A DNA stretch of 64,000 nucleotides from Acetomicrobium thermoterrenum DSM 13490 (GTDB taxonomy: Bacteria > Synergistota > Synergistia > Synergistales > Acetomicrobiaceae). The notes below the pieces were generated by a model. The model saw only the letters and a list, made by a program, of their open reading frames with translations, had not been told where the DNA came from and made no database searches. The position numbers and the translations under genes are program-made. The DNA lies in the NCBI RefSeq assembly GCF_900107215.1, contig NZ_FNPD01000001.1, forward strand, positions 1-64,000, read 5' to 3'. Of this stretch, positions 1-64,000 are shown in pieces (the first letter of the stretch is position 1; each line of letters starts with the position of its first letter).

Positions 1-641
1 ATCTGAGCAGAGAGAGGACGCTTGCCGGGGAATCGGTTTACGTGGTGATTCTGGATACCCTTGTAGCCCTGATGGCTGGATTGGTCATATTCCCGGCCTG
101 CTTTGCCTTCGGAGTGGATGCCGGAGCTGGCCCAGGATTGATCTTCGTGACCCTTCCAAACGTATTTAACTCCATGATGGGCGGAAGGCTGTGGGGGACG
201 CTTTTCTTTGTCTTTCTCTCCTTTGCCTCCCTCACCACGGTCATAGCCGTTTTTGAGCATCTTATCGCCTTTACTATGGATGAATGGAAGTGGAGCCGGA
301 AAAAAGCTTCTTACATCGGCATAGTTGTCATGTTCATAGCTTCCCTTCCCTGCGTTTTGGGTTTCGGGCCATGGAGCGGTTTCCAGCCCTTCGGCGAGGG
401 AACCGTGGTGCTGGATTTGGAGGACTTTATAGTCAGTTTCAACCTCCTTCCCATCGGCTCCCTCATTTTCGTGCTCTTTTGCACTTCCAAATACGGTTGG
501 GGTTGGAATAATTTCATAAAGGAAGCCAACACCGGAATAGGCCCTAAATTTCCCGAGGGTTTAAGGGGCTACATGACCTACGTTTTGCCTGTTATAATTG
601 CCGTTATATTGGTTATGGGCTACATCCAGTTCTTCGGTTAA
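1..641 (+). CDS. Sodium-dependent amino acid symporter (NSS/SNF family), 5' partial
   Basis: This is the C-terminal part (about 213 residues) of a neurotransmitter:sodium symporter homologue. The reading frame is open from base 3 with no stop upstream, so the gene starts outside the window. The protein is strongly hydrophobic, with about five membrane segments. It shares family features with the complete NSS gene that follows: GAGPGLIFVTLP, a loop ending in WKWSRKK, and a C-terminal helix ending in GYIQFFG. NSS proteins import amino acids with Na+ across the inner membrane. The substrate cannot be read from sequence. Two adjacent NSS genes suggest a tandem duplication or two transporters with different substrates. 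Confidence 0.85.
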   Translation, partial: LSRERTLAGESVYVVILDTLVALMAGLVIFPACFAFGVDAGAGPGLIFVTLPNVFNSMMGGRLWGTLFFVFLSFASLTTVIAVFEHLIAFTMDEWKWSRKKASYIGIVVMFIASLPCVLGFGPWSGFQPFGEGTVVLDLEDFIVSFNLLPIGSLIFVLFCTSKYGWGWNNFIKEANTGIGPKFPEGLRGYMTYVLPVIIAVILVMGYIQFFG

Positions 642-683
642 CGAGAGGGGTGGTGGAGGGCGCGTAAAGATGCTGAAATGCTT

Positions 684-711
684 TTGATTGTTATTTAGGA
701 TATTTTACTAT
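684..711 (+). promoter_or_regulatory. Possible promoter for the second NSS transporter
   Basis: TTGATT (684-689) and TACTAT (706-711) are separated by 16 bases in an AT-rich gap between the two NSS genes. A start point near 718 would leave only about 16 bases before the ATG, just enough for the AGGAGAGG ribosome site. The match is weak and unsupported by other evidence. Confidence 0.3.
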
Positions 712-733
712 TATTAAAAAGGAGGAGAGGAAG

Positions 734-2227
734 ATGGCTGAAGCCGGCAGAGAAAAGTTTTTAAAGCGGCGTCATATGATTTTTGCTGCGATAGGATCTG
801 CGGTTGGTTTGGGTAACGTCTGGCGTTTCCCCTATATGTGTTACGAATACGGAGGAGCTGCCTTTCTGGTAGCTTACATAATCGGTCTTTTTGCCATCGG
901 GATTCCCTGGCTTCTTACCGAGTTTGGGATGGGGCATTACTTCCAAAAGGGAGCTCCAGGGGTGTTTCGCAGCATCGGTAAAAAATGGGAATGGGTGGGT
1001 TGGTTTCCAAGCATATCGGCCTTTTTGATCGATACTTATTATTGTGTTATCATGGCTTGGACCATAATTTACATGTTTAGTTCAATGACATTGGCTTGGG
1101 GTGCCGGAGAGGCCGGCGCTCATCAAGCTGGGGATTATTTCTTCAAAACAGTGCTCAACCTTTCCGAGAGCCCGGGAGAGCTGGGCGGCTTGCAGTGGCC
1201 AATCGTCGGAGCTTTGGCCTTCACCTGGATCATAATTTATTTCGTAATATACCGTGGGGCCGAGATCGTTGGAAAGGTATCGGAAGTTGTCATGGTTCTG
1301 GCCTGGGTTTTGATCATAGCTATATTGATCAGAAGCTTGACCCTACCCGGTGCGGTTGATGGACTAAATTACTACCTTGACATCGATTGGTCTGTATTGA
1401 AAGGTGCTGATGTGTGGTTTGCTGCTTTTAGCCAAATAGCCTTCTCGCTTTCTGTTGGTATGGCGGGAATGTACGCCTATGGACGTTTCATCGCAAGGAA
1501 GGGAGATATTACGAACAATACAATGATCACCGCATTTTGCGACAGCGGCTTTGCCTTTCTGACAGGTTTTGCCGTCTTTAGCACCGTTGGCTATATCATG
1601 CAAGCGCTTGGCGTATCCCTCCAGGATGTTACTATTGCTGGAATAGGGCTTGCCTTTGTGACCTATCCGGTAGGCATATCCCTGATGCCTGCTTTGAATC
1701 GCCTCACTGGAGTTCTGTTCTTTATCATGTTCTGGATCATCGGACTAAGTTCGGCCTACTATCTTGCCTACGCTGGATATATAGTACCCATGATCGACAA
1801 GTTTGGCTGGCAGAGAAAAAAGGTAGCCTTTTGGGGTTGTCTCGTTGGATTTTTGGTGGGGCTCATTTATTGTACCCAGGGCGGCCTTTATTGGCTTGAC
1901 ATCGTCGACAGGACCGTGGCTTTCTACACGCTGTTGATAGGTGGTGCCATAGCTTCCCTGGTCGTCGGATGGGTATTCGGAGCCGATAAGCTCCGCGAAC
2001 ACGTAAACGCTACCTCTGATATCAAGGTTGGTCCCTGGCTGGACTTTCTTATTAAGGTAGTAGTCCCGGCAGGCCTCCTTTTTGTGGTCGTTTACGGGGG
2101 CTTTATGCAGGACCTCAAGGAACCTTACGGCGGATACGGCAGTTGGTCTAACTTCATATGGATCCTCATGGTGATAGTGCTCGTGGCTAGCTTCGTATTA
2201 CAGAGTATGAAATCCAAGACGGAATGA
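734..2227 (+). CDS. Sodium-dependent amino acid symporter (NSS/SNF family)
   Basis: A complete 497-residue NSS/LeuT-fold transporter in the inner membrane. The N-terminus carries the family signature FLKRRHMIFAAIGSAVGLGNVWRFPY-like stretch (residues about 8-34), where the unwound first helix binds Na+ and the substrate amino group. About 11-12 hydrophobic helices follow. ATG 734 is preceded by GGAGGAGAGG. It is followed 16 bases later by a 36-residue single-helix protein of the kind paired with bacterial NSS methionine/alanine importers (MetP/MetS type). In an amino-acid-fermenting organism a small neutral amino acid is a likely substrate, but this is inference. Confidence 0.9.
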   Translation: MAEAGREKFLKRRHMIFAAIGSAVGLGNVWRFPYMCYEYGGAAFLVAYIIGLFAIGIPWLLTEFGMGHYFQKGAPGVFRSIGKKWEWVGWFPSISAFLIDTYYCVIMAWTIIYMFSSMTLAWGAGEAGAHQAGDYFFKTVLNLSESPGELGGLQWPIVGALAFTWIIIYFVIYRGAEIVGKVSEVVMVLAWVLIIAILIRSLTLPGAVDGLNYYLDIDWSVLKGADVWFAAFSQIAFSLSVGMAGMYAYGRFIARKGDITNNTMITAFCDSGFAFLTGFAVFSTVGYIMQALGVSLQDVTIAGIGLAFVTYPVGISLMPALNRLTGVLFFIMFWIIGLSSAYYLAYAGYIVPMIDKFGWQRKKVAFWGCLVGFLVGLIYCTQGGLYWLDIVDRTVAFYTLLIGGAIASLVVGWVFGADKLREHVNATSDIKVGPWLDFLIKVVVPAGLLFVVVYGGFMQDLKEPYGGYGSWSNFIWILMVIVLVASFVLQSMKSKTE

Positions 2228-2243
2228 AGAGGAGGGAAGTAAG

Positions 2244-2354
2244 ATGACGAGTGCTGCTATCGGAACGACGGTGTTCATGGCAGTTGTTCTTATAGGTGGA
2301 TTGATCTTTTGCTCCAGCAGAATGGGCAAGGGAGGAGGAGGGTGGGAGGATTAA
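2244..2354 (+). CDS. NSS transporter small subunit, MetS-like single-helix protein
   Basis: A 36-residue ORF too short for most gene finders. It starts at ATG 2244 behind GGAGGGAAG and lies 16 bases after the NSS transporter stop. It encodes one hydrophobic helix (residues about 6-24, TVFMAVVLIGGLIFC) followed by a short polar tail ending in GGGWED. Bacterial NSS importers of the methionine/alanine type are often encoded with such a tiny membrane subunit. Position, size and hydropathy all fit that role. The sequence is too short for certain family assignment. Confidence 0.75.
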   Translation: MTSAAIGTTVFMAVVLIGGLIFCSSRMGKGGGGWED

Positions 2355-2407
2355 GAAAAGATTTACGTACTTTCTTCCATCCGTCATAAAAAGATAAATC
2401 TCATCGG

Positions 2408-2439
2408 AGTCGGGAAAGAATTTTCTTTCCCGACTTTTT
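2408..2439 (+). terminator. Rho-independent terminator after the NSS operon
   Basis: A perfect 12-base inverted repeat, AGTCGGGAAAGA with TCTTTCCCGACT, is separated by 4 bases and followed by a run of five T. It closes the NSS transporter-small subunit unit. Confidence 0.9.
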
Positions 2440-2469
2440 GTTGTATGGGGATTTTTGGGATCACCCTTG

Positions 2470-2478
2470 TGGTATTAT
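2470..2478 (+). promoter_or_regulatory. Possible extended -10 promoter for rny
   Basis: TGG-TATTAT forms an extended -10 element after the upstream terminator, with no good -35. It would give a 5' leader of roughly 110 bases before rny. The stretch between 2480 and 2594 shows no gene. Confidence 0.3.
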
Positions 2479-2594
2479 GAGACATTCTGTAAAATAATGC
2501 GCAGGATATACTTCCTGTGCTTTAAGTAAAACTAACTCGAAGAAGATGCTAATTTGTCTCGTACCTTGACAATTGAATGAGGGGTGATCTTTAA

Positions 2595-4133
2595 ATGGGA
2601 TTTGTTGTGATCGCATCGATCGTATTAGTCGGCGCGGCGGGAGTTGCCGTCGGCTATTACGTTCGAAAATTTCATGATGAGAAAAAGGTTTTAAGCACAA
2701 AGAAAATTGTTGACCAAATTTTGGATGAAGCAAAAAGAGAGGCCGATACGAAGAAGAGAGAGATCCTTGCCGAGGCCAGAGAAGAAGCGCTCAAGATTCG
2801 GCATGAGGTGGAAAGAGAGATCAGAGAGCGGCGAAGCGAACTTCAAAGAGCCGAAAGAAGGATCGAGCAAAGAGAGGAAACTCTCGACAGAAAGCTCGAG
2901 GCTTTGACCAGGAAGGAAGAGGAATTAAAGGCAAAACTGGCAGAAGCCGAAAGGGCAAAGGCAGAAGCCGAAATGCTTTTACATGAACAGGTGCATAAAC
3001 TGGAAGAAATAGCGGGACTTTCCAGAGAAGAGGCCAAAGAGCTTCTCCTCAAAGAGGTGGAAGAGGAAGCATCCTGTTCTATCGGTTTGAAATTAAAAGA
3101 ACTGGAAGAGACATTTAAGCGCGAGGCCGACAGGAAGGCCCGAGAGATTATAACTACGGCGATTCAGCGTTGTTCCGTTGATCATACATCGGAAGTCACG
3201 GTAAGCGTCGTTAATTTGCCCTCCGATGATATGAAGGGTAGGATAATAGGTAGGGAAGGAAGGAATATTAGAGCCTTCGAGAGCTTGACGGGCGTTGACC
3301 TGATCGTGGACGACACGCCGGAGGCGGTGACGCTAAGCTGTTTTGATCCGGTAAGGCGCGAGATTGCCCGAATTTCTCTGGAGAGGTTGATACTGGACGG
3401 TAGGATTCATCCTGCCAGGATAGAGGAAATCGTCGAAAAGGTGGGCAAGGAAGTGGAAGAGCACATGCTCGAGGTAGCCGAAAACGCGTTGCTCGAGGTC
3501 AACGTAGAGGGGGTACATCCCGAGATAGTGAAGACCTTGGGCAGGCTTGCATATAGATCAAGCTACGGCCAAAATGCCCTGGCACACAGCTTGGAAGTGG
3601 CACATTTGGCAGGGGTCATGGCATCTGAACTCGGATTGGATGAGAGGCTTGCGAAAAGGGCCGGATTGTTGCATGATCTGGGCAAGGCCATAGATTGCCA
3701 GGTTGAGGGCTCCCATGCCTTGATAGGAGCTGATCTTGCTAAACGTTACGGCGAGTCGCATGTCGTAGTGAACGCGATTGCCGCACATCACGAAGATGAA
3801 GAGCCAAAAAGCGTATATGCCGTTTTGGTGTGGGCTGCCGATGCCATAAGCGCCTCAAGGCCGGGAGCAAGGCGGGAGAGCATAGAGGCCTATATAAGGA
3901 GGCTGGAGAAGCTGGAAGAGTTGGCTTCTTCCTTCGATGGAGTTGAAAAAGCTTATGCTATTCAAGCGGGAAGGGAAGTACGCGTAATGGTCTCGCCCGA
4001 AGCCGGCGATAACGGTGCGATATACAAAATTGCATACGATATTGCCCGAAGGATAGAGGAAGAGTTGAAGTACCCTGGCCAGATCAAGGTAACGGTAATT
4101 AAGGAATTACGAGCAATCGAGCTCGCAAAGTAG
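2595..4133 (+). CDS. rny: Ribonuclease Y
   Basis: RNase Y is a membrane-anchored endoribonuclease that starts mRNA decay in many bacteria. The 512-residue protein has the full architecture. An N-terminal transmembrane helix (about 3-24) is followed by a long charged coiled coil (about 30-185), then a KH RNA-binding domain with [15 protein letters not shown] (about 215-230). The HD phosphohydrolase domain has [10 protein letters not shown] (about 331-340) and the metal-binding HDLGKA (about 357). ATG 2595 sits behind GAGGGGTGATC. The next gene, ymdB, follows after 8 bases, the arrangement common in Firmicutes and relatives. Length is typical for the family. Confidence 0.97.
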
Positions 4134-4141
4134 GAATTCTA

Positions 4142-4933
4142 ATGAGAGTCTTGTTTGTGGGAGATATCGTGGGCAGGCCCGGGCGTAAGGCCCTTCAGAA
4201 GTTTTTGCCGAAGGTCCGAAAAGAGTATGGCCCTTTTGATTTTGTGATCGCTAACGTTGAAAATGCTGCCGGCGGTTTCGGCATCACTCAAAAGATCTTG
4301 GACGAGTTGTTGGCAGTGGGGATCGATTGCATGACCTCGGGCAATCATATATGGGATAAGAAAGAAGGCGTCTCCCTTTTGGACATGGAGCCCAGGTTGT
4401 TGCGTCCTGCCAATTATCCCCCCGGTTGCCCAGGACGCTGGTGTATGACTTTGGATGGTGAGGCGGGCAGGTTGGTTGTGCTTAATCTCATAGGTCGCAC
4501 CTTTATGTTCGACGTGGATTGTCCCTTTAGGAGGGCCGACGAAATTCTACAAGACGTCGCAGCTCCTGTGTTGGTAGACTTTCACGCTGAGGCGACCTCA
4601 GAAAAGAGGGCGCTTGCACTTTACCTCGACGGGCGGATATCTGCATTGTTGGGTACCCATACGCACGTTGCCACGGCTGACGAAGAGATACTCGATGGCG
4701 GGACTGCCTTTATAACCGACGTGGGAATGACGGGAGGGCACGCCGGAGTCATTGGGATGCAGAAAGATTCGGTAATAAGTCGGTTTTTGACGGCGATGCC
4801 GGCGCGATTTGAGGCATGCAACGAAGATTTGCGGCTGAACGGTGCTTGTGTAGATATAGACGCGTCGAGTGGGAAAGCCTTGAGCATTCGAAGGATAAGC
4901 GTGAGAGAAGGCTGTGAAACCCCGAATGAATAG
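4142..4933 (+). CDS. ymdB: YmdB-type metallophosphoesterase (TIGR00282 family)
   Basis: A 263-residue calcineurin-like phosphoesterase of the YmdB family. Metal-ligand motifs are visible: GDIVGRPGR at residues 7-15, NVENAAGG (about 38-45), TSGNHIWDKK (about 66-75), DFHAEATSEK (about 147) and GTHTHVATAD (about 172). In Bacillus, YmdB hydrolyses 2',3'-cyclic nucleotides and influences biofilm and sporulation decisions. The role here is unknown. It is 8 bases from rny and probably co-transcribed with it, linking it to RNA turnover by context. Confidence 0.93.
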   Translation: MRVLFVGDIVGRPGRKALQKFLPKVRKEYGPFDFVIANVENAAGGFGITQKILDELLAVGIDCMTSGNHIWDKKEGVSLLDMEPRLLRPANYPPGCPGRWCMTLDGEAGRLVVLNLIGRTFMFDVDCPFRRADEILQDVAAPVLVDFHAEATSEKRALALYLDGRISALLGTHTHVATADEEILDGGTAFITDVGMTGGHAGVIGMQKDSVISRFLTAMPARFEACNEDLRLNGACVDIDASSGKALSIRRISVREGCETPNE

Positions 4934-4974
4934 GATCTTCGATTATTGCGATACCGATGTGGCGTAAATTACGG

Positions 4975-5007
4975 AAAAAGCGGGGCCTTGGTAAGGTCCC
5001 GCTTTTT
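4975..5007 (+). terminator. Rho-independent terminator between ymdB and hypC
   Basis: An inverted repeat with arms AAAAAGCGGGGCCTT and AAGGTCCCGCTTTTT (one mismatch) ends in five T. It should end the rny-ymdB transcript. No strong promoter is visible between it and hypC, which starts 30 bases later, so hypCDE may depend on read-through or on a promoter lying inside or before the hairpin. Confidence 0.8.
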
Positions 5008-5036
5008 AATGAAAAATATAGGGAGGCATGAGGAAA

Positions 5037-5279
5037 ATGTGTCTTGCAATTCCTCACAGGATAGAGGAGGTTTTGGATTCAAGCAGGGCTGTCGCCCGCA
5101 CTGGGTCGTTGCGAGTGGAAGTGAGGACGGACCTGGTGGATGAGATCAACGTAGGGGACGTTGTGTTAGTGCACGCTGGTTTTGTCATTGAAAAGTGCGA
5201 AGAAAGGGATGGTCGGGAATTAGAAGAATTATGGAAAGAAGTGTTGAAAGTTGCTAGTCAAGGGCGCGGTGAAAGATAA
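5037..5279 (+). CDS. hypC: [NiFe] hydrogenase maturation chaperone HypC
   Basis: An 80-residue HypC/HupF chaperone. It begins MCLAIP; the cysteine at position 2 becomes N-terminal after Met removal and binds iron during Fe(CN)2CO assembly together with HypD. An in-frame ATG at 5028 would bury this cysteine, and it lies one base from the GGGAGG ribosome site (5021-5026). ATG 5037, 10 bases from that site, is therefore the right start. A central beta-barrel segment (INVGDVVLVHAGFVIEK) fits the family. It overlaps hypD, so the two are translationally coupled. Confidence 0.95.
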   Translation: MCLAIPHRIEEVLDSSRAVARTGSLRVEVRTDLVDEINVGDVVLVHAGFVIEKCEERDGRELEELWKEVLKVASQGRGER

Positions 5280-6336
5280 AATTGAATTACTTCGGCGTGC
5301 GCTAACTTTCTTTGCTGAACGTCCAATGACCTTTATGGAAGTTTGCGGTACTCACACGGTCGCTATTTATAGGAGCGGCATAAGGTCTTTATTGCCGCCC
5401 GACATTTCGCTGGTCTCCGGTCCGGGTTGTCCCGTTTGCGTGACGGATCAGGGAGAGATAGATGCCGCAATAAAACTTGCCGGCAAAGGGGATTTGATCT
5501 TCGCTACCTACGGCGATATGCTGCGCGTTCCTGGCACGAAGGGTTCGCTGCAGAGCCTGAGGGCACATGGCGCCGATGTTCGTGTCGTGAGGTCGGCAGA
5601 CGAAGCCTTGTCGTTAGCCCTTAAAAACCCCGTTAAGGAGGTGGTTTTTTTGGGAGTTGGCTTTGAAACCACCGCTCCTTCCACTGCAGCCGTGGTCGTT
5701 GAAGCGATGGATAGGGGTGTGCAAAATTTTTCCGTCCTTTCGTTTCATAAACTGGTTCCTCCAGCTTTGCGACTACTTGCCGAGTCAGAGGAATTGCAAG
5801 TTGACGGCTTTTTGCTTCCGGGACACGTGAGCGTTGTGCTGGGAGCAGAACCTTATCAATTTTTATCCAGGGATTTCAATATCGCCTGTGCAATAGTTGG
5901 CTTTGAGCCTTTGGATATAATGGAGGGGTTGGTTGAGCTGGCCCGTCAGGTAAGCGAAAGTGACTTCAAGGTCAGCCTCTTGTACGCGAGAGCCGTTAGG
6001 CCCCAAGGGAACGCAAAAGCTCAAGAGTTGATAGAAGAAGTATTCGATAAATGCGATTCAAAGTGGCGTGGTTTGGGGGCTATCGAAAGGTCGGGATTGA
6101 AGTTGAAGAGCGATTTTGCCCGGCTTGATGCTCTTTTGAAGTTCGACTTGAAGATCGAGGATGTCCCTCTCCCCCAAGGTTGCAAGTGTGGCGAAGTATT
6201 GATGGGCAAGATAACTCCAAAAGAATGCCCTCTTTTTTCTAAGCTATGCAGGCCCGATACCCCTGTTGGTCCCTGTATGGTATCGAGCGAGGGAAGCTGC
6301 GCAGCATGTTATAAGTACGATTATAGGGTGATGTAG
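5251..6336 (+). CDS. hypD: [NiFe] hydrogenase maturation protein HypD
   Basis: HypD is the scaffold, with HypC, on which the Fe(CN)2CO group of [NiFe] hydrogenases is built, and it carries a [4Fe-4S] cluster. Family motifs are clear: FMEVCGTHT (about 29-37), SGPGCPVCVT (about 56-65), GFETTAPS (about 137-144), and a C-terminal cluster region with CKCGEVLMG, CPLF and CAACYKY. The longest frame starts at TTG 5251. GTG 5269 behind AAGGG is an equally likely start. Both overlap the end of hypC. HypE begins 2 bases after its stop. Confidence 0.95.
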   Translation: MLVKGAVKDKIELLRRALTFFAERPMTFMEVCGTHTVAIYRSGIRSLLPPDISLVSGPGCPVCVTDQGEIDAAIKLAGKGDLIFATYGDMLRVPGTKGSLQSLRAHGADVRVVRSADEALSLALKNPVKEVVFLGVGFETTAPSTAAVVVEAMDRGVQNFSVLSFHKLVPPALRLLAESEELQVDGFLLPGHVSVVLGAEPYQFLSRDFNIACAIVGFEPLDIMEGLVELARQVSESDFKVSLLYARAVRPQGNAKAQELIEEVFDKCDSKWRGLGAIERSGLKLKSDFARLDALLKFDLKIEDVPLPQGCKCGEVLMGKITPKECPLFSKLCRPDTPVGPCMVSSEGSCAACYKYDYRVM

Positions 6337-6338
6337 CG

Positions 6339-7316
6339 ATGTTCATCGAAATAAAACACGGAAGCGGTGGCAGGCCCACCCAAGAGCTTATCAAGGAGAT
6401 CCTCGAAATATATCGGGATCAAAGCGTTAATGATTTGGAAGATTGTGCTTTAATTGAAAACGGCATAGGCGTAACGATTGACGGTTTTACTGTAAGCCCT
6501 CGGTTTTTCCCGGGAGGAGATATTGGGAAACTCGCTATCTGCGGAAGTACTAACGATTTAGCCGTCAGAGGGGTAAGGCCAAATTATGTTGCAGTAAGTT
6601 TCTTAATAGAAGAGGGATTGCCGAAGGACGAGCTCTTTAGAGCCGTCGATAGCGCCTATCGTGTCAGCAAGGAATTGGATGTCAAGTTCATCGCCGGTGA
6701 TACCAAGGTGCTGCCCAAAGGACAGGCTGACGGCATTTATATAACCTGCTGTGCCCTGGGTCAATCCGTGACGGATCGTCCCTGGGGTGTCAATGAGCTT
6801 TCGCCGGGAGATGTCATCATCGCCACCGGTCCTGTTGGACAACACGGTGCTCTGATAGCCGCGCTCCGCTACGGCCTTGATGTGGATGAATTGGAAAGCG
6901 ACTGCGCGCCTCTATGGCCTTTAATGGAACCCCTGACGAAGATACCGGGCGTAAAGTGCGCAAGAGATTGTACGCGAGGCGGTTTGGGAACGGTCCTGTG
7001 CGAATGGGCCGAGGGTGCCTCCTTGGGCATTGAAATTGATGAAGATCTCATCCCACTGACCCGGCAGGTAATCTCCCTAGCCGACGTCTTGGGCTTTGAC
7101 GTGTTGCACCTCGCCTGCGAAGGTACAGCTGTCATCGCCGTAGATCCCGACTGCCTGCATGAAGTCCTTTCTTCTTTGAAAGAGAAGGCACCCCTCTGCG
7201 CTGTTATAGGCAAGGTCACTGATGAACATCCCGGAATTGTCGGACTTAAGACCAGCATCGGCGGCATGCGCGTCGTCGACATGCCCTTGGGAGAGATGGT
7301 TCCCAGAATATGTTAG
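6339..7316 (+). CDS. hypE: [NiFe] hydrogenase maturation protein HypE
   Basis: A 325-residue AIR-synthase-fold protein that dehydrates a C-terminal thiocarboxamide to thiocyanate, the source of the cyanide ligands of [NiFe] hydrogenase. The C-terminus ends PRIC, the obligate carbamoyl-accepting cysteine. The N-terminal HGSGGRPTQELI is the family start, and GGDIGKLAICGSTNDLAVRG holds ATP-binding residues. It is the last gene of hypCDE. HypF (carbamoyl donor), HypA and HypB are not in this window. Confidence 0.97.
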   Translation: MFIEIKHGSGGRPTQELIKEILEIYRDQSVNDLEDCALIENGIGVTIDGFTVSPRFFPGGDIGKLAICGSTNDLAVRGVRPNYVAVSFLIEEGLPKDELFRAVDSAYRVSKELDVKFIAGDTKVLPKGQADGIYITCCALGQSVTDRPWGVNELSPGDVIIATGPVGQHGALIAALRYGLDVDELESDCAPLWPLMEPLTKIPGVKCARDCTRGGLGTVLCEWAEGASLGIEIDEDLIPLTRQVISLADVLGFDVLHLACEGTAVIAVDPDCLHEVLSSLKEKAPLCAVIGKVTDEHPGIVGLKTSIGGMRVVDMPLGEMVPRIC

Positions 7317-7343
7317 GCTGGAAATATGTTTGAGATATTCGGC

Positions 7344-7372
7344 TTGACTTTGTGAAATGATATATATAAAAT
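7344..7372 (+). promoter_or_regulatory. Promoter for the glycine riboswitch-grd operon
   Basis: TTGACT (7344-7349) and TAAAAT (7367-7372) are 17 bases apart in an AT-rich stretch just after hypE. The predicted start near 7379 falls a few bases before the glycine riboswitch leader. Confidence 0.65.
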
Positions 7373-7390
7373 AAAGTATGTAAGAATACC

Positions 7391-7585
7391 CGGATGAGCG
7401 CCGCAAGAGATATCTCGCTTAAAGGAAAGCGAGGAGCCGAAGGTGCAAGGGCAGCGATGCCCCAATCTCTCAGGCAAAAGGATTGCGGTGTGACGGAACC
7501 CTGGAAAAGATTTCTTTAGAGATCTACCAAAAGGGCAAGCCATATGATTGCTTATGGTGAATCCCTGGGGGTGAAGAGGACAGGG
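7391..7585 (+). ncRNA. Tandem glycine riboswitch (gcvT type)
   Basis: Two glycine aptamers lie upstream of the glycine reductase genes. Aptamer 1 has the conserved GCCGAAGGTGCAA and AATCTCTCAGGCAAAAGGA blocks, closed by a P1 stem pairing CCGCAA (7401-7406) with TTGCGG (7483-7488). The 5' leader GGATGAG and the linker GACGGAA match the kink-turn parts of tandem glycine riboswitches. Aptamer 2 (about 7499-7585) is closed by CCCTG/CAGGG and keeps ACCAAAAGGGCAAGCC, but its second conserved block is diverged (AATCCCTGGGGG). In other bacteria glycine binding turns on glycine catabolism genes. No T-tailed terminator is present. Confidence 0.93.
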
Positions 7586-7586
7586 G

Positions 7587-7611
7587 CCAAATGGACCGAG
7601 GGGGGATTTGG
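7587..7611 (+). promoter_or_regulatory. Small hairpin enclosing the grdX ribosome binding site
   Basis: CCAAAT (7587-7592) can pair with ATTTGG (7606-7611), leaving the ribosome site GAGGGGG (7599-7605) in the loop directly after aptamer 2. It could serve as a translational expression platform, but the stem is short and the idea is unproven. Confidence 0.35.
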
Positions 7612-7614
7612 CGC

Positions 7615-8013
7615 ATGTCCTTTTTTTATGAAGTTGTAACAAACAATCCTCGACTGAAGCACATCGCAGGATGCGTATATCTAGAAGGCTGTCCTTTAGA
7701 TGTGTTGGCGATGTTGCGCGATAAGGTCCATGACGGATATAGGCTTATCTCCCATCCTCTGACGGGAAATATCCCTCCGGGAAGAAGGCTTTATTTAACT
7801 GTGCTTCTGGCCAGTTCCACATCTGACGATGATTTCGTCGATCAGGAATCTCTCAATTTAGTCGAAAGAGCTCTCGAAATTTACGAAAGGGCAGATCGTA
7901 ATCATATCGATTTGGATCCAAGTTCGATAGAGGACATGCAGTTCCTCGACGAACAGCTCATAATGCCGGTGTTTTATCAATATGGAATCTTATCAAATCG
8001 GGAGGTGCACTGA
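7615..8013 (+). CDS. grdX: GrdX family protein
   Basis: A 132-residue soluble protein recognised as GrdX, a conserved first gene of glycine/sarcosine/betaine reductase operons whose biochemical role is unknown. It opens MSFFYEVVTNNP and carries the family-like DGYRLISHPLTGNIPPG (about residues 42-58). ATG 7615 is chosen over the in-frame ATG 7591 because GAGGGGG (7599-7605) lies 9 bases upstream of it. It immediately follows the glycine riboswitch and is 2 bases from trxA. Confidence 0.88.
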   Translation: MSFFYEVVTNNPRLKHIAGCVYLEGCPLDVLAMLRDKVHDGYRLISHPLTGNIPPGRRLYLTVLLASSTSDDDFVDQESLNLVERALEIYERADRNHIDLDPSSIEDMQFLDEQLIMPVFYQYGILSNREVH

Positions 8014-8015
8014 AA

Positions 8016-8336
8016 TTGATCGAATTGAACAAGGATAATTTTGAAAGCGAAGTCTTGCAAAGCGATCTTCCCGTCGTGGTGGATCTTTGGGGACCCAAAT
8101 GCGGACCTTGCCTTGCCCTGATGCCTCAGGTAGAGGAGCTTTCCTCTCAATATGAAGGCAAAGTAAAGTTCTGTAAACTAAACGTAGCTGAGAATCGTCG
8201 CTTGGTGATCAGTTTAAAGGTCATGGGGGTTCCTACTTTTCTCTTCTATAAAGGAGGAGAGTTAAAGGACAGGATAAGCGGAGAAGAGGTCACTATAGAA
8301 GCTATTAAGGAGCGAATGGAAAAGTTATTGCAGTAG
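8016..8336 (+). CDS. trxA: Thioredoxin of the glycine reductase operon
   Basis: A 106-residue thioredoxin with redox motif CGPC at 29-32 in the context DLWGPKCGPCLALMP, and the cis-proline MGVPTFLFYKGGE (about 71-83). In glycine reductase systems thioredoxin re-reduces the selenoprotein after turnover. It starts at TTG 8016, 9 bases after GGAGGT and 2 bases after the grdX stop. In many grd operons thioredoxin reductase (trxB) lies beside it; here trxB is absent, so the reductase must be encoded elsewhere. Confidence 0.93.
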   Translation: MIELNKDNFESEVLQSDLPVVVDLWGPKCGPCLALMPQVEELSSQYEGKVKFCKLNVAENRRLVISLKVMGVPTFLFYKGGELKDRISGEEVTIEAIKERMEKLLQ

Positions 8337-8372
8337 CATTTCGTCTTAGGCGCAAAAAGAAGGGGGTGTCTA

Positions 8373-9665
8373 TTGGTGAGGTTGGAATTGCATAAAGTCA
8401 AGATCGAGGATGTACAATGGGGCGATGCTACCAAGGTCGAAAATAACGTCCTTTACATCAACCGCGAAGAAATTACGGATATGCTGTTAGAGGATGATCG
8501 CTTTGAGTCCGTAAAGGTGGATTTAGCTCGTCCCGGAGAAAGGGTTCGCATTATCCCGGTCAAAGACGTGATAGAGCCCAGGTGCAAGATCGAGGGCGAA
8601 GGCGACGTTTTTCCGGGTTTCATCGGCGATGTCGAGGGTAGCGTAGGGAGGGGCAAGACATTAGTGTTGTCAGGTGCGGCAGTTGTGACCTGTGGCAAGA
8701 TAGTCGGTTTCCAGGAAGGGATTATTGATATGTCGGGCCCCGGTGCCGATTACACGCCCTTCTCCAAGACCAATAACGTGGTCTTGGTCTTTACGCCCAA
8801 GGAAGGTATTGAAAGGCACGATTATGAGGCGGCATGTCGCGTGGCCGGGCTCAAGGTCGCGCACTTTTTGGCGGTGAATGCGAAGGGAACGTCTCACGAC
8901 GAAGTATCGCTTTACGAATTAGGGGAGATAACGAAAAGGCCCAAGGAGCTCGAGAGTTTGCCTAAGGTAGCATATCTTTACATGTTGCAGTCCCAAGGTC
9001 TTCTTCACGATACCTACGTATATGGAGTCGACGCGAAGAGGATACTTCCAACGCTAATTCATCCTAATGAGGTCTTCGATGGGGCTATCGTGTCGGGCAA
9101 CTGCGTATCCGCCTGCGATAAGAATAGCACCTATGTCCATCAAAATAATCCTGTAATAGAAGCCCTCTATAAGAGGCATGGCAGAGACATTGATTTCGTA
9201 GGTTGCATAATTACCAACGAGAACGTGACGCTCGAAGATAAGAAGAGAAGCTCTTCCTATGCGGTCAAGCTTGCCAAGATGCTTGGAGTTGACGGGTTGA
9301 TAATTACGGAAGAAGGTTTCGGAAATCCCGATAGTGACTTGATCATGAACTGCAGAAAGGCGGAGCGTGCGGGTATAAAGACGGTGCTCATTACCGACGA
9401 ATATGCCGGAAGGGACGGAGCCAGCCAATCCCTCGCCGATGCGGCCCCTGAAGCGAACGCCGTCGTAAGCGCCGGAAACGCAAACCCGACGGTCCAATTG
9501 CCCCCTATGGAAAAACTGATAGGTTTTTCCGAATCAGCCAATGTCATAGCGGGAGGTTTTTCTGGAAGCTTAAAGGAAGATGGTTCCATCGAAGTTGAGT
9601 TGCAGGCAATAACGGGTGCTACCAACGAGCTTGGTTTCACCTGTTTTTCTGCCGAAACCAGATAA
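8373..9665 (+). CDS. grdE: Glycine reductase component B, GrdE precursor
   Basis: GrdE is a proprotein of the substrate-specific component B. It cleaves itself at an internal cysteine to make a pyruvoyl group that binds glycine as a Schiff base. The cleavage context SGNCVSACDKNSTY is intact, with the candidate cysteine at residue 244 (Cys242 in the studied clostridial enzyme). The protein is 430 residues, normal for the family. It starts at TTG 8373 or the adjacent GTG 8376 behind AAGGGGGTG. It is followed 26 bases later by grdA. Confidence 0.96.
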   Translation: MVRLELHKVKIEDVQWGDATKVENNVLYINREEITDMLLEDDRFESVKVDLARPGERVRIIPVKDVIEPRCKIEGEGDVFPGFIGDVEGSVGRGKTLVLSGAAVVTCGKIVGFQEGIIDMSGPGADYTPFSKTNNVVLVFTPKEGIERHDYEAACRVAGLKVAHFLAVNAKGTSHDEVSLYELGEITKRPKELESLPKVAYLYMLQSQGLLHDTYVYGVDAKRILPTLIHPNEVFDGAIVSGNCVSACDKNSTYVHQNNPVIEALYKRHGRDIDFVGCIITNENVTLEDKKRSSSYAVKLAKMLGVDGLIITEEGFGNPDSDLIMNCRKAERAGIKTVLITDEYAGRDGASQSLADAAPEANAVVSAGNANPTVQLPPMEKLIGFSESANVIAGGFSGSLKEDGSIEVELQAITGATNELGFTCFSAETR

Positions 9666-9691
9666 ATAATAAAAACAGGAGGTGTTAACCC

Positions 9692-10174
9692 ATGGCAAAG
9701 GGGAAATTGGTCGGTAAAAAGCTGATACTCCTTGGCGAACGGGATGGAATTCCCGGTCCCGTAATGGAGGCCTGTTTAAAGGACAGCGGAGCCGATATAG
9801 TGTTTTCCGTGACCGAATGCTTCGTCTGAACGGCCGCGGGAGCCATGGACCTGCAGAATCAACAGCGCGTCAAGGACGCAGCCGAGAAATTCGGTGCTGA
9901 AAACGTCGTAGTAATACTGGGCAGCTCCGATGCAGAGGGCGCAGAAATTTACGCCGAAACCGTTACAAACGGAGATCCGACTTACGCAGGTCCATTGGCA
10001 GGAGTCCCGTTGGGACTCGCAGTTTATCACATGTTTGAACCGGAGATAAAAGAGGAAGTGGATCCCGCTGTTTGGGAAGAGCAAATGGGAATGATGGAGA
10101 TGGTTTTGGATCCTGAGGCCCTATCTCAAGCGGTAGCTAAAATGCGAGAGCAATGCAGCAAGTATACTCTCTAG
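9692..10174 (+). CDS. grdA: Glycine reductase selenoprotein A, GrdA (UGA = Sec46)
   Basis: GrdA is the small selenoprotein that takes the carboxymethyl group from component B on its selenocysteine and passes it to component C. The 160-residue frame is interrupted by TGA at 9827-9829, within the motif C43-F-V-U46-T-A. This is the CxxU redox motif of known GrdA, so the TGA is read as selenocysteine rather than stop. Translation continues in the same frame to TAG 10172-10174. ATG 9692 follows AGGAGGTG. Plain ORF calling finds only the part after the TGA (from 9845) and misses the N-terminus. Confidence 0.96.
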
Positions 10175-10205
10175 GGTTGCGATGAGAGATAGGGAGGGAT
10201 TATTT

Positions 10206-11513
10206 GTGGCTTATAGGGTAGTGCACTATATAAATCAATTTTTCGCCGGCATAGGCGGCGAGGAAAGGGCGGATTATCCGCCAGAGCTTCGCGATGGCGT
10301 GGTAGGCCCTGGGCAGGCCCTGCAGGCAGCCTTTGGAAAAGAGGCTACTATAGTGGCGACGGTAATTTGCGGTGACGGCTATTTCGCCGAACATATGGAT
10401 GAGGCTATAAACAAAATTATCGAGATGCTCAAGGAATACAAACCCGATGCCCTCGTTGCGGGACCGGCTTTTAACGCGGGACGATACGGCATGGCCTGTG
10501 GCGCCATATGCGATGCCGTCGCTAAAAGGCTGGGCATACCGGTCGTTACTGCCATGTATCGGGAAAATCCCGCTGTCGAGATTTACAAAAAGGGCATTTA
10601 CATAATCGAAGCGGCGGATAGCGCCAGAGGAATGCGCGATGCCATACCTAAAATGGCCCGCCTCGTTTTGAAACAATTGAAGGGGGAAACTATTGGGAGC
10701 CCTAAAGAAGAGTGCTACATAGAGCGTGGCGTCAGAGTAAACGTATTCAGAGATCGAATTGGAGCCGAGAGGGCAGTCGATATGCTCGTGAAAAAGCTTC
10801 GCGGCGAGGAGTTTGTCTCAGAGTATCCCATGCCATCCTTCGATCGTGTGCCACCCGCTCCTGCTATAAAGGACATAAAGAAAGCCAAAATTGCCCTTGT
10901 TACCTCTGGAGGCATAGTTCCCAAGGGCAACCCCGATAGAATAGAAGCTTCAAGCGCCACCAAGTTCGGGGAATATAGCTTAGCGGGCTTACAGGACCTC
11001 ACATCGGAAACGCACGAGACGGCTCACGGAGGTTATGATCCTACCTATGCAAACGATGACCCCGATAGGGTATTGCCAGTGGATGTGGCAAGAGAACTGG
11101 AAAGGGAGGGCTCCTTTGGCTCGCTTCACGATAAATATTACGCGACCGTGGGCAACGGAACTCCCGTAGCCTATGCCAAGAGCTTTGGAGAGGAGATTGC
11201 CAAGAGGTTGAAGAACGATAATGTAGATGGCGTCATCCTTACGTCCACCTGAGGAACCTGTACTCGTTGCGGTGCAACGATGGTAAAGGAATTGGAGAGA
11301 GCGGGTTTACCCACCGTGCATATATGTACTATAGTTCCCATATCACAGACCGTCGGAGCGAACAGAATAGTTCCGGCCGTCGCAATTCCTCACCCCCTTG
11401 GCGATCCGACAAAGTCGTCGGAAGAAGAAAGGGCAATAAGACGCCGCCTTTTAAACAAAGCATTAAAGGCCTTACAGGCAGATATCAAGGAACAGACCGT
11501 TTTTGACGATTAA
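10206..11513 (+). CDS. grdB: Glycine reductase component B selenoprotein, GrdB (UGA = Sec349)
   Basis: GrdB is the selenocysteine subunit of the glycine-specific component B, which attacks the Schiff-base-activated glycine. GTG 10206 (AYRVVHYINQFFAGIGGEE) fits the family N-terminus and sits behind AGGGAGGG. The upstream ATG 10182 lacks a site. The frame meets TGA at 11250-11252 in the context TST-U-GTCTRCGATM, and the downstream frame (VKELERAGLPTVHICTIVPISQTVGANRIVPAVAIPHPLG) is classic GrdB C-terminus. The full product is 435 residues. Without Sec decoding it would be called as two truncated genes. Confidence 0.96.
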
Positions 11514-11522
11514 CTTCTCTCC

Positions 11523-11563
11523 GATCAAGGGGCCAAAGGGACCTTTCTTTTGACCCCTTGATC
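11523..11563 (+). repeat. Intercistronic hairpin between grdB and grdC
   Basis: A perfect 10-base inverted repeat, GATCAAGGGG (11523-11532) with CCCCTTGATC (11554-11563), has a partly paired 21-base loop region. There is no T-run afterwards, so it looks like an mRNA-stabilising or processing hairpin rather than a terminator. It fills the gap between the A/B and C component genes. Confidence 0.7.
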
Positions 11564-11570
11564 AATTAAA

Positions 11571-13157
11571 TTGGCGGTAATTTCGGACATAAGGAGCGTG
11601 CATGATTACATGCGAAAGGTTGCTATAAAAGAATATGCCTATTGCTTGAACCACACCCCCGAACTTGCCTATCACTATGGCAATACCCCCTTTTGGGAAA
11701 GGAAGGCCAAAGGAGAATCGGAGTTTCTGCTTTCCCTGTCAAAATCGATGCGTCCCTTTGAAGAGGCAGTAAGTTACGCCGCAAACCAAGCCTTCATCGG
11801 AGGGATTGATCCGGAGGACCTGGAGGCTCAGCCTGTTCCGTGGTACCAAAATCCGATGAGGGGAGCCTCTCGTTGGGGCCAATTTGGAGAGATAATGCCC
11901 GAAGATGAATTTTTGGCCCTTATGGATATTTCCGACGTCTTCGACATCATCTGGCTTGAGGAAACCTTTTCGGGAAAGGTCAAGGACAAGCTCCAAAGCC
12001 ACTCCTTGATAAACCCCGACATTTTACAGCGTCTGGAAAAGGGTCATCCCATTGATGAAATAGAGAGGGAAATAAGAGAGAATGAGGCGTTACCGTTATA
12101 TTACGACGGTATAACAGTTGGATGCTGTAGAAAAGCCCATGAATTTGACGAATGTCTGTCCTCCTATGTACTGCTCGAGAACATAGCCTGCAAAGCCGGC
12201 GGAGTATTGGCTTTGCTCCATCTACTGAAACGTGCGGGCATGAAACCTGAAGAAGTCGATTTCATCATAGAGTGTTCCGAAGAAGCTGCGGGAGACATGA
12301 ACCAAAGGGGAGGGGGCAATTTCGCCAAATCAGTAGGTGAAATTGCCGGCTGTATAAATGCAAGCGGGTGTGACGTAAGGGGCTTTTGCGCCGGACCTGC
12401 CTACGCTCTTATCAACGCAGCGGGACAGGTGGCATCCGGTATCAGGAAAAACGTAGTGGTGTTAGCCGGAGGAGCCGTTCCGAAGCTTTACATGAACGCA
12501 CGGGATCACGTGAAAAAAAATATCCCGGCACTGGAGGATGTCTTGGGTAATTTTGCAGTATTGCTCACTCCCGAAGACGGGGTCTCTCCCGTAATAAGGC
12601 TCGATGCAATCGGAAAACATTCCGTGGGGGCCGGGGCCTCTCCCCAAGCCATAACCGAGGCTCTTGTTTACGAGCCGTTAAAGCGGATCGGGCTTGGCAT
12701 TGCCGATGTGGATAAATATGCGGCAGAGCTGCAAAACCCCGAGATAACGCTGCCGGCAGGAGCGGGAAATGTCCCCGAGGCCAACTTCAAGATGATCGCA
12801 GCCCTTGCCGTAATGAAGAAGGAGCTCGAAAGAGCCGATATGGCTGATTTTATAAAGGAACGCGGAATGCCCGGCTTCGCACCAACGCAAGGACATGTAC
12901 CCTCCGGCGTGCCGTTTATAGGGCATGCCTGCGAGAAGATAAAGAAGGGAACGATGAAGAGGTCGATGATAATAGGAAAGGGAAGCCTCTTTTTGGCACG
13001 TTTGACGAACCTATCCGATGGAGCTTCCTTTATCATAGAATCGCCTTCGCCTCTTGCCGGTGAGGAAAAGACCGTAAGCAAAGAAGCGATAAAGGAAATC
13101 ATTTTGGAAGTGCTTGCCGATCTCGCCGGTTCGCTTAAAGGTACTGCCAAAGAGTAA
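11571..13157 (+). CDS. grdC: Glycine reductase component C, beta subunit GrdC
   Basis: GrdC is one subunit of component C, which converts the selenoprotein-bound carboxymethyl group to acetyl phosphate. It has the ketoacyl-synthase (FabH/thiolase) fold of acyl-transfer enzymes. The 528-residue protein carries the family block YANQAFIGGIDPEDLEAQPVPWYQNPM-like region (about 70-95) and the cysteine-rich centre GCINASGCDVRGFCAGPAYALINAAGQVASG (about 262-292). It starts at TTG 11571, right after the hairpin; no strong ribosome site is seen. The region upstream of KEYAYCLNHTPELAY is poorly conserved, so a later start is possible. Confidence 0.92.
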   Translation: MAVISDIRSVHDYMRKVAIKEYAYCLNHTPELAYHYGNTPFWERKAKGESEFLLSLSKSMRPFEEAVSYAANQAFIGGIDPEDLEAQPVPWYQNPMRGASRWGQFGEIMPEDEFLALMDISDVFDIIWLEETFSGKVKDKLQSHSLINPDILQRLEKGHPIDEIEREIRENEALPLYYDGITVGCCRKAHEFDECLSSYVLLENIACKAGGVLALLHLLKRAGMKPEEVDFIIECSEEAAGDMNQRGGGNFAKSVGEIAGCINASGCDVRGFCAGPAYALINAAGQVASGIRKNVVVLAGGAVPKLYMNARDHVKKNIPALEDVLGNFAVLLTPEDGVSPVIRLDAIGKHSVGAGASPQAITEALVYEPLKRIGLGIADVDKYAAELQNPEITLPAGAGNVPEANFKMIAALAVMKKELERADMADFIKERGMPGFAPTQGHVPSGVPFIGHACEKIKKGTMKRSMIIGKGSLFLARLTNLSDGASFIIESPSPLAGEEKTVSKEAIKEIILEVLADLAGSLKGTAKE

Positions 13158-13177
13158 GGCTTAAGAGGTGAAATGTT

Positions 13178-14335
13178 GTGAGTGATGTCAATTTGAAAAA
13201 GTTAATCGGCGAAGCGTTGATTGAAATTGTAGATGCGGCCAAAGGCGGAAGCAAGCTCATGCCTATCGGTTTGATGAGCAGCGGAAGCGAGCTTGGTTCA
13301 GAAGAGATGGCTTTGGGAGGTAGGCTTGCCCAGCAACAATACCCTTTTATAAAAGTGGTTATGATAGGCCCTCGTGTCAAAGGTTTCGACGATCTCGAAT
13401 GGATTGAGACCGACGATTGCGAGGCCGACATCCAAAATGCAATGGAAAAAGCTTTGAAAGAAGGTAGCATAAAAGGTGCCGTTGCCCTCCATTATCCCTT
13501 CCCTTTGGGCGTCGCTACCGTTGGAATGATACACGCGCCTGCCAAGGGGAAGCCCCTCATAATATCCACTTCTACGGGGACTTCTTCCGCTAATAGAGTC
13601 GAAGCCATGGTGTTGAATGCGATTTATGGCATAGCAGTTGCCAAAGCCAGGGGAATCAAGAAGCCGGAAGTTGGCATTTTAAACGTGGATGGGGCGCAAA
13701 TGGTTTACAGATCTCTCAGAAAATTGGCGGAGGGCGGTTACGATATTACCTTTGGAAGCAGTGTAAGGAGTGACGGAGGCCCTATTTTAAGAGGGAACGA
13801 TTTGATAGCCGGTTCCGTGGATGTATGCGTTACCGATACATTGACGGGGAATGTCGTGGTCAAGATATTTAGCGCCTACAACACAGGCGGGAATTACGAA
13901 GCTTTAGGTTGGGGGTACGGGCCGTCCGTGGGAGAGGGGTGGGGCTATGTCGTCTCCATCATTTCCAGGGCTTCCGGGGCCCACGTTATCGCAAATGCCA
14001 TCTACTTTACGGCTGAAGTGTCCTTAGCCGGCCTGCCGTCGCTTGTGAGGAGCGAACTTGAGAGGGCCAGAAATGCAGGCCTTGAAAGCATTCTCGCCCA
14101 ACTGGAAAGCAAGGGGGAGGGCGGGAAATCGCAGGTGGAGCCGCCCAAACCGGAGCCGACAGACGAAGAAATCCATGGTATAGATGTTTTGACGATAGAA
14201 GACGCGGTAAAAACTCTTTGGGCGTCAGGAATATATGCCGAATCGGCCATGGGATGCACTGGCCCAGTCGTAAAAGTTCCTTCACGCTTTCTCGACAAGG
14301 CTAAGGAAGTTTTGGCCGAGGGCGGCTACCTGTAA
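13178..14335 (+). CDS. grdD: Glycine reductase component C, alpha subunit GrdD
   Basis: GrdD holds the thiol that forms the acetyl-thioester released as acetyl phosphate, the ATP-yielding step of Stickland glycine reduction. It is 385 residues, of the PlsX-like phosphate acyltransferase fold. The C-terminal motif ESAMGCTGPVV places the catalytic cysteine at residue 360, matching Cys359 reported as active in Eubacterium acidaminophilum. It starts at GTG 13178 behind AAGAGGTG; an ATG at 13173 is out of frame. It is the last gene of the operon, followed by a strong terminator. Confidence 0.96.
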   Translation: MSDVNLKKLIGEALIEIVDAAKGGSKLMPIGLMSSGSELGSEEMALGGRLAQQQYPFIKVVMIGPRVKGFDDLEWIETDDCEADIQNAMEKALKEGSIKGAVALHYPFPLGVATVGMIHAPAKGKPLIISTSTGTSSANRVEAMVLNAIYGIAVAKARGIKKPEVGILNVDGAQMVYRSLRKLAEGGYDITFGSSVRSDGGPILRGNDLIAGSVDVCVTDTLTGNVVVKIFSAYNTGGNYEALGWGYGPSVGEGWGYVVSIISRASGAHVIANAIYFTAEVSLAGLPSLVRSELERARNAGLESILAQLESKGEGGKSQVEPPKPEPTDEEIHGIDVLTIEDAVKTLWASGIYAESAMGCTGPVVKVPSRFLDKAKEVLAEGGYL

Positions 14336-14371
14336 TCACGATAGAAACAGAGTTATCGCTTTAGGCTAAAA

Positions 14372-14412
14372 CAAAAAGCGTTCTTCGTAAACCGAAGAGC
14401 GCTTTTTTGTTT
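14372..14412 (+). terminator. Rho-independent terminator after grdD
   Basis: AAAAAGCGTTCTTCG and CGAAGAGCGCTTTTTT form a long stem with a short loop and end in T residues. It closes the glycine reductase operon. The rest of the gap to 14682 holds a promoter and no convincing gene. Confidence 0.9.
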
Positions 14413-14558
14413 TCTCTTACTTAAAGGAGTAGTATAATATTGGCAATTACAAAAAATTTCGTAATATTTTATCGTCATATCCCATATCGCAACGTCAACA
14501 TATAAGGCCTACAGTATGACAAATTACACTCTTCTTTATTAGTTGGATGAAAGGTATG

Positions 14559-14587
14559 TTGATATTGCAAAAGCAGTAAAATATTAT
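14559..14587 (+). promoter_or_regulatory. Promoter for the alanine symporter gene
   Basis: TTGATA (14559-14564) and TATTAT (14582-14587) are exactly 17 bases apart, with AT-rich flanks. The leader from about 14594 to 14682 contains an unused AGGAGGTGATG (14598-14607) before a frame of only 16 codons. A second possible 17-codon frame (ATG 14625) runs to TGA 14675, just before the symporter. Confidence 0.65.
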
Positions 14588-14682
14588 TTAATTCGATAGG
14601 AGGTGATGTCTATCGGGAAAAGGCATGGGTATGCTTTCGTTTTTGTCTTTTAATCATATTTTTGAGGAGGGACAGTGAGAGC

Positions 14683-16059
14683 ATGGATCTTTTGTTGAAA
14701 ATTAACGGTGTGGTAAACGGGATAGTATGGGGTCCGTGGATGTGCGTTTTCTTGGTTGGTACCGGTGTTTATTTGACTATTATATTGGGTTTACCACAGA
14801 TACGTTACTTCACCCTCTCGTTTAAGAATGTATTTACAAAGAACGCACGCAAAGGCTATGGTGCAGAAGGTACTATATCTCCCTTTGCAGCCTTGGCTAC
14901 AGCTCTTGCGGGGACTGTTGGATCTGGGAACATTGCTGGAGCTGCAACAGCCATCCATTTAGGTGGACCAGGTGCAGCTTTTTGGATGTGGATAAGCGCA
15001 TTATTTGGAATGACAACTAAAATGGTCGAGATTACTTTAGCAACTCGCTTTAGGGAAAAGGATGAAGCGGGCAACTGGCGCGGAGGAACAATGTACGTTT
15101 TGAGAGCGGCTACGGGGCAGAAGTGGCTGGCATGGCTATTTGCTCTCTTTGCGGCATTGGCAGCCTTTGGAATTGGTAACATGACACAGGCCAACTCTAC
15201 TGCTGAGGCAGTAAAGTTAGGCTTTGGCGTGCCTCATATATATACTGGTATAGCGCTTGCCTTTTTTACGGCCCTGGTTGTCATAGGTGGCTTAAAAAGC
15301 ATAGCTAATGCAACAACCATTCTAATTCCTTTTATGTCCGTGCTATATTTTGTTGGTGGCTTGGTGTTGTTAATAACGAACATTGATAAGCTTCCTGCTG
15401 CTTTTGGATCAGTATTCTATTACGCCTTTCATGATCCTATGGCAATGCCCGGGGCTGTGGCCGGATGGTCGCTAAGGCAAGCGCTGGTGAAAGGTACCGC
15501 TAGAGGCATTTTTTCAAACGAAGCAGGCCTTGGTTCGGCTCCAATGGTTCACTGCACGGCCATAACGGATCATCCCGTTCGCCAGGGCACCATGGGTATT
15601 TTTGAAGTATTTTTGGATACTATAATTATATGCACAATAACCGTTATAGGCATTATTGCAACCGGAACCCTCACTGGTCGACCGGAACTTACGGGCTCTC
15701 AATTGACTTTAACTGCTTTTAGTACCGTTTGGGGCAATACAGGTGTAATATTTGTGTCTATTTCCCTCGCCCTTTTTGCTTACTCGACTGTGCTTGCATG
15801 GTACTGGTACGGTGAGACCGGTGCGACCTATATACTGGGAATAAAGGTGATTCCCTACTATAAGGCACTTTGGATCATCTGTATCGTTCTTGGTGCTTGG
15901 GGTGGAAGTGAGTTTTTGCGGAACATATGGGACTTTGCCGATACGCTAAATGGTTTAATGGCCATACCCAACCTCATCGCTCTGTGGTGGGTATCGGGAG
16001 AGGTTCGCCGTCTGGTCAAGGATTTTGATGCTAAAAGGGCTAGGGGAGAATTGATGTAA
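14683..16059 (+). CDS. Sodium:alanine symporter (AGCS family)
   Basis: A 458-residue alanine/glycine:cation symporter in the inner membrane. The family signature FAALATALAGTVGSGNIAGAATAI (about 67-90) is intact, followed by GGPGAAFWMW and FSNEAGLGSAPMVH (about 278-291). About 10-11 hydrophobic helices are present. ATG 14683 is preferred to TTG 14662 because GAGGAGGG (14664-14671) lies 11 bases upstream of the ATG. It is followed by alanine racemase and alanine dehydrogenase, which makes alanine the probable substrate, with Na+ as coupling ion by family analogy. Confidence 0.94.
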   Translation: MDLLLKINGVVNGIVWGPWMCVFLVGTGVYLTIILGLPQIRYFTLSFKNVFTKNARKGYGAEGTISPFAALATALAGTVGSGNIAGAATAIHLGGPGAAFWMWISALFGMTTKMVEITLATRFREKDEAGNWRGGTMYVLRAATGQKWLAWLFALFAALAAFGIGNMTQANSTAEAVKLGFGVPHIYTGIALAFFTALVVIGGLKSIANATTILIPFMSVLYFVGGLVLLITNIDKLPAAFGSVFYYAFHDPMAMPGAVAGWSLRQALVKGTARGIFSNEAGLGSAPMVHCTAITDHPVRQGTMGIFEVFLDTIIICTITVIGIIATGTLTGRPELTGSQLTLTAFSTVWGNTGVIFVSISLALFAYSTVLAWYWYGETGATYILGIKVIPYYKALWIICIVLGAWGGSEFLRNIWDFADTLNGLMAIPNLIALWWVSGEVRRLVKDFDAKRARGELM

Positions 16060-16071
16060 GTCTTTGGCGTA

Positions 16072-16099
16072 AAGGAGGAGGGGTGTATCCCTCCTCCTT
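16072..16099 (+). repeat. Perfect hairpin between the alanine symporter and alr
   Basis: AAGGAGGAGGG (16072-16082) pairs perfectly with CCCTCCTCCTT (16089-16099) over a 6-base loop, with no T-run after it. One arm resembles a Shine-Dalgarno sequence and the other an anti-Shine-Dalgarno sequence. The real alr site GGGAGGTG follows at about 16107-16114, so the second arm could alternatively pair with it. Confidence 0.75.
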
Positions 16100-16121
16100 G
16101 GATTATGGGAGGTGTTTCCCG

Positions 16122-17237
16122 TTGAATTTAAGGCCAACAAGGTACGAAGTGTACCTCGAAAATTTGCGCCATAACTTCGATAAGATAAAAAGTTTTGTCG
16201 GCCCCCGCGTCCAGGTAATGTCAGTAGTTAAGGCCAATGGATACGGAATGGGCATAGTCCCTATTGCCAAAGCCCTGGAAGAAGCGGGATGTCAGAGATT
16301 TGCCGTTGCTACGCCTGACGAAGCGGTGGCTTTAAGAGAAGCCGGAATAAAAGAGCCCCTATTGGTGCTAGGACCTTCGCCCATTGAAGCGGCAGGCTAC
16401 TACGTCGACCACGATGTTGCAGCGGCACTGACCGATATGGATTTTGCATGTGCTGCAAGTCGGGTTGCAGAGGAAAAAGGTAAAGTGGCCCGACTTCACG
16501 TCAAGATAGACACTGGCATGGGAAGAATTGGTTTTTTGCCTGAAGAGCTGCCCCATATTTTGCCAAAGTTAAAGGGGCTGTCCTGTATTGATATTGAGGG
16601 CGTTTTTACCCACTTTGCCACTGCCGATGAGTCCAACCTGGAATATAGCCGTTGGCAGTTCCGGAGATTTATGAAAGCGCTGGATATACTTGCCGATTTC
16701 GGTATAAAAGTTAGATTACGTCATGTATGCAATAGCGCCGGCATCTTAAATCTTCCGGAATATCACCTTGATGCAGTTAGGCCGGGGTTGATCCTCTATG
16801 GCATGTGGCCATCGGATAGTTGCAGAAAGCCCTTTGACCTGAAAAAAGTTTTTCAAATAAAGACAGAAGTAGCTGTCCTCAGAACGCTGCCTCTCGGAAG
16901 CGGGGTCGGTTACGGACTGCGGTACATGACCAGAGGCGAAGAAAAGATAGCCGTTTTACCCGTAGGGTATCATGATGGCTACCCTCGCGTCCTTTCCATG
17001 AGGGCATCCGTTTTGATCAAGGGAATACGCGCTCCCATCGTAGGAAATATATGCATGGACCAAATGATGGTAAACGTTACCCATATTCCCGATGTTAAGG
17101 TGAAAGACGAAGTGGTTCTTATAGGGGCTCAGGGAGATGAAGAGGTAACGCCCGAAGAGATAGCCAAAATAATTGGCACGATAAATTATGAGGTCCCAAA
17201 TCTCTTTACGCCAAGAGTACCACGTGTATATTTGTGA
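16122..17237 (+). CDS. alr: Alanine racemase
   Basis: PLP-dependent alanine racemase interconverts L- and D-alanine. The PLP lysine lies in MSVVKANGYGMG (about residues 28-39). The second catalytic tyrosine is in GVGYGLRYMT, followed by the family block AVLPVGYHDGYPR, and GNICMDQMMVNVT comes near the C-terminus. The product from TTG 16122 is 371 residues, normal length. Upstream residues of the longer frame run through the hairpin and are unlikely to be translated. Placed between an alanine importer and alanine dehydrogenase, it may let the cell use D-alanine as fuel as well as supply D-Ala for the cell wall. Confidence 0.94.
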   Translation: MNLRPTRYEVYLENLRHNFDKIKSFVGPRVQVMSVVKANGYGMGIVPIAKALEEAGCQRFAVATPDEAVALREAGIKEPLLVLGPSPIEAAGYYVDHDVAAALTDMDFACAASRVAEEKGKVARLHVKIDTGMGRIGFLPEELPHILPKLKGLSCIDIEGVFTHFATADESNLEYSRWQFRRFMKALDILADFGIKVRLRHVCNSAGILNLPEYHLDAVRPGLILYGMWPSDSCRKPFDLKKVFQIKTEVAVLRTLPLGSGVGYGLRYMTRGEEKIAVLPVGYHDGYPRVLSMRASVLIKGIRAPIVGNICMDQMMVNVTHIPDVKVKDEVVLIGAQGDEEVTPEEIAKIIGTINYEVPNLFTPRVPRVYL

Positions 17238-17305
17238 GAAAATATAGTATAATGAATATTAAAGTGCTAGTTTTAATTATCTCAATTTAAGGGAGGCATG
17301 TATAG

Positions 17306-18424
17306 ATGAGGATAGGTTGCCCAAAAGAGGTAAAGGACAACGAATTTAGGGTAGGGCTCATTCCTGCAGCGGTCAAAGCATATGTAGATGCCGGACATGA
17401 GGTGTTAGTCGAAAGGGGTGCCGGCATTGGATCCAGCATAACAGACGAGGAGTACAAAGCTGCAGGAGCCAAGATACTGGATTCGGCCAAAGAGGTTTGG
17501 GCTGCCTCTGATATGATCGTAAAAGTCAAAGAGCCGCTTCCTCAGGAATACGATCTTATGCAGGAGAATCAGTTGATCTATACATATTTTCATTTTGCAG
17601 CTGATGAAGAGCTTACCAAAGCCTGTCTCAAAAAGAAGATAGTTGCTGTTGCTTATGAAACGGTTCAGGAAGCCGACGGATCGCTGCCCCTGTTGAAGCC
17701 AATGAGCACGATTGCCGGTCGCATGGCCTGTCTTATGGGCGCATATTATCTTGGCAAGCCTCACGGGGGCATGGGGCTGCTTCCTACGGGGGTTCCTGGC
17801 GTTGCTCCGGCAAACATATTAGTGATCGGTGGTGGCAGCGTGGGTAGCAATGCAGCCAGAGTTGGAGCAGGACTGGGAGCAAGGGTAACCATACTTGACG
17901 TAAACCCGAACGTTCTCGAACATTTGACGCAGATTATGCCCCCTAATGTTTTTCCCGTATTCAGCGACAGCCACACCCTGGAAGCCGGCTTAAAAGAGGC
18001 GGATATAGTCGTGGGTGCCGTTTTGATACCCGGCGCCAAGGCCCCCAAACTGGTTCGCAGGGAGCACCTTAAAATCATGAAACCTGGTTCTGTGATCGTC
18101 GATGTTGCCATCGACCAAGGGGGATGCACCGAAACGTCAAAACCAACCACGCATTCGGACCCGGTTTATGTTGTCGATGGTGTCGTGCACTATTGTGTCG
18201 CGAACATGCCGGGCGCCTATGCCAGAACCGCGACATATGCCCTCAACAACAGCACGATACGATATGGTTTACAGCTTGCAAACAAAGGACCTGAGCGTGC
18301 CTGCAGGGAAAACAATGCCCTTCTCAAGGGATTGAACATGTATAAGGGCATCATAACCTACAAGCCTGTGGCAGAGGCCTTTGGGATGGAAGATCTGTAC
18401 AAACCTACCGAAGAAGTACTTTAA
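17306..18424 (+). CDS. ald: Alanine dehydrogenase
   Basis: NAD-dependent L-alanine dehydrogenase makes pyruvate, ammonia and NADH from alanine. The 372-residue protein starts MRIGCPKEVKDNEFRVGL, the family N-terminus with the substrate-binding arginine. The dinucleotide fold VIGGGSVGSNAARVGAGLGA lies at about 173-192. MKPGSVIVDVAIDQGGCTETS (about 254-274) holds the conserved aspartate region. ATG 17306 sits behind GGGAGGCATG. A TATAAT at 17248-17253 without a clear -35 could be its own promoter. With the symporter and alr it forms an alanine catabolic cluster. Confidence 0.96.
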   Translation: MRIGCPKEVKDNEFRVGLIPAAVKAYVDAGHEVLVERGAGIGSSITDEEYKAAGAKILDSAKEVWAASDMIVKVKEPLPQEYDLMQENQLIYTYFHFAADEELTKACLKKKIVAVAYETVQEADGSLPLLKPMSTIAGRMACLMGAYYLGKPHGGMGLLPTGVPGVAPANILVIGGGSVGSNAARVGAGLGARVTILDVNPNVLEHLTQIMPPNVFPVFSDSHTLEAGLKEADIVVGAVLIPGAKAPKLVRREHLKIMKPGSVIVDVAIDQGGCTETSKPTTHSDPVYVVDGVVHYCVANMPGAYARTATYALNNSTIRYGLQLANKGPERACRENNALLKGLNMYKGIITYKPVAEAFGMEDLYKPTEEVL

Positions 18425-18451
18425 AAAATTTTCTTTAAAATCCGATCTACA

Positions 18452-18489
18452 AATAATGCGGAAGCTTTTAGCTTCCGCATTATTTTTTT
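18452..18489 (+). terminator. Rho-independent terminator after ald
   Basis: AATAATGCGGAAGC and GCTTCCGCATTATT pair perfectly around a 4-base loop, followed by seven T. The remaining bases up to 18607 hold no gene. Confidence 0.93.
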
Positions 18490-18607
18490 GTGCGCAATTA
18501 GTCATCTTCATCAAAAGCAACGATGCAGTTGCAATAACTTCGGGTAGCTGGTATAAGGTATGCGTTAAGTGAAACTTAATAATTTCTTGTTTGCTGGAGG
18601 TAACTAA

Positions 18608-20554
18608 ATGAGGGACACACTTCTTGCATTAGCGCATTTTCCTAAAGATAAATTAGACAAAGTCGATACAGAGGCCTTTCTCATCGCTGCAAAAAAGTGT
18701 CGGGGTTGGGTCCTGACGATGACCACGGCGGCCAATAGCGGTCACCCGGGCGGCTCCATGTCGAGCATGGAGATGTATTTGGTGACCTATGCCGTTTCTA
18801 ACCTCAGAAGAGAAAGGGTAGAGGAAACAGATAGAGATTACGTCGTGATCAGTCATGGCCATACGGCACCGGCAGCCTATTCTGCTCTTGCCTATCTGGG
18901 CTTTTTCGATCCTTTGGAACTTTTGGGCAATTTTCGCAGGACCGGCAGTCCCTTTCAAGGTCATGTGGAAAGATCTGTCCCCGGCATAGACTGGGGAAGC
19001 GGGAATTTAGGCCAGGGCCTTGCGGCAGGAGTCGGCTACGCTTTAGCTCAGAAAAAGAGAAGAGGGGAAGGACACGTCTTCGTACTGATGGGTGATGGCG
19101 AGCAGACGAAGGGGCAGGTATCCGAGGCTCGCAGGATAGCGGCAAAGGAGGGCTTAGACAACGTAACGGCCCTAGTAGATTTCAATCACATTCAAATTAG
19201 CGGTTTCGTTGAGGATGTTATGCCCGTTCAATACAAAAGGCTTTGGGAAATTGACGGTTGGCAGGTTTACGAGTGCGATGGGCACGATCCATCTGATATC
19301 TATAGCGCTTTGAGAAAAGCTTACGAGGACGATGGGCCAAGCGTCGTCTTCTGTAATACGGTGATGGGCAAGGGTGTATCCTTTATGGAGGGTATTCCAG
19401 ATTATCATGGCAAAGCACTTAACAAAGAACAATATCTTAGGGCCATGGAAGAGCTGGGGGAGGATCCATCGATTTTGGAAGAGGCCTTAAGGGTGCGAAG
19501 AGGCCCCTTGCCGGAAGGTCGAAGGGTTTCTGTGAGTGCTCCTTCCATACAAACAGGACATCCCTTTACTTATTCCCGAGAGACCAAGACGGATAACAGG
19601 AGCGCCTTTGGAAAGGCTTTGGCGAATATTGGTGAACTTAATTACAAAGAGGGCTCTTCTTCGACACCAATACTTGTCTTTGACTGCGACCTGGCCTCAT
19701 CTGTGAAAGTGGACGAATTTGCAAATAAGTGTCCCGAATGGTTCGTAGAAACCGGCATTCAAGAACATGCCACTGCAACGGTTTCCGGAGCGGCCTCTTG
19801 CGGGGGTGTCATTGCCCTTTGGGCTGACTTCGGGGTCTTTGGTCTTACCGAAGTATATAATCAACAGCGCTTGAACGACATCAATAAAACTAATTTGAAG
19901 CTCTTTTTGACGCATGTGGGTTTGGATGTTGGTGAAGACGGAATGACTCATCAATGCATAGATTATTGTGGGTTGTTGCGCAACCTTTTCGGATGGAAGC
20001 TGACAGTTCCCATCGATCCGAATCAGACCGACAGGATAACGAGGTGGGCTCTTTCCGAAGCGGGGAACATATGCGTTGCCATGGGCAGGAGCAAAGTGCC
20101 CATCCTTACCAGAGAAGGGGAGGACACTCCCTTTTATGGAGAGAACTATGTTTTCAGATATGGCGCCATAGACCTGATAAGGGATGGTCGTCACGCATCC
20201 GTTTTTGCTATGGGGCATATGGTATATAGAGCGGTTCAGGCCAGAGAATTGCTCGAGAAGCATGGTCTTTCCCTGAGGGTTTATGGGGTTTCCTGCCCGT
20301 TGTCAATAGACGAAAAGGCTATTGAGGAAGCGGCCGAATTGGGACCCATATTCACATTCGAAGACCATCACGCAGGGACAGGATTAGGCCGGGAAATCGT
20401 CTCTAAGGTGCAGAGCTTGGGGCTGCGCTGCAGGGTTAAGCCCTTGGGCGTTTGGCGATACGGCGATTCCGGACCATTTGACGAAGTCTTTGAAGCCATG
20501 GGCTTGTCCTCGAAAGCCTTGGCCGAATGTGTCCTCAAAGAGTTGGAAAAGTAA
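18608..20554 (+). CDS. Transketolase family enzyme
   Basis: A 648-residue thiamine diphosphate enzyme with all transketolase parts in one chain. The N-terminal domain has AANSGHPGGSMSSME (about 41-55) and the ThDP motif GDGEQTKGQ (about 161). The pyrimidine-binding domain has the catalytic glutamate in ETGIQEHATATVSGAAS (about 379). The C-terminal domain ends with FTFEDHHAGTGLG (about 583). It should exchange two-carbon units in the pentose phosphate pathway. The sequence is diverged from the E. coli type, so a related sugar-phosphate ketol transferase is possible. ATG 18608 follows GGAGGT. Confidence 0.85.
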   Translation: MRDTLLALAHFPKDKLDKVDTEAFLIAAKKCRGWVLTMTTAANSGHPGGSMSSMEMYLVTYAVSNLRRERVEETDRDYVVISHGHTAPAAYSALAYLGFFDPLELLGNFRRTGSPFQGHVERSVPGIDWGSGNLGQGLAAGVGYALAQKKRRGEGHVFVLMGDGEQTKGQVSEARRIAAKEGLDNVTALVDFNHIQISGFVEDVMPVQYKRLWEIDGWQVYECDGHDPSDIYSALRKAYEDDGPSVVFCNTVMGKGVSFMEGIPDYHGKALNKEQYLRAMEELGEDPSILEEALRVRRGPLPEGRRVSVSAPSIQTGHPFTYSRETKTDNRSAFGKALANIGELNYKEGSSSTPILVFDCDLASSVKVDEFANKCPEWFVETGIQEHATATVSGAASCGGVIALWADFGVFGLTEVYNQQRLNDINKTNLKLFLTHVGLDVGEDGMTHQCIDYCGLLRNLFGWKLTVPIDPNQTDRITRWALSEAGNICVAMGRSKVPILTREGEDTPFYGENYVFRYGAIDLIRDGRHASVFAMGHMVYRAVQARELLEKHGLSLRVYGVSCPLSIDEKAIEEAAELGPIFTFEDHHAGTGLGREIVSKVQSLGLRCRVKPLGVWRYGDSGPFDEVFEAMGLSSKALAECVLKELEK

Positions 20555-20581
20555 TGCTGTTTTTTGGCAGGTGTGACGCCG

Positions 20582-21364
20582 ATGATCGATAGCGGAAGTC
20601 TAGTTTTTCTTTCCTCTGCCGAAAAGAAGGACACATTTTTGATTTCCCTTGAAGAGGGGGGAAAGCTTGAAACGCGATTGGGCGTTATCTCACACGAGGA
20701 CGTTATGCGAGCCGGTTTTGGGGGCAGGGTCAGATCGCACAACGGAAATCTCTTCTACATTACCAAACCCTCATTGGGGGAGTATTTACGAAGGATAAAG
20801 CGCAGGACCCAGATAGTTTTTCCCAAGGAAGCGGGCTATATATTGCTTCAGCTGGATGTAAAACCGGGTGCAAGAGTCTTGGAGTGCGGTACAGGTTCGG
20901 GAGGGATGACCAGTGTCTTCGCACATTTCGTTGGGGACGAAGGTCGAGTCTACTCCTACGACGAGCGTGGTGAATTTGTTGAGCTAGCACGCCGAAACTG
21001 TAAGAGATGGAAAGTTGACCACAGGGTAGAATTCAAGACAAGAAACATATCGGAAGGTTTTGATGAAGTCAATGTGGATGCCCTTTTCCTAGATTTACCC
21101 GATCCATGGAATTATCTTAACCAGGCAAGAAACGCTCTCGCCCTGGGTCGCAGGATGGGGGCTTTGCTTCCCACTTTCAACCAAATAGAGAGGTTTTTGA
21201 GGGCTTTGCAAGAAAAGGGTTTCATCGATGTCGAAGTAATCGAGATATTTCACAGGAACCTTAAGACTGATCCAAACAGGATAAGGCCGGAAGATCGAAT
21301 GATAGGACATACGGGGTATCTCATTTTTGCAACATCTGTGATTGATTTCGATGGCGGTGTCTAA
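20582..21364 (+). CDS. trmI: tRNA (adenine-N1-)-methyltransferase TrmI
   Basis: A SAM-dependent methyltransferase of the TrmI/Gcd14 family, which makes m1A58 in the T-loop of tRNA. SAM motif I is VLECGTGSGGMTSVFAHFVG (about 99-118 from this start), followed by YSYDER and the catalytic-region LFLDLPDPWNYLNQA. The N-terminal beta domain (residues 1-75) is as in bacterial and archaeal TrmI. ATG 20582 behind CAGGTG is preferred to the TTG 6 codons upstream. It is 260 residues, typical. TrmI is common in thermophilic bacteria. Confidence 0.9.
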   Translation: MIDSGSLVFLSSAEKKDTFLISLEEGGKLETRLGVISHEDVMRAGFGGRVRSHNGNLFYITKPSLGEYLRRIKRRTQIVFPKEAGYILLQLDVKPGARVLECGTGSGGMTSVFAHFVGDEGRVYSYDERGEFVELARRNCKRWKVDHRVEFKTRNISEGFDEVNVDALFLDLPDPWNYLNQARNALALGRRMGALLPTFNQIERFLRALQEKGFIDVEVIEIFHRNLKTDPNRIRPEDRMIGHTGYLIFATSVIDFDGGV

Positions 21365-21368
21365 TGAA

Positions 21369-21920
21369 ATGAGAATTCTATTGCAACTTTGCTGTGCCCC
21401 AGATGGCACCGTACCTCTGGACATATTGCTTTGCGAAGGCAATGAGGTTATTTGTTTCTTTTACGGGCATAACATACACCCCCGAGAGGAGTACGAAAGA
21501 CGTCTTTGCGCCGCAAGGCAATTGGCCGAATTTTTTCGTGTTACCCTAGTAGTTCCACCCTACGACCCGGATCGTTGGCTGTGGAGTACCAGAAGTCTGG
21601 CGAAAGAACCCGAAGGCGGCAGAAGGTGTCTGTTGTGTTACGGTTTACAGATCGAGGCCGCCGTATTTTTGGCTAAAGACTTGAAGTGCGACGCCTGTGC
21701 CACGACCCTTACGATAAGCCCCCATAAGGATCCTGAGTCGATCAATGCAATTGGGAGGCGCATGTCTCTAAGGGTGGGCCTTCAATGGATAGATCGCATT
21801 TGGAGGAAGGGCGGAGGGTTCGTCGAATCCGTCGCAAAAAGTAAAGAAATGGGATTATACAGACAACGTTATTGCGGTTGCGTATATAGCATACAGCATC
21901 GGGAGGTGAGTGTGCGTTGA
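21369..21920 (+). CDS. queH: Epoxyqueuosine reductase QueH
   Basis: QueH is the cobalamin-independent enzyme that reduces epoxyqueuosine to queuosine in tRNA wobble positions. The iron-ligand cysteines are visible: CCAPDGT at residues 8-14, CLLC (about 82-85) and YCGCVYS near the C-terminus. The frame extends upstream to TTG 21342, but family members start just before the CCxP motif, so ATG 21369 is chosen, 4 bases after the trmI stop. It is 183 residues. It overlaps the next gene by 4 bases, so trmI, queH and that gene look like one unit with two tRNA modification enzymes. Confidence 0.88.
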   Translation: MRILLQLCCAPDGTVPLDILLCEGNEVICFFYGHNIHPREEYERRLCAARQLAEFFRVTLVVPPYDPDRWLWSTRSLAKEPEGGRRCLLCYGLQIEAAVFLAKDLKCDACATTLTISPHKDPESINAIGRRMSLRVGLQWIDRIWRKGGGFVESVAKSKEMGLYRQRYCGCVYSIQHREVSVR

Positions 21921-22894
21921 CCAAAGGCTTTTCAATATCGGTAGGAAAGGTTCCTCCTCATTTACTGCAACCCCTTTTGAAAGGTTTGCGGGGATTACAT
22001 AGAGATGAGGTACTAGTAGGACCTCAAATTGGCGAAGACGCGGCGGTCGTAGGGTGGCCTGCCGGCGCTTTTTTGATGGCCACCTCCGATCCAATAGTCG
22101 GTGCCGTGAAGGGGGCTGGCAATCTGTTGGTGAACGTAAATGCCAACGATATAGCCTCCAAGGGCGGTGATCCGGCTTATATGTTGGTTGTCTTAATTTT
22201 GCCCGCTACCATGACTTTAGACGATGCAACTTCTCTTATGAAAGAAGTAAACGAAGAGGCAAAAAAAATTGGAGTAGCCGTTATAGGCGGACATACGGAG
22301 TTTTCTGATCGTTACGAACATCCCATTATGGTCGGCACCATGCTTGGTATAGGTTATAGGGTATTGAGAGCAAGCTCGATAAGGCCGGGAGATGTCCTGC
22401 TCTTAACAAAACACGTTGGCTTGGAGGGAATGACGATCCTTGCAAACGACAGGGAGGATTTGCTTGCCGACTTCCTTTCTCCATCTGAGATTGAAGAAGT
22501 GAAGGGATGGGCTTCAATGCTGTCGGTCCTTCCTGAGGCGAGGTTGTTGAGGGATCTTGCGGCTTTTATGCACGATCCTACCGAAGGGGGAGTCATGGGC
22601 GGAATATCGGAAATAGTTTCGTTGACCTCTCTCAAGGTAAAGTTGAATACAGATGCCTTCCCGTTGCATCCTATAACAAAAAAGGTATCCGTTGCCTTGG
22701 GTTTTGACCCCTTCTATTTGATTTCCTCGGGGGTGCTTTTGGCTGTCCTTTCGCCCGATAAAGTCGAAATAGCACAGGAACGCTTGAGGAAGGCCGGAAT
22801 TTGTTGCTCTGTAGTGGGATCTTTTGAGTGCGAGGGCTTGGGTGCCCAGAATTTTATGGCGAAGGAAGAGCTCTGGAGAATGTTAAGTCTTTGA
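21917..22894 (+). CDS. AIR synthase-fold protein, HypE-like paralogue
   Basis: A 325-residue protein of the PurM/HypE/ThiL superfamily. The N-terminal GPQIGEDAAVV (about 36-46), NANDIASKGGDPAYM (about 75-89) and VIGGHTEFSD (about 117-126) correspond to the ATP-binding half, and DPTEGGVMGGISEI (about 221-234) to the C-terminal half. It lacks the C-terminal cysteine of HypE and ends RMLSL, so it cannot be a second HypE with the usual thiocarboxamide chemistry. It also lacks a SelD-type N-terminal Cys/Sec loop. TTG 21917 follows GGGAGGTGAG. Its substrate is unknown. Confidence 0.8.
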   Translation: MTKGFSISVGKVPPHLLQPLLKGLRGLHRDEVLVGPQIGEDAAVVGWPAGAFLMATSDPIVGAVKGAGNLLVNVNANDIASKGGDPAYMLVVLILPATMTLDDATSLMKEVNEEAKKIGVAVIGGHTEFSDRYEHPIMVGTMLGIGYRVLRASSIRPGDVLLLTKHVGLEGMTILANDREDLLADFLSPSEIEEVKGWASMLSVLPEARLLRDLAAFMHDPTEGGVMGGISEIVSLTSLKVKLNTDAFPLHPITKKVSVALGFDPFYLISSGVLLAVLSPDKVEIAQERLRKAGICCSVVGSFECEGLGAQNFMAKEELWRMLSL

Positions 22895-22953
22895 ATAGAC
22901 ACAGAAAGATTTGCCGGAATAATTACCCGATGGCTTTAGTGTCTCCGTTAGTT

Positions 22954-22959
22954 TATAAT
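22954..22959 (+). promoter_or_regulatory. Possible -10 element of the rubredoxin promoter
   Basis: A consensus TATAAT lies 38 bases before the rubredoxin ATG in an AT-rich gap. The matching -35 position (TGGCTT, 22931-22936) is poor. Confidence 0.35.
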
Positions 22960-22996
22960 ATTTACAAGCTTCATTTTTATATAAGGAGGGAAAATC

Positions 22997-23155
22997 ATGA
23001 AATACGTTTGTACGGTTTGCGGTTATGTTTACGATCCAGCTCAGGGCGATCCGGATTCGGGAATTTCTCCTGGTACTGCTTTTGACGATTTGCCCGACGA
23101 TTGGGTATGTCCCGTCTGTGGAGTAGGAAAGGATATGTTCGAACCGGCGGAATAA
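22997..23155 (+). CDS. Rubredoxin
   Basis: A 52-residue rubredoxin, a one-iron electron carrier common in anaerobes and used with oxidoreductases in oxygen and superoxide defence. Both knuckles are intact: [10 protein letters not shown] (Cys5, Cys8) and [11 protein letters not shown] (Cys38, Cys41). The aromatic core residues Tyr and Trp (DDWVC) are present. It starts at ATG 22997 behind AAGGAGGG. It stands alone between the queH group and the T-box leader, so no partner is shown by context. Confidence 0.97.
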
Positions 23156-23206
23156 AACAAATACGATGCAGATGCTGTTTATTCTGTCAGTTTGAAAAAT
23201 ATTCGC

Positions 23207-23235
23207 TTGACATATCGGGAAAAAGGTATTATAAA
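23207..23235 (+). promoter_or_regulatory. Promoter of the threonine operon
   Basis: A perfect -35 TTGACA (23207-23212) and TATAAA (23230-23235) are 17 bases apart. The predicted start near 23242 lies just before the T-box leader. Confidence 0.85.
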
Positions 23236-23242
23236 GACCAAC

Positions 23243-23515
23243 AATAACAATATCGAAGATCTTTGCGATGAAGGGGAAGAGTAGTCCGTTTCGACGAACT
23301 CCAGAGAGGAAGTTCAAGGGTGAAAGACTTCCGTTCGTGGGCGGGCGAAGACCACCCCCGAGCTGCCATCGAAGCCGATGCTCGTCGGATAAGGTGGCGG
23401 GGTCCGCCCCTTAAAGCGGAGAGAGATCCGAAAGGCGTCTTTCGGAAATTGGAGTGGAACCGCGAGAGCCCTCCTCTCGCCTCCAAGCGGAGGCTTGAGG
23501 GGGGTTTAATAATTT
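23243..23515 (+). ncRNA. T-box leader, threonine specific (specifier ACC)
   Basis: A tRNA-sensing T-box riboswitch. Stem I is closed by CGATG (23266-23270) with CATCG (23367-23371). A second helix, GGGG (23273-23276) with CCCC (23355-23358), borders a specifier loop with AAGAGTAG on the 5' side and GAAG-ACC-A on the 3' side. The triplet ACC (23351-23353) reads threonine. The conserved CCAGAGAGG and GGTGAAAG elements follow. The T-box bulge TGGAACCGCG (23454-23463) pairs with the tRNA acceptor end. A terminator follows. Uncharged tRNA-Thr should prevent termination and switch on thrC-thrB-lysC-asd. Confidence 0.93.
23469..23515 (+). terminator. Attenuator terminator of the threonine T-box
   Basis: GCCTCC and GGAGGC form the core stem around a 4-base loop, extended outwards by CCCTCC and GGGGGG, and followed by TTTAATAATTTT. 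Its 5' side follows the T-box sequence, as expected for a terminator/antiterminator pair. Confidence 0.85.
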
Positions 23516-23537
23516 TACGGGAGGATGGAGAGTCCAC

Positions 23538-24581
23538 ATGGTTTGCTTATTGAAAAGATATGCCGAGTTTTTTCCCCTTACCCCAAATACGCCCCTTCTA
23601 TCTATAGGAGAGGGAGATACGCCCCTGGTCGAGCTTTGTAATTTGGGAGCTAAACTAGAAATAGAGCTTTTCGCTAAATTTGAAGGATTAAATCCCACGG
23701 GCTCTTTTAAGGATCGGGGCATGGTGTTGGCCGTTTCTAAGGCGGTAGAAGAGGGCTCGTCAGGCATCATATGTGCTTCGACAGGCAATACCTCGGCGTC
23801 GGCAGCGGCATATGCGGCCAAGGCGGGGATAAAATGCCACGTGATCCTTCCTTCCGGCAAGGTGGCAAAAGGTAAGCTCGCCCAGGCGTTGATATATGAC
23901 GCCAACGTTTTGGCCCTGCGGGGAAATTTCGATGTAGCCCTCGAGATGGTCCGCAAGATTGCCGATAATTTGGGCTTAAAGATAGTCAACTCCGTAAATC
24001 CCTACAGATTGTGGGGGCAAAGAAGCGGCGCCTGGGAAGTTTGCGATGAAATCGGTGCTCCCGACTGGTGCGTCTTGCCCGTCGGCAATGCGGGCAACAT
24101 CACTGCCTACTGGACGGGTTTCTTTCAGTATATGAAAAAAGGTTTAATCGGATCGATACCGAAAATGGTGGGCATACAAGCCCAGGGAGCTGCTCCCCTT
24201 GTGAAGGGCTTTCCCGTTCCCGAACCTGAGACAATAGCGACGGCGATACGGATCGGCAATCCCGTCAATGCAAAAAAAGCTTTAGCTGCCGTTAGAAACA
24301 GCAACGGTATGTTTTTATCCGTTTCAGACGAGGAGATCTTAAATGCCCAGAAAGAGCTTGCCCGGAAAGAGGGTATTTTTGCCGAGCCTGCATCTTGTGC
24401 CACGCTGGCCGGTCTTTATAAATTGAAAAAAGAGGGGAAATTGCCCAAGAACATCAGGGTTGTCATGGTTTTGACGGGCAATGGCTTGAAAGACCCTCAA
24501 ATTGTGGATCGAGTAACGTCCTCGCCCAGAGAGATAGAGGCAAAATATGATGTTTTAAAGGAGGCGATCCTTTCGTGTTGA
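23538..24581 (+). CDS. thrC: Threonine synthase
   Basis: A PLP enzyme that converts O-phosphohomoserine to threonine, the last step of threonine synthesis. The PLP lysine is in NPTGSFKDRGM (about 52-62). ICASTGNTSASAAAYAAKAG (about 79-98) is the phosphate and substrate loop. LPVGNAGNITAYW binds PLP phosphate, and VLTGNGLKDP lies near the C-terminus. It is 347 residues, the short thrC type of Gram-positives and relatives. It is the first gene after the threonine T-box, which supports the call over other fold-II PLP enzymes. The stop overlaps thrB. Confidence 0.96.
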   Translation: MVCLLKRYAEFFPLTPNTPLLSIGEGDTPLVELCNLGAKLEIELFAKFEGLNPTGSFKDRGMVLAVSKAVEEGSSGIICASTGNTSASAAAYAAKAGIKCHVILPSGKVAKGKLAQALIYDANVLALRGNFDVALEMVRKIADNLGLKIVNSVNPYRLWGQRSGAWEVCDEIGAPDWCVLPVGNAGNITAYWTGFFQYMKKGLIGSIPKMVGIQAQGAAPLVKGFPVPEPETIATAIRIGNPVNAKKALAAVRNSNGMFLSVSDEEILNAQKELARKEGIFAEPASCATLAGLYKLKKEGKLPKNIRVVMVLTGNGLKDPQIVDRVTSSPREIEAKYDVLKEAILSC

Positions 24582-25531
24582 CCGTCATAGTGCCGGCGTC
24601 AAGTGCAAACATAGGGTCGGGCTTCGATTCCTTCGGCGTTGCCCTGTCTTTGTATAATAAATATCATTTGCTTGGATTATTGCCGGCGAAAAGATATGAC
24701 ATTGATACTGTTGGAGAAGGCGGAAAGGGGCTAGCATCGCCCGAGAGCAATCTGCTGATAAGGTCTTACGAAGCGGCCATGAAGAGATTCGATGTTCCTC
24801 TTGTCGGGCTTAAGCTCAGATCTTATAACGCTATTCCCCTCGCAAGGGGGCTTGGAAGCTCTGCCTCAGCGGTGGTGGGAGGCGTCATGTTGGCGAATGT
24901 AATAGGCAAGATCAATTTGCCGAAAGAGAAACTCCTTCCCATCATGGTTGAGCTGGAGGGGCATCCCGACAACGTAGTTCCCTCCTGTATTGGCGGTTTC
25001 GTGATAAGCTCTTGGGATGATAAAGATGTGAAATTCGTGCAATTACCGCCCTTCAGGGAGAAGGTGAAAGTGGTCGTAGCTGTGCCCGATGTGACTGTGG
25101 ACACCAAACAGGCCCGAGAGGTGTTGCCCCGGGATGTCTCCCTTCAGGATGCCGTGTTCAACTTGAGCAGGGCTGCCCTCTTTGCAGCTTCATGGATGAC
25201 GGGAAAACTGGAAAACTTGCCATGGGCTATGGAGGACAAGCTTCACCAGCCCTATAGGGCTAAGCTTTTCCCGGGAGGAGAGGAGATACTGGAACGCGTC
25301 AAATCCGCTCCGGGATGCCTTGGGGCCGCCATAAGCGGCTCCGGTCCGAGTGTCCTGGCCTTTGTTAGGGGAAATCCTACGCGAACGGCGAAGGAGATGT
25401 GCTCCGTCTTCACAGAGAAGGGCTTGAGATCTCGCTTTTTCGTCTTGGATGTCGATCAGGAGGGAGCCAGGATCAAAACCTCGGAAACGAACATCTCTAT
25501 GGAGGCAGATAAATGTCCCGCCCTTTCGTAG
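24575..25531 (+). CDS. thrB: Homoserine kinase
   Basis: A GHMP kinase that phosphorylates homoserine. It begins LTVIVPASSANIGSGFDSFGVAL, with the substrate-side motif, and contains the GHMP ATP loop PLARGLGSSASAVVGG (about 88-103) and the C-terminal motif GAAISGSGPSVLAF (about 249-262). It is 318 residues. It starts at GTG 24575 behind AAAGGAGG and overlaps the thrC stop by 7 bases, so translation is probably coupled. Its product feeds thrC directly. Confidence 0.96.
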   Translation: MLTVIVPASSANIGSGFDSFGVALSLYNKYHLLGLLPAKRYDIDTVGEGGKGLASPESNLLIRSYEAAMKRFDVPLVGLKLRSYNAIPLARGLGSSASAVVGGVMLANVIGKINLPKEKLLPIMVELEGHPDNVVPSCIGGFVISSWDDKDVKFVQLPPFREKVKVVVAVPDVTVDTKQAREVLPRDVSLQDAVFNLSRAALFAASWMTGKLENLPWAMEDKLHQPYRAKLFPGGEEILERVKSAPGCLGAAISGSGPSVLAFVRGNPTRTAKEMCSVFTEKGLRSRFFVLDVDQEGARIKTSETNISMEADKCPALS

Positions 25532-26739
25532 TGTTGAAATTTGGTGGAAGTTCCCTGGCTACCGTCGACAGGATCCGTAATGTGGCGGTTCGAGTGAAAA
25601 ACGACTACTTGGATCGAGGCCTTAAAGTCTCAGTTGTCGTTTCGGCCATGGGAAAGACAACGGATGGGTTAATAGATCTCGCACAAAGAACCTCCAATGT
25701 TTTAAACGGCAGGGAATTGGATCAGCTTCTCGTCACGGGCGAACAGCAGAGCGCTGCATTGTTGGCGATGGCCATAGAGGAGCTTGGCTTCAGGGTAAAG
25801 TCCTTCAATGGCGCTCAAGCAGGTATCTCGGCGACGGGCTACCATATGGAAGGCAGGATTGCTGATGTAAACCCTGAGAGGGTGCTTTCCTGGCTGGAAG
25901 GAGAGGGAGAAGTAGCGGTTGTAACGGGCTTCCAGGGGATTAACGAAGCCGGAGATTTCGTGACCTTGGGAAGGGGCGGTTCAGATCTGTCTGCGGTGGC
26001 TTTGGCAGTTGCCCTGAAGAGCAGCTTTTGCCATATATACACAGATGTTGACGGGGTTTACACAGCGGATCCGAAAATTGTTTCGACTGCGAGGAAATTA
26101 ACGTACATTTCCTACGAGGAGTGCATAGAAATGGCTGCCCTCGGCGCGAAGGTCCTTCAGGCAAGAAGCGTTGAATTCGCGTCTTTATACGACATGCCCA
26201 TTTATGTGAGTTCCAGCATATTGGAAGGGGAGGGAACGTGGGTGAAAGAAAAGACAATTAAGGAAGGTCTCGCTATAAAAGCTGTTGTTCATGATAAAAA
26301 TATTGCTAAAATAGCTGTGCTGGGAGTGCCCGATGTCCCCGGAATAGCTGCCGGTTTGTTCAGCAAACTGGCAGACAGGGGGGTCGGAGTGGAGATGATA
26401 ATACAAAGTGTTATGCGGGGAGACGTTAACGATATCGCTTTTCTGGTCAAGGAGACGCTCTTGGGAGAGGCCATCGAAGTATGCGGAGATTATGCCCGCG
26501 AGATCGATGCTCAGGGGGTTACCTACGATGCTGAGGTTGGAAGGGTGTCCATAGTCGGGGTAGGGTTGTCCCTTCATCCGGAAATACCTGCCGAGATGTT
26601 TTCGGTTTTATCCGGGGAGGGCATTAACATAGATATGATTTCATCCACTTCCAACTCGATAACCTGTGTAATTTCTTCGTCGATGATAGATAGGGCTGTA
26701 TCTGCTTTGCACAGACATTTCTTGGAAGGAGAAAAGTAA
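25513..26739 (+). CDS. lysC: Aspartokinase
   Basis: A monofunctional aspartate kinase, 408 residues, catalysing the first step of the aspartate family pathway. The kinase domain opens FVVLKFGGSSLA (residues 5-16) and has LGRGGSDLSAVALA (about 153-166) and YTDVDGVYTADP (about 177-188). Two ACT regulatory domains follow from about 265, with VPGIAAGLFSKLADRGV and a second copy near 345. ACT domains usually mean feedback control by lysine and/or threonine. It overlaps thrB by 19 bases. An internal start for a separate regulatory subunit, known in Bacillus, was not resolved. Confidence 0.95.
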   Translation: MSRPFVVLKFGGSSLATVDRIRNVAVRVKNDYLDRGLKVSVVVSAMGKTTDGLIDLAQRTSNVLNGRELDQLLVTGEQQSAALLAMAIEELGFRVKSFNGAQAGISATGYHMEGRIADVNPERVLSWLEGEGEVAVVTGFQGINEAGDFVTLGRGGSDLSAVALAVALKSSFCHIYTDVDGVYTADPKIVSTARKLTYISYEECIEMAALGAKVLQARSVEFASLYDMPIYVSSSILEGEGTWVKEKTIKEGLAIKAVVHDKNIAKIAVLGVPDVPGIAAGLFSKLADRGVGVEMIIQSVMRGDVNDIAFLVKETLLGEAIEVCGDYAREIDAQGVTYDAEVGRVSIVGVGLSLHPEIPAEMFSVLSGEGINIDMISSTSNSITCVISSSMIDRAVSALHRHFLEGEK

Positions 26740-26740
26740 A

Positions 26741-27742
26741 ATGAGGATAGCAATTTTAGGAGCAACAGGTCTGGTAGGACAAGAGATGATAAAGACTCTG
26801 GAGGACAGAAATTTTCCGGTTACGGAATTCATACCTCTGGCCTCCAGCAAGTCAGCTGGCAGGGTCGTCGAGTTTCGCGGAAGCCAGTTTGAGGTAAAAG
26901 AAGTGTCACAGGATGTTTTTGAAGGAGTGGAAATAGCGCTTTTTTCGGCCGGAGCCGATGCATCTAAAAAGTGGGCTCCCATAGCCGTTTCTAATGGTGC
27001 CGTTGTGATAGACAACAGCTCCGCATGGAGAATGGATCCGGAGGTTCCTCTCGTTGTCCCTGAGGTAAATCCCCAAGACATAAGGCAGCACAGAGGAATA
27101 ATAGCCAATCCTAACTGTGCCACCATTCAAGCTCTTGTAGCCCTGGCTCCTCTTCATAGGAGGTTTCGTCTGGAGTATTTTTCGGCCGTTACTTTTCAAT
27201 CGGTATCGGGGACAGGAAAGGAAGCCCTGGCAGAGCTCGACGATAGCATCTCTTCAATTTTGAAGGGAAACACCTTTGAACCCCATGTTTATCCTTTGCC
27301 CATAGGATTTAACGTCTTGCCTCACATTGGGGATATCGACGAGACGGGCGTTTCCGAAGAAGAGTGGAAAATGTTGAACGAGTCAAGAAAGATATTGCAC
27401 CACCATAGATTGCAGGTTAGTTGTACTACAGTGAGGGTGCCCGTAAGGCGTGGACATTCTGAGGCCATCGTGGCACAATTTGAGGATCAGGTGACGCTCG
27501 AGGAGGCATACGCCTTGCTCTCCGATGCTTCCGGCGTTGTCGTAATGTCGGAAAATAAATACATAACTCCCTTGCAGGCTGCAGAAAGCGATTTTGTCTA
27601 TGTAGGTCGTTTGAGGTATGATATGGGATTGCCCAGGGCCTTGTCCATGTGGGTCGTATCCGATAATTTAAGAAAGGGAGCAGCGTTAAACGCGGTGCAG
27701 ATAGCTGAACTTCTTGTCTCCGATTTAGGGGCTTTAAAATAA
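26741..27742 (+). CDS. asd: Aspartate-semialdehyde dehydrogenase
   Basis: NADP-dependent reduction of aspartyl phosphate to aspartate semialdehyde. The N-terminal nucleotide motif is ILGATGLVGQEM (4-15). The catalytic cysteine is in IIANPNCATIQ (about 122-132), and the catalytic histidine is in VRRGHSEAI (about 235-243). It is 333 residues, the usual length. It lies 1 base after lysC. Together the operon covers aspartate to semialdehyde and homoserine to threonine. The homoserine dehydrogenase between these steps is missing from the cluster. Confidence 0.96.
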   Translation: MRIAILGATGLVGQEMIKTLEDRNFPVTEFIPLASSKSAGRVVEFRGSQFEVKEVSQDVFEGVEIALFSAGADASKKWAPIAVSNGAVVIDNSSAWRMDPEVPLVVPEVNPQDIRQHRGIIANPNCATIQALVALAPLHRRFRLEYFSAVTFQSVSGTGKEALAELDDSISSILKGNTFEPHVYPLPIGFNVLPHIGDIDETGVSEEEWKMLNESRKILHHHRLQVSCTTVRVPVRRGHSEAIVAQFEDQVTLEEAYALLSDASGVVVMSENKYITPLQAAESDFVYVGRLRYDMGLPRALSMWVVSDNLRKGAALNAVQIAELLVSDLGALK

Positions 27743-27765
27743 AGACATTTCCTAGGAGGAGCAAA

Positions 27766-28620
27766 ATGAGGGCGAACAAGGCTTTAGGCCTTCTTGCGAT
27801 TTTTCTTTCCCTAATGCTCTTTTCTGATCCTCATCTTTGTTTGGGAGAGGAAAAAAGGGCTACAACGGAAATTATATTGCTTTCCGACGAGCTTTATTAC
27901 GATCCCGGCACGGGCAAGGTGACTGCCAAGGGAAACGTGGAAGTTACCAGAGAAGACCTGATAGTAAAGGCTCCCTTTGCAGAAGGGTTTATAAATACAG
28001 AGGAATTTAGGTTTTGGGACCAGGTCGTCGCCTCTTGGCCTTCCCAAGAGGCGACATTGACCTGCCTTGAGCTTCAGATAAGCAAAACTCAAGGGGGGAC
28101 TTTGCTGCGCTCTGTCGGCAACAGCCATCTGGTGCGCGGCAAGGAAGACGACATACGCTCAAATGAGCTGGAATGGCTGCAGGGTGAGAAGATTTATTAC
28201 AGCGCTACGGGAGATGTCGATGCCCAATTCGGTCAAATGACCATAGTGGCGGAAAAGGTGGTAAGAGAAGGGGAGAATTTCAAGGCCGATAAGGTCCGCC
28301 GCTTTGTCGACAGGGGGCGCGGCCTTCGCGTGAGTGCCCTCGAGGTTACGGGGAAAATAAAAGACGAGATGATAGAGGAACTGCTAGCGAGCGGAAGCGT
28401 AGTGATAGATCATGAGCCCAAAGAGGGAGAAAAGACTCACATAACAGGTCAAAGGGCCCGCTATATAAAAAGTAAGGGGGTTTTAGAAGTTACCGGCGAT
28501 GCCAGAGCAGTTCAGGAGGGAAGGACTATAGAGGCGGAAAATATAATTTATCACGTGGACGACAAGCACATAGAGGCCTTGGGCAGGCCTAAAGTTACAG
28601 TGGAAGTCAAGGAGGAATAA
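27766..28620 (+). CDS. lptA: LptA/OstA-like periplasmic protein
   Basis: A 284-residue exported protein with an N-terminal signal peptide (about 1-27, hydrophobic core ALGLLAIFLSLMLF, likely cut after CLG). It contains repeated beta strands of the OstA/LptA jellyroll: LYYDPGTGKVTAKGNVEVTRED (about 41-62) and GVLEVTGDARAVQEGRTIEAENIIYH (about 239-264). Such proteins form the periplasmic bridge carrying lipopolysaccharide to the outer membrane. It is longer than E. coli LptA (about 185) and may merge several OstA units. It lies directly before lptB, strong context for the call, and implies a diderm cell. Confidence 0.82.
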   Translation: MRANKALGLLAIFLSLMLFSDPHLCLGEEKRATTEIILLSDELYYDPGTGKVTAKGNVEVTREDLIVKAPFAEGFINTEEFRFWDQVVASWPSQEATLTCLELQISKTQGGTLLRSVGNSHLVRGKEDDIRSNELEWLQGEKIYYSATGDVDAQFGQMTIVAEKVVREGENFKADKVRRFVDRGRGLRVSALEVTGKIKDEMIEELLASGSVVIDHEPKEGEKTHITGQRARYIKSKGVLEVTGDARAVQEGRTIEAENIIYHVDDKHIEALGRPKVTVEVKEE

Positions 28621-28627
28621 GCCTGAT

Positions 28628-29353
28628 ATGGCCGATTTGCTTTCTGTTGTTAAATTAGAAAAATCCTTCAAACAGAGGAAGGTAGTATCGGGCGTTTCCT
28701 TTGAGGTCAGAAGAGGAGAGATAGTCGGCCTCCTGGGGCCGAACGGAGCTGGCAAGACTACTTCCTTTTACATGATCGTCGGCTTGCTTTATCCCGATGG
28801 AGGAAAAGTTTATCTCGATGATGTTGAGATTACATCTTTTCCCATGCATAACCGTGCCAGGTTGGGTTTGGGCTATTTGCCCCAGGAACCCTCGGTCTTC
28901 AGATCTTTGACCGTTGAAGAAAACCTCCGCCTGGTGTTGGAGGAGCAGGATTTAGGGGTGGAAGAAGTCGAAGAAAGGGTATCCCGTCTCACGAAAGAAT
29001 TTGGTCTGGAAAAGATCGTAGATGTGAGGGGACAATCTTTAAGCGGTGGCGAGAGAAGAAGGGTGGAAATTGCCCGCACGTTGGCAATAGAGCCGGATTT
29101 TTTGATGCTTGACGAGCCCTTCAGCGGTATCGATCCCATTGCCGTTTACGATATTCAACAGCTCATCGTTGGTTTGAGGCGAAGAGGATATGGAATAATC
29201 CTCACGGATCATAATGTCCGCGAGACACTGGCCATAACCGACAGGACCTGTTTGATTCACGAAGGACAAATCTTGGTAGAAGGCCCTCCTGATATGGTGG
29301 CAAGGAGCGACATAGCAAGAAAATACTACCTTGGAGAGAGATTTAGCTGGTAA
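28628..29353 (+). CDS. lptB: LPS export ABC transporter ATPase LptB
   Basis: The ATP-hydrolysing subunit of the LPS extractor LptB2FG. Walker A is GPNGAGKTT (38-46), the Q-loop is LGYLPQEPSVF (about 80-90), the signature is LSGGERRRVEIAR (about 138-150), and Walker B is FLMLDEPFSGIDP (about 158-170). The switch histidine is in ILTDHNVRETL. These LptB-specific stretches distinguish it from other ATPases such as LivF. It is 241 residues. lptF and lptG are not in the window. Its last 11 bases overlap the end of the minus-strand gene that follows. Confidence 0.95.
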   Translation: MADLLSVVKLEKSFKQRKVVSGVSFEVRRGEIVGLLGPNGAGKTTSFYMIVGLLYPDGGKVYLDDVEITSFPMHNRARLGLGYLPQEPSVFRSLTVEENLRLVLEEQDLGVEEVEERVSRLTKEFGLEKIVDVRGQSLSGGERRRVEIARTLAIEPDFLMLDEPFSGIDPIAVYDIQQLIVGLRRRGYGIILTDHNVRETLAITDRTCLIHEGQILVEGPPDMVARSDIARKYYLGERFSW

Positions 29354-29813
29354 GAAAAGGTATTTCGTCGTACTTGGACCTGAGGATGATTTTGGCAACT
29401 TTTTTTGCAGCTTTGCGTAGCGGAGTCGAAAGTTCGGTGGAAAAGTCTAAGGTTTTCGGTTGTATTCCTATCGTAGTTACTAAACAGCTCAAGTCATAGT
29501 AATTTAGCAAAGGTAAAATGGATATTCCGTGAGTCATTTCGGAGTGCCCCGTCGACTCATCGAGGGGAAGCCTTCGTATGCATCCAGGAGGCAAGTTCAT
29601 CTGTGCCGCATCGACGATGACTAGATGTTTCGGTTTTTTTCTTTTCAGCAATGGGGCGAAGTTCTCGGGGACGCTTTCGCATATTACAATTTCAAAGCCC
29701 GGAGGAGACAGCCTTTTTAGCATCCTGGCAACATAAATACCGACACCGTCATCTCCCAATATGCTGTTTCCAATTCCCCAAACATGAGTTTTTGTCTTCA
29801 CTGATACCACCAT
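29343..29813 (-). CDS. Hydrogenase maturation protease (HycI/HupD-like)
   Basis: The only convincing minus-strand gene in the window. The 156-residue protein starts THVWGIGNSILGDDGVG (residues about 9-25), the nucleotide-free fold and first metal ligand of [NiFe] hydrogenase maturation endopeptidases. VIVDAAQMNLPPGCI (about 65-79) and a late HGISILPLLNYY (about 95-106) match the other metal-binding positions. These enzymes clip the C-terminus of the hydrogenase large subunit after nickel insertion. ATG 29813 is chosen; TTG/GTG lie 1-2 codons upstream and no strong ribosome site is seen. It converges with lptB by 11 bases and diverges from murJ by 35 bases. No hydrogenase subunit is nearby. 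Confidence 0.85.
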   Translation of the reverse strand: MVVSVKTKTHVWGIGNSILGDDGVGIYVARMLKRLSPPGFEIVICESVPENFAPLLKRKKPKHLVIVDAAQMNLPPGCIRRLPLDESTGHSEMTHGISILPLLNYYDLSCLVTTIGIQPKTLDFSTELSTPLRKAAKKVAKIILRSKYDEIPFLTS

Positions 29814-29848
29814 CACCAAAAGATTTGGACAAAGTTAGGAGGATAAGG

Positions 29849-31396
29849 TTGGCCAAAGCAATTGATACAATTATACGACATTCTATGATGATGACCATCG
29901 GAACTTTTGCCAGTCGAATATTGGGTTTGGTTCGGGAAACCATCATAGCTGCATTTTTTGGCGCCTCAAGACAACTGGATGCCTTCCTGGTGGCCTATAC
30001 TTTAGCCAACCTGGCGAGGCAGCTTCTGGCGGAGGGGGCATTGTCTGCCACCTTTGTACCCATTTTTTCCAGAGTCCTAAACCGACAGGGAGAGGAAAGG
30101 GCAAAGGAATTAGGGCGTCAAGCCCTTACATTGTTGATTATAGCAGGGAGCCTTGTAGTTTTATTGGGCATGATCCTCGCACCTTTCTTGGTTTTTCTGA
30201 TAGCGCCCGGTTTTTCAGGGCAGGAAAGCCTGTTGGCCATATCTTTCACCAGAAGGCTTTTTCCCTTCCTGCTTATAATATCCCTGTCTGCATTAGTGAT
30301 GGGTGTTCTTAACAGTCTCGGTTCTTTTTTTGTTCCCGCCATAGCTCCGGCTGTCAGCAACGTCGTTTTCATCTGCATCACCCTAATTTTACACGGAAAG
30401 CATGGCATTTCGGCCCTTCCTGTAGCAGTTTTGGCCGGCGGCTTTTTTCAGTTTTTGGTACAATGGATTTGGAGCACCAAGAAGGGTTTTGTCCTTTATC
30501 CCGTAAAGATCGATCGTGGTGACGATGAGCTAAGGACGATGACTCGACTGTTTTTTCCTTACGTAGCGGGGCTTTCCTTTAATCAGCTGCATCCCATCAT
30601 CAGCAGGGTGATGGGATCTTTTTTGGAAGCGGGCTCCATATCCGTGCTGAATTATGCCGACAGGCTTTTGCAGCTTCCTCTGGGATTGTTCGTTATAGCG
30701 ATATCTCAGGCCGTATTGCCCACCCTTTCAAAGGCTTCTTCCGATAAAGGGGAATTCGCAGAGATCTTTGGCGACTCCCTTAAATTTTCCTTTTTCCTCA
30801 TCTTGCCCATATCCGTCTTGGCAGTGATATTTTCCTCTGAGGCCGTCAACTGCGTCTTTTACAGGGGAGCCTTTGACGATTGGGCATGGCGAGCTACAAG
30901 CCAATCGCTGGCCATCTATTCCTTGGGAATGTTGGGCATGGCTTTGACTAATGTTACCCTCCGTGCCCTGTACGCTTATGGATTGCCCAAGGGGGCTTTA
31001 ATCGTTACCGCCTCTACGGTAATTATAAATCTTTTGGTGAGCGCTTCGACAATGAAGTGGCTATCTTATCGCGGCATTGCCTTGGGGGTGGCCTGCGCCT
31101 TCACCAGTGGAGCTTTTATAGGTATGTATTATCTTTCCAAAGCGACGGAGATGAATCTTAAGATATTTAACTATAAGTGGTTGGCAAAATTATGTCTTTC
31201 GGCCGTTATCTTGGTTGTAACGACTTTATCCTATAAATTTCTCGTGCCCTATCGGGCGGAGTGGGGTACAATTTTTAAGGTCTTATGGTTAATTGGCGCA
31301 GGCATAGCGGGCATGTCTGTCTATGGCCTTACGACCTTAGCGTGCGGATTGCAGGAGTGGAAGTGGATAGAGCGATCATTTAAAAGGAGAAGGTAA
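29849..31396 (+). CDS. murJ: Lipid II flippase MurJ
   Basis: MurJ/MviN moves lipid II across the inner membrane for peptidoglycan synthesis. The protein has about 14 hydrophobic helices and the family motifs SRILGLVRETIIAAFFGAS (about 19-37) and LAEGALSATFVPIFS (about 56-70), plus a late RALYAYGLPKGAL. The open frame reaches back to 29651, but that part is antisense to the protease gene. TTG 29849 lies 7 bases after AGGAGG (29837-29842) and gives 515 residues, the usual length. It is followed 1 base later by hslO. Confidence 0.94.
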   Translation: MAKAIDTIIRHSMMMTIGTFASRILGLVRETIIAAFFGASRQLDAFLVAYTLANLARQLLAEGALSATFVPIFSRVLNRQGEERAKELGRQALTLLIIAGSLVVLLGMILAPFLVFLIAPGFSGQESLLAISFTRRLFPFLLIISLSALVMGVLNSLGSFFVPAIAPAVSNVVFICITLILHGKHGISALPVAVLAGGFFQFLVQWIWSTKKGFVLYPVKIDRGDDELRTMTRLFFPYVAGLSFNQLHPIISRVMGSFLEAGSISVLNYADRLLQLPLGLFVIAISQAVLPTLSKASSDKGEFAEIFGDSLKFSFFLILPISVLAVIFSSEAVNCVFYRGAFDDWAWRATSQSLAIYSLGMLGMALTNVTLRALYAYGLPKGALIVTASTVIINLLVSASTMKWLSYRGIALGVACAFTSGAFIGMYYLSKATEMNLKIFNYKWLAKLCLSAVILVVTTLSYKFLVPYRAEWGTIFKVLWLIGAGIAGMSVYGLTTLACGLQEWKWIERSFKRRR

Positions 31397-31397
31397 G

Positions 31398-32279
31398 ATG
31401 CCTGAAAGTGATGCCAAGAAAGCTGTTTTACACAAATGTTTGCTTGGAAAGGGAGATGCTCGTGCGATAGTCGTAGAGGCAACGGGACTGGTGGAGCTGT
31501 TGCGTCAGATTCACAACCTGTCCTTTGTGGCGACGGCCGCCTTAGGCAGGCTGGTGATGGCTTCTATGATGATGGCGGCCCAGGAAAAGGGTGGAAGGGC
31601 CAGAGTTACGCTGAAGATAGAAGGAGACGGCCCCCTGGGTGAAATAGTGGCCGATGCGGAAAGGGCTGGATCGGTCAGGGGTTATGTGAGCAAACCATGG
31701 GTGGAGCTGCCCCTCTCGGAAGAGGGCAAATGGGATGTAAGCGCCGGAGTAGGAAAGAAGGGCTATTTAACTGTAATAAAGGATGTCGGCCTAAAGGAAC
31801 CTGTGGTTTCAAGAGTGCCCTTGATATCGGGCGAAATTGCAGAAGATATTGCCTATTATTACGTAAAATCGGAACAAATGCCCACTGCTGTAATGCTTGG
31901 TGTTCTGCAAAGGCCTAGTTTGGGTGTTATATCTGCAGGTGGCGTTATGGTCCAGCTGATGCCCGGTGCAGACGAGGCCTTTGCAGAAATGTTGGAAGAA
32001 TTGCTTAAAAAGCATGGCTCTGTGAGCAGGTTGGCGGAAAGCTCTCAATCTCCAAGGGATATATTGGAAACTATTTTCGATGGCATCGATAAAAAATGGC
32101 TCGATAGCTTGACCTTCGAATTCGGTTGTCGATGTTCGAGGAAGCTGGCCGAAGCCCTGTTGCTCTCCACCTCGGAGGGAGAAGAGGCGAATGATGTTAT
32201 AGAGGTAAGATGTCATTTTTGCAATAGAGTATATAGCTTTTCTAGGGATGAAATAAAGAAATTAAAAGGCGGTGAATGA
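31398..32279 (+). CDS. hslO: Redox-regulated chaperone Hsp33
   Basis: Hsp33 holds unfolding proteins during oxidative stress and is switched on by loss of zinc from four cysteines. The 293-residue protein has the conserved N-terminal fold and, at the C-terminus, the redox switch CRC (about 244-246) and CHFC (about 273-276), the CxC...CxxC arrangement of the family. ATG 31398 directly follows the murJ stop. The stop overlaps the next gene by 4 bases (ATGA). Confidence 0.95.
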   Translation: MPESDAKKAVLHKCLLGKGDARAIVVEATGLVELLRQIHNLSFVATAALGRLVMASMMMAAQEKGGRARVTLKIEGDGPLGEIVADAERAGSVRGYVSKPWVELPLSEEGKWDVSAGVGKKGYLTVIKDVGLKEPVVSRVPLISGEIAEDIAYYYVKSEQMPTAVMLGVLQRPSLGVISAGGVMVQLMPGADEAFAEMLEELLKKHGSVSRLAESSQSPRDILETIFDGIDKKWLDSLTFEFGCRCSRKLAEALLLSTSEGEEANDVIEVRCHFCNRVYSFSRDEIKKLKGGE

Positions 32280-32833
32280 AATTGAGAAGAACCCTACTGC
32301 CATTAGTTGTATTTTTTTTGCTTGTCCTCGGAGCTCTCTCCTTTGTCGAAGTGGCCCAAGGCTCTCAAGACAAGCTTGAATCTCTGTCTGCGGAACGTAC
32401 CGGAACCATATTCCTGGAGGGAGAAATGCTTGGGGACCTTATTTTGGGAGCAAGGGCGAGGTTGGATTTTCTTTACATTGATGATGTGCTCGTCAAGGCC
32501 TCCATTTCTTCGGGGAAAATCCCCGATTGGCTTAAGTGGCATCTCGGTCATTTTGGAAGTCTCGAGACCGAAGGCAAAGAACTGTTCGTGCTGCGATACG
32601 AGGTTTACAAGCCCTGGGATTTCGACCCTTTTAAGATAACAGTCAACGGCGTTTGTTTGACGAAAGAAGATATATTGACTGGGTTCAATCGTTTTGCCTC
32701 AGGGGCTTTGCCTACAGGTACCGTAGACAGTATGGCCTTTACCGTTCCTCGGTCACCCGATGGGTTATATAATATATCCTACGACGAAGACCATATAGAG
32801 ATTGATGTCAAAAAGATAAAGAGAACGAAATAA
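32276..32833 (+). CDS. Exported protein of unknown function
   Basis: A 185-residue protein with a clear signal peptide (positively charged MKLRR, then a hydrophobic run to about residue 28, likely cut near AQG). The mature part is mixed alpha/beta with no cysteine pair, no lipobox and no repeats. Notable stretches are DLILGARARLDFLYIDDVLVKA (about 54-75) and a tail ending VKKIKRTK. I do not recognise the family. It overlaps hslO by 4 bases and is followed by a zinc-ribbon protein, so it is co-transcribed with stress and tRNA modification genes. A periplasmic location is inferred. Confidence 0.85.
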   Translation: MKLRRTLLPLVVFFLLVLGALSFVEVAQGSQDKLESLSAERTGTIFLEGEMLGDLILGARARLDFLYIDDVLVKASISSGKIPDWLKWHLGHFGSLETEGKELFVLRYEVYKPWDFDPFKITVNGVCLTKEDILTGFNRFASGALPTGTVDSMAFTVPRSPDGLYNISYDEDHIEIDVKKIKRTK

Positions 32834-32852
32834 TCAGGGAAGGGGATTTTTA

Positions 32853-33029
32853 ATGCATAAATATCGATGTGCCAGTTGTAACAAGGAGTTTGAAAGCGCC
32901 AGTTTTGCCCAGAGATGTCCCTATTGTCGCGGAAAGGTGTTAATTCACCTAGAAGGAGAATCGCCAAAAAAAAGATCCGCTGCTTGCTCCGGGGGGAGTT
33001 GTTCTTCCTGTAACGGTTGCGGCAGGTGA
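32853..33029 (+). CDS. Small zinc-ribbon protein with cysteine-rich tail
   Basis: A 58-residue ORF starting at ATG 32853 behind AGGGAAGGGG. The N-terminal half is an FmdB/rubredoxin-like zinc ribbon, with CASC (6-9) and CPYC (22-25). The C-terminal 15 residues carry four more cysteines, CSGGSCSSCNGC, a possible second metal site or redox tail. Function is unknown. It lies 6 bases before tsaD and 19 bases after the exported protein, in one run of genes. Eight cysteines in 58 residues make a metal-binding role likely. Confidence 0.8.
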   Translation: MHKYRCASCNKEFESASFAQRCPYCRGKVLIHLEGESPKKRSAACSGGSCSSCNGCGR

Positions 33030-33035
33030 TCGATA

Positions 33036-34022
33036 ATGCTGACTTTAGGTATCGAGACCAGCTGCGATGATACATCCGTAGCACTTCTGGAGGGCGCAAG
33101 GCATTTGCGCCGTTTTCTTGTGGCAAGCCAGCTCGAAGATCACGAGGCTTTCGGAGGAGTTGTCCCCGAACTCGCATCGCGCAAGCATCTCGAGAACTTC
33201 TTGCCCCTGCTTTCGCGGCTTCTGACGGAATGTGAGATAAAAAACCCGTCGAGGGAGATTCATTTAATAGCGGTTACTGACGGGCCCGGTTTGATGGGAT
33301 CTTTGCTGATCGGAACTACCGCAGCAAAGGCTCTGGCTCAAGTCTGGGAGGTCCCCTTAATAACGGTTAACCATCTCGAAGGACATATTTTCGCAAATTA
33401 TTTGGCCCATGACGATTTGTTTCCTCCCTTTATAACGCTCATAGTTTCCGGCGGACATACCGAGTTGATTTTGGTGAGGTCCTTCGGGGATTATGTATTG
33501 CTTGGGGCCACGAGAGACGATGCAATTGGAGAAGCCTTCGATAAAATCGCTCGCCTCTTGGGCCTTGGCTATCCTGGGGGACCGGCCATAGAAAAGGCGG
33601 CAAGGGGCGGAGACCCTGCGGCTGTGGCCCTTCCGGTGCCCATGGCGGATAGTCCTGATATAGAGTTCAGTTTTAGTGGCCTGAAGACCGCAGTGATATG
33701 GGCGTCGAAAAGAAATCCCTATTTAAGACTGGAGGATCTTTGTGCCTCCTTTCAGCACGCTGCTACTGAAGCTTTAGTGTGCAAGGTGGAGCTGGCTGTG
33801 AGGAAGACGGGCATTCGCAAAGTAGCCGTATCCGGAGGCGTTGCCGCAAACCTCGAGCTGAGGAGGAAGATGAAAGGCGTGCCCTGGAAGACCTACTTTC
33901 CGCCCATAGAACTCTGCACGGACAATGGGGCTATGATTGCCGCTGCCGGTTATAACGCATACAAAAGGGGTGAGAGAGCATCCTTGTCCTTCATGCCGGA
34001 TCCCTCCAAATCATTGGTCTAG
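33036..34022 (+). CDS. tsaD: tRNA N6-adenosine threonylcarbamoyltransferase TsaD
   Basis: TsaD transfers the threonylcarbamoyl group to A37 of ANN-decoding tRNAs (t6A) with TsaB and TsaE. It has the ASKHA ATPase fold: LGIETSCDDTSVALL (4-18), metal-binding VPELASRKHLE (about 43-53), VNHLEGHIFA (about 109-118) with both metal histidines in range, and GGHTELI and SGGVAANLELR later. It is 328 residues, normal. TsaB, TsaC and TsaE are not in the window. Confidence 0.97.
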   Translation: MLTLGIETSCDDTSVALLEGARHLRRFLVASQLEDHEAFGGVVPELASRKHLENFLPLLSRLLTECEIKNPSREIHLIAVTDGPGLMGSLLIGTTAAKALAQVWEVPLITVNHLEGHIFANYLAHDDLFPPFITLIVSGGHTELILVRSFGDYVLLGATRDDAIGEAFDKIARLLGLGYPGGPAIEKAARGGDPAAVALPVPMADSPDIEFSFSGLKTAVIWASKRNPYLRLEDLCASFQHAATEALVCKVELAVRKTGIRKVAVSGGVAANLELRRKMKGVPWKTYFPPIELCTDNGAMIAAAGYNAYKRGERASLSFMPDPSKSLV

Positions 34023-34102
34023 AAAAAGCCCAAAAAAACGAGAATAAAACAGTAATTTGTTTATAGCCGTCAATAAAAGTGAATAAACGCCAATATTCAT
34101 AC

Positions 34103-34132
34103 TTGTATTATTTACCATAAGGACCTTAACAT
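34103..34132 (+). promoter_or_regulatory. Candidate groESL promoter
   Basis: TTGTAT (34103-34108) and TAACAT (34127-34132) are 18 bases apart. The implied start near 34139 is 6 bases before the CIRCE operator, a normal arrangement for HrcA-controlled genes. The match to consensus is only moderate. Confidence 0.4.
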
Positions 34133-34144
34133 TAGTATCGCTTG

Positions 34145-34171
34145 TTAGCACTAAGCATGATTGAGTGCTAA
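34145..34171 (+). promoter_or_regulatory. CIRCE operator (HrcA binding site)
   Basis: TTAGCACTA, 9 bases, then GAGTGCTAA: the CIRCE inverted repeat with a single departure from the consensus TTAGCACTC-N9-GAGTGCTAA. It lies 45 bases before groES. HrcA represses through this site until heat shock titrates GroEL. hrcA itself is not in the window. Confidence 0.95.
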
Positions 34172-34216
34172 CAAGGAGGACCGTGATACAGTTCATATCA
34201 GCAGGGAGGGATGAAA

Positions 34217-34507
34217 ATGCAGCTCAAGCCACTTGGAGATCGTGTAGTAATCAAGGTTCTAAGTCAGGAAGAAAAGACCAAAGGTGGAATCGTGTTACCC
34301 GATACCGCTAAGGAGAAGCCTCAAGAAGGAGAAGTAGTCGCCGTGGGAAGCGGCAGAGTGCTTGAAAACGGTCAAAAGTTACCCCTTGAGGTGAAGGTTG
34401 GCGAAAGGGTAATCTTCAGCAAGTATGCTGGGACCGAGGTCAAAATAGAGGGCGAAGAGTACCTTATATTGAGCGAGCGCGATATTTTGGCTGTAGTAAA
34501 CAAGTAG
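34217..34507 (+). CDS. groS: Co-chaperonin GroES
   Basis: The 10-kDa lid of the GroEL chaperonin, 96 residues. It has the core [14 protein letters not shown] (2-15), the mobile loop [21 protein letters not shown] (about 18-38), and [21 protein letters not shown]. An in-frame ATG at 34211 abuts the AGGGAGGG site (34203-34210) and leaves no spacing, so ATG 34217 is preferred. It is controlled by the CIRCE element upstream and lies 49 bases before groEL. Confidence 0.97.
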
Positions 34508-34529
34508 TTGTCCAACGGTGAAATATTAA

Positions 34530-36176
<1,647 letters not shown>

Positions 36177-36218
36177 GGGCATAAATCCTTTAAGGATAAA
36201 TACAAAACTTGTTGACCT

Positions 36219-36252
36219 AAAGGCTGTGGTACACTAACCACAGCCTTTTTGA
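36219..36252 (+). terminator. Rho-independent terminator after groEL
   Basis: AAAGGCTGTGGT and ACCACAGCCTTT pair perfectly around a 6-base loop and run into TTTTT. The remaining gap to larB contains TATAAT (36261-36266), a possible -10 for the next unit without a clear -35. Confidence 0.9.
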
Positions 36253-36303
36253 TTTTGTAATATAATTGGGAAAACGGTACAGGAAAGAGAGGCGTAAGCA
36301 TTC

Positions 36304-37062
36304 ATGGATTTGCAAAACAGCTTGAGAGAGCTACTGAATTCTTTAAAACGAGGAGAATTGGATGTAGATGAAGTTGTGGAAAAGTTGTCTTTTCTCCCCT
36401 ATGAAGACCTTGACGATGTGAAGCTAGATTGGCATCGATCTATAAGGCGTGGGATAGGCGAAATTATTTACACCCCAGGAAAATCTGATGAACAGTTAAT
36501 TAAGATAGCAAAAAGCCTATCGGAACATAGGGCTAATGCGATCTTCAGTCGTATGACAAAGGATAAATACGAAATGTTGAAATCCTTCCTTCCAAATATG
36601 GAATACAGAGATGATTCGAGGTTAGCTCTCTGTCGCTTTGAAACGCCGATAGGGCGTGGGGGGGTGGCGATTATCGCGGCCGGCAGTTCCGACCGGCCGG
36701 TGGCCGAAGAAGCTGCGGGGGTGGCCGAATTTGCGGGTTGTAAAGTGAAAAGGTTCTACGATGTAGGCGTAGCAGGCATACATCGACTCTTCCCCTATCT
36801 TCCCGAGATAAGAAAGTCGAGTGCTATCGTCGTTGTTGCAGGAATGGAAGGCGCCCTGCCGAGTGTAGTTGCCGGGTTGGTCTCGACTCTCGTCATAGCA
36901 GTTCCCACCTCAGTAGGTTACGGTGCCAGCTTTGGAGGCCTTGCTGCACTGTTGTCTATGTTAAATGCGTGCAGCGGTGGCGTGGTAGTAGTAAATATAG
37001 ATAACGGCGTCGGGGCAGGAATAGCTGCGGCCTTAGTGGCGGCAAAAGATGAAGCGCGATAG
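36304..37062 (+). CDS. larB: Nickel-pincer nucleotide biosynthesis protein LarB
   Basis: LarB carboxylates and hydrolyses nicotinic acid adenine dinucleotide, the first step to the nickel-pincer cofactor of lactate racemase and related enzymes. The 252-residue protein has an N-terminal helical part (LNSLKRGELDVDEVVEKL) and a PurE-like C-terminal domain with IAAGSSDRPVAEEAAG (about 120-135), VAGMEGALPSVVAGLV (about 179-194) and VPTSVGYGASFGG (about 200-212). larC and larE are not beside it, so the rest of the pathway lies elsewhere or is absent. It overlaps rnr by 14 bases. Confidence 0.92.
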   Translation: MDLQNSLRELLNSLKRGELDVDEVVEKLSFLPYEDLDDVKLDWHRSIRRGIGEIIYTPGKSDEQLIKIAKSLSEHRANAIFSRMTKDKYEMLKSFLPNMEYRDDSRLALCRFETPIGRGGVAIIAAGSSDRPVAEEAAGVAEFAGCKVKRFYDVGVAGIHRLFPYLPEIRKSSAIVVVAGMEGALPSVVAGLVSTLVIAVPTSVGYGASFGGLAALLSMLNACSGGVVVVNIDNGVGAGIAAALVAAKDEAR

Positions 37063-38998
37063 TAAGGATAAAAATAAGAATAAGAAAAACATCGAACATA
37101 GGCCCAGGCGGTCGCGAGGCCGCTTGGTCGTCGGAGTGCTTGAGGTCAATCCCCGTGGGTTTGGTTTCGTAAGCTCCATGGGTATCCCTGACGTTTACAT
37201 TGCCGAAGACGATATGGACGGCGCGATTCACGGAGATAGAGTAAAGGTCGTAGTGTATGGAGGTAAAGGAAAGCCCTATGGAAAGATCAGAAAAATCCTT
37301 TCAAGGGGCACTTCCGAAATAGTTGGCTTAATTAGGCGCATAGGGAATAAGTTTCACTTAATTCCATTAAATCGACGCTATAATTTTACCCTTCTTTTGG
37401 ATGACGAAGGTGAATTCGAAGAGAACCAGGTAGCGGTTGCCGCAATTGAAAGATATCCCTATTTTCCTAATCCCGGCGTGGGAAGGGTCGTAAAAGTTTT
37501 GGGATCCGAAGGAGATCCAAGGGTGGGAATATTGGCCCTAATGGAAGAATATAAAATTAGTGCCGATTTCCCGCGGGAAGTAGTTGAAGAGGCCGAAAGG
37601 TTGAGCGAACTTTCTACATTTTACTGTGCGCCTGGAGAGAGAAAAGATTTAAGAAAAAAGGTCGCTCTTACGATAGATCCGTCGGATGCCAAGGATTTTG
37701 ATGACGCCTTGTCCATAGAGGAGGTAGAAGAGGGTTGGCTAGTAGGTGTTCATATAGCCGATGTGTCGGAATACGTCAGGCCGGCAAGTCAAATTGACAT
37801 TGAAGCAAGGCAAAGGAGCTTTTCCGTCTATCTCGTCGATAGAGCCATCCCGATGCTGCCACCCAGACTTTCGTCGGACCTTTGTAGTTTGATAGAAGGA
37901 AAAGACAGGTTATGTCTTACCGTGGAAATGGTGTTGAATCGTCGGGGCGAGCTTTTGAGATACAAAGTCATTCCAAGCGTGATAAGAGTTCGCAAGCGCC
38001 TCACCTACGAGGAAGCTCAAGAGGTTTTAGATGGCAGGAACACCTTTGGGGAAGAGATCGACAGGGTGCTGCAGAGGCTATCCCGAGTCGCGAAGAAGCT
38101 CTATTCTAGGCGGAAAAAAGAGGGTATGGTAGAGTTTGACTTTCCGGAAGCGAAGGTGGTGCTAGACGAGGAGGGCAGGGCGGTAGACGTGAGGGTCGTA
38201 GAGAGGATATTTTCCTATCGGATTGTCGAACACTTTATGATCCTAGCAAACAGCGTGATAGCCGAATATGTATTTAACAGCGATATTCAGGCAATATACA
38301 GGGTTCACGAGAGGCCCGATAGAGAAAAGTTGGAACAGCTTAGACGGATCCTTGCGTCGGTGGGAATTGAGATTAAAAGGATCAACCGGTCTAACAGGAC
38401 CATAAATCGCCTGTTGAAGCGTGTGGAAAGCCTTCCTTTCAAAAGGTTGGTTCACACCTTGGTGTTGAGATCCTTGTCGCGAGCTCGTTACGACCCGGTT
38501 TGTCTAGGTCATTTCGGCCTAGCTCTCAAATATTATCTGCATTTCACATCGCCTATACGGAGATACCCCGACCTGGTTGTACATAGGATCGTCCACGAAT
38601 TGATCAAAGAAGAAAGATCCCTCGAAGAGCCCTACAGCTTTGAGGAGCTGAAGGACATTGCCTCCTATGCCAGCATGATGGAGGAGAAAACCGATGAATT
38701 GGAAAAGACCTCGGTCAAAATGAAGATAGTGGAATATATGGAAAATAAAGTTGGCGAATGCTTCAAGGGTGTAATATCCTGGATAACACATAGAGGTATT
38801 TTTGTCGAGCTGGATAACACAGTAGAGGGGTTTGTGTCAAAGGAAAGCCTGGATTCATGGGGCGATTTTTACTACGACGAGGATGATTTTATTCTGAAGG
38901 GGTCGAAGGGAATGGTGTTTCGTTTAGGTGATATGGTAGATGTGCAATTGGTAGAGGTCGACAGAAGCGCCAATAGGATCTGTTTTCGATTGATTTAA
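37049..38998 (+). CDS. rnr: Ribonuclease R
   Basis: A 3'-5' exoribonuclease of the RNB family, 649 residues. A basic, lysine-rich N-terminus (about 1-25) is followed by cold-shock domains. The RNB catalytic domain has the metal aspartates in TIDPSDAKDFDDALSIE (about 210-226) and YLVDRAIPMLPPRLS (about 263-277). The motif HFTSPIRRYPDLVVHR (about 507-522) is intact. A C-terminal S1 domain starts near 570 (GEVISWITHRGIFVELDN-like). It is shorter than E. coli RNase R, as is common outside proteobacteria. Start ATG 37049 lies within the end of larB. Confidence 0.95.
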   Translation: MKRDSKDKNKNKKNIEHRPRRSRGRLVVGVLEVNPRGFGFVSSMGIPDVYIAEDDMDGAIHGDRVKVVVYGGKGKPYGKIRKILSRGTSEIVGLIRRIGNKFHLIPLNRRYNFTLLLDDEGEFEENQVAVAAIERYPYFPNPGVGRVVKVLGSEGDPRVGILALMEEYKISADFPREVVEEAERLSELSTFYCAPGERKDLRKKVALTIDPSDAKDFDDALSIEEVEEGWLVGVHIADVSEYVRPASQIDIEARQRSFSVYLVDRAIPMLPPRLSSDLCSLIEGKDRLCLTVEMVLNRRGELLRYKVIPSVIRVRKRLTYEEAQEVLDGRNTFGEEIDRVLQRLSRVAKKLYSRRKKEGMVEFDFPEAKVVLDEEGRAVDVRVVERIFSYRIVEHFMILANSVIAEYVFNSDIQAIYRVHERPDREKLEQLRRILASVGIEIKRINRSNRTINRLLKRVESLPFKRLVHTLVLRSLSRARYDPVCLGHFGLALKYYLHFTSPIRRYPDLVVHRIVHELIKEERSLEEPYSFEELKDIASYASMMEEKTDELEKTSVKMKIVEYMENKVGECFKGVISWITHRGIFVELDNTVEGFVSKESLDSWGDFYYDEDDFILKGSKGMVFRLGDMVDVQLVEVDRSANRICFRLI

Positions 38999-39016
38999 GC
39001 GGAGAGTGATGAAAAT

Positions 39017-40111
39017 ATGAACGGATCGTTTGCCAACAGATCACCTCAGGGAGGCTATCTTCCCTTTTTGATCGTCTTTGCCCTCTTGGCCCTCCTGGGG
39101 ATTTCCATAACGGAGCCAATAGTGCGCCCTCTAATGTGGTCTGTCATTTTGTCCTTTTTTTCTCACCCCTTAAACAAGCTTTTATATGTGAAGGTCTTTC
39201 GAGGTAAGCGCAGAAACCTGGCCGCACTGATCACCGCCGGGTGTGTAGTCTTGCTTATCTGTGTCCCTATGGGTTTTATAGGTATTTCTTTAGCTAGAGA
39301 GGCCTTAAGGTTCATCTCCAGCCTTTCCGACAATCTCGAATCGATACAGGAGACATTTGCCGCGGCGTGGGCATCGTTAGTTAACAGGCTTCCCGATTAC
39401 GTCATCCAGTATTTCGGCATCAAAGGCGATCCTTCCTTTTTGCGCGATCTCACTCATCGAGCGGTAAATTACGTTATTTCGTCGCTTGGTGATTTTTCCA
39501 GAGGCCTCTTGGGCAATGCCTTTAAAATGGTCTATCAATTGTTCGTCATATCGGTTTCGACCTTTTACCTGCTTCGTGATGGCCACGTGGTCATAGAATA
39601 CCTCGATGACATCCTGCCCCTGCCAAAGGAGGAGAGGGCATCCCTTTTCACGAGCGCGACGCGAATGATGAAAGCGGTAGTCATTGGGACTACGGTGACG
39701 GCGGGAATTCAGGCCTGCCTTGGCGTGGCTGGTTGGTTCTTCTTAGGCCTGCCCGCACCGCTGTTGGCCGGTGTTCTTCTTTTTATCTGTGCCATGATAC
39801 CCTTTATAGGCACTCCCTTCGTCTTGATTCCGGCCGCCGTTTACCTTTTTCTGATGGGCAACGTAAAAGAAAGCATTATATTGGCGGGTTGGGCTCTTTT
39901 GGTCGTTAGTACCATCGATAACTTGATACGCCCCCTTTTCATATCGGAGGGAAGCAGGGTTCATTTTCTCTTAGTCTTTTTGGGAGTGGTGGGCGGAATT
40001 CACGTGTGGGGATTCCTTGGGATTTTCTTAGGTCCTATTGTTTTGTCATTGTTTATATTCTTTCTTGATTGTTACAGGAGAATTTGGAGTACGAAAAGGG
40101 AATATGAGTGA
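39017..40111 (+). CDS. AI-2E family transporter
   Basis: A 364-residue membrane protein of the AI-2E/UPF0118 permease family. It has about seven hydrophobic helices and a long soluble segment around 95-160. The family motif region appears near the C-terminus: CAMIPFIGTPFVLIPAAVYLFL (about 255-276), DNLIRPLFISEGSRVHFLLVFLGVVGGI (about 301-328) and GIFLGPIVLSL. Members export autoinducer-2 or act as Na+/H+ antiporters; neither can be chosen from sequence. ATG 39017 is 18 bases after rnr. Confidence 0.88.
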   Translation: MNGSFANRSPQGGYLPFLIVFALLALLGISITEPIVRPLMWSVILSFFSHPLNKLLYVKVFRGKRRNLAALITAGCVVLLICVPMGFIGISLAREALRFISSLSDNLESIQETFAAAWASLVNRLPDYVIQYFGIKGDPSFLRDLTHRAVNYVISSLGDFSRGLLGNAFKMVYQLFVISVSTFYLLRDGHVVIEYLDDILPLPKEERASLFTSATRMMKAVVIGTTVTAGIQACLGVAGWFFLGLPAPLLAGVLLFICAMIPFIGTPFVLIPAAVYLFLMGNVKESIILAGWALLVVSTIDNLIRPLFISEGSRVHFLLVFLGVVGGIHVWGFLGIFLGPIVLSLFIFFLDCYRRIWSTKREYE

Positions 40112-40132
40112 AATTTCGGAGGAGGAGATTTG

Positions 40133-40768
40133 ATGGCCTACAAGATTTCCCTATGTGGTTACAAAAATAGCGGAAAGACCGGGCTTTGTAAAAAGCTTAT
40201 CGAGATATTCAAAGATGAGCTCGCCATGAAAGTGGGCTATATAAAGCACTGTCATGATGAGGTAATTTCCGGTCGAGACACCGACAGCGGGGTAATTGCC
40301 GGCTTGGGTGTCGAAGTAGCCCTTTGGGGTGCAGACGGGGTTAGAGTCGAAGTCCAGGGCAACCGTATTGCCTTAGAGGAGATCGAGAAGAAGTTTTTCC
40401 CTGATAGAGATTTGATTTTATTGGAGGGAGGAAAATCACTGCCCATCCCTAAGATTTGGGTAGGCAAAGAGCCTCCCTCAGGTGAAGTAAAGGGAATTTT
40501 TTGCCTCTTCGATTGCACCGACGACGTCCTTCCTGCCCTGCCACATTTTCGGTCGGGGCAGGAGCGTCAGTTGGCGGAGTGGATTGTCGAAAGAAGGGGA
40601 AGCAGGAGGGAAAGTGCTTTACTGTATATAGGAGGGCAGAAAATAGGCCTGAACGATTTCGTCATGGATTTCATCGTCGGAACCGTTAGGGGTATGATAG
40701 GTTCATTGAAAGGTGTAGAGGATAAAAAGGGCGAGGTGCTATTAGTAATTCCGGAGGAGAAAAAATAA
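40133..40768 (+). CDS. mobB: MobB-like GTPase (molybdopterin-guanine dinucleotide biosynthesis)
   Basis: A 211-residue P-loop protein beginning AYKISLCGYKNSGKTGLCKKLI, where GYKNSGKT is Walker A (residues about 9-16). VGYIKHCHDE, DTDSG and DLILLEGGKSLPIPKIWV (about 92-109) match the MobB pattern. MobB binds GTP and assists attachment of GMP to molybdopterin or tungsten pterin. ATG 40133 follows GGAGGAGGAG. No mobA, moaA or moeA is nearby. The C-terminal 60 residues do not look typical and could be a separate part. Confidence 0.8.
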   Translation: MAYKISLCGYKNSGKTGLCKKLIEIFKDELAMKVGYIKHCHDEVISGRDTDSGVIAGLGVEVALWGADGVRVEVQGNRIALEEIEKKFFPDRDLILLEGGKSLPIPKIWVGKEPPSGEVKGIFCLFDCTDDVLPALPHFRSGQERQLAEWIVERRGSRRESALLYIGGQKIGLNDFVMDFIVGTVRGMIGSLKGVEDKKGEVLLVIPEEKK

Positions 40769-40890
40769 TAACTTTTTCAAATATTTGGACATTATTAATT
40801 CCTGCATGAACTTTAAGGAACGCTCCTTCCTGAAGGTCGCTGTATATAGCGGCGTTGTCATGTTTAACTAATGCGAAATGGGATTCGATC

Positions 40891-40919
40891 TTGCAAATTT
40901 AGGATAACCTGCATATAAT
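40891..40919 (+). promoter_or_regulatory. Promoter for hppA
   Basis: TTGCAA (40891-40896) and a consensus TATAAT (40914-40919) are 17 bases apart. The 5' leader would be about 75 bases long. The preceding stretch 40769-40890 shows no gene. Confidence 0.75.
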
Positions 40920-40948
40920 TAGGGTCGCTTCTTATATGATCAGATGTG

Positions 40949-40970
40949 CCCGCCTAAACAAAGGCGGGCT
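40949..40970 (+). repeat. Hairpin in the hppA leader
   Basis: GCCCGCC and GGCGGGC pair perfectly around an 8-base loop, about 30 bases before the hppA start and after its promoter. Only TTG, not a T-run, follows. It may stabilise the leader or act as a weak attenuator. Confidence 0.6.
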
Positions 40971-41000
40971 TGAAATTATCGTAAACGGAGGGATCTGGCA

Positions 41001-42962
41001 ATGAACGGATTTGCGTTGTGGTCTTCGATAGGAGCGGGAATAGCAGCATTGTTATACGCTGTTATAGTAGTTAATCGCATAAACGGATTTAAGGTGGATA
41101 ATGATCGGATAAATTACCTCTCGAACATTATCCAAAGAGGTGCCATGGCGTTTCTGTATAGAGAGTACAGGGCTCTCATTCCCTTCGTGATCGTAGTGGC
41201 CTGCCTTTTGGCCTGGAAGTTGGGCTTTCCCATGGCGGTTTCCTTTCTGTTGGGGGCCGTCTGTAGCGCCTTTTCCGGCTTTTTAGGCATGAGGGTGGCT
41301 ACTAGGGCCAACGGGAAGACGGCCTTTGCTGCCACTACTGGTATGAATCAGGCCTTAAAGATTGCCTTTTCGGGCGGTTCCGTCATGGGCATGACCGTGG
41401 TTGGCGTAGGAATCTTAGGAATAATAGTTGCCTTTTTGCTATATAGGGATCCGAACATTATCACCGCCTTCGGTTTTGGAGCAAGCTCTATAGCGCTTTT
41501 TGCAAGGGTCGGGGGTGGCATTTACACGAAAGCAGCCGATGTCGGGGCCGACTTGGTTGGCAAGGTGGAGGCCGGAATTCCCGAGGACGATCCCCGAAAT
41601 CCTGCCGTCATAGCGGACAACGTGGGCGATAATGTAGGAGATATTGCCGGCATGGGTGCGGACCTTTTCGAATCGTACGTTAATTCGATCATAGCTGCCA
41701 TGGCTATTGGAGCCGGCATATTTGGCATTACCGGTGTGTCCTTTCCGATCTTGCTTGCAGCGATAGGAATAGTATCGGCACTCATAGGTACCTTTTTCGT
41801 CCGGATCAAAGAGAAGGGAGATCCTCAGCTCGCCCTTAGAAAGGGCACTTTTGCTACGGGCATTTTGATGATAATCGGTTCTTTCTTTTTAACGATGGCC
41901 GTGTTCAGCGATTTGTCCCTATTTTGGGCAGTTTTGGCCGGAGTTATCTGCGGAGTCGCCATAGGTTATATTACTGAGATATACACTTCTTCTTTTTACA
42001 CTTCCGTAAAAGAAATTGCCAACGCGTCGACGTCGGGATATGCGACCAACATTCTGACCGGGATTGCGGTGGGAATGAAATCGACTATGTGGCCGGTTTT
42101 ATTGATATGTGCGGCTATTTTCATAGCCGTTCAGACGGGAGGTTTGTACGGCATCGCCTGTGCGGCAGTAGGCATGCTTGCCATCACGGGAATGACGTTG
42201 AGCGTCGATGCCTATGGCCCCATAGCGGACAATGCTGGCGGCATAGCGGAGATGAGCCATTTGCCGCCCGATGTCAGAAAGATCACCGACAGGTTGGATG
42301 CAGTAGGGAATACCACTGCAGCGGTGGGTAAAGGTCTTGCGATAGGCTCTGCTGCTTTGACGGCCATTGCACTTTTTTCAGCCTACTCCAGCGCTATCGG
42401 TTTGAAGTATATAGATCTAATGGATGCTCGAGTTTTGATCGGGCTTTTTGTAGGCGGGATGCTGCCTTTTGTGTTTTCCTCTAGGGCTATTCAAGCCGTT
42501 GGAAGAGCTGCACAGAGCATGATCGAAGAAGTGCGGCGTCAGTTCAAAGAAATTCCGGGCATCATGGAAGGCTCGCAGGAACCTGATTACGAACGGTGTA
42601 TCGATATTTCTACAAAGGCAGCCCTTAAAGAGATGGTCGTTCCCGGGATGATGGCGGTCTTTTCTCCGGTGGTTGTGGGTTTGCTTCTGGGCCCTTCTGC
42701 TTTGGGCGGACTGCTTGCCGGTTCTATCGTAACGGGAGTGATGCTTGCTATTTTCATGGCCAATGCTGGCGGAGCTTGGGATAACGCTAAGAAGTATATC
42801 GAAGAGGGCAATCTGGGCGGCAAAGGTACACCTCCCCATGCAGCAGCCGTGGTCGGCGATACTGTGGGAGATCCCTTTAAGGATACGGCCGGTCCAAGCC
42901 TTAACATATTGATCAAGTTGATGTCCATCATCGCTCTCGTCATAGCCCCGCTGCTAATGTAA
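41001..42962 (+). CDS. hppA: Membrane pyrophosphatase, K+-dependent type
   Basis: An ion-pumping pyrophosphatase of 653 residues with about 16 membrane helices. It uses PPi energy to move H+ or Na+ out of the cytoplasm. Catalytic motifs are intact: [20 protein letters not shown] (about 171-190), [20 protein letters not shown] (about 205-224), [16 protein letters not shown] (about 408-423) and [17 protein letters not shown] (about 618-634). [10 protein letters not shown] carries alanine rather than lysine at the position that separates K+-dependent from K+-independent enzymes. Whether Na+ or H+ is pumped cannot be settled here. The Na+-coupled importers in the window make Na+ plausible. Confidence 0.96.
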
Positions 42963-43013
42963 CTGCCGCTTAAATATTCGCCGTTGACAAAACCCAGTTT
43001 TATCGGAAATTTT

Positions 43014-43045
43014 AGGGAGGGCAGATGTTGTTCCCTCCCTTTTTG
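43014..43045 (+). terminator. Rho-independent terminator after hppA
   Basis: AGGGAGGG (43014-43021) and CCCTCCCT (43033-43040) pair around an 11-base loop and run into TTTTT. It ends 18 bases before dnaG. Confidence 0.85.
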
Positions 43046-43062
43046 GCTTTGGAGGGGTTGGT

Positions 43063-44817
43063 TTGGATAAATTTCAAATAGAAGAGATAAAAAGAAGGCT
43101 CGACATATTGGACATTGTAGGCGATTATGTTCAATTAAAGAAAGTAGGAAAAGGGTATAGAGCTCTCTGTCCATTCCACAGCGAGAAAACGCCGTCTTTT
43201 TACGTTATGCCCGACAGGCAGTTCTTTCATTGTTTTGGCTGCGGCAAAGGCGGTGATGTCATATCTTTTGTAATGGAGATCGAGGGGCTGAGCTTTCCCG
43301 ATGCCATTGAATTGCTTGCCAACAGGGTTGGAATCAAAATCGATAGCAATGAAACCAGGCGCAACGAGTGGAACCTAAGCGAAGTCATGGAGAAAGCACT
43401 TAAGATATACCGTGACAGCCTGGAAAGCGCGGGAGGAGAAGTTGCCAGAAAGTATCTAATTCAGAGGAGGCTACTGGAGAAGTGGTGGTCCCGCTTCGAG
43501 ATAGGGTGGGCGCCTCCTTCATGGGATTATTTGTGGCGCCTGCTCAATAAGGCCGGCATTCCTTCGAAAGCTGCGATCGAATGCGGTTTGGTTATCGAAG
43601 GTCAACGGGGTTTGTACGATCGTTTCAGAGGTAGAATAATCTTTCCCATTAGGGATGTAATAGGTCGGTTAATTGGCTTTGGAGGACGTTCCATAGCGGG
43701 TGAGGGCGCCAAATATATCAACACGCCGGAAAGCCCCCTGTTTCATAAAGGACGATGCCTATATCTGCTTAATGTGGCCAAGGATGCCATGCGCGAGAAG
43801 GGGCGGGCGATTTTAGTCGAAGGCTACATGGATGCAATCAGACTGCACATATCGGGGTTTGGCGAATCCGTGGCGTCTCTGGGGACGGCATTGACCGAGG
43901 AACAGGCAAATTTGATAAGCAGATTTGCCGATGTTTGTTACGTTTGCTACGATGCCGATACGGCCGGTCAGGAAGCGGCAATACGGGGGATGTATCTGTT
44001 GCAGGCTTCGGGTTTGCAGGTTAAAGTAGTTGTCTTGCCCCATGATGTCGATCCGGATGAGTTTTTATCGAAGGAGGGGGAGAGGGCCTTCAAGGAGCTT
44101 TTAAGTCAAAGCCTCCATCTTCCTCTTTATCATTTAAAAATAAGAGAGAAAGCATTAAAAGATCTCTCTCTGCGAAAGAAAGCTGTAGAGGAATTGCTAG
44201 AATCTTTCTCCGGGATTTCATTGCCCGACCTTGCCCCCTTTATGTCCCAAATAGCTTCTGCCTTGGAGGTTCCCAGGTATGCCTTGGAGAATATGCTGTT
44301 GAACTTTGGGGCAAATAAAACCAGGGCTGAAGATGAAAAAAAAGGGAAATCGGCCAAATCTAGCGTATATATAAATGAAAGCAAGAAACAGGATGAAAAA
44401 AGCTTGGCGGTCGATGCGAAAGAAGCGGCTCTTTTTGCTCTTCTATGGAACGATCCGGAAAAAAGGCATCATTTTAGGGAGGAGGAGATATATCCTCTAA
44501 TTTCAGACGAAAGGATAAAAACGTTGGTTGCAGCCTTAATTAACGGCGAATCCACGGAAGAATTGGAGAAACGATGGTTGAATTCAGGGGATCTCTTTCC
44601 CTTGCAAACCTTGGCCCTGGGTAACGCCTTTTGCGAACAATTCGAGGAAGGAATAAGCCCCTGGGACGTAATTGTAGGCGAACTGAGGTTGAGATCGATT
44701 AAATTTAGATATGACGAGCTTTATTCGAAGATGCTCAAAGGGGAAGCCAATTACGATGAAATAAAGGAAATGCGAAAGATAGCTTCCTTGTTGAAGGGAG
44801 GAAAGGAGGACAGATGA
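43063..44817 (+). CDS. dnaG: DNA primase DnaG
   Basis: DnaG makes RNA primers at the replication fork. The zinc finger is CPFH (36-39) and CFGC (57-60). The Toprim domain has [13 protein letters not shown] (about 249-261) with the catalytic glutamate and [11 protein letters not shown] (about 295-305). A helicase-binding C-terminal region follows from about 430. It is 584 residues, from TTG 43063 behind GGAGGGG. It overlaps rpoD by 4 bases (ATGA), the macromolecular synthesis operon order without rpsU. Confidence 0.96.
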
Positions 44818-46058
44818 ACAGGAAAGACAACAGCAAAAAAGAAAAAGATAAAGATAAAGATAAAGATAAAGATATTGAAAAGTCGGTAAAATTCGAAGGC
44901 GAAGACAGACAAATGGAGCGTAACGAGAACATCGTGGATCAGGAGTCACAGGAATTAGAAGACATGGAAAGTCACGAAATGGCAGAATTGATAGAAAATA
45001 TCCGGGAATTGTTGCAGGAGGGGCGACAAAAGGGCTTTATCACATATGATGACCTTGAAAAATATTTGCCCCAGGAGGCCCTAAGTGAGGCTGATATAAT
45101 GGACAATGTTTACTCCAATCTCTTGGAATTGGGAATAGATGTCAAAGAAGAAGATAAACTTCAAGAGATCAGGCAGGGCGAACTTCTCCCTCAGGTGAGT
45201 CTGGAAGAACTTTCGGACATAGAAAGTGTTTCCATATCCGACCCAGTGAGGATGTATTTGAGAGAAATAGGAAAAATCTCTCTGCTTACTCCGGAAGAAG
45301 AGGTGGAGCTGGCGAAACGGGTCGAAGAGGGAGAGGAAGAGGCTAAGAAAAAGCTCATAGAGGCGAACCTGCGTCTCGTTGTAAGTATAGCAAAGAAGTA
45401 TATAGGAAGAGGCTTGTCATTTCTGGATTTGATCCAGGAGGGCAACCTTGGTTTGATACGGGCTGTAGAGAAGTTCGATTACAGAAAGGGATTCAAATTC
45501 AGTACCTATGCTACGTGGTGGATCAGGCAGGCCATTACGAGGGCAATTGCTGACCAGGCGCGCACCATCAGAATTCCCGTGCATATGGTGGAGACCATAA
45601 ATAAGCTCATTCGAGTTTCTCGGCAGTTGGTACAGCAACTGGGTAGAGAACCGACCATAGAGGAAATAGCACAGTCTTTGGGATTGCCGCCGGAGAAAGT
45701 CGAGGACATTCAAAGAATTGCCCAAGAGCCCGTCTCTCTAGAGACGCCTATAGGGGAAGAGGAAGACAGCCAACTGGGAGACTTTTTGGAGGATAAGGAA
45801 TCTCCCAATCCGGAAGACGCCACGGCGGGTCAATTGTTGCGGGAACAACTGGAAGAGATGCTTGGCGAGCTGACCGAGAGAGAGCGAGAGGTATTGCGCT
45901 TGAGATTTGGCCTGGAGGATGGCCATGCCCATACTCTGGAAGAAGTGGGCAAGCGCTTCAACGTTACCAGAGAGCGGATAAGACAAATTGAGGCCAAGGC
46001 TTTGCGTAAATTGCGCCACCCCAGCAGGAGCAAAAGGTTGCGAGATTATTTAGAATAA
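44814..46058 (+). CDS. rpoD: Primary sigma factor RpoD
   Basis: Housekeeping sigma-70, 414 residues. Region 1.1 (about 50-115), region 1.2 ([17 protein letters not shown], about 143-159), region 2 with [20 protein letters not shown] (about 228-247), region 3, and region 4 with [30 protein letters not shown] (about 375-404) are all present. The extreme N-terminus is a charged run with five Lys-Asp units encoded by a hexanucleotide repeat. It is co-transcribed with dnaG. Confidence 0.98.
44844..44873 (+). repeat. Hexanucleotide tandem repeat (AAAGAT)5 in rpoD
   Basis: Five perfect AAAGAT copies encode (Lys-Asp)5 at residues 11-20 of RpoD. Copy number changes would keep the frame, altering only the length of the charged tail. 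Confidence 0.95.
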
Positions 46059-46149
46059 AGAAAAGGATTACTTAATGTGATCGATGAGGGTTGTAATTGA
46101 AGAAGGCGAAGTATGAAATAATGTAACCTTTAAAGAGGGGGTGCGGTTG

Positions 46150-47295
46150 ATGTTCGAAGACGTAGTCAAGGGATTGTTGAGGGAATGCGAAGGGAAGCCC
46201 TTTCTTATGTCGCTGTACGTTGATTGCGATAGAGCGCAAAGGTCGGCCAAGGAGATACTGATCGATCTTAAAAATCTTCAAAAAAAGGCCTCTGAGGAGG
46301 TGAAATACTTTTACGGAGATGCTAATTGCAAGCAATATAACGAAACCATCGCTTCGATATTTAATGAGTTGAGCGACGAACTATCTCACGGCGGTTTCAG
46401 CGAAGCTAAAGGAGTGTCCTGTTTTGCTGACCTGCATGGAGATTATCGTCGATTTATAGGACTTCCCATATCGGTAGAGAATAAAATAAAATTTCTGGAC
46501 CACCCTTTTTTGGCGCCCCTTGTCGAAGCCCTGTCCCCTCACAAACTCGCCCTCGCTGCGGTCGTTGAGGCCAGAAGGGCTACATTTTTCAGGGTATACG
46601 CAAGTTCCGTCGATAAGCTCATGACCTTGGAAGAGGATGTACCTCCCAAGGTTAAATCTGCAGGGTGGTATGGACTCGAAGAGACGAGAATTAAAAGACA
46701 TGTCGAAGATCACGTGGAAAAACATTTGAAAAACGTCGGGGCAACCATGAGAGCCCTCTACGATGAAGACAATTACTCAATTATATTGGTGGGAGGCAAC
46801 ACTAATTACGCTTTGGTCGTCGCCGATCTTCTTAAAGAGATAATTACCGGAATTCCCGTCGAAGTCTTGGAAAATCTTGGAATTACCGATCAGCCCAGGG
46901 CGGTAGTCGATGCTGTTGCCAATCATGCCCTTCAGACCTTTGTAGCCGAGAGTTCGAACTTGATCGAAGGCCTCATAACGGAGCATGAAAAAGGTGGTTT
47001 GGCCGTTGCTGGGCTTAGGGGGGTAATTCACGCTTCTAATCTTCATGCCATACATAAGCTCATTGTCGACAGTCATAAGGAGATAGCCGGCAAAAGGTGT
47101 TCTTCTTGTGGTGCATTGGGCTTGGATGAGGATCTCTGCCCCTTGTGTCATGGCAGGATGGAAGATATTGAAGACGTAATAGATCTTTTGATTTACAAGA
47201 CTTTGTGCGATGATGGCGATGTGAGGGTGATTGGGGGCGAGTCTCCTTTAAGGGAGTATGAAGGCGTAGGGGCAACTTTACGCTTCTCAATATAA
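46150..47295 (+). CDS. eRF1-like protein (bacterial archaeo-eukaryotic release factor family)
   Basis: A 381-residue protein resembling the bacterial eRF1/Vms1-like group. The middle region AAVVEARRATFFRVYA (about 137-152) and the stretch GWYGLEETRIKRHVEDHVEKH (about 174-194) match the release-factor-like domain of these families. No GGQ is seen, and the glutamine is not evident in that loop. IILVGGNTNYALVVADLLK (about 210-228) and the helical RGVIHASNLHAIHKLIVD follow. At the C-terminus is a zinc ribbon, CSSC (317-320) and CPLC (330-333), like the aRF1 C domain. ATG 46150 is 8 bases from GGGGG; GTG 46141 overlaps that site. Peptidyl-tRNA hydrolysis or ribosome rescue is an inference. Confidence 0.75.
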   Translation: MFEDVVKGLLRECEGKPFLMSLYVDCDRAQRSAKEILIDLKNLQKKASEEVKYFYGDANCKQYNETIASIFNELSDELSHGGFSEAKGVSCFADLHGDYRRFIGLPISVENKIKFLDHPFLAPLVEALSPHKLALAAVVEARRATFFRVYASSVDKLMTLEEDVPPKVKSAGWYGLEETRIKRHVEDHVEKHLKNVGATMRALYDEDNYSIILVGGNTNYALVVADLLKEIITGIPVEVLENLGITDQPRAVVDAVANHALQTFVAESSNLIEGLITEHEKGGLAVAGLRGVIHASNLHAIHKLIVDSHKEIAGKRCSSCGALGLDEDLCPLCHGRMEDIEDVIDLLIYKTLCDDGDVRVIGGESPLREYEGVGATLRFSI

Positions 47296-47302
47296 TGTGA
47301 AA

Positions 47303-47349
47303 ACAAAGTCGAGTGGCAAAGAGTATGTCCCCGCTCGACTTTGTTTTTT
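47303..47349 (+). terminator. Rho-independent terminator after the eRF1-like gene
   Basis: ACAAAGTCGAG and CTCGACTTTGT form a long stem (with TGG/CCG extension) and run into TTTTTT. It separates the eRF1-like gene from the rqcP-eno-rex unit. Confidence 0.9.
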
Positions 47350-47433
47350 GTTAAAATAAATAGCATCGGTTTATGAGATTTGGATTATAAGTTAAGATGA
47401 ACCTGATGTTGATACGAAATTAAAATCTTTGTG

Positions 47434-47462
47434 TTGATCGGAGCCTGTGTTATATTTATACT
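47434..47462 (+). promoter_or_regulatory. Promoter for the rqcP-eno-rex unit
   Basis: TTGATC (47434-47439) and TATACT (47457-47462) are 17 bases apart, 40 bases before the S4-protein ATG. Confidence 0.65.
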
Positions 47463-47501
47463 CATTCCCAAGGCGTTTGTGTCACTAGAGGGGCATAGAT
47501 A

Positions 47502-47771
47502 ATGAGGATCGACAAGTATTTAAAGATATCCCATATTGTAAAAAGGCGTTCAGTGGCGCAAGAAATGATTGCGGCAGGAGTGGTAAGGTTAAACGGCAGG
47601 CCTGTCAAAGCTTCTTCTATGGTAAAGGTGGGCGACATAGTTGAGGTTGCCTTCCCAAGGAGGACTTTGAAGGTTTCGGTTATATGTAACGATGAGCTAT
47701 TGTTGAAAAAGGGCAATCGCAGTTACGAAGTATTAGAGGAGCATGTAGTAGAGCACAAGGATATACCTTAA
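47502..47771 (+). CDS. rqcP: S4-domain RNA-binding protein, RqcP/Hsp15-like
   Basis: An 89-residue protein made of one S4 domain: MRIDKYLKISHIVKRRSVAQEMIAAGVVRLNGRPVK (1-36), then VKVGDIVEV. RqcP (YabO) in Bacillus binds the obstructed 50S subunit with RqcH and supports alanine tailing. Hsp15 in E. coli has a related role. Assignment between these rests on size and motif only. ATG 47502 follows GAGGGG. Enolase starts 27 bases later. The eRF1-like gene just upstream gives possible ribosome quality control context. Confidence 0.8.
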   Translation: MRIDKYLKISHIVKRRSVAQEMIAAGVVRLNGRPVKASSMVKVGDIVEVAFPRRTLKVSVICNDELLLKKGNRSYEVLEEHVVEHKDIP

Positions 47772-49732
<1,961 letters not shown>

Positions 49733-49815
49733 AAGAACTTTTGCAATTGTTGCGAGATATTTATTAACTTAGATGTAAATTTAATTAATTTTTTATTAAT
49801 ATAGGAGGGATTTCC

Positions 49816-50115
49816 TTGAACGGACAAGCTGGATTGTTGGGTATGATGTGGCCGCTGTTGCTATTTATTGTGATATTTTATTTTTTACTAATAAGACCGC
49901 AAAAGAAGCGCCAAAAGCAGCACCAGGATATGTTAAATTCCATCAAGCGCGGAGATCAGGTCGTCACGGCAGGAGGCATCTTCGGTACGGTGCGAGACGT
50001 TAAAGACGATAGCTTCATCATTGAAATCAGCGACGGAGTAAAAATAAGGGTGTTGAAGAATGCCATAACAATGAAACGTGGCGGCGGAGAAGCAGGAGAG
50101 GCGACGGTAGGATAA
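49816..50115 (+). CDS. yajC: Preprotein translocase subunit YajC
   Basis: A 99-residue single-pass membrane protein of the Sec holotranslocon. The helix is about 10-28 (MMWPLLLFIVIFYFLLIRP), followed by QKKRQKQHQDMLNSIKRGDQVVTAGGIFGTV, the family core. It starts at TTG 49816, 6 bases after AGGAGGG. It precedes secD and secF, the standard order. The AT-rich gap before it (49733-49802) likely holds a promoter that I could not pin down. Confidence 0.95.
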   Translation: MNGQAGLLGMMWPLLLFIVIFYFLLIRPQKKRQKQHQDMLNSIKRGDQVVTAGGIFGTVRDVKDDSFIIEISDGVKIRVLKNAITMKRGGGEAGEATVG

Positions 50116-50211
50116 AAAATAATAAAATATGCAATTCGATAGATAGGACGCGATGTTTTTCTAGCGAAATTATATTAGTTGCTGCTTTTTCATTTAGGAG
50201 GTAGAAATCAA

Positions 50212-51615
50212 TTGCCCAGACATGAACGCTGGAAAATAATACTGATCCTGGTTATTCTGATCGCATCTGTTTTAGCTATATATCCTCCGGACGAAAAAAT
50301 AAAGCTGGGTTTGGATCTCAAGGGCGGGGTTCATATACTGCTACAGGCCAAGGGAACGCCGGATAACCCGATCACAGGCGATAGCATCGAACGCCTGATA
50401 GCCGTGATGAGAAATCGAATCGATCAGTATGGTGTGGCTGAACCCGTCATTCAGCGAGAGGGCGGCGATCGAGTAGTTGTCGAACTGCCCGGACTGGATG
50501 ACCCCGAAGCCGCCATCGAACTGATCGGGAAGACGGCAATGCTTGAGTTTAGACCTGTAGTGGATGTAACGCCAGCAATACCGAGAGAGCCCGAAAGGCA
50601 AAACTACGACACTGATGAGGAATATCAATCTGCATTAAAGAGGTGGCAGGAGTATCGCGATCAATCCCTTTCCCTGGAAGAGGAGTTGCGGGCTCGCAGC
50701 CAAAGCGATCCTTCTTTTACGGTTGCAAGGGGAGAGGATGGGAGGATCTATTTATTAGGTCCTGCCGAGGTTACTGGCAAGCATTTGACGGATGCCAGAG
50801 TAGCCTTCGATAATTTGGGAAGACCTGTGGTGACTCTCAAATTTAACAGGGAGGGTACGAACCTTTTTGACGAACTTTCCAGCGAAAACATAGGCAAGCA
50901 AGTAGCCATCCTCCTCGATGGAGCTGTCATATCTGCGCCTGTGGTACAGGAGAGGATAAGTGCTGGAGAGGCGCAGATCAGCGGCAGGTTTACCACTGAC
51001 GAAGCCCAAAGACTTGCCATAATGCTTCGAGCAGGAGCATTACCTGTAACGGTAGAGATCCTGGAGACGAGGTCAATAGGGCCTACGTTGGGCGCAGATT
51101 CCATCAGATCGGGGGTAAAGGCAGGTCTTATCGGGGCTGCTTTGATCTTCGTATTTATAATCATATATTACTCTGCAATAGGGTTAGTGGCTGATATCTC
51201 TTTGGTGATGACCATACTGTTGTTGCTTGCAGGTTTGGCCAGTTTCAAGGCAACCCTAACCTTGCCTGGAATAGCCGGGATAATCCTTACCATTGGTATG
51301 TCCGTAGATGGAAATATATTGATATATGAACGAATAAAGGAAGAACTGAGGAGCGGAAAGACCGTCATGGCGTCGGTCGATGCCGGCTTTAGAAAGGCCT
51401 TTATCACAATAATTGACGCTAATTTGACTACACTCTTCGCGGCCGTCTTCCTTTTCTATTACGGCACAGGACCAATCAGGGGATTTGCTGTTACCTTGAG
51501 CATAGGTATTCTGGCGAGTGTTTTTTGTGCCGTCTTCGTAACCAGGGTTTTGCTGCGAATCCTCATCTCTAAGCGGAAAAAACTATTGTTCCCCGCTTTT
51601 AAGGAGAGATCCTAA
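50212..51615 (+). CDS. secD: Protein translocase subunit SecD
   Basis: SecD uses the proton (or sodium) gradient with SecF to pull exported proteins out of SecYEG. The 467-residue protein has an N-terminal helix, a large periplasmic domain starting GLDLKGGVHILLQAKG (about 29-44), and five C-terminal helices with GMSVDGNILIYERIKEEL (about 362-379). TTG 50212 lies 9 bases after AGGAGGT; upstream residues of the longer frame precede that site. It joins secF with a 1-base overlap. Confidence 0.97.
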   Translation: MPRHERWKIILILVILIASVLAIYPPDEKIKLGLDLKGGVHILLQAKGTPDNPITGDSIERLIAVMRNRIDQYGVAEPVIQREGGDRVVVELPGLDDPEAAIELIGKTAMLEFRPVVDVTPAIPREPERQNYDTDEEYQSALKRWQEYRDQSLSLEEELRARSQSDPSFTVARGEDGRIYLLGPAEVTGKHLTDARVAFDNLGRPVVTLKFNREGTNLFDELSSENIGKQVAILLDGAVISAPVVQERISAGEAQISGRFTTDEAQRLAIMLRAGALPVTVEILETRSIGPTLGADSIRSGVKAGLIGAALIFVFIIIYYSAIGLVADISLVMTILLLLAGLASFKATLTLPGIAGIILTIGMSVDGNILIYERIKEELRSGKTVMASVDAGFRKAFITIIDANLTTLFAAVFLFYYGTGPIRGFAVTLSIGILASVFCAVFVTRVLLRILISKRKKLLFPAFKERS

Positions 51616-52511
51616 TGTTCATTAAGTTGAAGTCGGACTTTAATTTTATGAAATACCGAAAAATCGCTCTTGGACTCAGTTTGTGCCTGATAATTTCAAG
51701 CCTAATTTTACTGGCGACAAGGGGTTTAAATTTCGGCATAGACTTTGCCGGTGGAATGCTTTTTCAGCTGGAGTTCGATTCTCCCCTATCTGTTTCGGAG
51801 ATCAGAACTTCTTTGGAGAGGGCCGGTTTCGGTGGGGCTGTCATACAGCCCTATAGCGATAGAGGCGTTTTGATCCGCGTAAAAAGCGACAGGGAGGGTG
51901 ACCAAAAGAAAGTTTTGGACTCTCTGAGGAGTAGTGCGGGCAAAGACTTCAGGGTGCTGCGGGCAGAAATGGTCGGCCCAGTCGTGGGAAGTCAATTGCG
52001 CAAGAGCGCAGCACTTGCGACCGTCTTCGCCCTCCTTGCCATGCTTGCTTACATCACAATAAGGTTTAGGTTGAGGTTTGCGGTAGGCGCAGTCATCGCC
52101 CTCGTTCACGACGTGATCATTACGCTGGGCATTTTCAGCTTGACCTTTCAGGAGATATCCATGCCCTTTATTGCCGGCATGCTTACCCTTGTAGGTTATT
52201 CCATCAACGATACAATAGTCGTATTTGACAGGGTTAGGGAGAATTTAAAAAACCCCAAGGGGATGGCTTTTGTCGATCTCTTCAACAGCTCGATCAATCA
52301 GGTTTTATCGCGGACTATCAATACGTCTTTGACGACCTTTTTCCCCGTCTTGGCTCTTTTTTTGTGGGGCGGTAAAGCTATATCAGATTTCTCAATGGCG
52401 CTATTGGTTGGAATTGTAGTTGGCACTTACAGCTCTATATATATAGCAGGAACGGTTGTTGTCGAGTGGAACATGAGGTCGCGCGGTAAAGTCCTGTCGC
52501 AGGGGCGTTAA
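51615..52511 (+). CDS. secF: Protein translocase subunit SecF
   Basis: The partner of SecD, 298 residues, six helices. NFGIDFAGGMLFQLEF (about 39-54) is the first periplasmic motif. GYSINDTIVVFDRVREN (about 194-210) is the family D4 motif in the membrane. ATG 51615 overlaps the last base of the secD stop. The 144-base gap that follows has no gene or clear terminator. Confidence 0.97.
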   Translation: MFIKLKSDFNFMKYRKIALGLSLCLIISSLILLATRGLNFGIDFAGGMLFQLEFDSPLSVSEIRTSLERAGFGGAVIQPYSDRGVLIRVKSDREGDQKKVLDSLRSSAGKDFRVLRAEMVGPVVGSQLRKSAALATVFALLAMLAYITIRFRLRFAVGAVIALVHDVIITLGIFSLTFQEISMPFIAGMLTLVGYSINDTIVVFDRVRENLKNPKGMAFVDLFNSSINQVLSRTINTSLTTFFPVLALFLWGGKAISDFSMALLVGIVVGTYSSIYIAGTVVVEWNMRSRGKVLSQGR

Positions 52512-52655
52512 GTTCTTGAGTTTCAGGCTCTCGGGCAATCGGTCGCATAAAAGTTGGTTAGGCACGAATTTTCACCACAGTTGTTTAAATTATATTTTGG
52601 GTTAGAATTAAAATTGATATAAATGCTAACAATATAAAAAAGGGGGTCGTCCTAT

Positions 52656-52955
52656 ATGGATTCGGTAATTCAGTTGATTTTGGGAGGATTTGGCGTTAGC
52701 GACGACCTTGTATCTCTATGTAAGTCTTATATGAGCACACTGGTTGAAGAGGGCGCCATGGAACAGTGGGCCATGGATAGGGTTATAGGACAGCTCGAGG
52801 AAGAGCTTGCAAGAAGACGTGAGGCGTTGATCCAGGGGTTTAAAAGCGAGATGGAGAAATTTCTCTCCTTTTTGCCCTTGGTTACAATAGAGCAATTTAA
52901 AGCATTAGAGGCAAGGGTGAAAGCTTTGGAGGAAAGAGAAAACACTTGCAATTAG
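52656..52955 (+). CDS. Small phasin-like coiled-coil protein
   Basis: A 99-residue acidic protein, mostly helical. LVSLCKSYMSTLVEEGAMEQWAMDRVIGQLEEELARRREALI (about 19-60) and KALEARVKALEEREN (about 82-96) predict coiled coils. The ending resembles the tail of polyhydroxyalkanoate regulator phasins, but no PHA synthase is nearby. ATG 52656 follows AAAGGGGG. It lies 30 bases before the radical SAM gene and is probably co-transcribed, so it could be a partner of that enzyme. Confidence 0.7.
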   Translation: MDSVIQLILGGFGVSDDLVSLCKSYMSTLVEEGAMEQWAMDRVIGQLEEELARRREALIQGFKSEMEKFLSFLPLVTIEQFKALEARVKALEERENTCN

Positions 52956-52985
52956 GGTCGTGCTAGCTTAAAGGAGGCGTTTTCG

Positions 52986-54437
52986 ATGGTTATGAGTTTA
53001 ACGGATCGACTAAAGGGAATGGTTTCGATTGCCCTCTTGAACCAGGTCGTCAAGTTGGTGGAAGAGGGCAACGACGAAAAGCTAGCTTCGCTGTTCGATA
53101 CGATTTCTCGTTTGGCACCGGCAAAATTTCAACGGGAAACTTTCAGGGAAATGGCACAAATGGCCAGAGAAAACCATCCCTTTGTTGGCGTATTTAGAAG
53201 GGTATTCCAGGAGCTTCATCCTAACTGTCGAAAGAAGCTCATCGTGAACCTTATAGTTAATTTCATGGTCCTCTCTCGCGGCATAAGAGACAGAAAGATG
53301 AGAGAGCTTGATATACACATACCCAATTTTATGGTGATCAGCCCGACTATGAGGTGTAATCTGAAATGCAAAGGTTGTTACGCCGGATCCTATGACACGT
53401 CGACCGATTTGACTGCCGGGGAAATTGATGACCTGATAACGCAGGCCAAGGAATTGGGAATGTACTTCTTCACTATATCCGGAGGAGAGCCCTTTACGAG
53501 GAAGGACCTTTTTGATATATGGGCAAAGCATGATGACTGCTATTTTCAAGTATATACCAACGGGACGTTGATTACGGATGAGGTTGCAGATAAATTGGTG
53601 GAGCTCGGGAATGTGGCCCCTATGATCTCCATCGAAGGAACGCCGGAGGAGACAGAATACAGACGAGGTCAGGGAATGTACGGCAAGATCATAGAGACCT
53701 ACAGAAGGCTTAGGAGGAAGGGTGTACTTTACGGCTTCAGTGCGACATGTACACGTTCCAGCGCTTCTTATATTTCCAGCGACGAGTTCATCGAGCGCAT
53801 GCTCGAAGAGGGTTGTAAGGTTGGTTGGTTCTTCCAATATATCCCAACCGGTCTCAATCCGGATCTCTCTTATATGGCAACACCAGAGCAGCGAGCTCAC
53901 CTTAAGAAAAAAGTTGAAGAGTGGAGATCGAAGTACCCCATATTTTTGGGCGACTTCTGGAACGACGGCCCCTATGTCGATGGCTGCATTGCCGCCGGTT
54001 TTCGTTACCTGCACGTGATATCTAACGGGGATGTCGAGCCCTGCGTATTCTGTCATTTTGCCGTAGACAACATAAGGGAGAAAAGCCTCGTTGAGGTGCT
54101 GTCTAGTCCTTTCTTCGAGGCGATACGTTCGAGGCAACCTTACGATGATGATAATTTACTCAGACCATGCCTTATCATAGACCACCCGGCAGTGCTGAGG
54201 GAATTGGTCATAAAGTACGGAGCACATCCCACGCATCCCGGGGCCGACAAGCTTCTCGATGAGCTTGCTTCTGGATTGGACGAATATGCCAGAAGGATGA
54301 AGGAGATTTACGATCCGATTTGGGAGGAAAGAGAACGCCAAAAGTACCTTAAAAACCTTGAAAAGGAGGATAACCCCGATATTAAGGGAAGGTATGAGAA
54401 AAGATGCGTTAATTGCGGCACAAAGGGCGAGAGGTAA
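52986..54437 (+). CDS. Radical SAM protein of unknown substrate
   Basis: A 483-residue radical SAM enzyme. The cluster motif CNLKCKGC gives Cys124, Cys128 and Cys131. FFTISGGEPFTR (about 155-166) is the SAM-binding GGEP block. A SPASM-like part holds VISNGDVEPCVFCHF (about 344-358) with a preceding CIAAG and a later RPCLIIDHP, and the C-terminus ends in CVNC. An N-terminal helical domain of about 110 residues precedes the barrel and is not part of the standard fold. Start ATG 52986 follows AAAGGAGG. The substrate is unknown; no peptide precursor is evident. Confidence 0.88.
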   Translation: MVMSLTDRLKGMVSIALLNQVVKLVEEGNDEKLASLFDTISRLAPAKFQRETFREMAQMARENHPFVGVFRRVFQELHPNCRKKLIVNLIVNFMVLSRGIRDRKMRELDIHIPNFMVISPTMRCNLKCKGCYAGSYDTSTDLTAGEIDDLITQAKELGMYFFTISGGEPFTRKDLFDIWAKHDDCYFQVYTNGTLITDEVADKLVELGNVAPMISIEGTPEETEYRRGQGMYGKIIETYRRLRRKGVLYGFSATCTRSSASYISSDEFIERMLEEGCKVGWFFQYIPTGLNPDLSYMATPEQRAHLKKKVEEWRSKYPIFLGDFWNDGPYVDGCIAAGFRYLHVISNGDVEPCVFCHFAVDNIREKSLVEVLSSPFFEAIRSRQPYDDDNLLRPCLIIDHPAVLRELVIKYGAHPTHPGADKLLDELASGLDEYARRMKEIYDPIWEERERQKYLKNLEKEDNPDIKGRYEKRCVNCGTKGER

Positions 54438-54464
54438 ATTTTATGGACTGAAGGTGGGGCTTTC

Positions 54465-54830
54465 ATGAAAAGTTATGTTGTGGCTCTTGCACTTGGAATG
54501 TTGTTGGCAGCCTTCTACGCTGTCCAAAATAGCGGAACCGTGATCGTAAAATTTCTGACGTGGCAATGGTCTCTTCATCAAGGCATATGGGAAGTGTTGG
54601 TCTTTGCTGCCGGTGCCGTTTTGATGTGGATAACTTCTTTATTTGCTCAGTTAGAATATAAGAACAGATACAAAAGCGACACAAAAGAGCTTAAAAGGCG
54701 CATTGCAGAACTGGAAGACGAAAAGCGGTCCCTTTTGAACGCCCTGCAACGAGAAGGCAATGCCGGTTCGCGAGAGGTCTTCCCCCAGGGAGAATACGCT
54801 GCAAATGAAGGGGTAGAAGCTGAGAAGTGA
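54465..54830 (+). CDS. LapA-family membrane protein (DUF1049)
   Basis: A 121-residue inner-membrane protein with two helices (about 4-22 and 44-65) and the family's AVQNSGTVIVKFLTWQWSL (about 18-36) between them. A charged cytoplasmic coiled coil, KRRIAELEDEKRSLLNAL (about 77-94), follows. Relatives (LapA, YciS) tether LPS-assembly regulation in proteobacteria; the function here is unproven. The stop overlaps the recJ start (GTGA). Confidence 0.8.
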   Translation: MKSYVVALALGMLLAAFYAVQNSGTVIVKFLTWQWSLHQGIWEVLVFAAGAVLMWITSLFAQLEYKNRYKSDTKELKRRIAELEDEKRSLLNALQREGNAGSREVFPQGEYAANEGVEAEK

Positions 54831-56479
54831 TTCCCTTACAAGATAACGTGCGTCTTCGTATTTGGGGGATAGAGGATGCTCCGCGCGAATTGGTAGACTC
54901 GTTGCAGTGTCATGAGCTAACGGCCTTAACTTTGCGAATTAAATATGGTGACCGCCTGGATATCTCAAAGGCTCGGGCATGGTTGCGCCCGAGCCTAAAT
55001 TCGTTATTGGCTAATCTTTTCCTTTGTGAGGGAGGGGAGGCAGTTTTTCCAACTTTAAGAGCACTGCCAAAGGGCAGCAAGGTTGCTCTTTACGGGGACT
55101 ACGATGTGGATGGGGTGGCCTCTGCATTGCTTGCCAGCGAATTTGCCCGTGAAAAGGGATGGCATGTTCGATATTATCTCCCCCATAGGCTAAAAGACGG
55201 ATATGGTTTAAATCCTAATGTCGTTAAAGTAATAGCGCGTATGGGTTTTGATCTTCTGATCGTTACCGACTGCGGAAGCAAAAATGAGAAGGAAATCGCT
55301 CTTGCCCTCGATATGGGATTGAAAGTGGCGGTGTTCGATCATCATCTTGTTGACAAAATTTGCCATCGTGAATGTATAATTAATCCTCACATAGGGGGAG
55401 ATGAAGAAGCGAGGAAGCTGTCTGCCGCAGGAGTTTTGTGGTGTTGGCTGTGGCAAAGCGGCCTTGTGTCGCAGGATTGGTTGTTGGACAGATTGGATAT
55501 AGTCTCCCTATCAGTAGTTGGCGATTCAATGCCCCTTGGCCTGCTGAATAGAGCCCTCGTGAGGGAAGGTCTTAAACGGTTAGAGACGACTCAAAGGCCG
55601 GGCTTGAGATATCTATTCGACAAACTTTCTATAATATATCCTATCGATGAAAATCAGTTAGCGATGAAGCTAAATCCATGTTTAAATTCGGCAGGAAGGA
55701 TTTCCCTTGCAGAGACGGCTCTGAAGGCGCTCGAACATTCCAGGGAGAGCATCAAGGCTGCCCTGGAACTTGTGAATTTAAACTATCAGCGCAAAAAGCT
55801 GAGCGGCGAGCTGTACAACCAGGCTACTACGGGATTGCGTGATGGGCGTTTCAAATTCGTTGTGGATTCAGCTCATTGGCCTTTAGGGCTTTTGAGCAGT
55901 GTGGCGAGCAGATTGTGCTATGAGTTCAACAGGCCTATAGTTTTGGCTGCGCAGCACGGCGGAAATGTGAGAGCTTCTTTGAGGGTGCCGGAGGGTTTAA
56001 ACGCTATAGAAGTATTGGAAAAGATATCCTCCCATTTAAAGAGTTGGGGAGGCCATAAGGGTGCGGCAGGCTTCAGTGTCGATGCGAAAGGATGGCATGA
56101 GGTAAAGAAAAAGCTCGAGGAAAGCCTGTCAAAATGCTGTTTACTCGAGAGCGTCTCGGAATACGAGGACGCAATATCGTTTGAGCCTAAGATGTGGGAT
56201 TTGCATCTATGGGAGCGATTTAGGGAGCTTGCCCCCTTCGGCGAGGGCAACGAGATGCCCTACTTCTTTATAAGCCATCAATTTGATGATGTAATGAAAC
56301 CTCTAAGAGGAGGGAGTCATTATCGTCTTTTGACAAGAAGTGGCGAAGTATTGATATTTAATTTTAGTGAAGCAGAAAAGTACAAAGGCAGAATCAAAGG
56401 GTGGCTGTACCGCCCCTTCGTCGATGCCTTTGGGGGAAAGCTTAAGTTGTCCATGAAAGCAGAAAAAGCAGTCATATGA
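54827..56479 (+). CDS. recJ: Single-stranded-DNA exonuclease RecJ
   Basis: A 5'-3' ssDNA exonuclease in recombination and mismatch repair. The DHH domain shows VALYGDYDVDGVASALLA (about 85-102), LIVTDCGSKN (about 143-152) and AVFDHHLVDK (about 167-176), which bind two metals. The C-terminal DHHA1 motif is in SWGGHKGAAGFSV. The OB-like tail has PFGEGNEMPYFF. It is 550 residues, similar to E. coli RecJ (577). GTG 54827 overlaps the previous stop. Confidence 0.92.
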   Translation: MIPLQDNVRLRIWGIEDAPRELVDSLQCHELTALTLRIKYGDRLDISKARAWLRPSLNSLLANLFLCEGGEAVFPTLRALPKGSKVALYGDYDVDGVASALLASEFAREKGWHVRYYLPHRLKDGYGLNPNVVKVIARMGFDLLIVTDCGSKNEKEIALALDMGLKVAVFDHHLVDKICHRECIINPHIGGDEEARKLSAAGVLWCWLWQSGLVSQDWLLDRLDIVSLSVVGDSMPLGLLNRALVREGLKRLETTQRPGLRYLFDKLSIIYPIDENQLAMKLNPCLNSAGRISLAETALKALEHSRESIKAALELVNLNYQRKKLSGELYNQATTGLRDGRFKFVVDSAHWPLGLLSSVASRLCYEFNRPIVLAAQHGGNVRASLRVPEGLNAIEVLEKISSHLKSWGGHKGAAGFSVDAKGWHEVKKKLEESLSKCCLLESVSEYEDAISFEPKMWDLHLWERFRELAPFGEGNEMPYFFISHQFDDVMKPLRGGSHYRLLTRSGEVLIFNFSEAEKYKGRIKGWLYRPFVDAFGGKLKLSMKAEKAVI

Positions 56480-56499
56480 ATTGTCAGGGGAGTAGCTAA

Positions 56500-58794
56500 A
56501 TGAATGAAGGTAGCGAAAGTCGCATGATGTACGGCTACCAGTGGAGCGGAATGCAGAGTCCCTCATCCCAGGGGATGGATAAGGCCCTACGGATTTTGCG
56601 CGATAGCTTCATGGGTCGCATCCCTGAAGAGAGCAGGACGACTGCCGTAAGTTTAGCTTGGCAGGAGCTTTGGAGTAAGGCGGCGAAATACCTGGATAAG
56701 AACGAATTAAAGCTCCTGGGGGAAGCTTTTGTGTATGCCGCTAACAAGCATAAGAACCAAAAAAGGGCTACGGGGGAACCTTACGTGGTGCACGCCCTCT
56801 CGGTGGCCGGTATACTTTCCGATGTCAATATAGATGTTGAAACTCTTGTAGCCGCGCTCTTGCATGATGTCATTGAAGATACCGATTCTACTTTCGAGGA
56901 AGTTAAGGCTAAATTCGGCACGAACGTTGCAGTGCTTGTCGATGGGGTAACAAAACTTGGAAACATCGACTTTAAGACCGTAGAGGACTATCAGGCTGAG
57001 AATTTGCGCAAGATGTTTTTAGTGATGGCCAAAGACATTCGGGTCGTGCTAATCAAATTGGCCGACCGCCTTCATAACATGCGTACAATACAGGTGTTGA
57101 GAAGGGAGAAGCAACTTCGCATTGCCAGGGAAACCCTTGAAATATACGCGCCTCTTGCTCATAGGCTCGGCATCTATCATATGAAACGTGAGCTCGAGGA
57201 TTTGGCCTTTAAAGTCTTGGAACCGGACATGTATTATGAGATTAGGCGGAGGGTAAGAAAGAAACTTCCCGAAAGGGAAGCCATTATAAAAGAAGCTATA
57301 GACACCTTATCCAAAAAATTGGATGAAGGGGGAATAAGGGCCTTCATTACAGGGAGGGCAAAGCACTTTTACAGCATTTACGAAAAGATGAAGCGTAAGA
57401 ATCTAACAATAGAGCAGATGTACGATCTCCTGGCTTTAAGGGTTATCACAAATTCTGTCGTGGATTGCTACCAGGTTTTGGGCATTGTCCATACCATATG
57501 GAAACCTATTCCCGGCCAGTTCGACGATTACATTGCAAATCCTAAAAGCAACATGTATCAATCTTTGCATACCACAGTGGTGGGACCAAGCGGAGAACCC
57601 CTGGAAGTACAAATCAGGACCTGGGATATGCATTGGATAGCGGAGTACGGCATTGCTGCCCATTGGAGATACAAGGAAGGTCAGATAAAGCCAGACGACC
57701 TGGATACCAAGTTAACGTGGATAAGACAAGTCCTGGAAACGCAGCTAGATTCTTCGGAACCTTCCGAATTCCTGGAAAACTTGAAGGCAGATGTGCTATC
57801 GACAGAGGTCTTCGTCTTTACTCCCAAGGGCGATGTGATATCTCTGCCCAAGGGCGCAACTCCTCTGGACTTCGCCTATAATATTCACACCGAGATTGGA
57901 AACAAGTGCGTAGGCGCCATGGTGAATGGCCGTATAGTTCCCTTGAGCTACGAGTTAAAAAACGGGGATATAATTAGAATTCTTACATCTCCGCAGGGAC
58001 ACCCTTCCAGAGACTGGTTGAGCATTGTAAGCACAGGGCGGGCCCGATCGAAGATAAGAGCCTATTTCAGGGCAATGGAGCAGACCGAGAAAAAAGAAAG
58101 GCTGGAAAGAGGGCGGGATCTGCTGCTGACTGAAATTTCAAAGCATGAAGAATTTAAAGGCTTGGATTTGGAGTCCTCTTCCAGTACTTTGAATAAAGTG
58201 GCAAGGGATTTTGGCCTGTCAAATAAAGAAGAGCTTTTCGTCGCTATAGGAGAGGGGAGTATTTCGCCCTCCTCTGTGGTGTCTAAGCTTATCGACTCGG
58301 AACTTGCAAGGTCTAAGGGTGCGACAAAGGCAATGGGACAACCAAAAACGAAGGAGACGGACTCGGAGATCCTAGTTGAAGGGGCCGGAGGAGTGATGGT
58401 CTCGCTGGCCCACTGCTGTTGTCCAGTCCCGGGAGATCAAATTGTTGGTTATGTTACGACAACCAGAGGGATAACAGTGCACAGATCCGATTGTCCGAAT
58501 TTGCTGAGAACATCGGATGGTCGAAGGGTTGAGGTCTCCTGGGGGCAGAAGACCAAGGCCTTTTACTCTACTCGCCTCAGGCTGGAGGCTGTCGACAGGC
58601 CAGGCTTGTTTGCCGATGTTACGCAAGCGATAAACGCAGCCGAGGGAAGCATTCTATCCATAAGCGCCCATGTTGTCGATAAGAACAGGGCCAGAATGAA
58701 CATGGAGATATTGGTCAAAGACGTAGAACAGCTTTACCGAATAATGGCGCGCATCAATTCGATCGAAGGTGTGCTCATGGTCGTTAGGGGGTAA
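56500..58794 (+). CDS. rel: Bifunctional (p)ppGpp synthetase/hydrolase Rel
   Basis: Stringent-response enzyme, 764 residues. The hydrolase domain has the HD residues in ALLHDVIEDTDSTF (about 118-131). The synthetase domain has the YxSLH motif in NMYQSLHTTVVGPSGEPLEVQIRT (about 350-373). TGS follows at VFVFTPKGDVISLPKGATPLDFAY. A zinc-finger-like HCCCPVPGD (about 640) and a C-terminal ACT domain (DRPGLFADVTQAIN, about 702-715) complete it. Intact HD residues imply both synthesis and hydrolysis. The first 40 residues are longer than usual. It heads a rel-dtd-hydrolase run. Confidence 0.96.
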   Translation: MNEGSESRMMYGYQWSGMQSPSSQGMDKALRILRDSFMGRIPEESRTTAVSLAWQELWSKAAKYLDKNELKLLGEAFVYAANKHKNQKRATGEPYVVHALSVAGILSDVNIDVETLVAALLHDVIEDTDSTFEEVKAKFGTNVAVLVDGVTKLGNIDFKTVEDYQAENLRKMFLVMAKDIRVVLIKLADRLHNMRTIQVLRREKQLRIARETLEIYAPLAHRLGIYHMKRELEDLAFKVLEPDMYYEIRRRVRKKLPEREAIIKEAIDTLSKKLDEGGIRAFITGRAKHFYSIYEKMKRKNLTIEQMYDLLALRVITNSVVDCYQVLGIVHTIWKPIPGQFDDYIANPKSNMYQSLHTTVVGPSGEPLEVQIRTWDMHWIAEYGIAAHWRYKEGQIKPDDLDTKLTWIRQVLETQLDSSEPSEFLENLKADVLSTEVFVFTPKGDVISLPKGATPLDFAYNIHTEIGNKCVGAMVNGRIVPLSYELKNGDIIRILTSPQGHPSRDWLSIVSTGRARSKIRAYFRAMEQTEKKERLERGRDLLLTEISKHEEFKGLDLESSSSTLNKVARDFGLSNKEELFVAIGEGSISPSSVVSKLIDSELARSKGATKAMGQPKTKETDSEILVEGAGGVMVSLAHCCCPVPGDQIVGYVTTTRGITVHRSDCPNLLRTSDGRRVEVSWGQKTKAFYSTRLRLEAVDRPGLFADVTQAINAAEGSILSISAHVVDKNRARMNMEILVKDVEQLYRIMARINSIEGVLMVVRG

Positions 58795-58798
58795 GTAT

Positions 58799-59254
58799 AT
58801 GCGAGTCGTTTTGCAGAAAGTGCTCTGGGCCAAGGTCGAGGTCGGAGGTGAAATGCTGGGGGAAATAGGCCCCGGTTTGTGCCTTTTGGTTGGCGTATCT
58901 CGAGAGGATACCTTGGAAGATGTGAGGTTTATGGCGAATAAAATACCGAATCTGAGGGTTTTTTCTGATGACGAGGGCAAGCTCAACCTTTCCTTAATGG
59001 ATGTTAAGGGGTCCATTTTGGCCGTTTCTCAGTTTACCCTTTTTGGAGATTGTAGCAAAGGAAGAAGGCCCTCCTTTTTGGGCGCTGCGCCACCCGATAT
59101 GGCCAATCGACTTTTTGAGGAGTTTTTGGATGAATTGAGGAGAAGCGAGATCGATGTCCAAACGGGGCGTTTTCAGACCCACATGAAGGTGAGTCTGTGC
59201 AACGACGGCCCGGTTACATTGATAATAGACAGCAAAGAGGTGTTGAATAAATGA
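58799..59254 (+). CDS. dtd: D-aminoacyl-tRNA deacylase
   Basis: Dtd removes D-amino acids and glycine mischarged on tRNA. The 151-residue protein starts MRVVLQKVLWAKVEV and has the catalytic SQFTLFGD (about 77-84) and the cross-subunit Gly-cisPro motif NDGPVTLIID (about 136-145). The frame opens at 58769 inside rel, but TAGGGGG before ATG 58799 decides the start. It follows rel, a common pairing. Alanine racemase activity in this cell gives D-Ala that Dtd could police. Confidence 0.95.
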   Translation: MRVVLQKVLWAKVEVGGEMLGEIGPGLCLLVGVSREDTLEDVRFMANKIPNLRVFSDDEGKLNLSLMDVKGSILAVSQFTLFGDCSKGRRPSFLGAAPPDMANRLFEEFLDELRRSEIDVQTGRFQTHMKVSLCNDGPVTLIIDSKEVLNK

Positions 59255-59895
59255 AGGTCATGCGATTTCCCTTAGGAGCTCTGTTTGCGAACGGATATTT
59301 AGTATACGATCAAGACGGCAATGCCTTTTTCGTGGATCCCGGCGGAGACCCCGATGATGTCATTGCTGTCATCGAGGGCAATTCGCTTGAATTGAAGATT
59401 ATTCTTTTGACCCACGGCCACGTGGATCATATAGCCGGGGTCAAGGCTCTGCAGGATCGCTACGATTGTCCAGTAGCGGTGCATGAAGACGACTTCGGCA
59501 TGTTGGCCAATCCAATGAAGAACCTTTCTCAATTTGCCGGTGAAAGTGTGAAAGTGGATGGCAGGGTGAAACCCTTGTCCGACGGGGAGTCGATAAATAT
59601 AGGCTCGATTTTAATAAGGGTTATACATACCCCTGGCCATACTCCGGGAAGCGTCTGCTATCGAGCAAGCCATGAGGGCGAAGAGGTTCTTTTTTCGGGA
59701 GATACCATTTTTGCCCTTAGCGTTGGAAGGACTGATTTGCCCGGAGGGGATTTTGCCGCCCTTGAGTCATCGTTGAGAAAATTGGATTATCTTCCCGATG
59801 ATCTGAAGGTCCTTCCGGGACACGGACCGGAGACGACGCTGGGCAGAGAAAGGCGAGAAAATCCTTTCTGGCCGAGAAAGCGCGATGTGCGCTAA
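59251..59895 (+). CDS. MBL-fold metallohydrolase, glyoxalase II-like
   Basis: A 214-residue metallo-beta-lactamase fold hydrolase. Metal ligands are in LTHGHVDHIAG (about 51-61), HTPGHTPGSV (about 126-135), FSGDTIFALSVGRTDLPGG (about 150-168), and LPGHGPETTLGRER (about 189-202). The FSGDTIF...GRxD pattern is that of small YcbL/glyoxalase II-like hydrolases found next to rel and dtd in many bacteria. The substrate is unknown. It overlaps dtd by 4 bases (ATGA). Confidence 0.9.
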   Translation: MKVMRFPLGALFANGYLVYDQDGNAFFVDPGGDPDDVIAVIEGNSLELKIILLTHGHVDHIAGVKALQDRYDCPVAVHEDDFGMLANPMKNLSQFAGESVKVDGRVKPLSDGESINIGSILIRVIHTPGHTPGSVCYRASHEGEEVLFSGDTIFALSVGRTDLPGGDFAALESSLRKLDYLPDDLKVLPGHGPETTLGRERRENPFWPRKRDVR

Positions 59896-59896
59896 A

Positions 59897-59925
59897 TTGG
59901 CCTTTACATCTATTGCCATTATAAT
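59897..59925 (+). promoter_or_regulatory. Promoter for the mreBCD-mrdA operon
   Basis: TTGGCC (59897-59902) and a consensus TATAAT (59920-59925) are 17 bases apart, directly after the hydrolase stop and 38 bases before mreB. Confidence 0.6.
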
Positions 59926-59963
59926 TCAGCGTTTTTGGAGATCGAGAAGGAGGTCTAAATTCC

Positions 59964-61001
59964 TTGTTTAGGTTTTTGTCGGGATTATTCGCTAGAGATA
60001 TGGGAATTGATTTGGGAACGGCCAATGTGGTAGTTTATCAGAAAGGCAAAGGAATAGTGGTTGACGAACCCTCTGTTGTGGCCTACCGTAAATCTTTGAA
60101 TTCCAAGGATGAGATAATTGCCATCGGGAAGAGGGCAAAGGAAATGATCGGCAAGACCCCCCAGAGTATTGTTACTTTAAGACCTCTTAAGCATGGCGTT
60201 ATCGCTAACTTCGATGTTACTGAAGCGATGTTGCAATATTATATAAGAAAGATCAACGGAGACAGGCGTCTATTTGCCCATCCGAGAGTGGTGGTGAGCG
60301 TGCCTGCCTGCGTTACCGAGGTGGAAAGAAAAGCTGTAATAGATGCCTGTCTAGGTGGGGGAGCAAAAGAAGCTTATATCATAGAAGAGCCCCTAGCGGC
60401 TGCTTTGGGTGCGGGGCTTCCCATTCATGAACCGAAGGGGTCTATGGTGATCAACATAGGAGGAGGCACTACAGAGGTAGCTGTTCTCTCTTTGGGCGGT
60501 ATTGTGGAAAGCTCTTCCCTCAGGGTGGCAGGGGACGATATTGATGAGGCAATTATTGAGTTGCTCCGACAAAGCTTCAAGATGTGCATCGGAGAAGCTA
60601 CCGCTGAGGAAATAAAGATCGCCTTGGGATCTGCCTGCCCGCTGGATGAGGAGCCTTCGACCGAGGTTAGGGGGCGTGATTTGAGCAACGGATTGCCCAA
60701 GAGCCTGACCATTACCTCATCCGACGTTCGCGTAGCCTTAGAGCCGATGATCAAAAGAATAGAAGAGACGGTTCGGGAGACGCTTGAAAGAACATCTCCG
60801 GAGCTCGTTAGGGATATCGTCGAACGGGGCATAATTTTAACCGGAGGCGGAGCTATGTTAAAGGGATTGCCCAAGCGTTTATCTTCGTCTCTTAACATCC
60901 CCGTCATGTGCGCCGATCAACCTCTTTATGCCGTAGCCATAGGCATAGGGAAGGTTTTGTCAGAACTGGAGAGGATGAAACGGATTTTAATATCAGTTTA
61001 G
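59964..61001 (+). CDS. mreB: Rod shape-determining protein MreB
   Basis: A bacterial actin that positions side-wall synthesis, 345 residues. ATP motifs are MGIDLGTANVVVY (about 13-25), IEEPLAAALGAGLPI (about 140-154), MVINIGGGTTEVAVLS (about 161-176) and ILTGGGAMLKGLPKRL (about 291-306). It starts at TTG 59964 behind AAGGAGGT, with an N-terminal amphipathic LFRFLSGLFAR. It leads mreC-mreD-mrdA, the standard elongasome order, and implies a rod-shaped cell. Confidence 0.97.
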   Translation: MFRFLSGLFARDMGIDLGTANVVVYQKGKGIVVDEPSVVAYRKSLNSKDEIIAIGKRAKEMIGKTPQSIVTLRPLKHGVIANFDVTEAMLQYYIRKINGDRRLFAHPRVVVSVPACVTEVERKAVIDACLGGGAKEAYIIEEPLAAALGAGLPIHEPKGSMVINIGGGTTEVAVLSLGGIVESSSLRVAGDDIDEAIIELLRQSFKMCIGEATAEEIKIALGSACPLDEEPSTEVRGRDLSNGLPKSLTITSSDVRVALEPMIKRIEETVRETLERTSPELVRDIVERGIILTGGGAMLKGLPKRLSSSLNIPVMCADQPLYAVAIGIGKVLSELERMKRILISV

Positions 61002-61056
61002 CTAATGCTTCCGATGGCTATATTTTATTATTTTAAACAAGAGGTGCTGCTTCCCG

Positions 61057-61866
61057 ATGCGAGATCGGAAGAGGGTTGAATTTTGGCAAGTCGGCATCTC
61101 CTTAATCGCTTTTTCCATGGTGCTAATGGCAGTAGTCGGTCATCAATCGGGTTTTGATGTAAGAATGAGAAGCTTCATTTATAAAGGTCTGAGGCACCTT
61201 GAATTGCCTGCCCTGGCCCTTCGAGAGGGCATAAATAGGGCGTTAGTTCTTAGCCGAGATAAGGGGATGTTTTTAGAAAAGATAGATTCATTGCAAAAGG
61301 AAAATGTTGCCCTGCGAATGGAATTAAACAGGGTTAAGGAGTTTTATGGATCAGAAGGTTATGAAGCCTCCCCCTATTTAGCGGCAGAGGGGGTTAATTT
61401 CTTGAATGCGACAGTAATTTACCGACACCCCGGATGGTGGTGGAGATATTTGACCATCGATAAAGGCCGAGATGACGGCCTAAAGAGAGGCATGCCGGTG
61501 TTGAGTGGCGAAAACGTCGTAGGAAGAGTTTTCATAGTAGAAGATGCGACGGCTGTTGTCGAGTTGGTGACGTCGCCCGACCTTAGGATCCCCGTTATCG
61601 TAGAAGACACGAGGGATATCGGCGTCCTTTCGGGAGATGGGAAAGGGAACATGTCCTTATTTTATATGCCCAGGAAAGCTCCTCTGCAAAGGGGCATGAA
61701 AATAGCTACGGCCTTTGCCGTGGGCAATTTCTACCCCGGATTGTTGGTGGGTACTGTAGATGGTCCGGAAGAAGATTTTGTCGAGGGAGATTTTGTTACA
61801 TACAAAGTAAAGCCCGATATAGATTTCTCTCGCCTTCGAAGAGTCAGGATTTTGGAGGTAAGGTGA
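61057..61866 (+). CDS. mreC: Rod shape-determining protein MreC
   Basis: A 269-residue bitopic protein of the elongasome. The membrane helix is about 11-28 (VGISLIAFSMVLMAVVGH), followed by a coiled coil (FLEKIDSLQKENVALRMELNRVKEF, about 71-95). A periplasmic beta-barrel has the family's TIDKGRDDGLKRGMPVLSGENVVGRV (about 132-157). ATG 61057 follows AAGAGGTG. It is 1 base from mreD. Confidence 0.94.
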   Translation: MRDRKRVEFWQVGISLIAFSMVLMAVVGHQSGFDVRMRSFIYKGLRHLELPALALREGINRALVLSRDKGMFLEKIDSLQKENVALRMELNRVKEFYGSEGYEASPYLAAEGVNFLNATVIYRHPGWWWRYLTIDKGRDDGLKRGMPVLSGENVVGRVFIVEDATAVVELVTSPDLRIPVIVEDTRDIGVLSGDGKGNMSLFYMPRKAPLQRGMKIATAFAVGNFYPGLLVGTVDGPEEDFVEGDFVTYKVKPDIDFSRLRRVRILEVR

Positions 61867-61867
61867 A

Positions 61868-62335
61868 GTGTCCTTCCTTTGGTTCGCCTCTATTGTCACT
61901 TGGCTTGTCCAGGATTTTTTTCAAGTCCTGGCTAATCCCTTTTCGGGAATTCCGGATTTCTACGTTTTAACCTTAGGGATGCTTCTTGTCAGCAATAGAG
62001 AGGGAAAGGAGATTCATCTTTTGGTTGCCGCATTTGTCGGTGGACTCCTCTGGGATCTGCGGTGGGGAAGCCCTCTAGGCTTTAGCTCCCTTTTCTACGT
62101 TTCCGCTATACTGGCAGTCAAGTTGATCTGGGGGGCGATTTCTCAAACAGCGAGAACACGTCTTTCTGCGACGCTTCTCGTTCTTGGTTCCCATATTTGT
62201 ATTTCTATAGCGGAAGGATTTATATTCGATGCCCCAATTTTGCATGTAGGCCTTGCTTTTGTGGTAAAGCAAGCTGGCGCTTTTCTTTTTTGTATCCTTA
62301 TGAATGCATATATATTTCATCGGGAGATGGACTAA
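61868..62335 (+). CDS. mreD: Rod shape-determining protein MreD
   Basis: A 155-residue membrane protein with about five helices. Sequence conservation in this family is low. FYVLTLGMLLVSNREGKEIHLLVAAFVGGLLWDLRWGSPLGFSSLFY (spread over about 32-78) has the typical GxxxGLxxDxxxGxxLG-like pattern. GTG 61868 is 1 base after mreC. Its position between mreC and mrdA is the main support. Confidence 0.88.
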   Translation: MSFLWFASIVTWLVQDFFQVLANPFSGIPDFYVLTLGMLLVSNREGKEIHLLVAAFVGGLLWDLRWGSPLGFSSLFYVSAILAVKLIWGAISQTARTRLSATLLVLGSHICISIAEGFIFDAPILHVGLAFVVKQAGAFLFCILMNAYIFHREMD

Positions 62336-64000
62336 TTGAAACGCCTCGATCTTCCTTTGACGATCGATAAACGCCTTTTGTACTGTATTTATTTTGCATT
62401 TGCTATATTGGCTTTTTTGACGATCGCTCTGTTCGTCTTTCAGGTGATGCATGGTGACGATTATGTCAGATTGGCTACGGAAAACAGGCTCAGAGTGATC
62501 AGGCTCTCCCCTCAGAGGGGGACTATTTTCGATGCTAACCAAATCCCTCTAGCCGTAAGCATCAGCACTTTTTCCATTCAAGGGTACCCTCTCTCCATGC
62601 AGAGCGAGGAAACCATACAACGGATCGCATCCTTCCTTGGAAAGCACGGGATCGTAAAAAGGCCTGAGGATCTCAAAGAAACATTGAAGAGCCAATATAC
62701 GGTCCCCTACAGGTCGGTGACATTGGTCAATAACCTTACCCTGGCGCAAATGGCAACGATAGTGGCGGACCCTGAATTTCCCCAGGAGCTGGTGCCCGTC
62801 TCTCAGTGGCGTCGCGTATATCCTGCAGGGGAGGTCATGGCTCATGTCGTTGGCTATGTGGGCAGCATTAACAAAGAGGAGCTTAAAAGATACGGCAGCA
62901 GAGGCTATCAGGGCGGCGATGAGATAGGCAAATCTGGGGTTGAGGCGAAGTTCGAACACCTTTTACGCGGTAATTTTGGCGGGGAGGCCATAGAGGTGGA
63001 TGCCAGGGGAAGGCTGGTTCGTAAGTTAGATTTCAAACCCTCCGAACCCGGTAAGGATGTTGTTCTTACGCTGGATTTAATTGCCCAGCAAAAGGTCTCT
63101 GAATTGATGAAAGGAAAGAAGGGGGGCGTCATAGTTATGGATGTACAGCGTGGCGATGTAGTGGTGCTTTATTCTTCTCCTTCTTATGATCCCAATCCCT
63201 TGGCATGGGGCTTAAGGGATTTTGAGTGGAGGGCCTTGACCAAAGATCTCTCTTACCCCATGATGAATAGGGTAATAGGAGGCCTTTATTCGCCCGCCTC
63301 GACTTTTAAAATCGTCGCTGCGATTGCCGGGCTGGCAGAAGGCGTCATTACACCGAAAACAACTTTCTATTGCCCCGGCTATTTGGAGGTGGGCAACAGG
63401 AAATTTCGTTGCGTAAGGCCGCATGGCAGGGAAGATATAGTTGGCGCCTTGAGGGATTCCTGTAATGTTTTTTTCTTCCAGCTCGGTTTAAAACTTGGTG
63501 TGGACGTGTTATCCGATTGGGCTTACAGGTTGGGCTTCGGCCGGCCGACGGGTATCTCTCTGCCGGGCGAGGCGACGGGAAATTTGGCGGGTCGTAAGTG
63601 GAAAAAGGACACTTTCGGCGAAAGTTGGTACCTTGGAGATACTGCCAATTACGTAATAGGACAGGGTTTTTTGCTCGTAACCCCAATTCAGCTTGCAAGG
63701 GCCTATGCCGCTGTGGCAAATGGAGGGTTCTTGCCCAGGCCCAGGTTGATCGAAGCAGAAGGCCTAGATGGCGAAGAGATATCGATAGACGATAAGGTTT
63801 TAAGCGTTATAAGAAAAGGCCTGGAAGAGGTGGTCAAATCCGGAACGGGGCGGGCTGCCGGGGCGTATGGTGTCAAAGTCGCTGGCAAAACGGGAACGGC
63901 GCAAACTTCACGAGGTAAAAACGACGCCCTCTTCGTGGGTTATGCTCCTGCGGATTCTCCGAAGTACGTCATTGTGGTTTTATTAGAAGAGGGAGAATCC
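62336..64000 (+). CDS. mrdA: Penicillin-binding protein 2 (MrdA), 3' partial
   Basis: An elongasome transpeptidase cut by the window end after 555 codons. A short cytoplasmic stretch is followed by a membrane helix (about 16-37). SPQRGTIFDANQIPLAVS (about 58-75) is the class B PBP motif. The transpeptidase box S-x-x-K is STFK with the active serine at 322 (context YSPASTFKI). The second motif is SCN (about 378-380), and KTG is in VAGKTGTAQTS (about 519). It starts at TTG 62336 directly after the mreD stop; GGGAG (62322-62326) is the ribosome site. Only a short C-terminal part should be missing. Confidence 0.95.
   Translation, partial: MKRLDLPLTIDKRLLYCIYFAFAILAFLTIALFVFQVMHGDDYVRLATENRLRVIRLSPQRGTIFDANQIPLAVSISTFSIQGYPLSMQSEETIQRIASFLGKHGIVKRPEDLKETLKSQYTVPYRSVTLVNNLTLAQMATIVADPEFPQELVPVSQWRRVYPAGEVMAHVVGYVGSINKEELKRYGSRGYQGGDEIGKSGVEAKFEHLLRGNFGGEAIEVDARGRLVRKLDFKPSEPGKDVVLTLDLIAQQKVSELMKGKKGGVIVMDVQRGDVVVLYSSPSYDPNPLAWGLRDFEWRALTKDLSYPMMNRVIGGLYSPASTFKIVAAIAGLAEGVITPKTTFYCPGYLEVGNRKFRCVRPHGREDIVGALRDSCNVFFFQLGLKLGVDVLSDWAYRLGFGRPTGISLPGEATGNLAGRKWKKDTFGESWYLGDTANYVIGQGFLLVTPIQLARAYAAVANGGFLPRPRLIEAEGLDGEEISIDDKVLSVIRKGLEEVVKSGTGRAAGAYGVKVAGKTGTAQTSRGKNDALFVGYAPADSPKYVIVVLLEEGES

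Follow-up and report, generated by a model that had tools for sequence, protein, structure and literature searches.

The first 64,000 nucleotides of contig NZ_FNPD01000001.1 of Acetomicrobium thermoterrenum DSM 13490 (GCF_900107215.1, positions 1-64,000, forward strand; hereafter the window) carry the adjacent genes grdA and grdB, each with an in-frame UGA codon. How are these codons read, and what in each message marks them? A sequence-only reading had claimed that both encode selenocysteine (Sec), in a CxxU motif of GrdA and a UxxC motif of GrdB, and that the genome must carry the decoding machinery outside the window. Sec in the GrdA and GrdB families is established. The grdA-grdB pair is described as a selenoprotein operon (PMC13188914), and the title of a 1995 paper by Kreimer and Andreesen, cited in that source, names a grdAB operon of Clostridium litorale with two in-frame TGA codons. 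Synergistetes are named as a selenoprotein-rich phylum (PMC5029168).

Two UGA codons in a glycine reductase operon

The two genes belong to a glycine reductase operon, and the riboswitch upstream of it fits glycine as the predicted substrate (Table 1). GrdA scores above the cut-off of its family model and contains CxxU. GrdB scores above the TIGR01917 cut-off and contains UxxC, and the sarcosine and betaine exception models stay under their own cut-offs: the sarcosine model GrdF gave 696.7 bits, above the glycine-model score and under its cut-off of 800, and the GrdH model gave 564.2 bits against a cut-off of 775. A search of solved structures gave no match for GrdA or GrdB. The likely start of grdB is GTG 10206, after AGGGAGGG, from which its Sec codon is counted. 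Both full frames thus bear out the claimed motifs. Standard open reading frame calling had been said to lose the last 87 residues of GrdB and the first 45 of GrdA; the former figure holds (Sec plus 86 residues), whereas for GrdA calling restarts at ATG 9845 and 51 residues are therefore lost.

Table 1. Features of the operon and its surroundings, in window positions
Feature	Position	Strand	Basis or remark
hypD and hypE, hydrogenase maturation	5028-7316		Directly upstream of the glycine reductase operon; profile matches
Glycine riboswitch aptamer	7394-7495	+	Upstream of the operon and of grdX; RF00504, 63 bits (gathering 32)
grdX	7591-8013	+	NF038093, 87.3 bits (cut-off 40)
Thioredoxin	8016-8336	+	NF047697, 133.2 bits, just under cut-off 140
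grdE/grdG-type proprotein of component B	8373-9665	+	NF040793, 618.9 bits, under cut-off 780
grdA, selenoprotein A of glycine reductase	9692-10174	+	NF040748, 263.5 bits (cut-off 130); Sec is codon 46
UGA of grdA, read as Sec	9827-9829	+	CxxU (ECFVU); codon 46 of an otherwise open frame
P1, 5' strand, GGACCUGC	9847-9854	+	First base 17 nt after UGA; one-sided support, synonymous null
P1, 3' strand, GCAGGUCC	9986-9993	+	Can pair with 9847-9854
P2, remote hairpin GAGUCCC-GUU-GGGACUC, proposed grdA SECIS	10002-10018	+	Perfect 7 bp; loop 10009-10011
grdB, selenoprotein B of glycine reductase	10206-11513	+	TIGR01917, 673.3 bits (cut-off 602.2); Sec is codon 349
UGA of grdB, read as Sec	11250-11252	+	UxxC (UGTC; ILTST-U-GTCTRCG)
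Canonical SECIS of grdB, CGUUGC-GGU-GCAACG	11253-11290	+	Loop 18 nt after UGA; RF01990 SECIS_4, 62.6 bits (gathering 38)
grdC, component C subunit beta	11571-13157	+	NF040746, 763.7 bits (cut-off 450)
grdD, component C subunit alpha	13178-14335	+	NF040747, 537.3 bits (cut-off 350)

The surroundings offer several further observations. A small hypC-like frame apparently precedes hypD and hypE in the open reading frame list, and a T-box leader lies at 23259-23487 of the window (109.1 bits). Contig 5 of the same genome (L082:7554-10224) holds a second component B pair, a GrdB-type selenoprotein with a GrdE-type proprotein; no substrate-specific NCBIfam cut-off was passed there, and a CdaR-like regulator adjoins. 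On contig 3 (L083:7280-12271), a second grdA lies with GrdI/GrdH-type genes and a betaine BCCT transporter, probably a betaine reductase cluster, and a glmS ribozyme follows.

To ask how widely the codons are kept, we searched Synergistota, the search covering 185 genomes. GrdB and GrdA were each matched in 133, and among the matches listed, every GrdB match and every site-spanning GrdA match has the in-frame TGA. Since the codons are kept in all listed site-spanning relatives, they are not due to chance. Among aligned grdA genes, 84/84 have TGA at the Sec site. We sought Cys-type grdA genes, which are reported in PMC12013277, as a control and found none; the listed matches that lack TGA are fragments missing the site. 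A plain stop, a sequencing error and a pseudogene were each rejected on the strength of the same TGA across the listed relatives.

The genome is predicted to decode Sec, as it contains selA, selB, selD and tRNA-Sec. Neighboring selA (575.4 bits, cut-off 267.9) and selB (373.9 bits, cut-off 242.25) are on contig 3, selD (331.8 bits, cut-off 125) is on contig 1, and tRNA-Sec is on contig 9 (75.4 bits, gathering 47; called SeC with anticodon tca by ARAGORN). All matches over cut-off lie outside the window, and no tRNA-Sec was found within its 64,000 nt, in line with what had been claimed on both points. The selD gene (contig 1:200496-201428) itself has an in-frame TGA, and its product is therefore probably a selenoprotein. 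The evidence supports reading both grd UGAs as Sec.

The codon before the Sec UGA (9824-9826 and 11247-11249) is nearly fixed to one ending in C, a context effect: it is GTC in 30/30 Synergistota grdA genes and ACC in 28/29 grdB genes.

The regions directly after the two UGA codons

In the model reviewed in PMC13188914, a bacterial SECIS lies 16-37 nt from the UGA, and one of the first two loop positions is a G, in many cases with G or U next to it. We applied bacterial SECIS (bSECIS) criteria of a 4-16 bp stem, a small loop whose first two positions include G, and a distance of 16-37 nt. The sequence-only reading had proposed examining 40 bases past each TGA for a SECIS; this succeeded for grdB, with a SECIS_4 match, and failed for grdA, where neither an Rfam match nor a model hairpin was present.

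The grdB hairpin has 7 bp, and its GGU loop lies at 18 nt. Across 30 relatives, of which 29 are distinct, synonymous variation around the UGA and hairpin is the lowest of the 348 13-codon windows of the gene, and the hairpin codons CGT, TGC, GCA and ACG are fixed in 29/29. A model stem of at least 5 bp forms in 99/99 distinct genes, compared to 38.3 under the synonymous null. The genome contains two more grdB-type genes with hairpins at 17-18 nt, one of which has a compensated stem. SECIS elements are also reported as predicted in all eight grdB genes of Cloacibacillus porcorum MFA1 (PMC10838667). The grdB element is a textbook SECIS.

For grdA, Rfam gave no SECIS even at E values up to 10 over 9600-11600. 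A 50-nt segment starting at the UGA folds less stably than its shuffled versions (z +1.34), with no stable proximal hairpin, and the best uninterrupted proximal model stem in the window is 2-3 bp. Across 83 distinct genes, a proximal model stem of at least 5 bp occurs in 36, compared to 28.6 expected. RNAalifold gave nothing convincing on the 63 nt from the UGA, and synonymous variation in the proximal region is not depressed (ranks 27-44 of 88 windows). Tests by Rfam search, folding, the synonymous null and synonymous-site variation thus gave no canonical SECIS for grdA. Many Synergistota grdA genes have a 4-bp hairpin, CUGC-AGAAUCA-GCAG, at the right distance from the UGA.

A remote hairpin and a long-range helix in grdA

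Synonymous variation across 84 grdA genes reaches its minimum between codons +52 and +64, counted from the UGA, exactly at the hairpin that we call P2, which the sequence-only reading had not noticed. Its 7-bp stem and GUU loop agree with the bSECIS rules for stem size and loop, but the loop starts 179 nt after the UGA, far beyond the 16-37 nt of the distance rule. Compared to a synonymous null built from each gene's own codon usage, complete pairing (7/7) is enriched, occurring in 63/71 distinct Synergistota segments (1.33 expected), 31/81 Bacillota segments (0.55 expected) and 2/16 Spirochaetota segments (0.00 expected). Of 153 genes retrieved once P2 had been recognized, 66 have all seven pairs (1.10 expected) and 111 at least six (9.51 expected). 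When all 6-bp helices between -117 and +297 were scanned, P2 ranked first in both Synergistota and Bacillota. Genome-wide, only two near-copies with at most two mismatches were found, both in grdA genes, and the second grdA of the genome carries the variant GAGCCCC-GUU-GGGGCUC, a compensated stem.

Compensatory change was seen more broadly. Pairing is 0.962 in the 131 segments with P2 and did not exceed 0.935 when their 3' halves were exchanged (500 shuffles), while the 20 cells with two-sided changes compare with a shuffle mean of 4.4 and maximum of 10; a control slid by +1 also gave 20 two-sided cells, but with pairing of just 0.49. Amino acid replacements tell the same story at single pairs. 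Where Glu or Lys replaces Gly at codon 62, a C-G pair is broken, and the partner base is U in 10/10 P2-bearing genes; Val to Ala at codon 59 gives C at pair 4, with G opposite in 7/7 P2-bearing genes; and in nine genes where codon 61 encodes Ser or Ala instead of Leu, the loop-adjacent pair is A-U. In these counts pairs 4 and 5 are favored, because P2-bearing genes were selected by pairing at five central positions. The shuffles and synonymous expectations do not depend on this selection in the same way. The loop in the 196 P2-bearing genes is GUU in 187, GUC in six and GGC in three, in agreement with the G[G/U] rule given in PMC13188914. P2 is under selection as RNA.

The second element, P1, is a helix between the region just past the UGA and a strand shortly before P2. 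In the window it extends to 9845-9854 with 9986-9995. We counted P1 as present where an uninterrupted helix in register exceeded a set threshold. By this definition P2-bearing genes have P1 in 56/75 Synergistota, 85/115 Bacillota and 5/6 Spirochaetota, against 4.6, 5.7 and 0.4 expected from synonymous codons. Among genes without P2, it occurs in 2/35 Bacillota and 0/14 Spirochaetota (1.3 and 0.0 expected). It is below threshold in 50 of the 196 P2-bearing genes. Since two-sided covariation was not found for P1, support for the helix comes from codon choice and co-occurrence with P2. In the 6-bp helix scan, P1 ranked second in Bacillota and third in Synergistota. Other long-range helices also score, at registers 444, 280 and 460 for Synergistota and at 195, 330 and 182 for Bacillota; these are confined to one group each, and several draw on bases of P2 itself. 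Registers 459 and 259 score in both groups with a smaller excess.

To see how P2 relates to proximal hairpins, we collected 248 distinct grdA genes and scored 247, assigned from search and record titles to Synergistota (77), Bacillota and other (150) and Spirochaetota (20). P2 is present in 196: 75, 115 and six, respectively. A strong proximal hairpin, defined as at least 6 bp with at least 3 G-C, occurs in 1/196 genes with P2 and in 24/51 without it; in these sequences the two are almost mutually exclusive. Most of the 24 are UGGAUC-UGGA-GAUCCA, found in part of the Bacillota with its loop 22 nt after the UGA, and the compensated form UGGACC-UGGA-GGUCCA also occurs; a second proximal type lies at 17 nt. 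Of the 51 P2-less genes, 27 also lack a strong proximal hairpin; P2 is therefore not present in all grdA genes, and a recognized signal is absent from some. These 27 comprise 14 from the Spirochaetota set, most with a 5-bp A+U-rich proximal hairpin, 11 from Bacillota with a weak candidate or none, and two from Synergistota in which P2 is weakened. C directly precedes the UGA in 176/196 genes with P2 and 31/51 without.

A GrdA tree built after masking of the trait codons shows 14 changes of P2 and six of the proximal type. The tree contains only four well-supported independent pairs, for which the direction is as predicted and not significant (p 0.25 and 0.5).

Spirochaetota grdA genes (for example, L278-L291) are mostly P2-less and have the A+U-rich hairpin GAUUU-AGA-GAAUC after the UGA; the six of 20 with P2 include L273-L277. 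Five Bacillota genes with neither signal (L210, L214, L216, L219 and L228) have the codons ACAGCTGCTGGGGCTATGGAC after the UGA in common, perhaps a third kind of signal.

A proposed split SECIS and its relation to known systems

Among the sequences compared, P2 and P1 are conserved, co-occurring RNA elements, P2 with compensatory changes. An RNA element in grdA is strongly supported, and we infer that it serves as the SECIS. We consider it quite probable that grdA uses a remote, split SECIS made of P2 and P1, that grdB uses an ordinary one, and that both UGAs are decoded as Sec. SelB and tRNA-Sec would decode both codons, and the grdB signal would be the ordinary hairpin 18 nt past the UGA. 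In grdA, SelB with Sec-tRNA would bind P2. P1 starts 17 nt past the UGA, approximately at the edge of a ribosome whose A site holds the UGA; it would loop out the 131 nt between its own strands and set P2 eight bases from the helix, beside the UGA. With the ribosome at the UGA, SelB would then be roughly as close on P2 as it is when bound to a canonical SECIS. Points against this reading are the genes with neither signal, the P2-bearing genes in which P1 is below threshold, the lack of two-sided covariation in P1, the tree pairs short of significance, the 16-37 nt spacing of textbook elements and the grdA SECIS elements reported for other bacteria; moreover, conservation of an RNA structure does not by itself prove binding by SelB. 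Extending this to the other genes, it is fairly probable that a remote split SECIS recodes most Synergistota grdA genes, a large share of the Bacillota ones and some from Spirochaetota, with some Bacillota lineages using a canonical proximal SECIS instead.

Two other arrangements of the signal would also give Sec. One is that both regions are needed, a proximal part being read by the ribosome or SelB and P2/P1 acting as an enhancer. The invariant C before the UGA in the 30 Synergistota genes would suit such a composite, as would the start of P1 at 13-17 nt after the UGA, by which the composite includes proximal sequence; however, in genes with P2 the 6-bp helix scan gave no further conserved hairpin close to the UGA, and we regard this arrangement as unlikely.

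The other, which we consider quite improbable, is a weak proximal SECIS (for example, at 9850-9870) missed by the models, with P2/P1 serving another purpose, for instance a translational pause that assists GrdA folding, or mRNA stability. The reviewed model is described as missing some SECIS elements (PMC13188914), the 4-bp CUGC-AGAAUCA-GCAG hairpin is well placed in many Synergistota genes, and grdA SECIS elements within +100 are reported for other bacteria. One such study searched from -10 to +100 nt and placed a putative SECIS of Photobacterium profundum grdA inside that range (PMC1242214); because the range stopped at +100 nt, the method could not detect P2. For a single marine grdA a strong SECIS is described (PMC2398784), and it may belong to the proximal type. 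Against a weak proximal element are the 2-3 bp stem in the window, the undepressed synonymous variation, the SECIS-type loop of P2 and the near absence of P2 where a strong proximal hairpin exists. P2 is also retained in Synergistota grdA genes on a contig other than that of grdB, which argues against a role for the neighboring gene. Finally, it is hardly conceivable that the UGAs act as true stops or arose by sequencing error, as only default open reading frame calling favors it, against the TGAs of the listed relatives, the complete Sec machinery and the SECIS_4 in grdB.

Sec in grdA and grdB and the machinery for it are ordinary; a remote grdA signal would be unusual for bacteria. In the literature searched, we found no account of bacterial grdA genes with a remote SECIS, and something related may be known. 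Gursinsky and colleagues are said to have tested E. acidaminophilum genes in E. coli for Sec insertion in 2008. If the split SECIS proposed here is correct, the rule that a bacterial SECIS directly follows the UGA is wrong for GrdA. P2-like elements would be missed by searches confined to the range near the UGA, such as the 16-37 nt described in PMC13188914 or the -10 to +100 nt of PMC1242214, and similar remote elements may exist in other selenoprotein genes that seem to lack a SECIS. The proposal raises testable questions, namely how far SelB action can reach and whether mRNA folding can deliver SelB. A remote bacterial SECIS would also narrow the gap between bacterial and archaeal or eukaryotic Sec insertion.

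Judged by the title of the 1995 paper, the grdAB operon of C. litorale, from a phylum other than that of Acetomicrobium, has the same two genes and the same two in-frame TGAs, with no difference in the UGAs. Compared to the bSECIS model and SECIS_4 (RF01990), grdB matches fully. P2 resembles the model in stem size, in its 3-nt loop and in a first loop G followed by U or G, and differs in its distance from the UGA and in the long-range helix to the UGA region. Archaeal and eukaryotic SECIS elements act at a distance from the UGA, as P2 would if our proposal is right, but they are described as lying in untranslated regions and having other structures (PMC13188914, PMC1242214), whereas P2 is inside coding sequence. 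A further comparison is the proximal UGGAUC-UGGA-GAUCCA hairpin of part of the Bacillota, which is in the same gene as P2 and presumably has the same task; it occupies the canonical place, and the genes that carry it are without P2.
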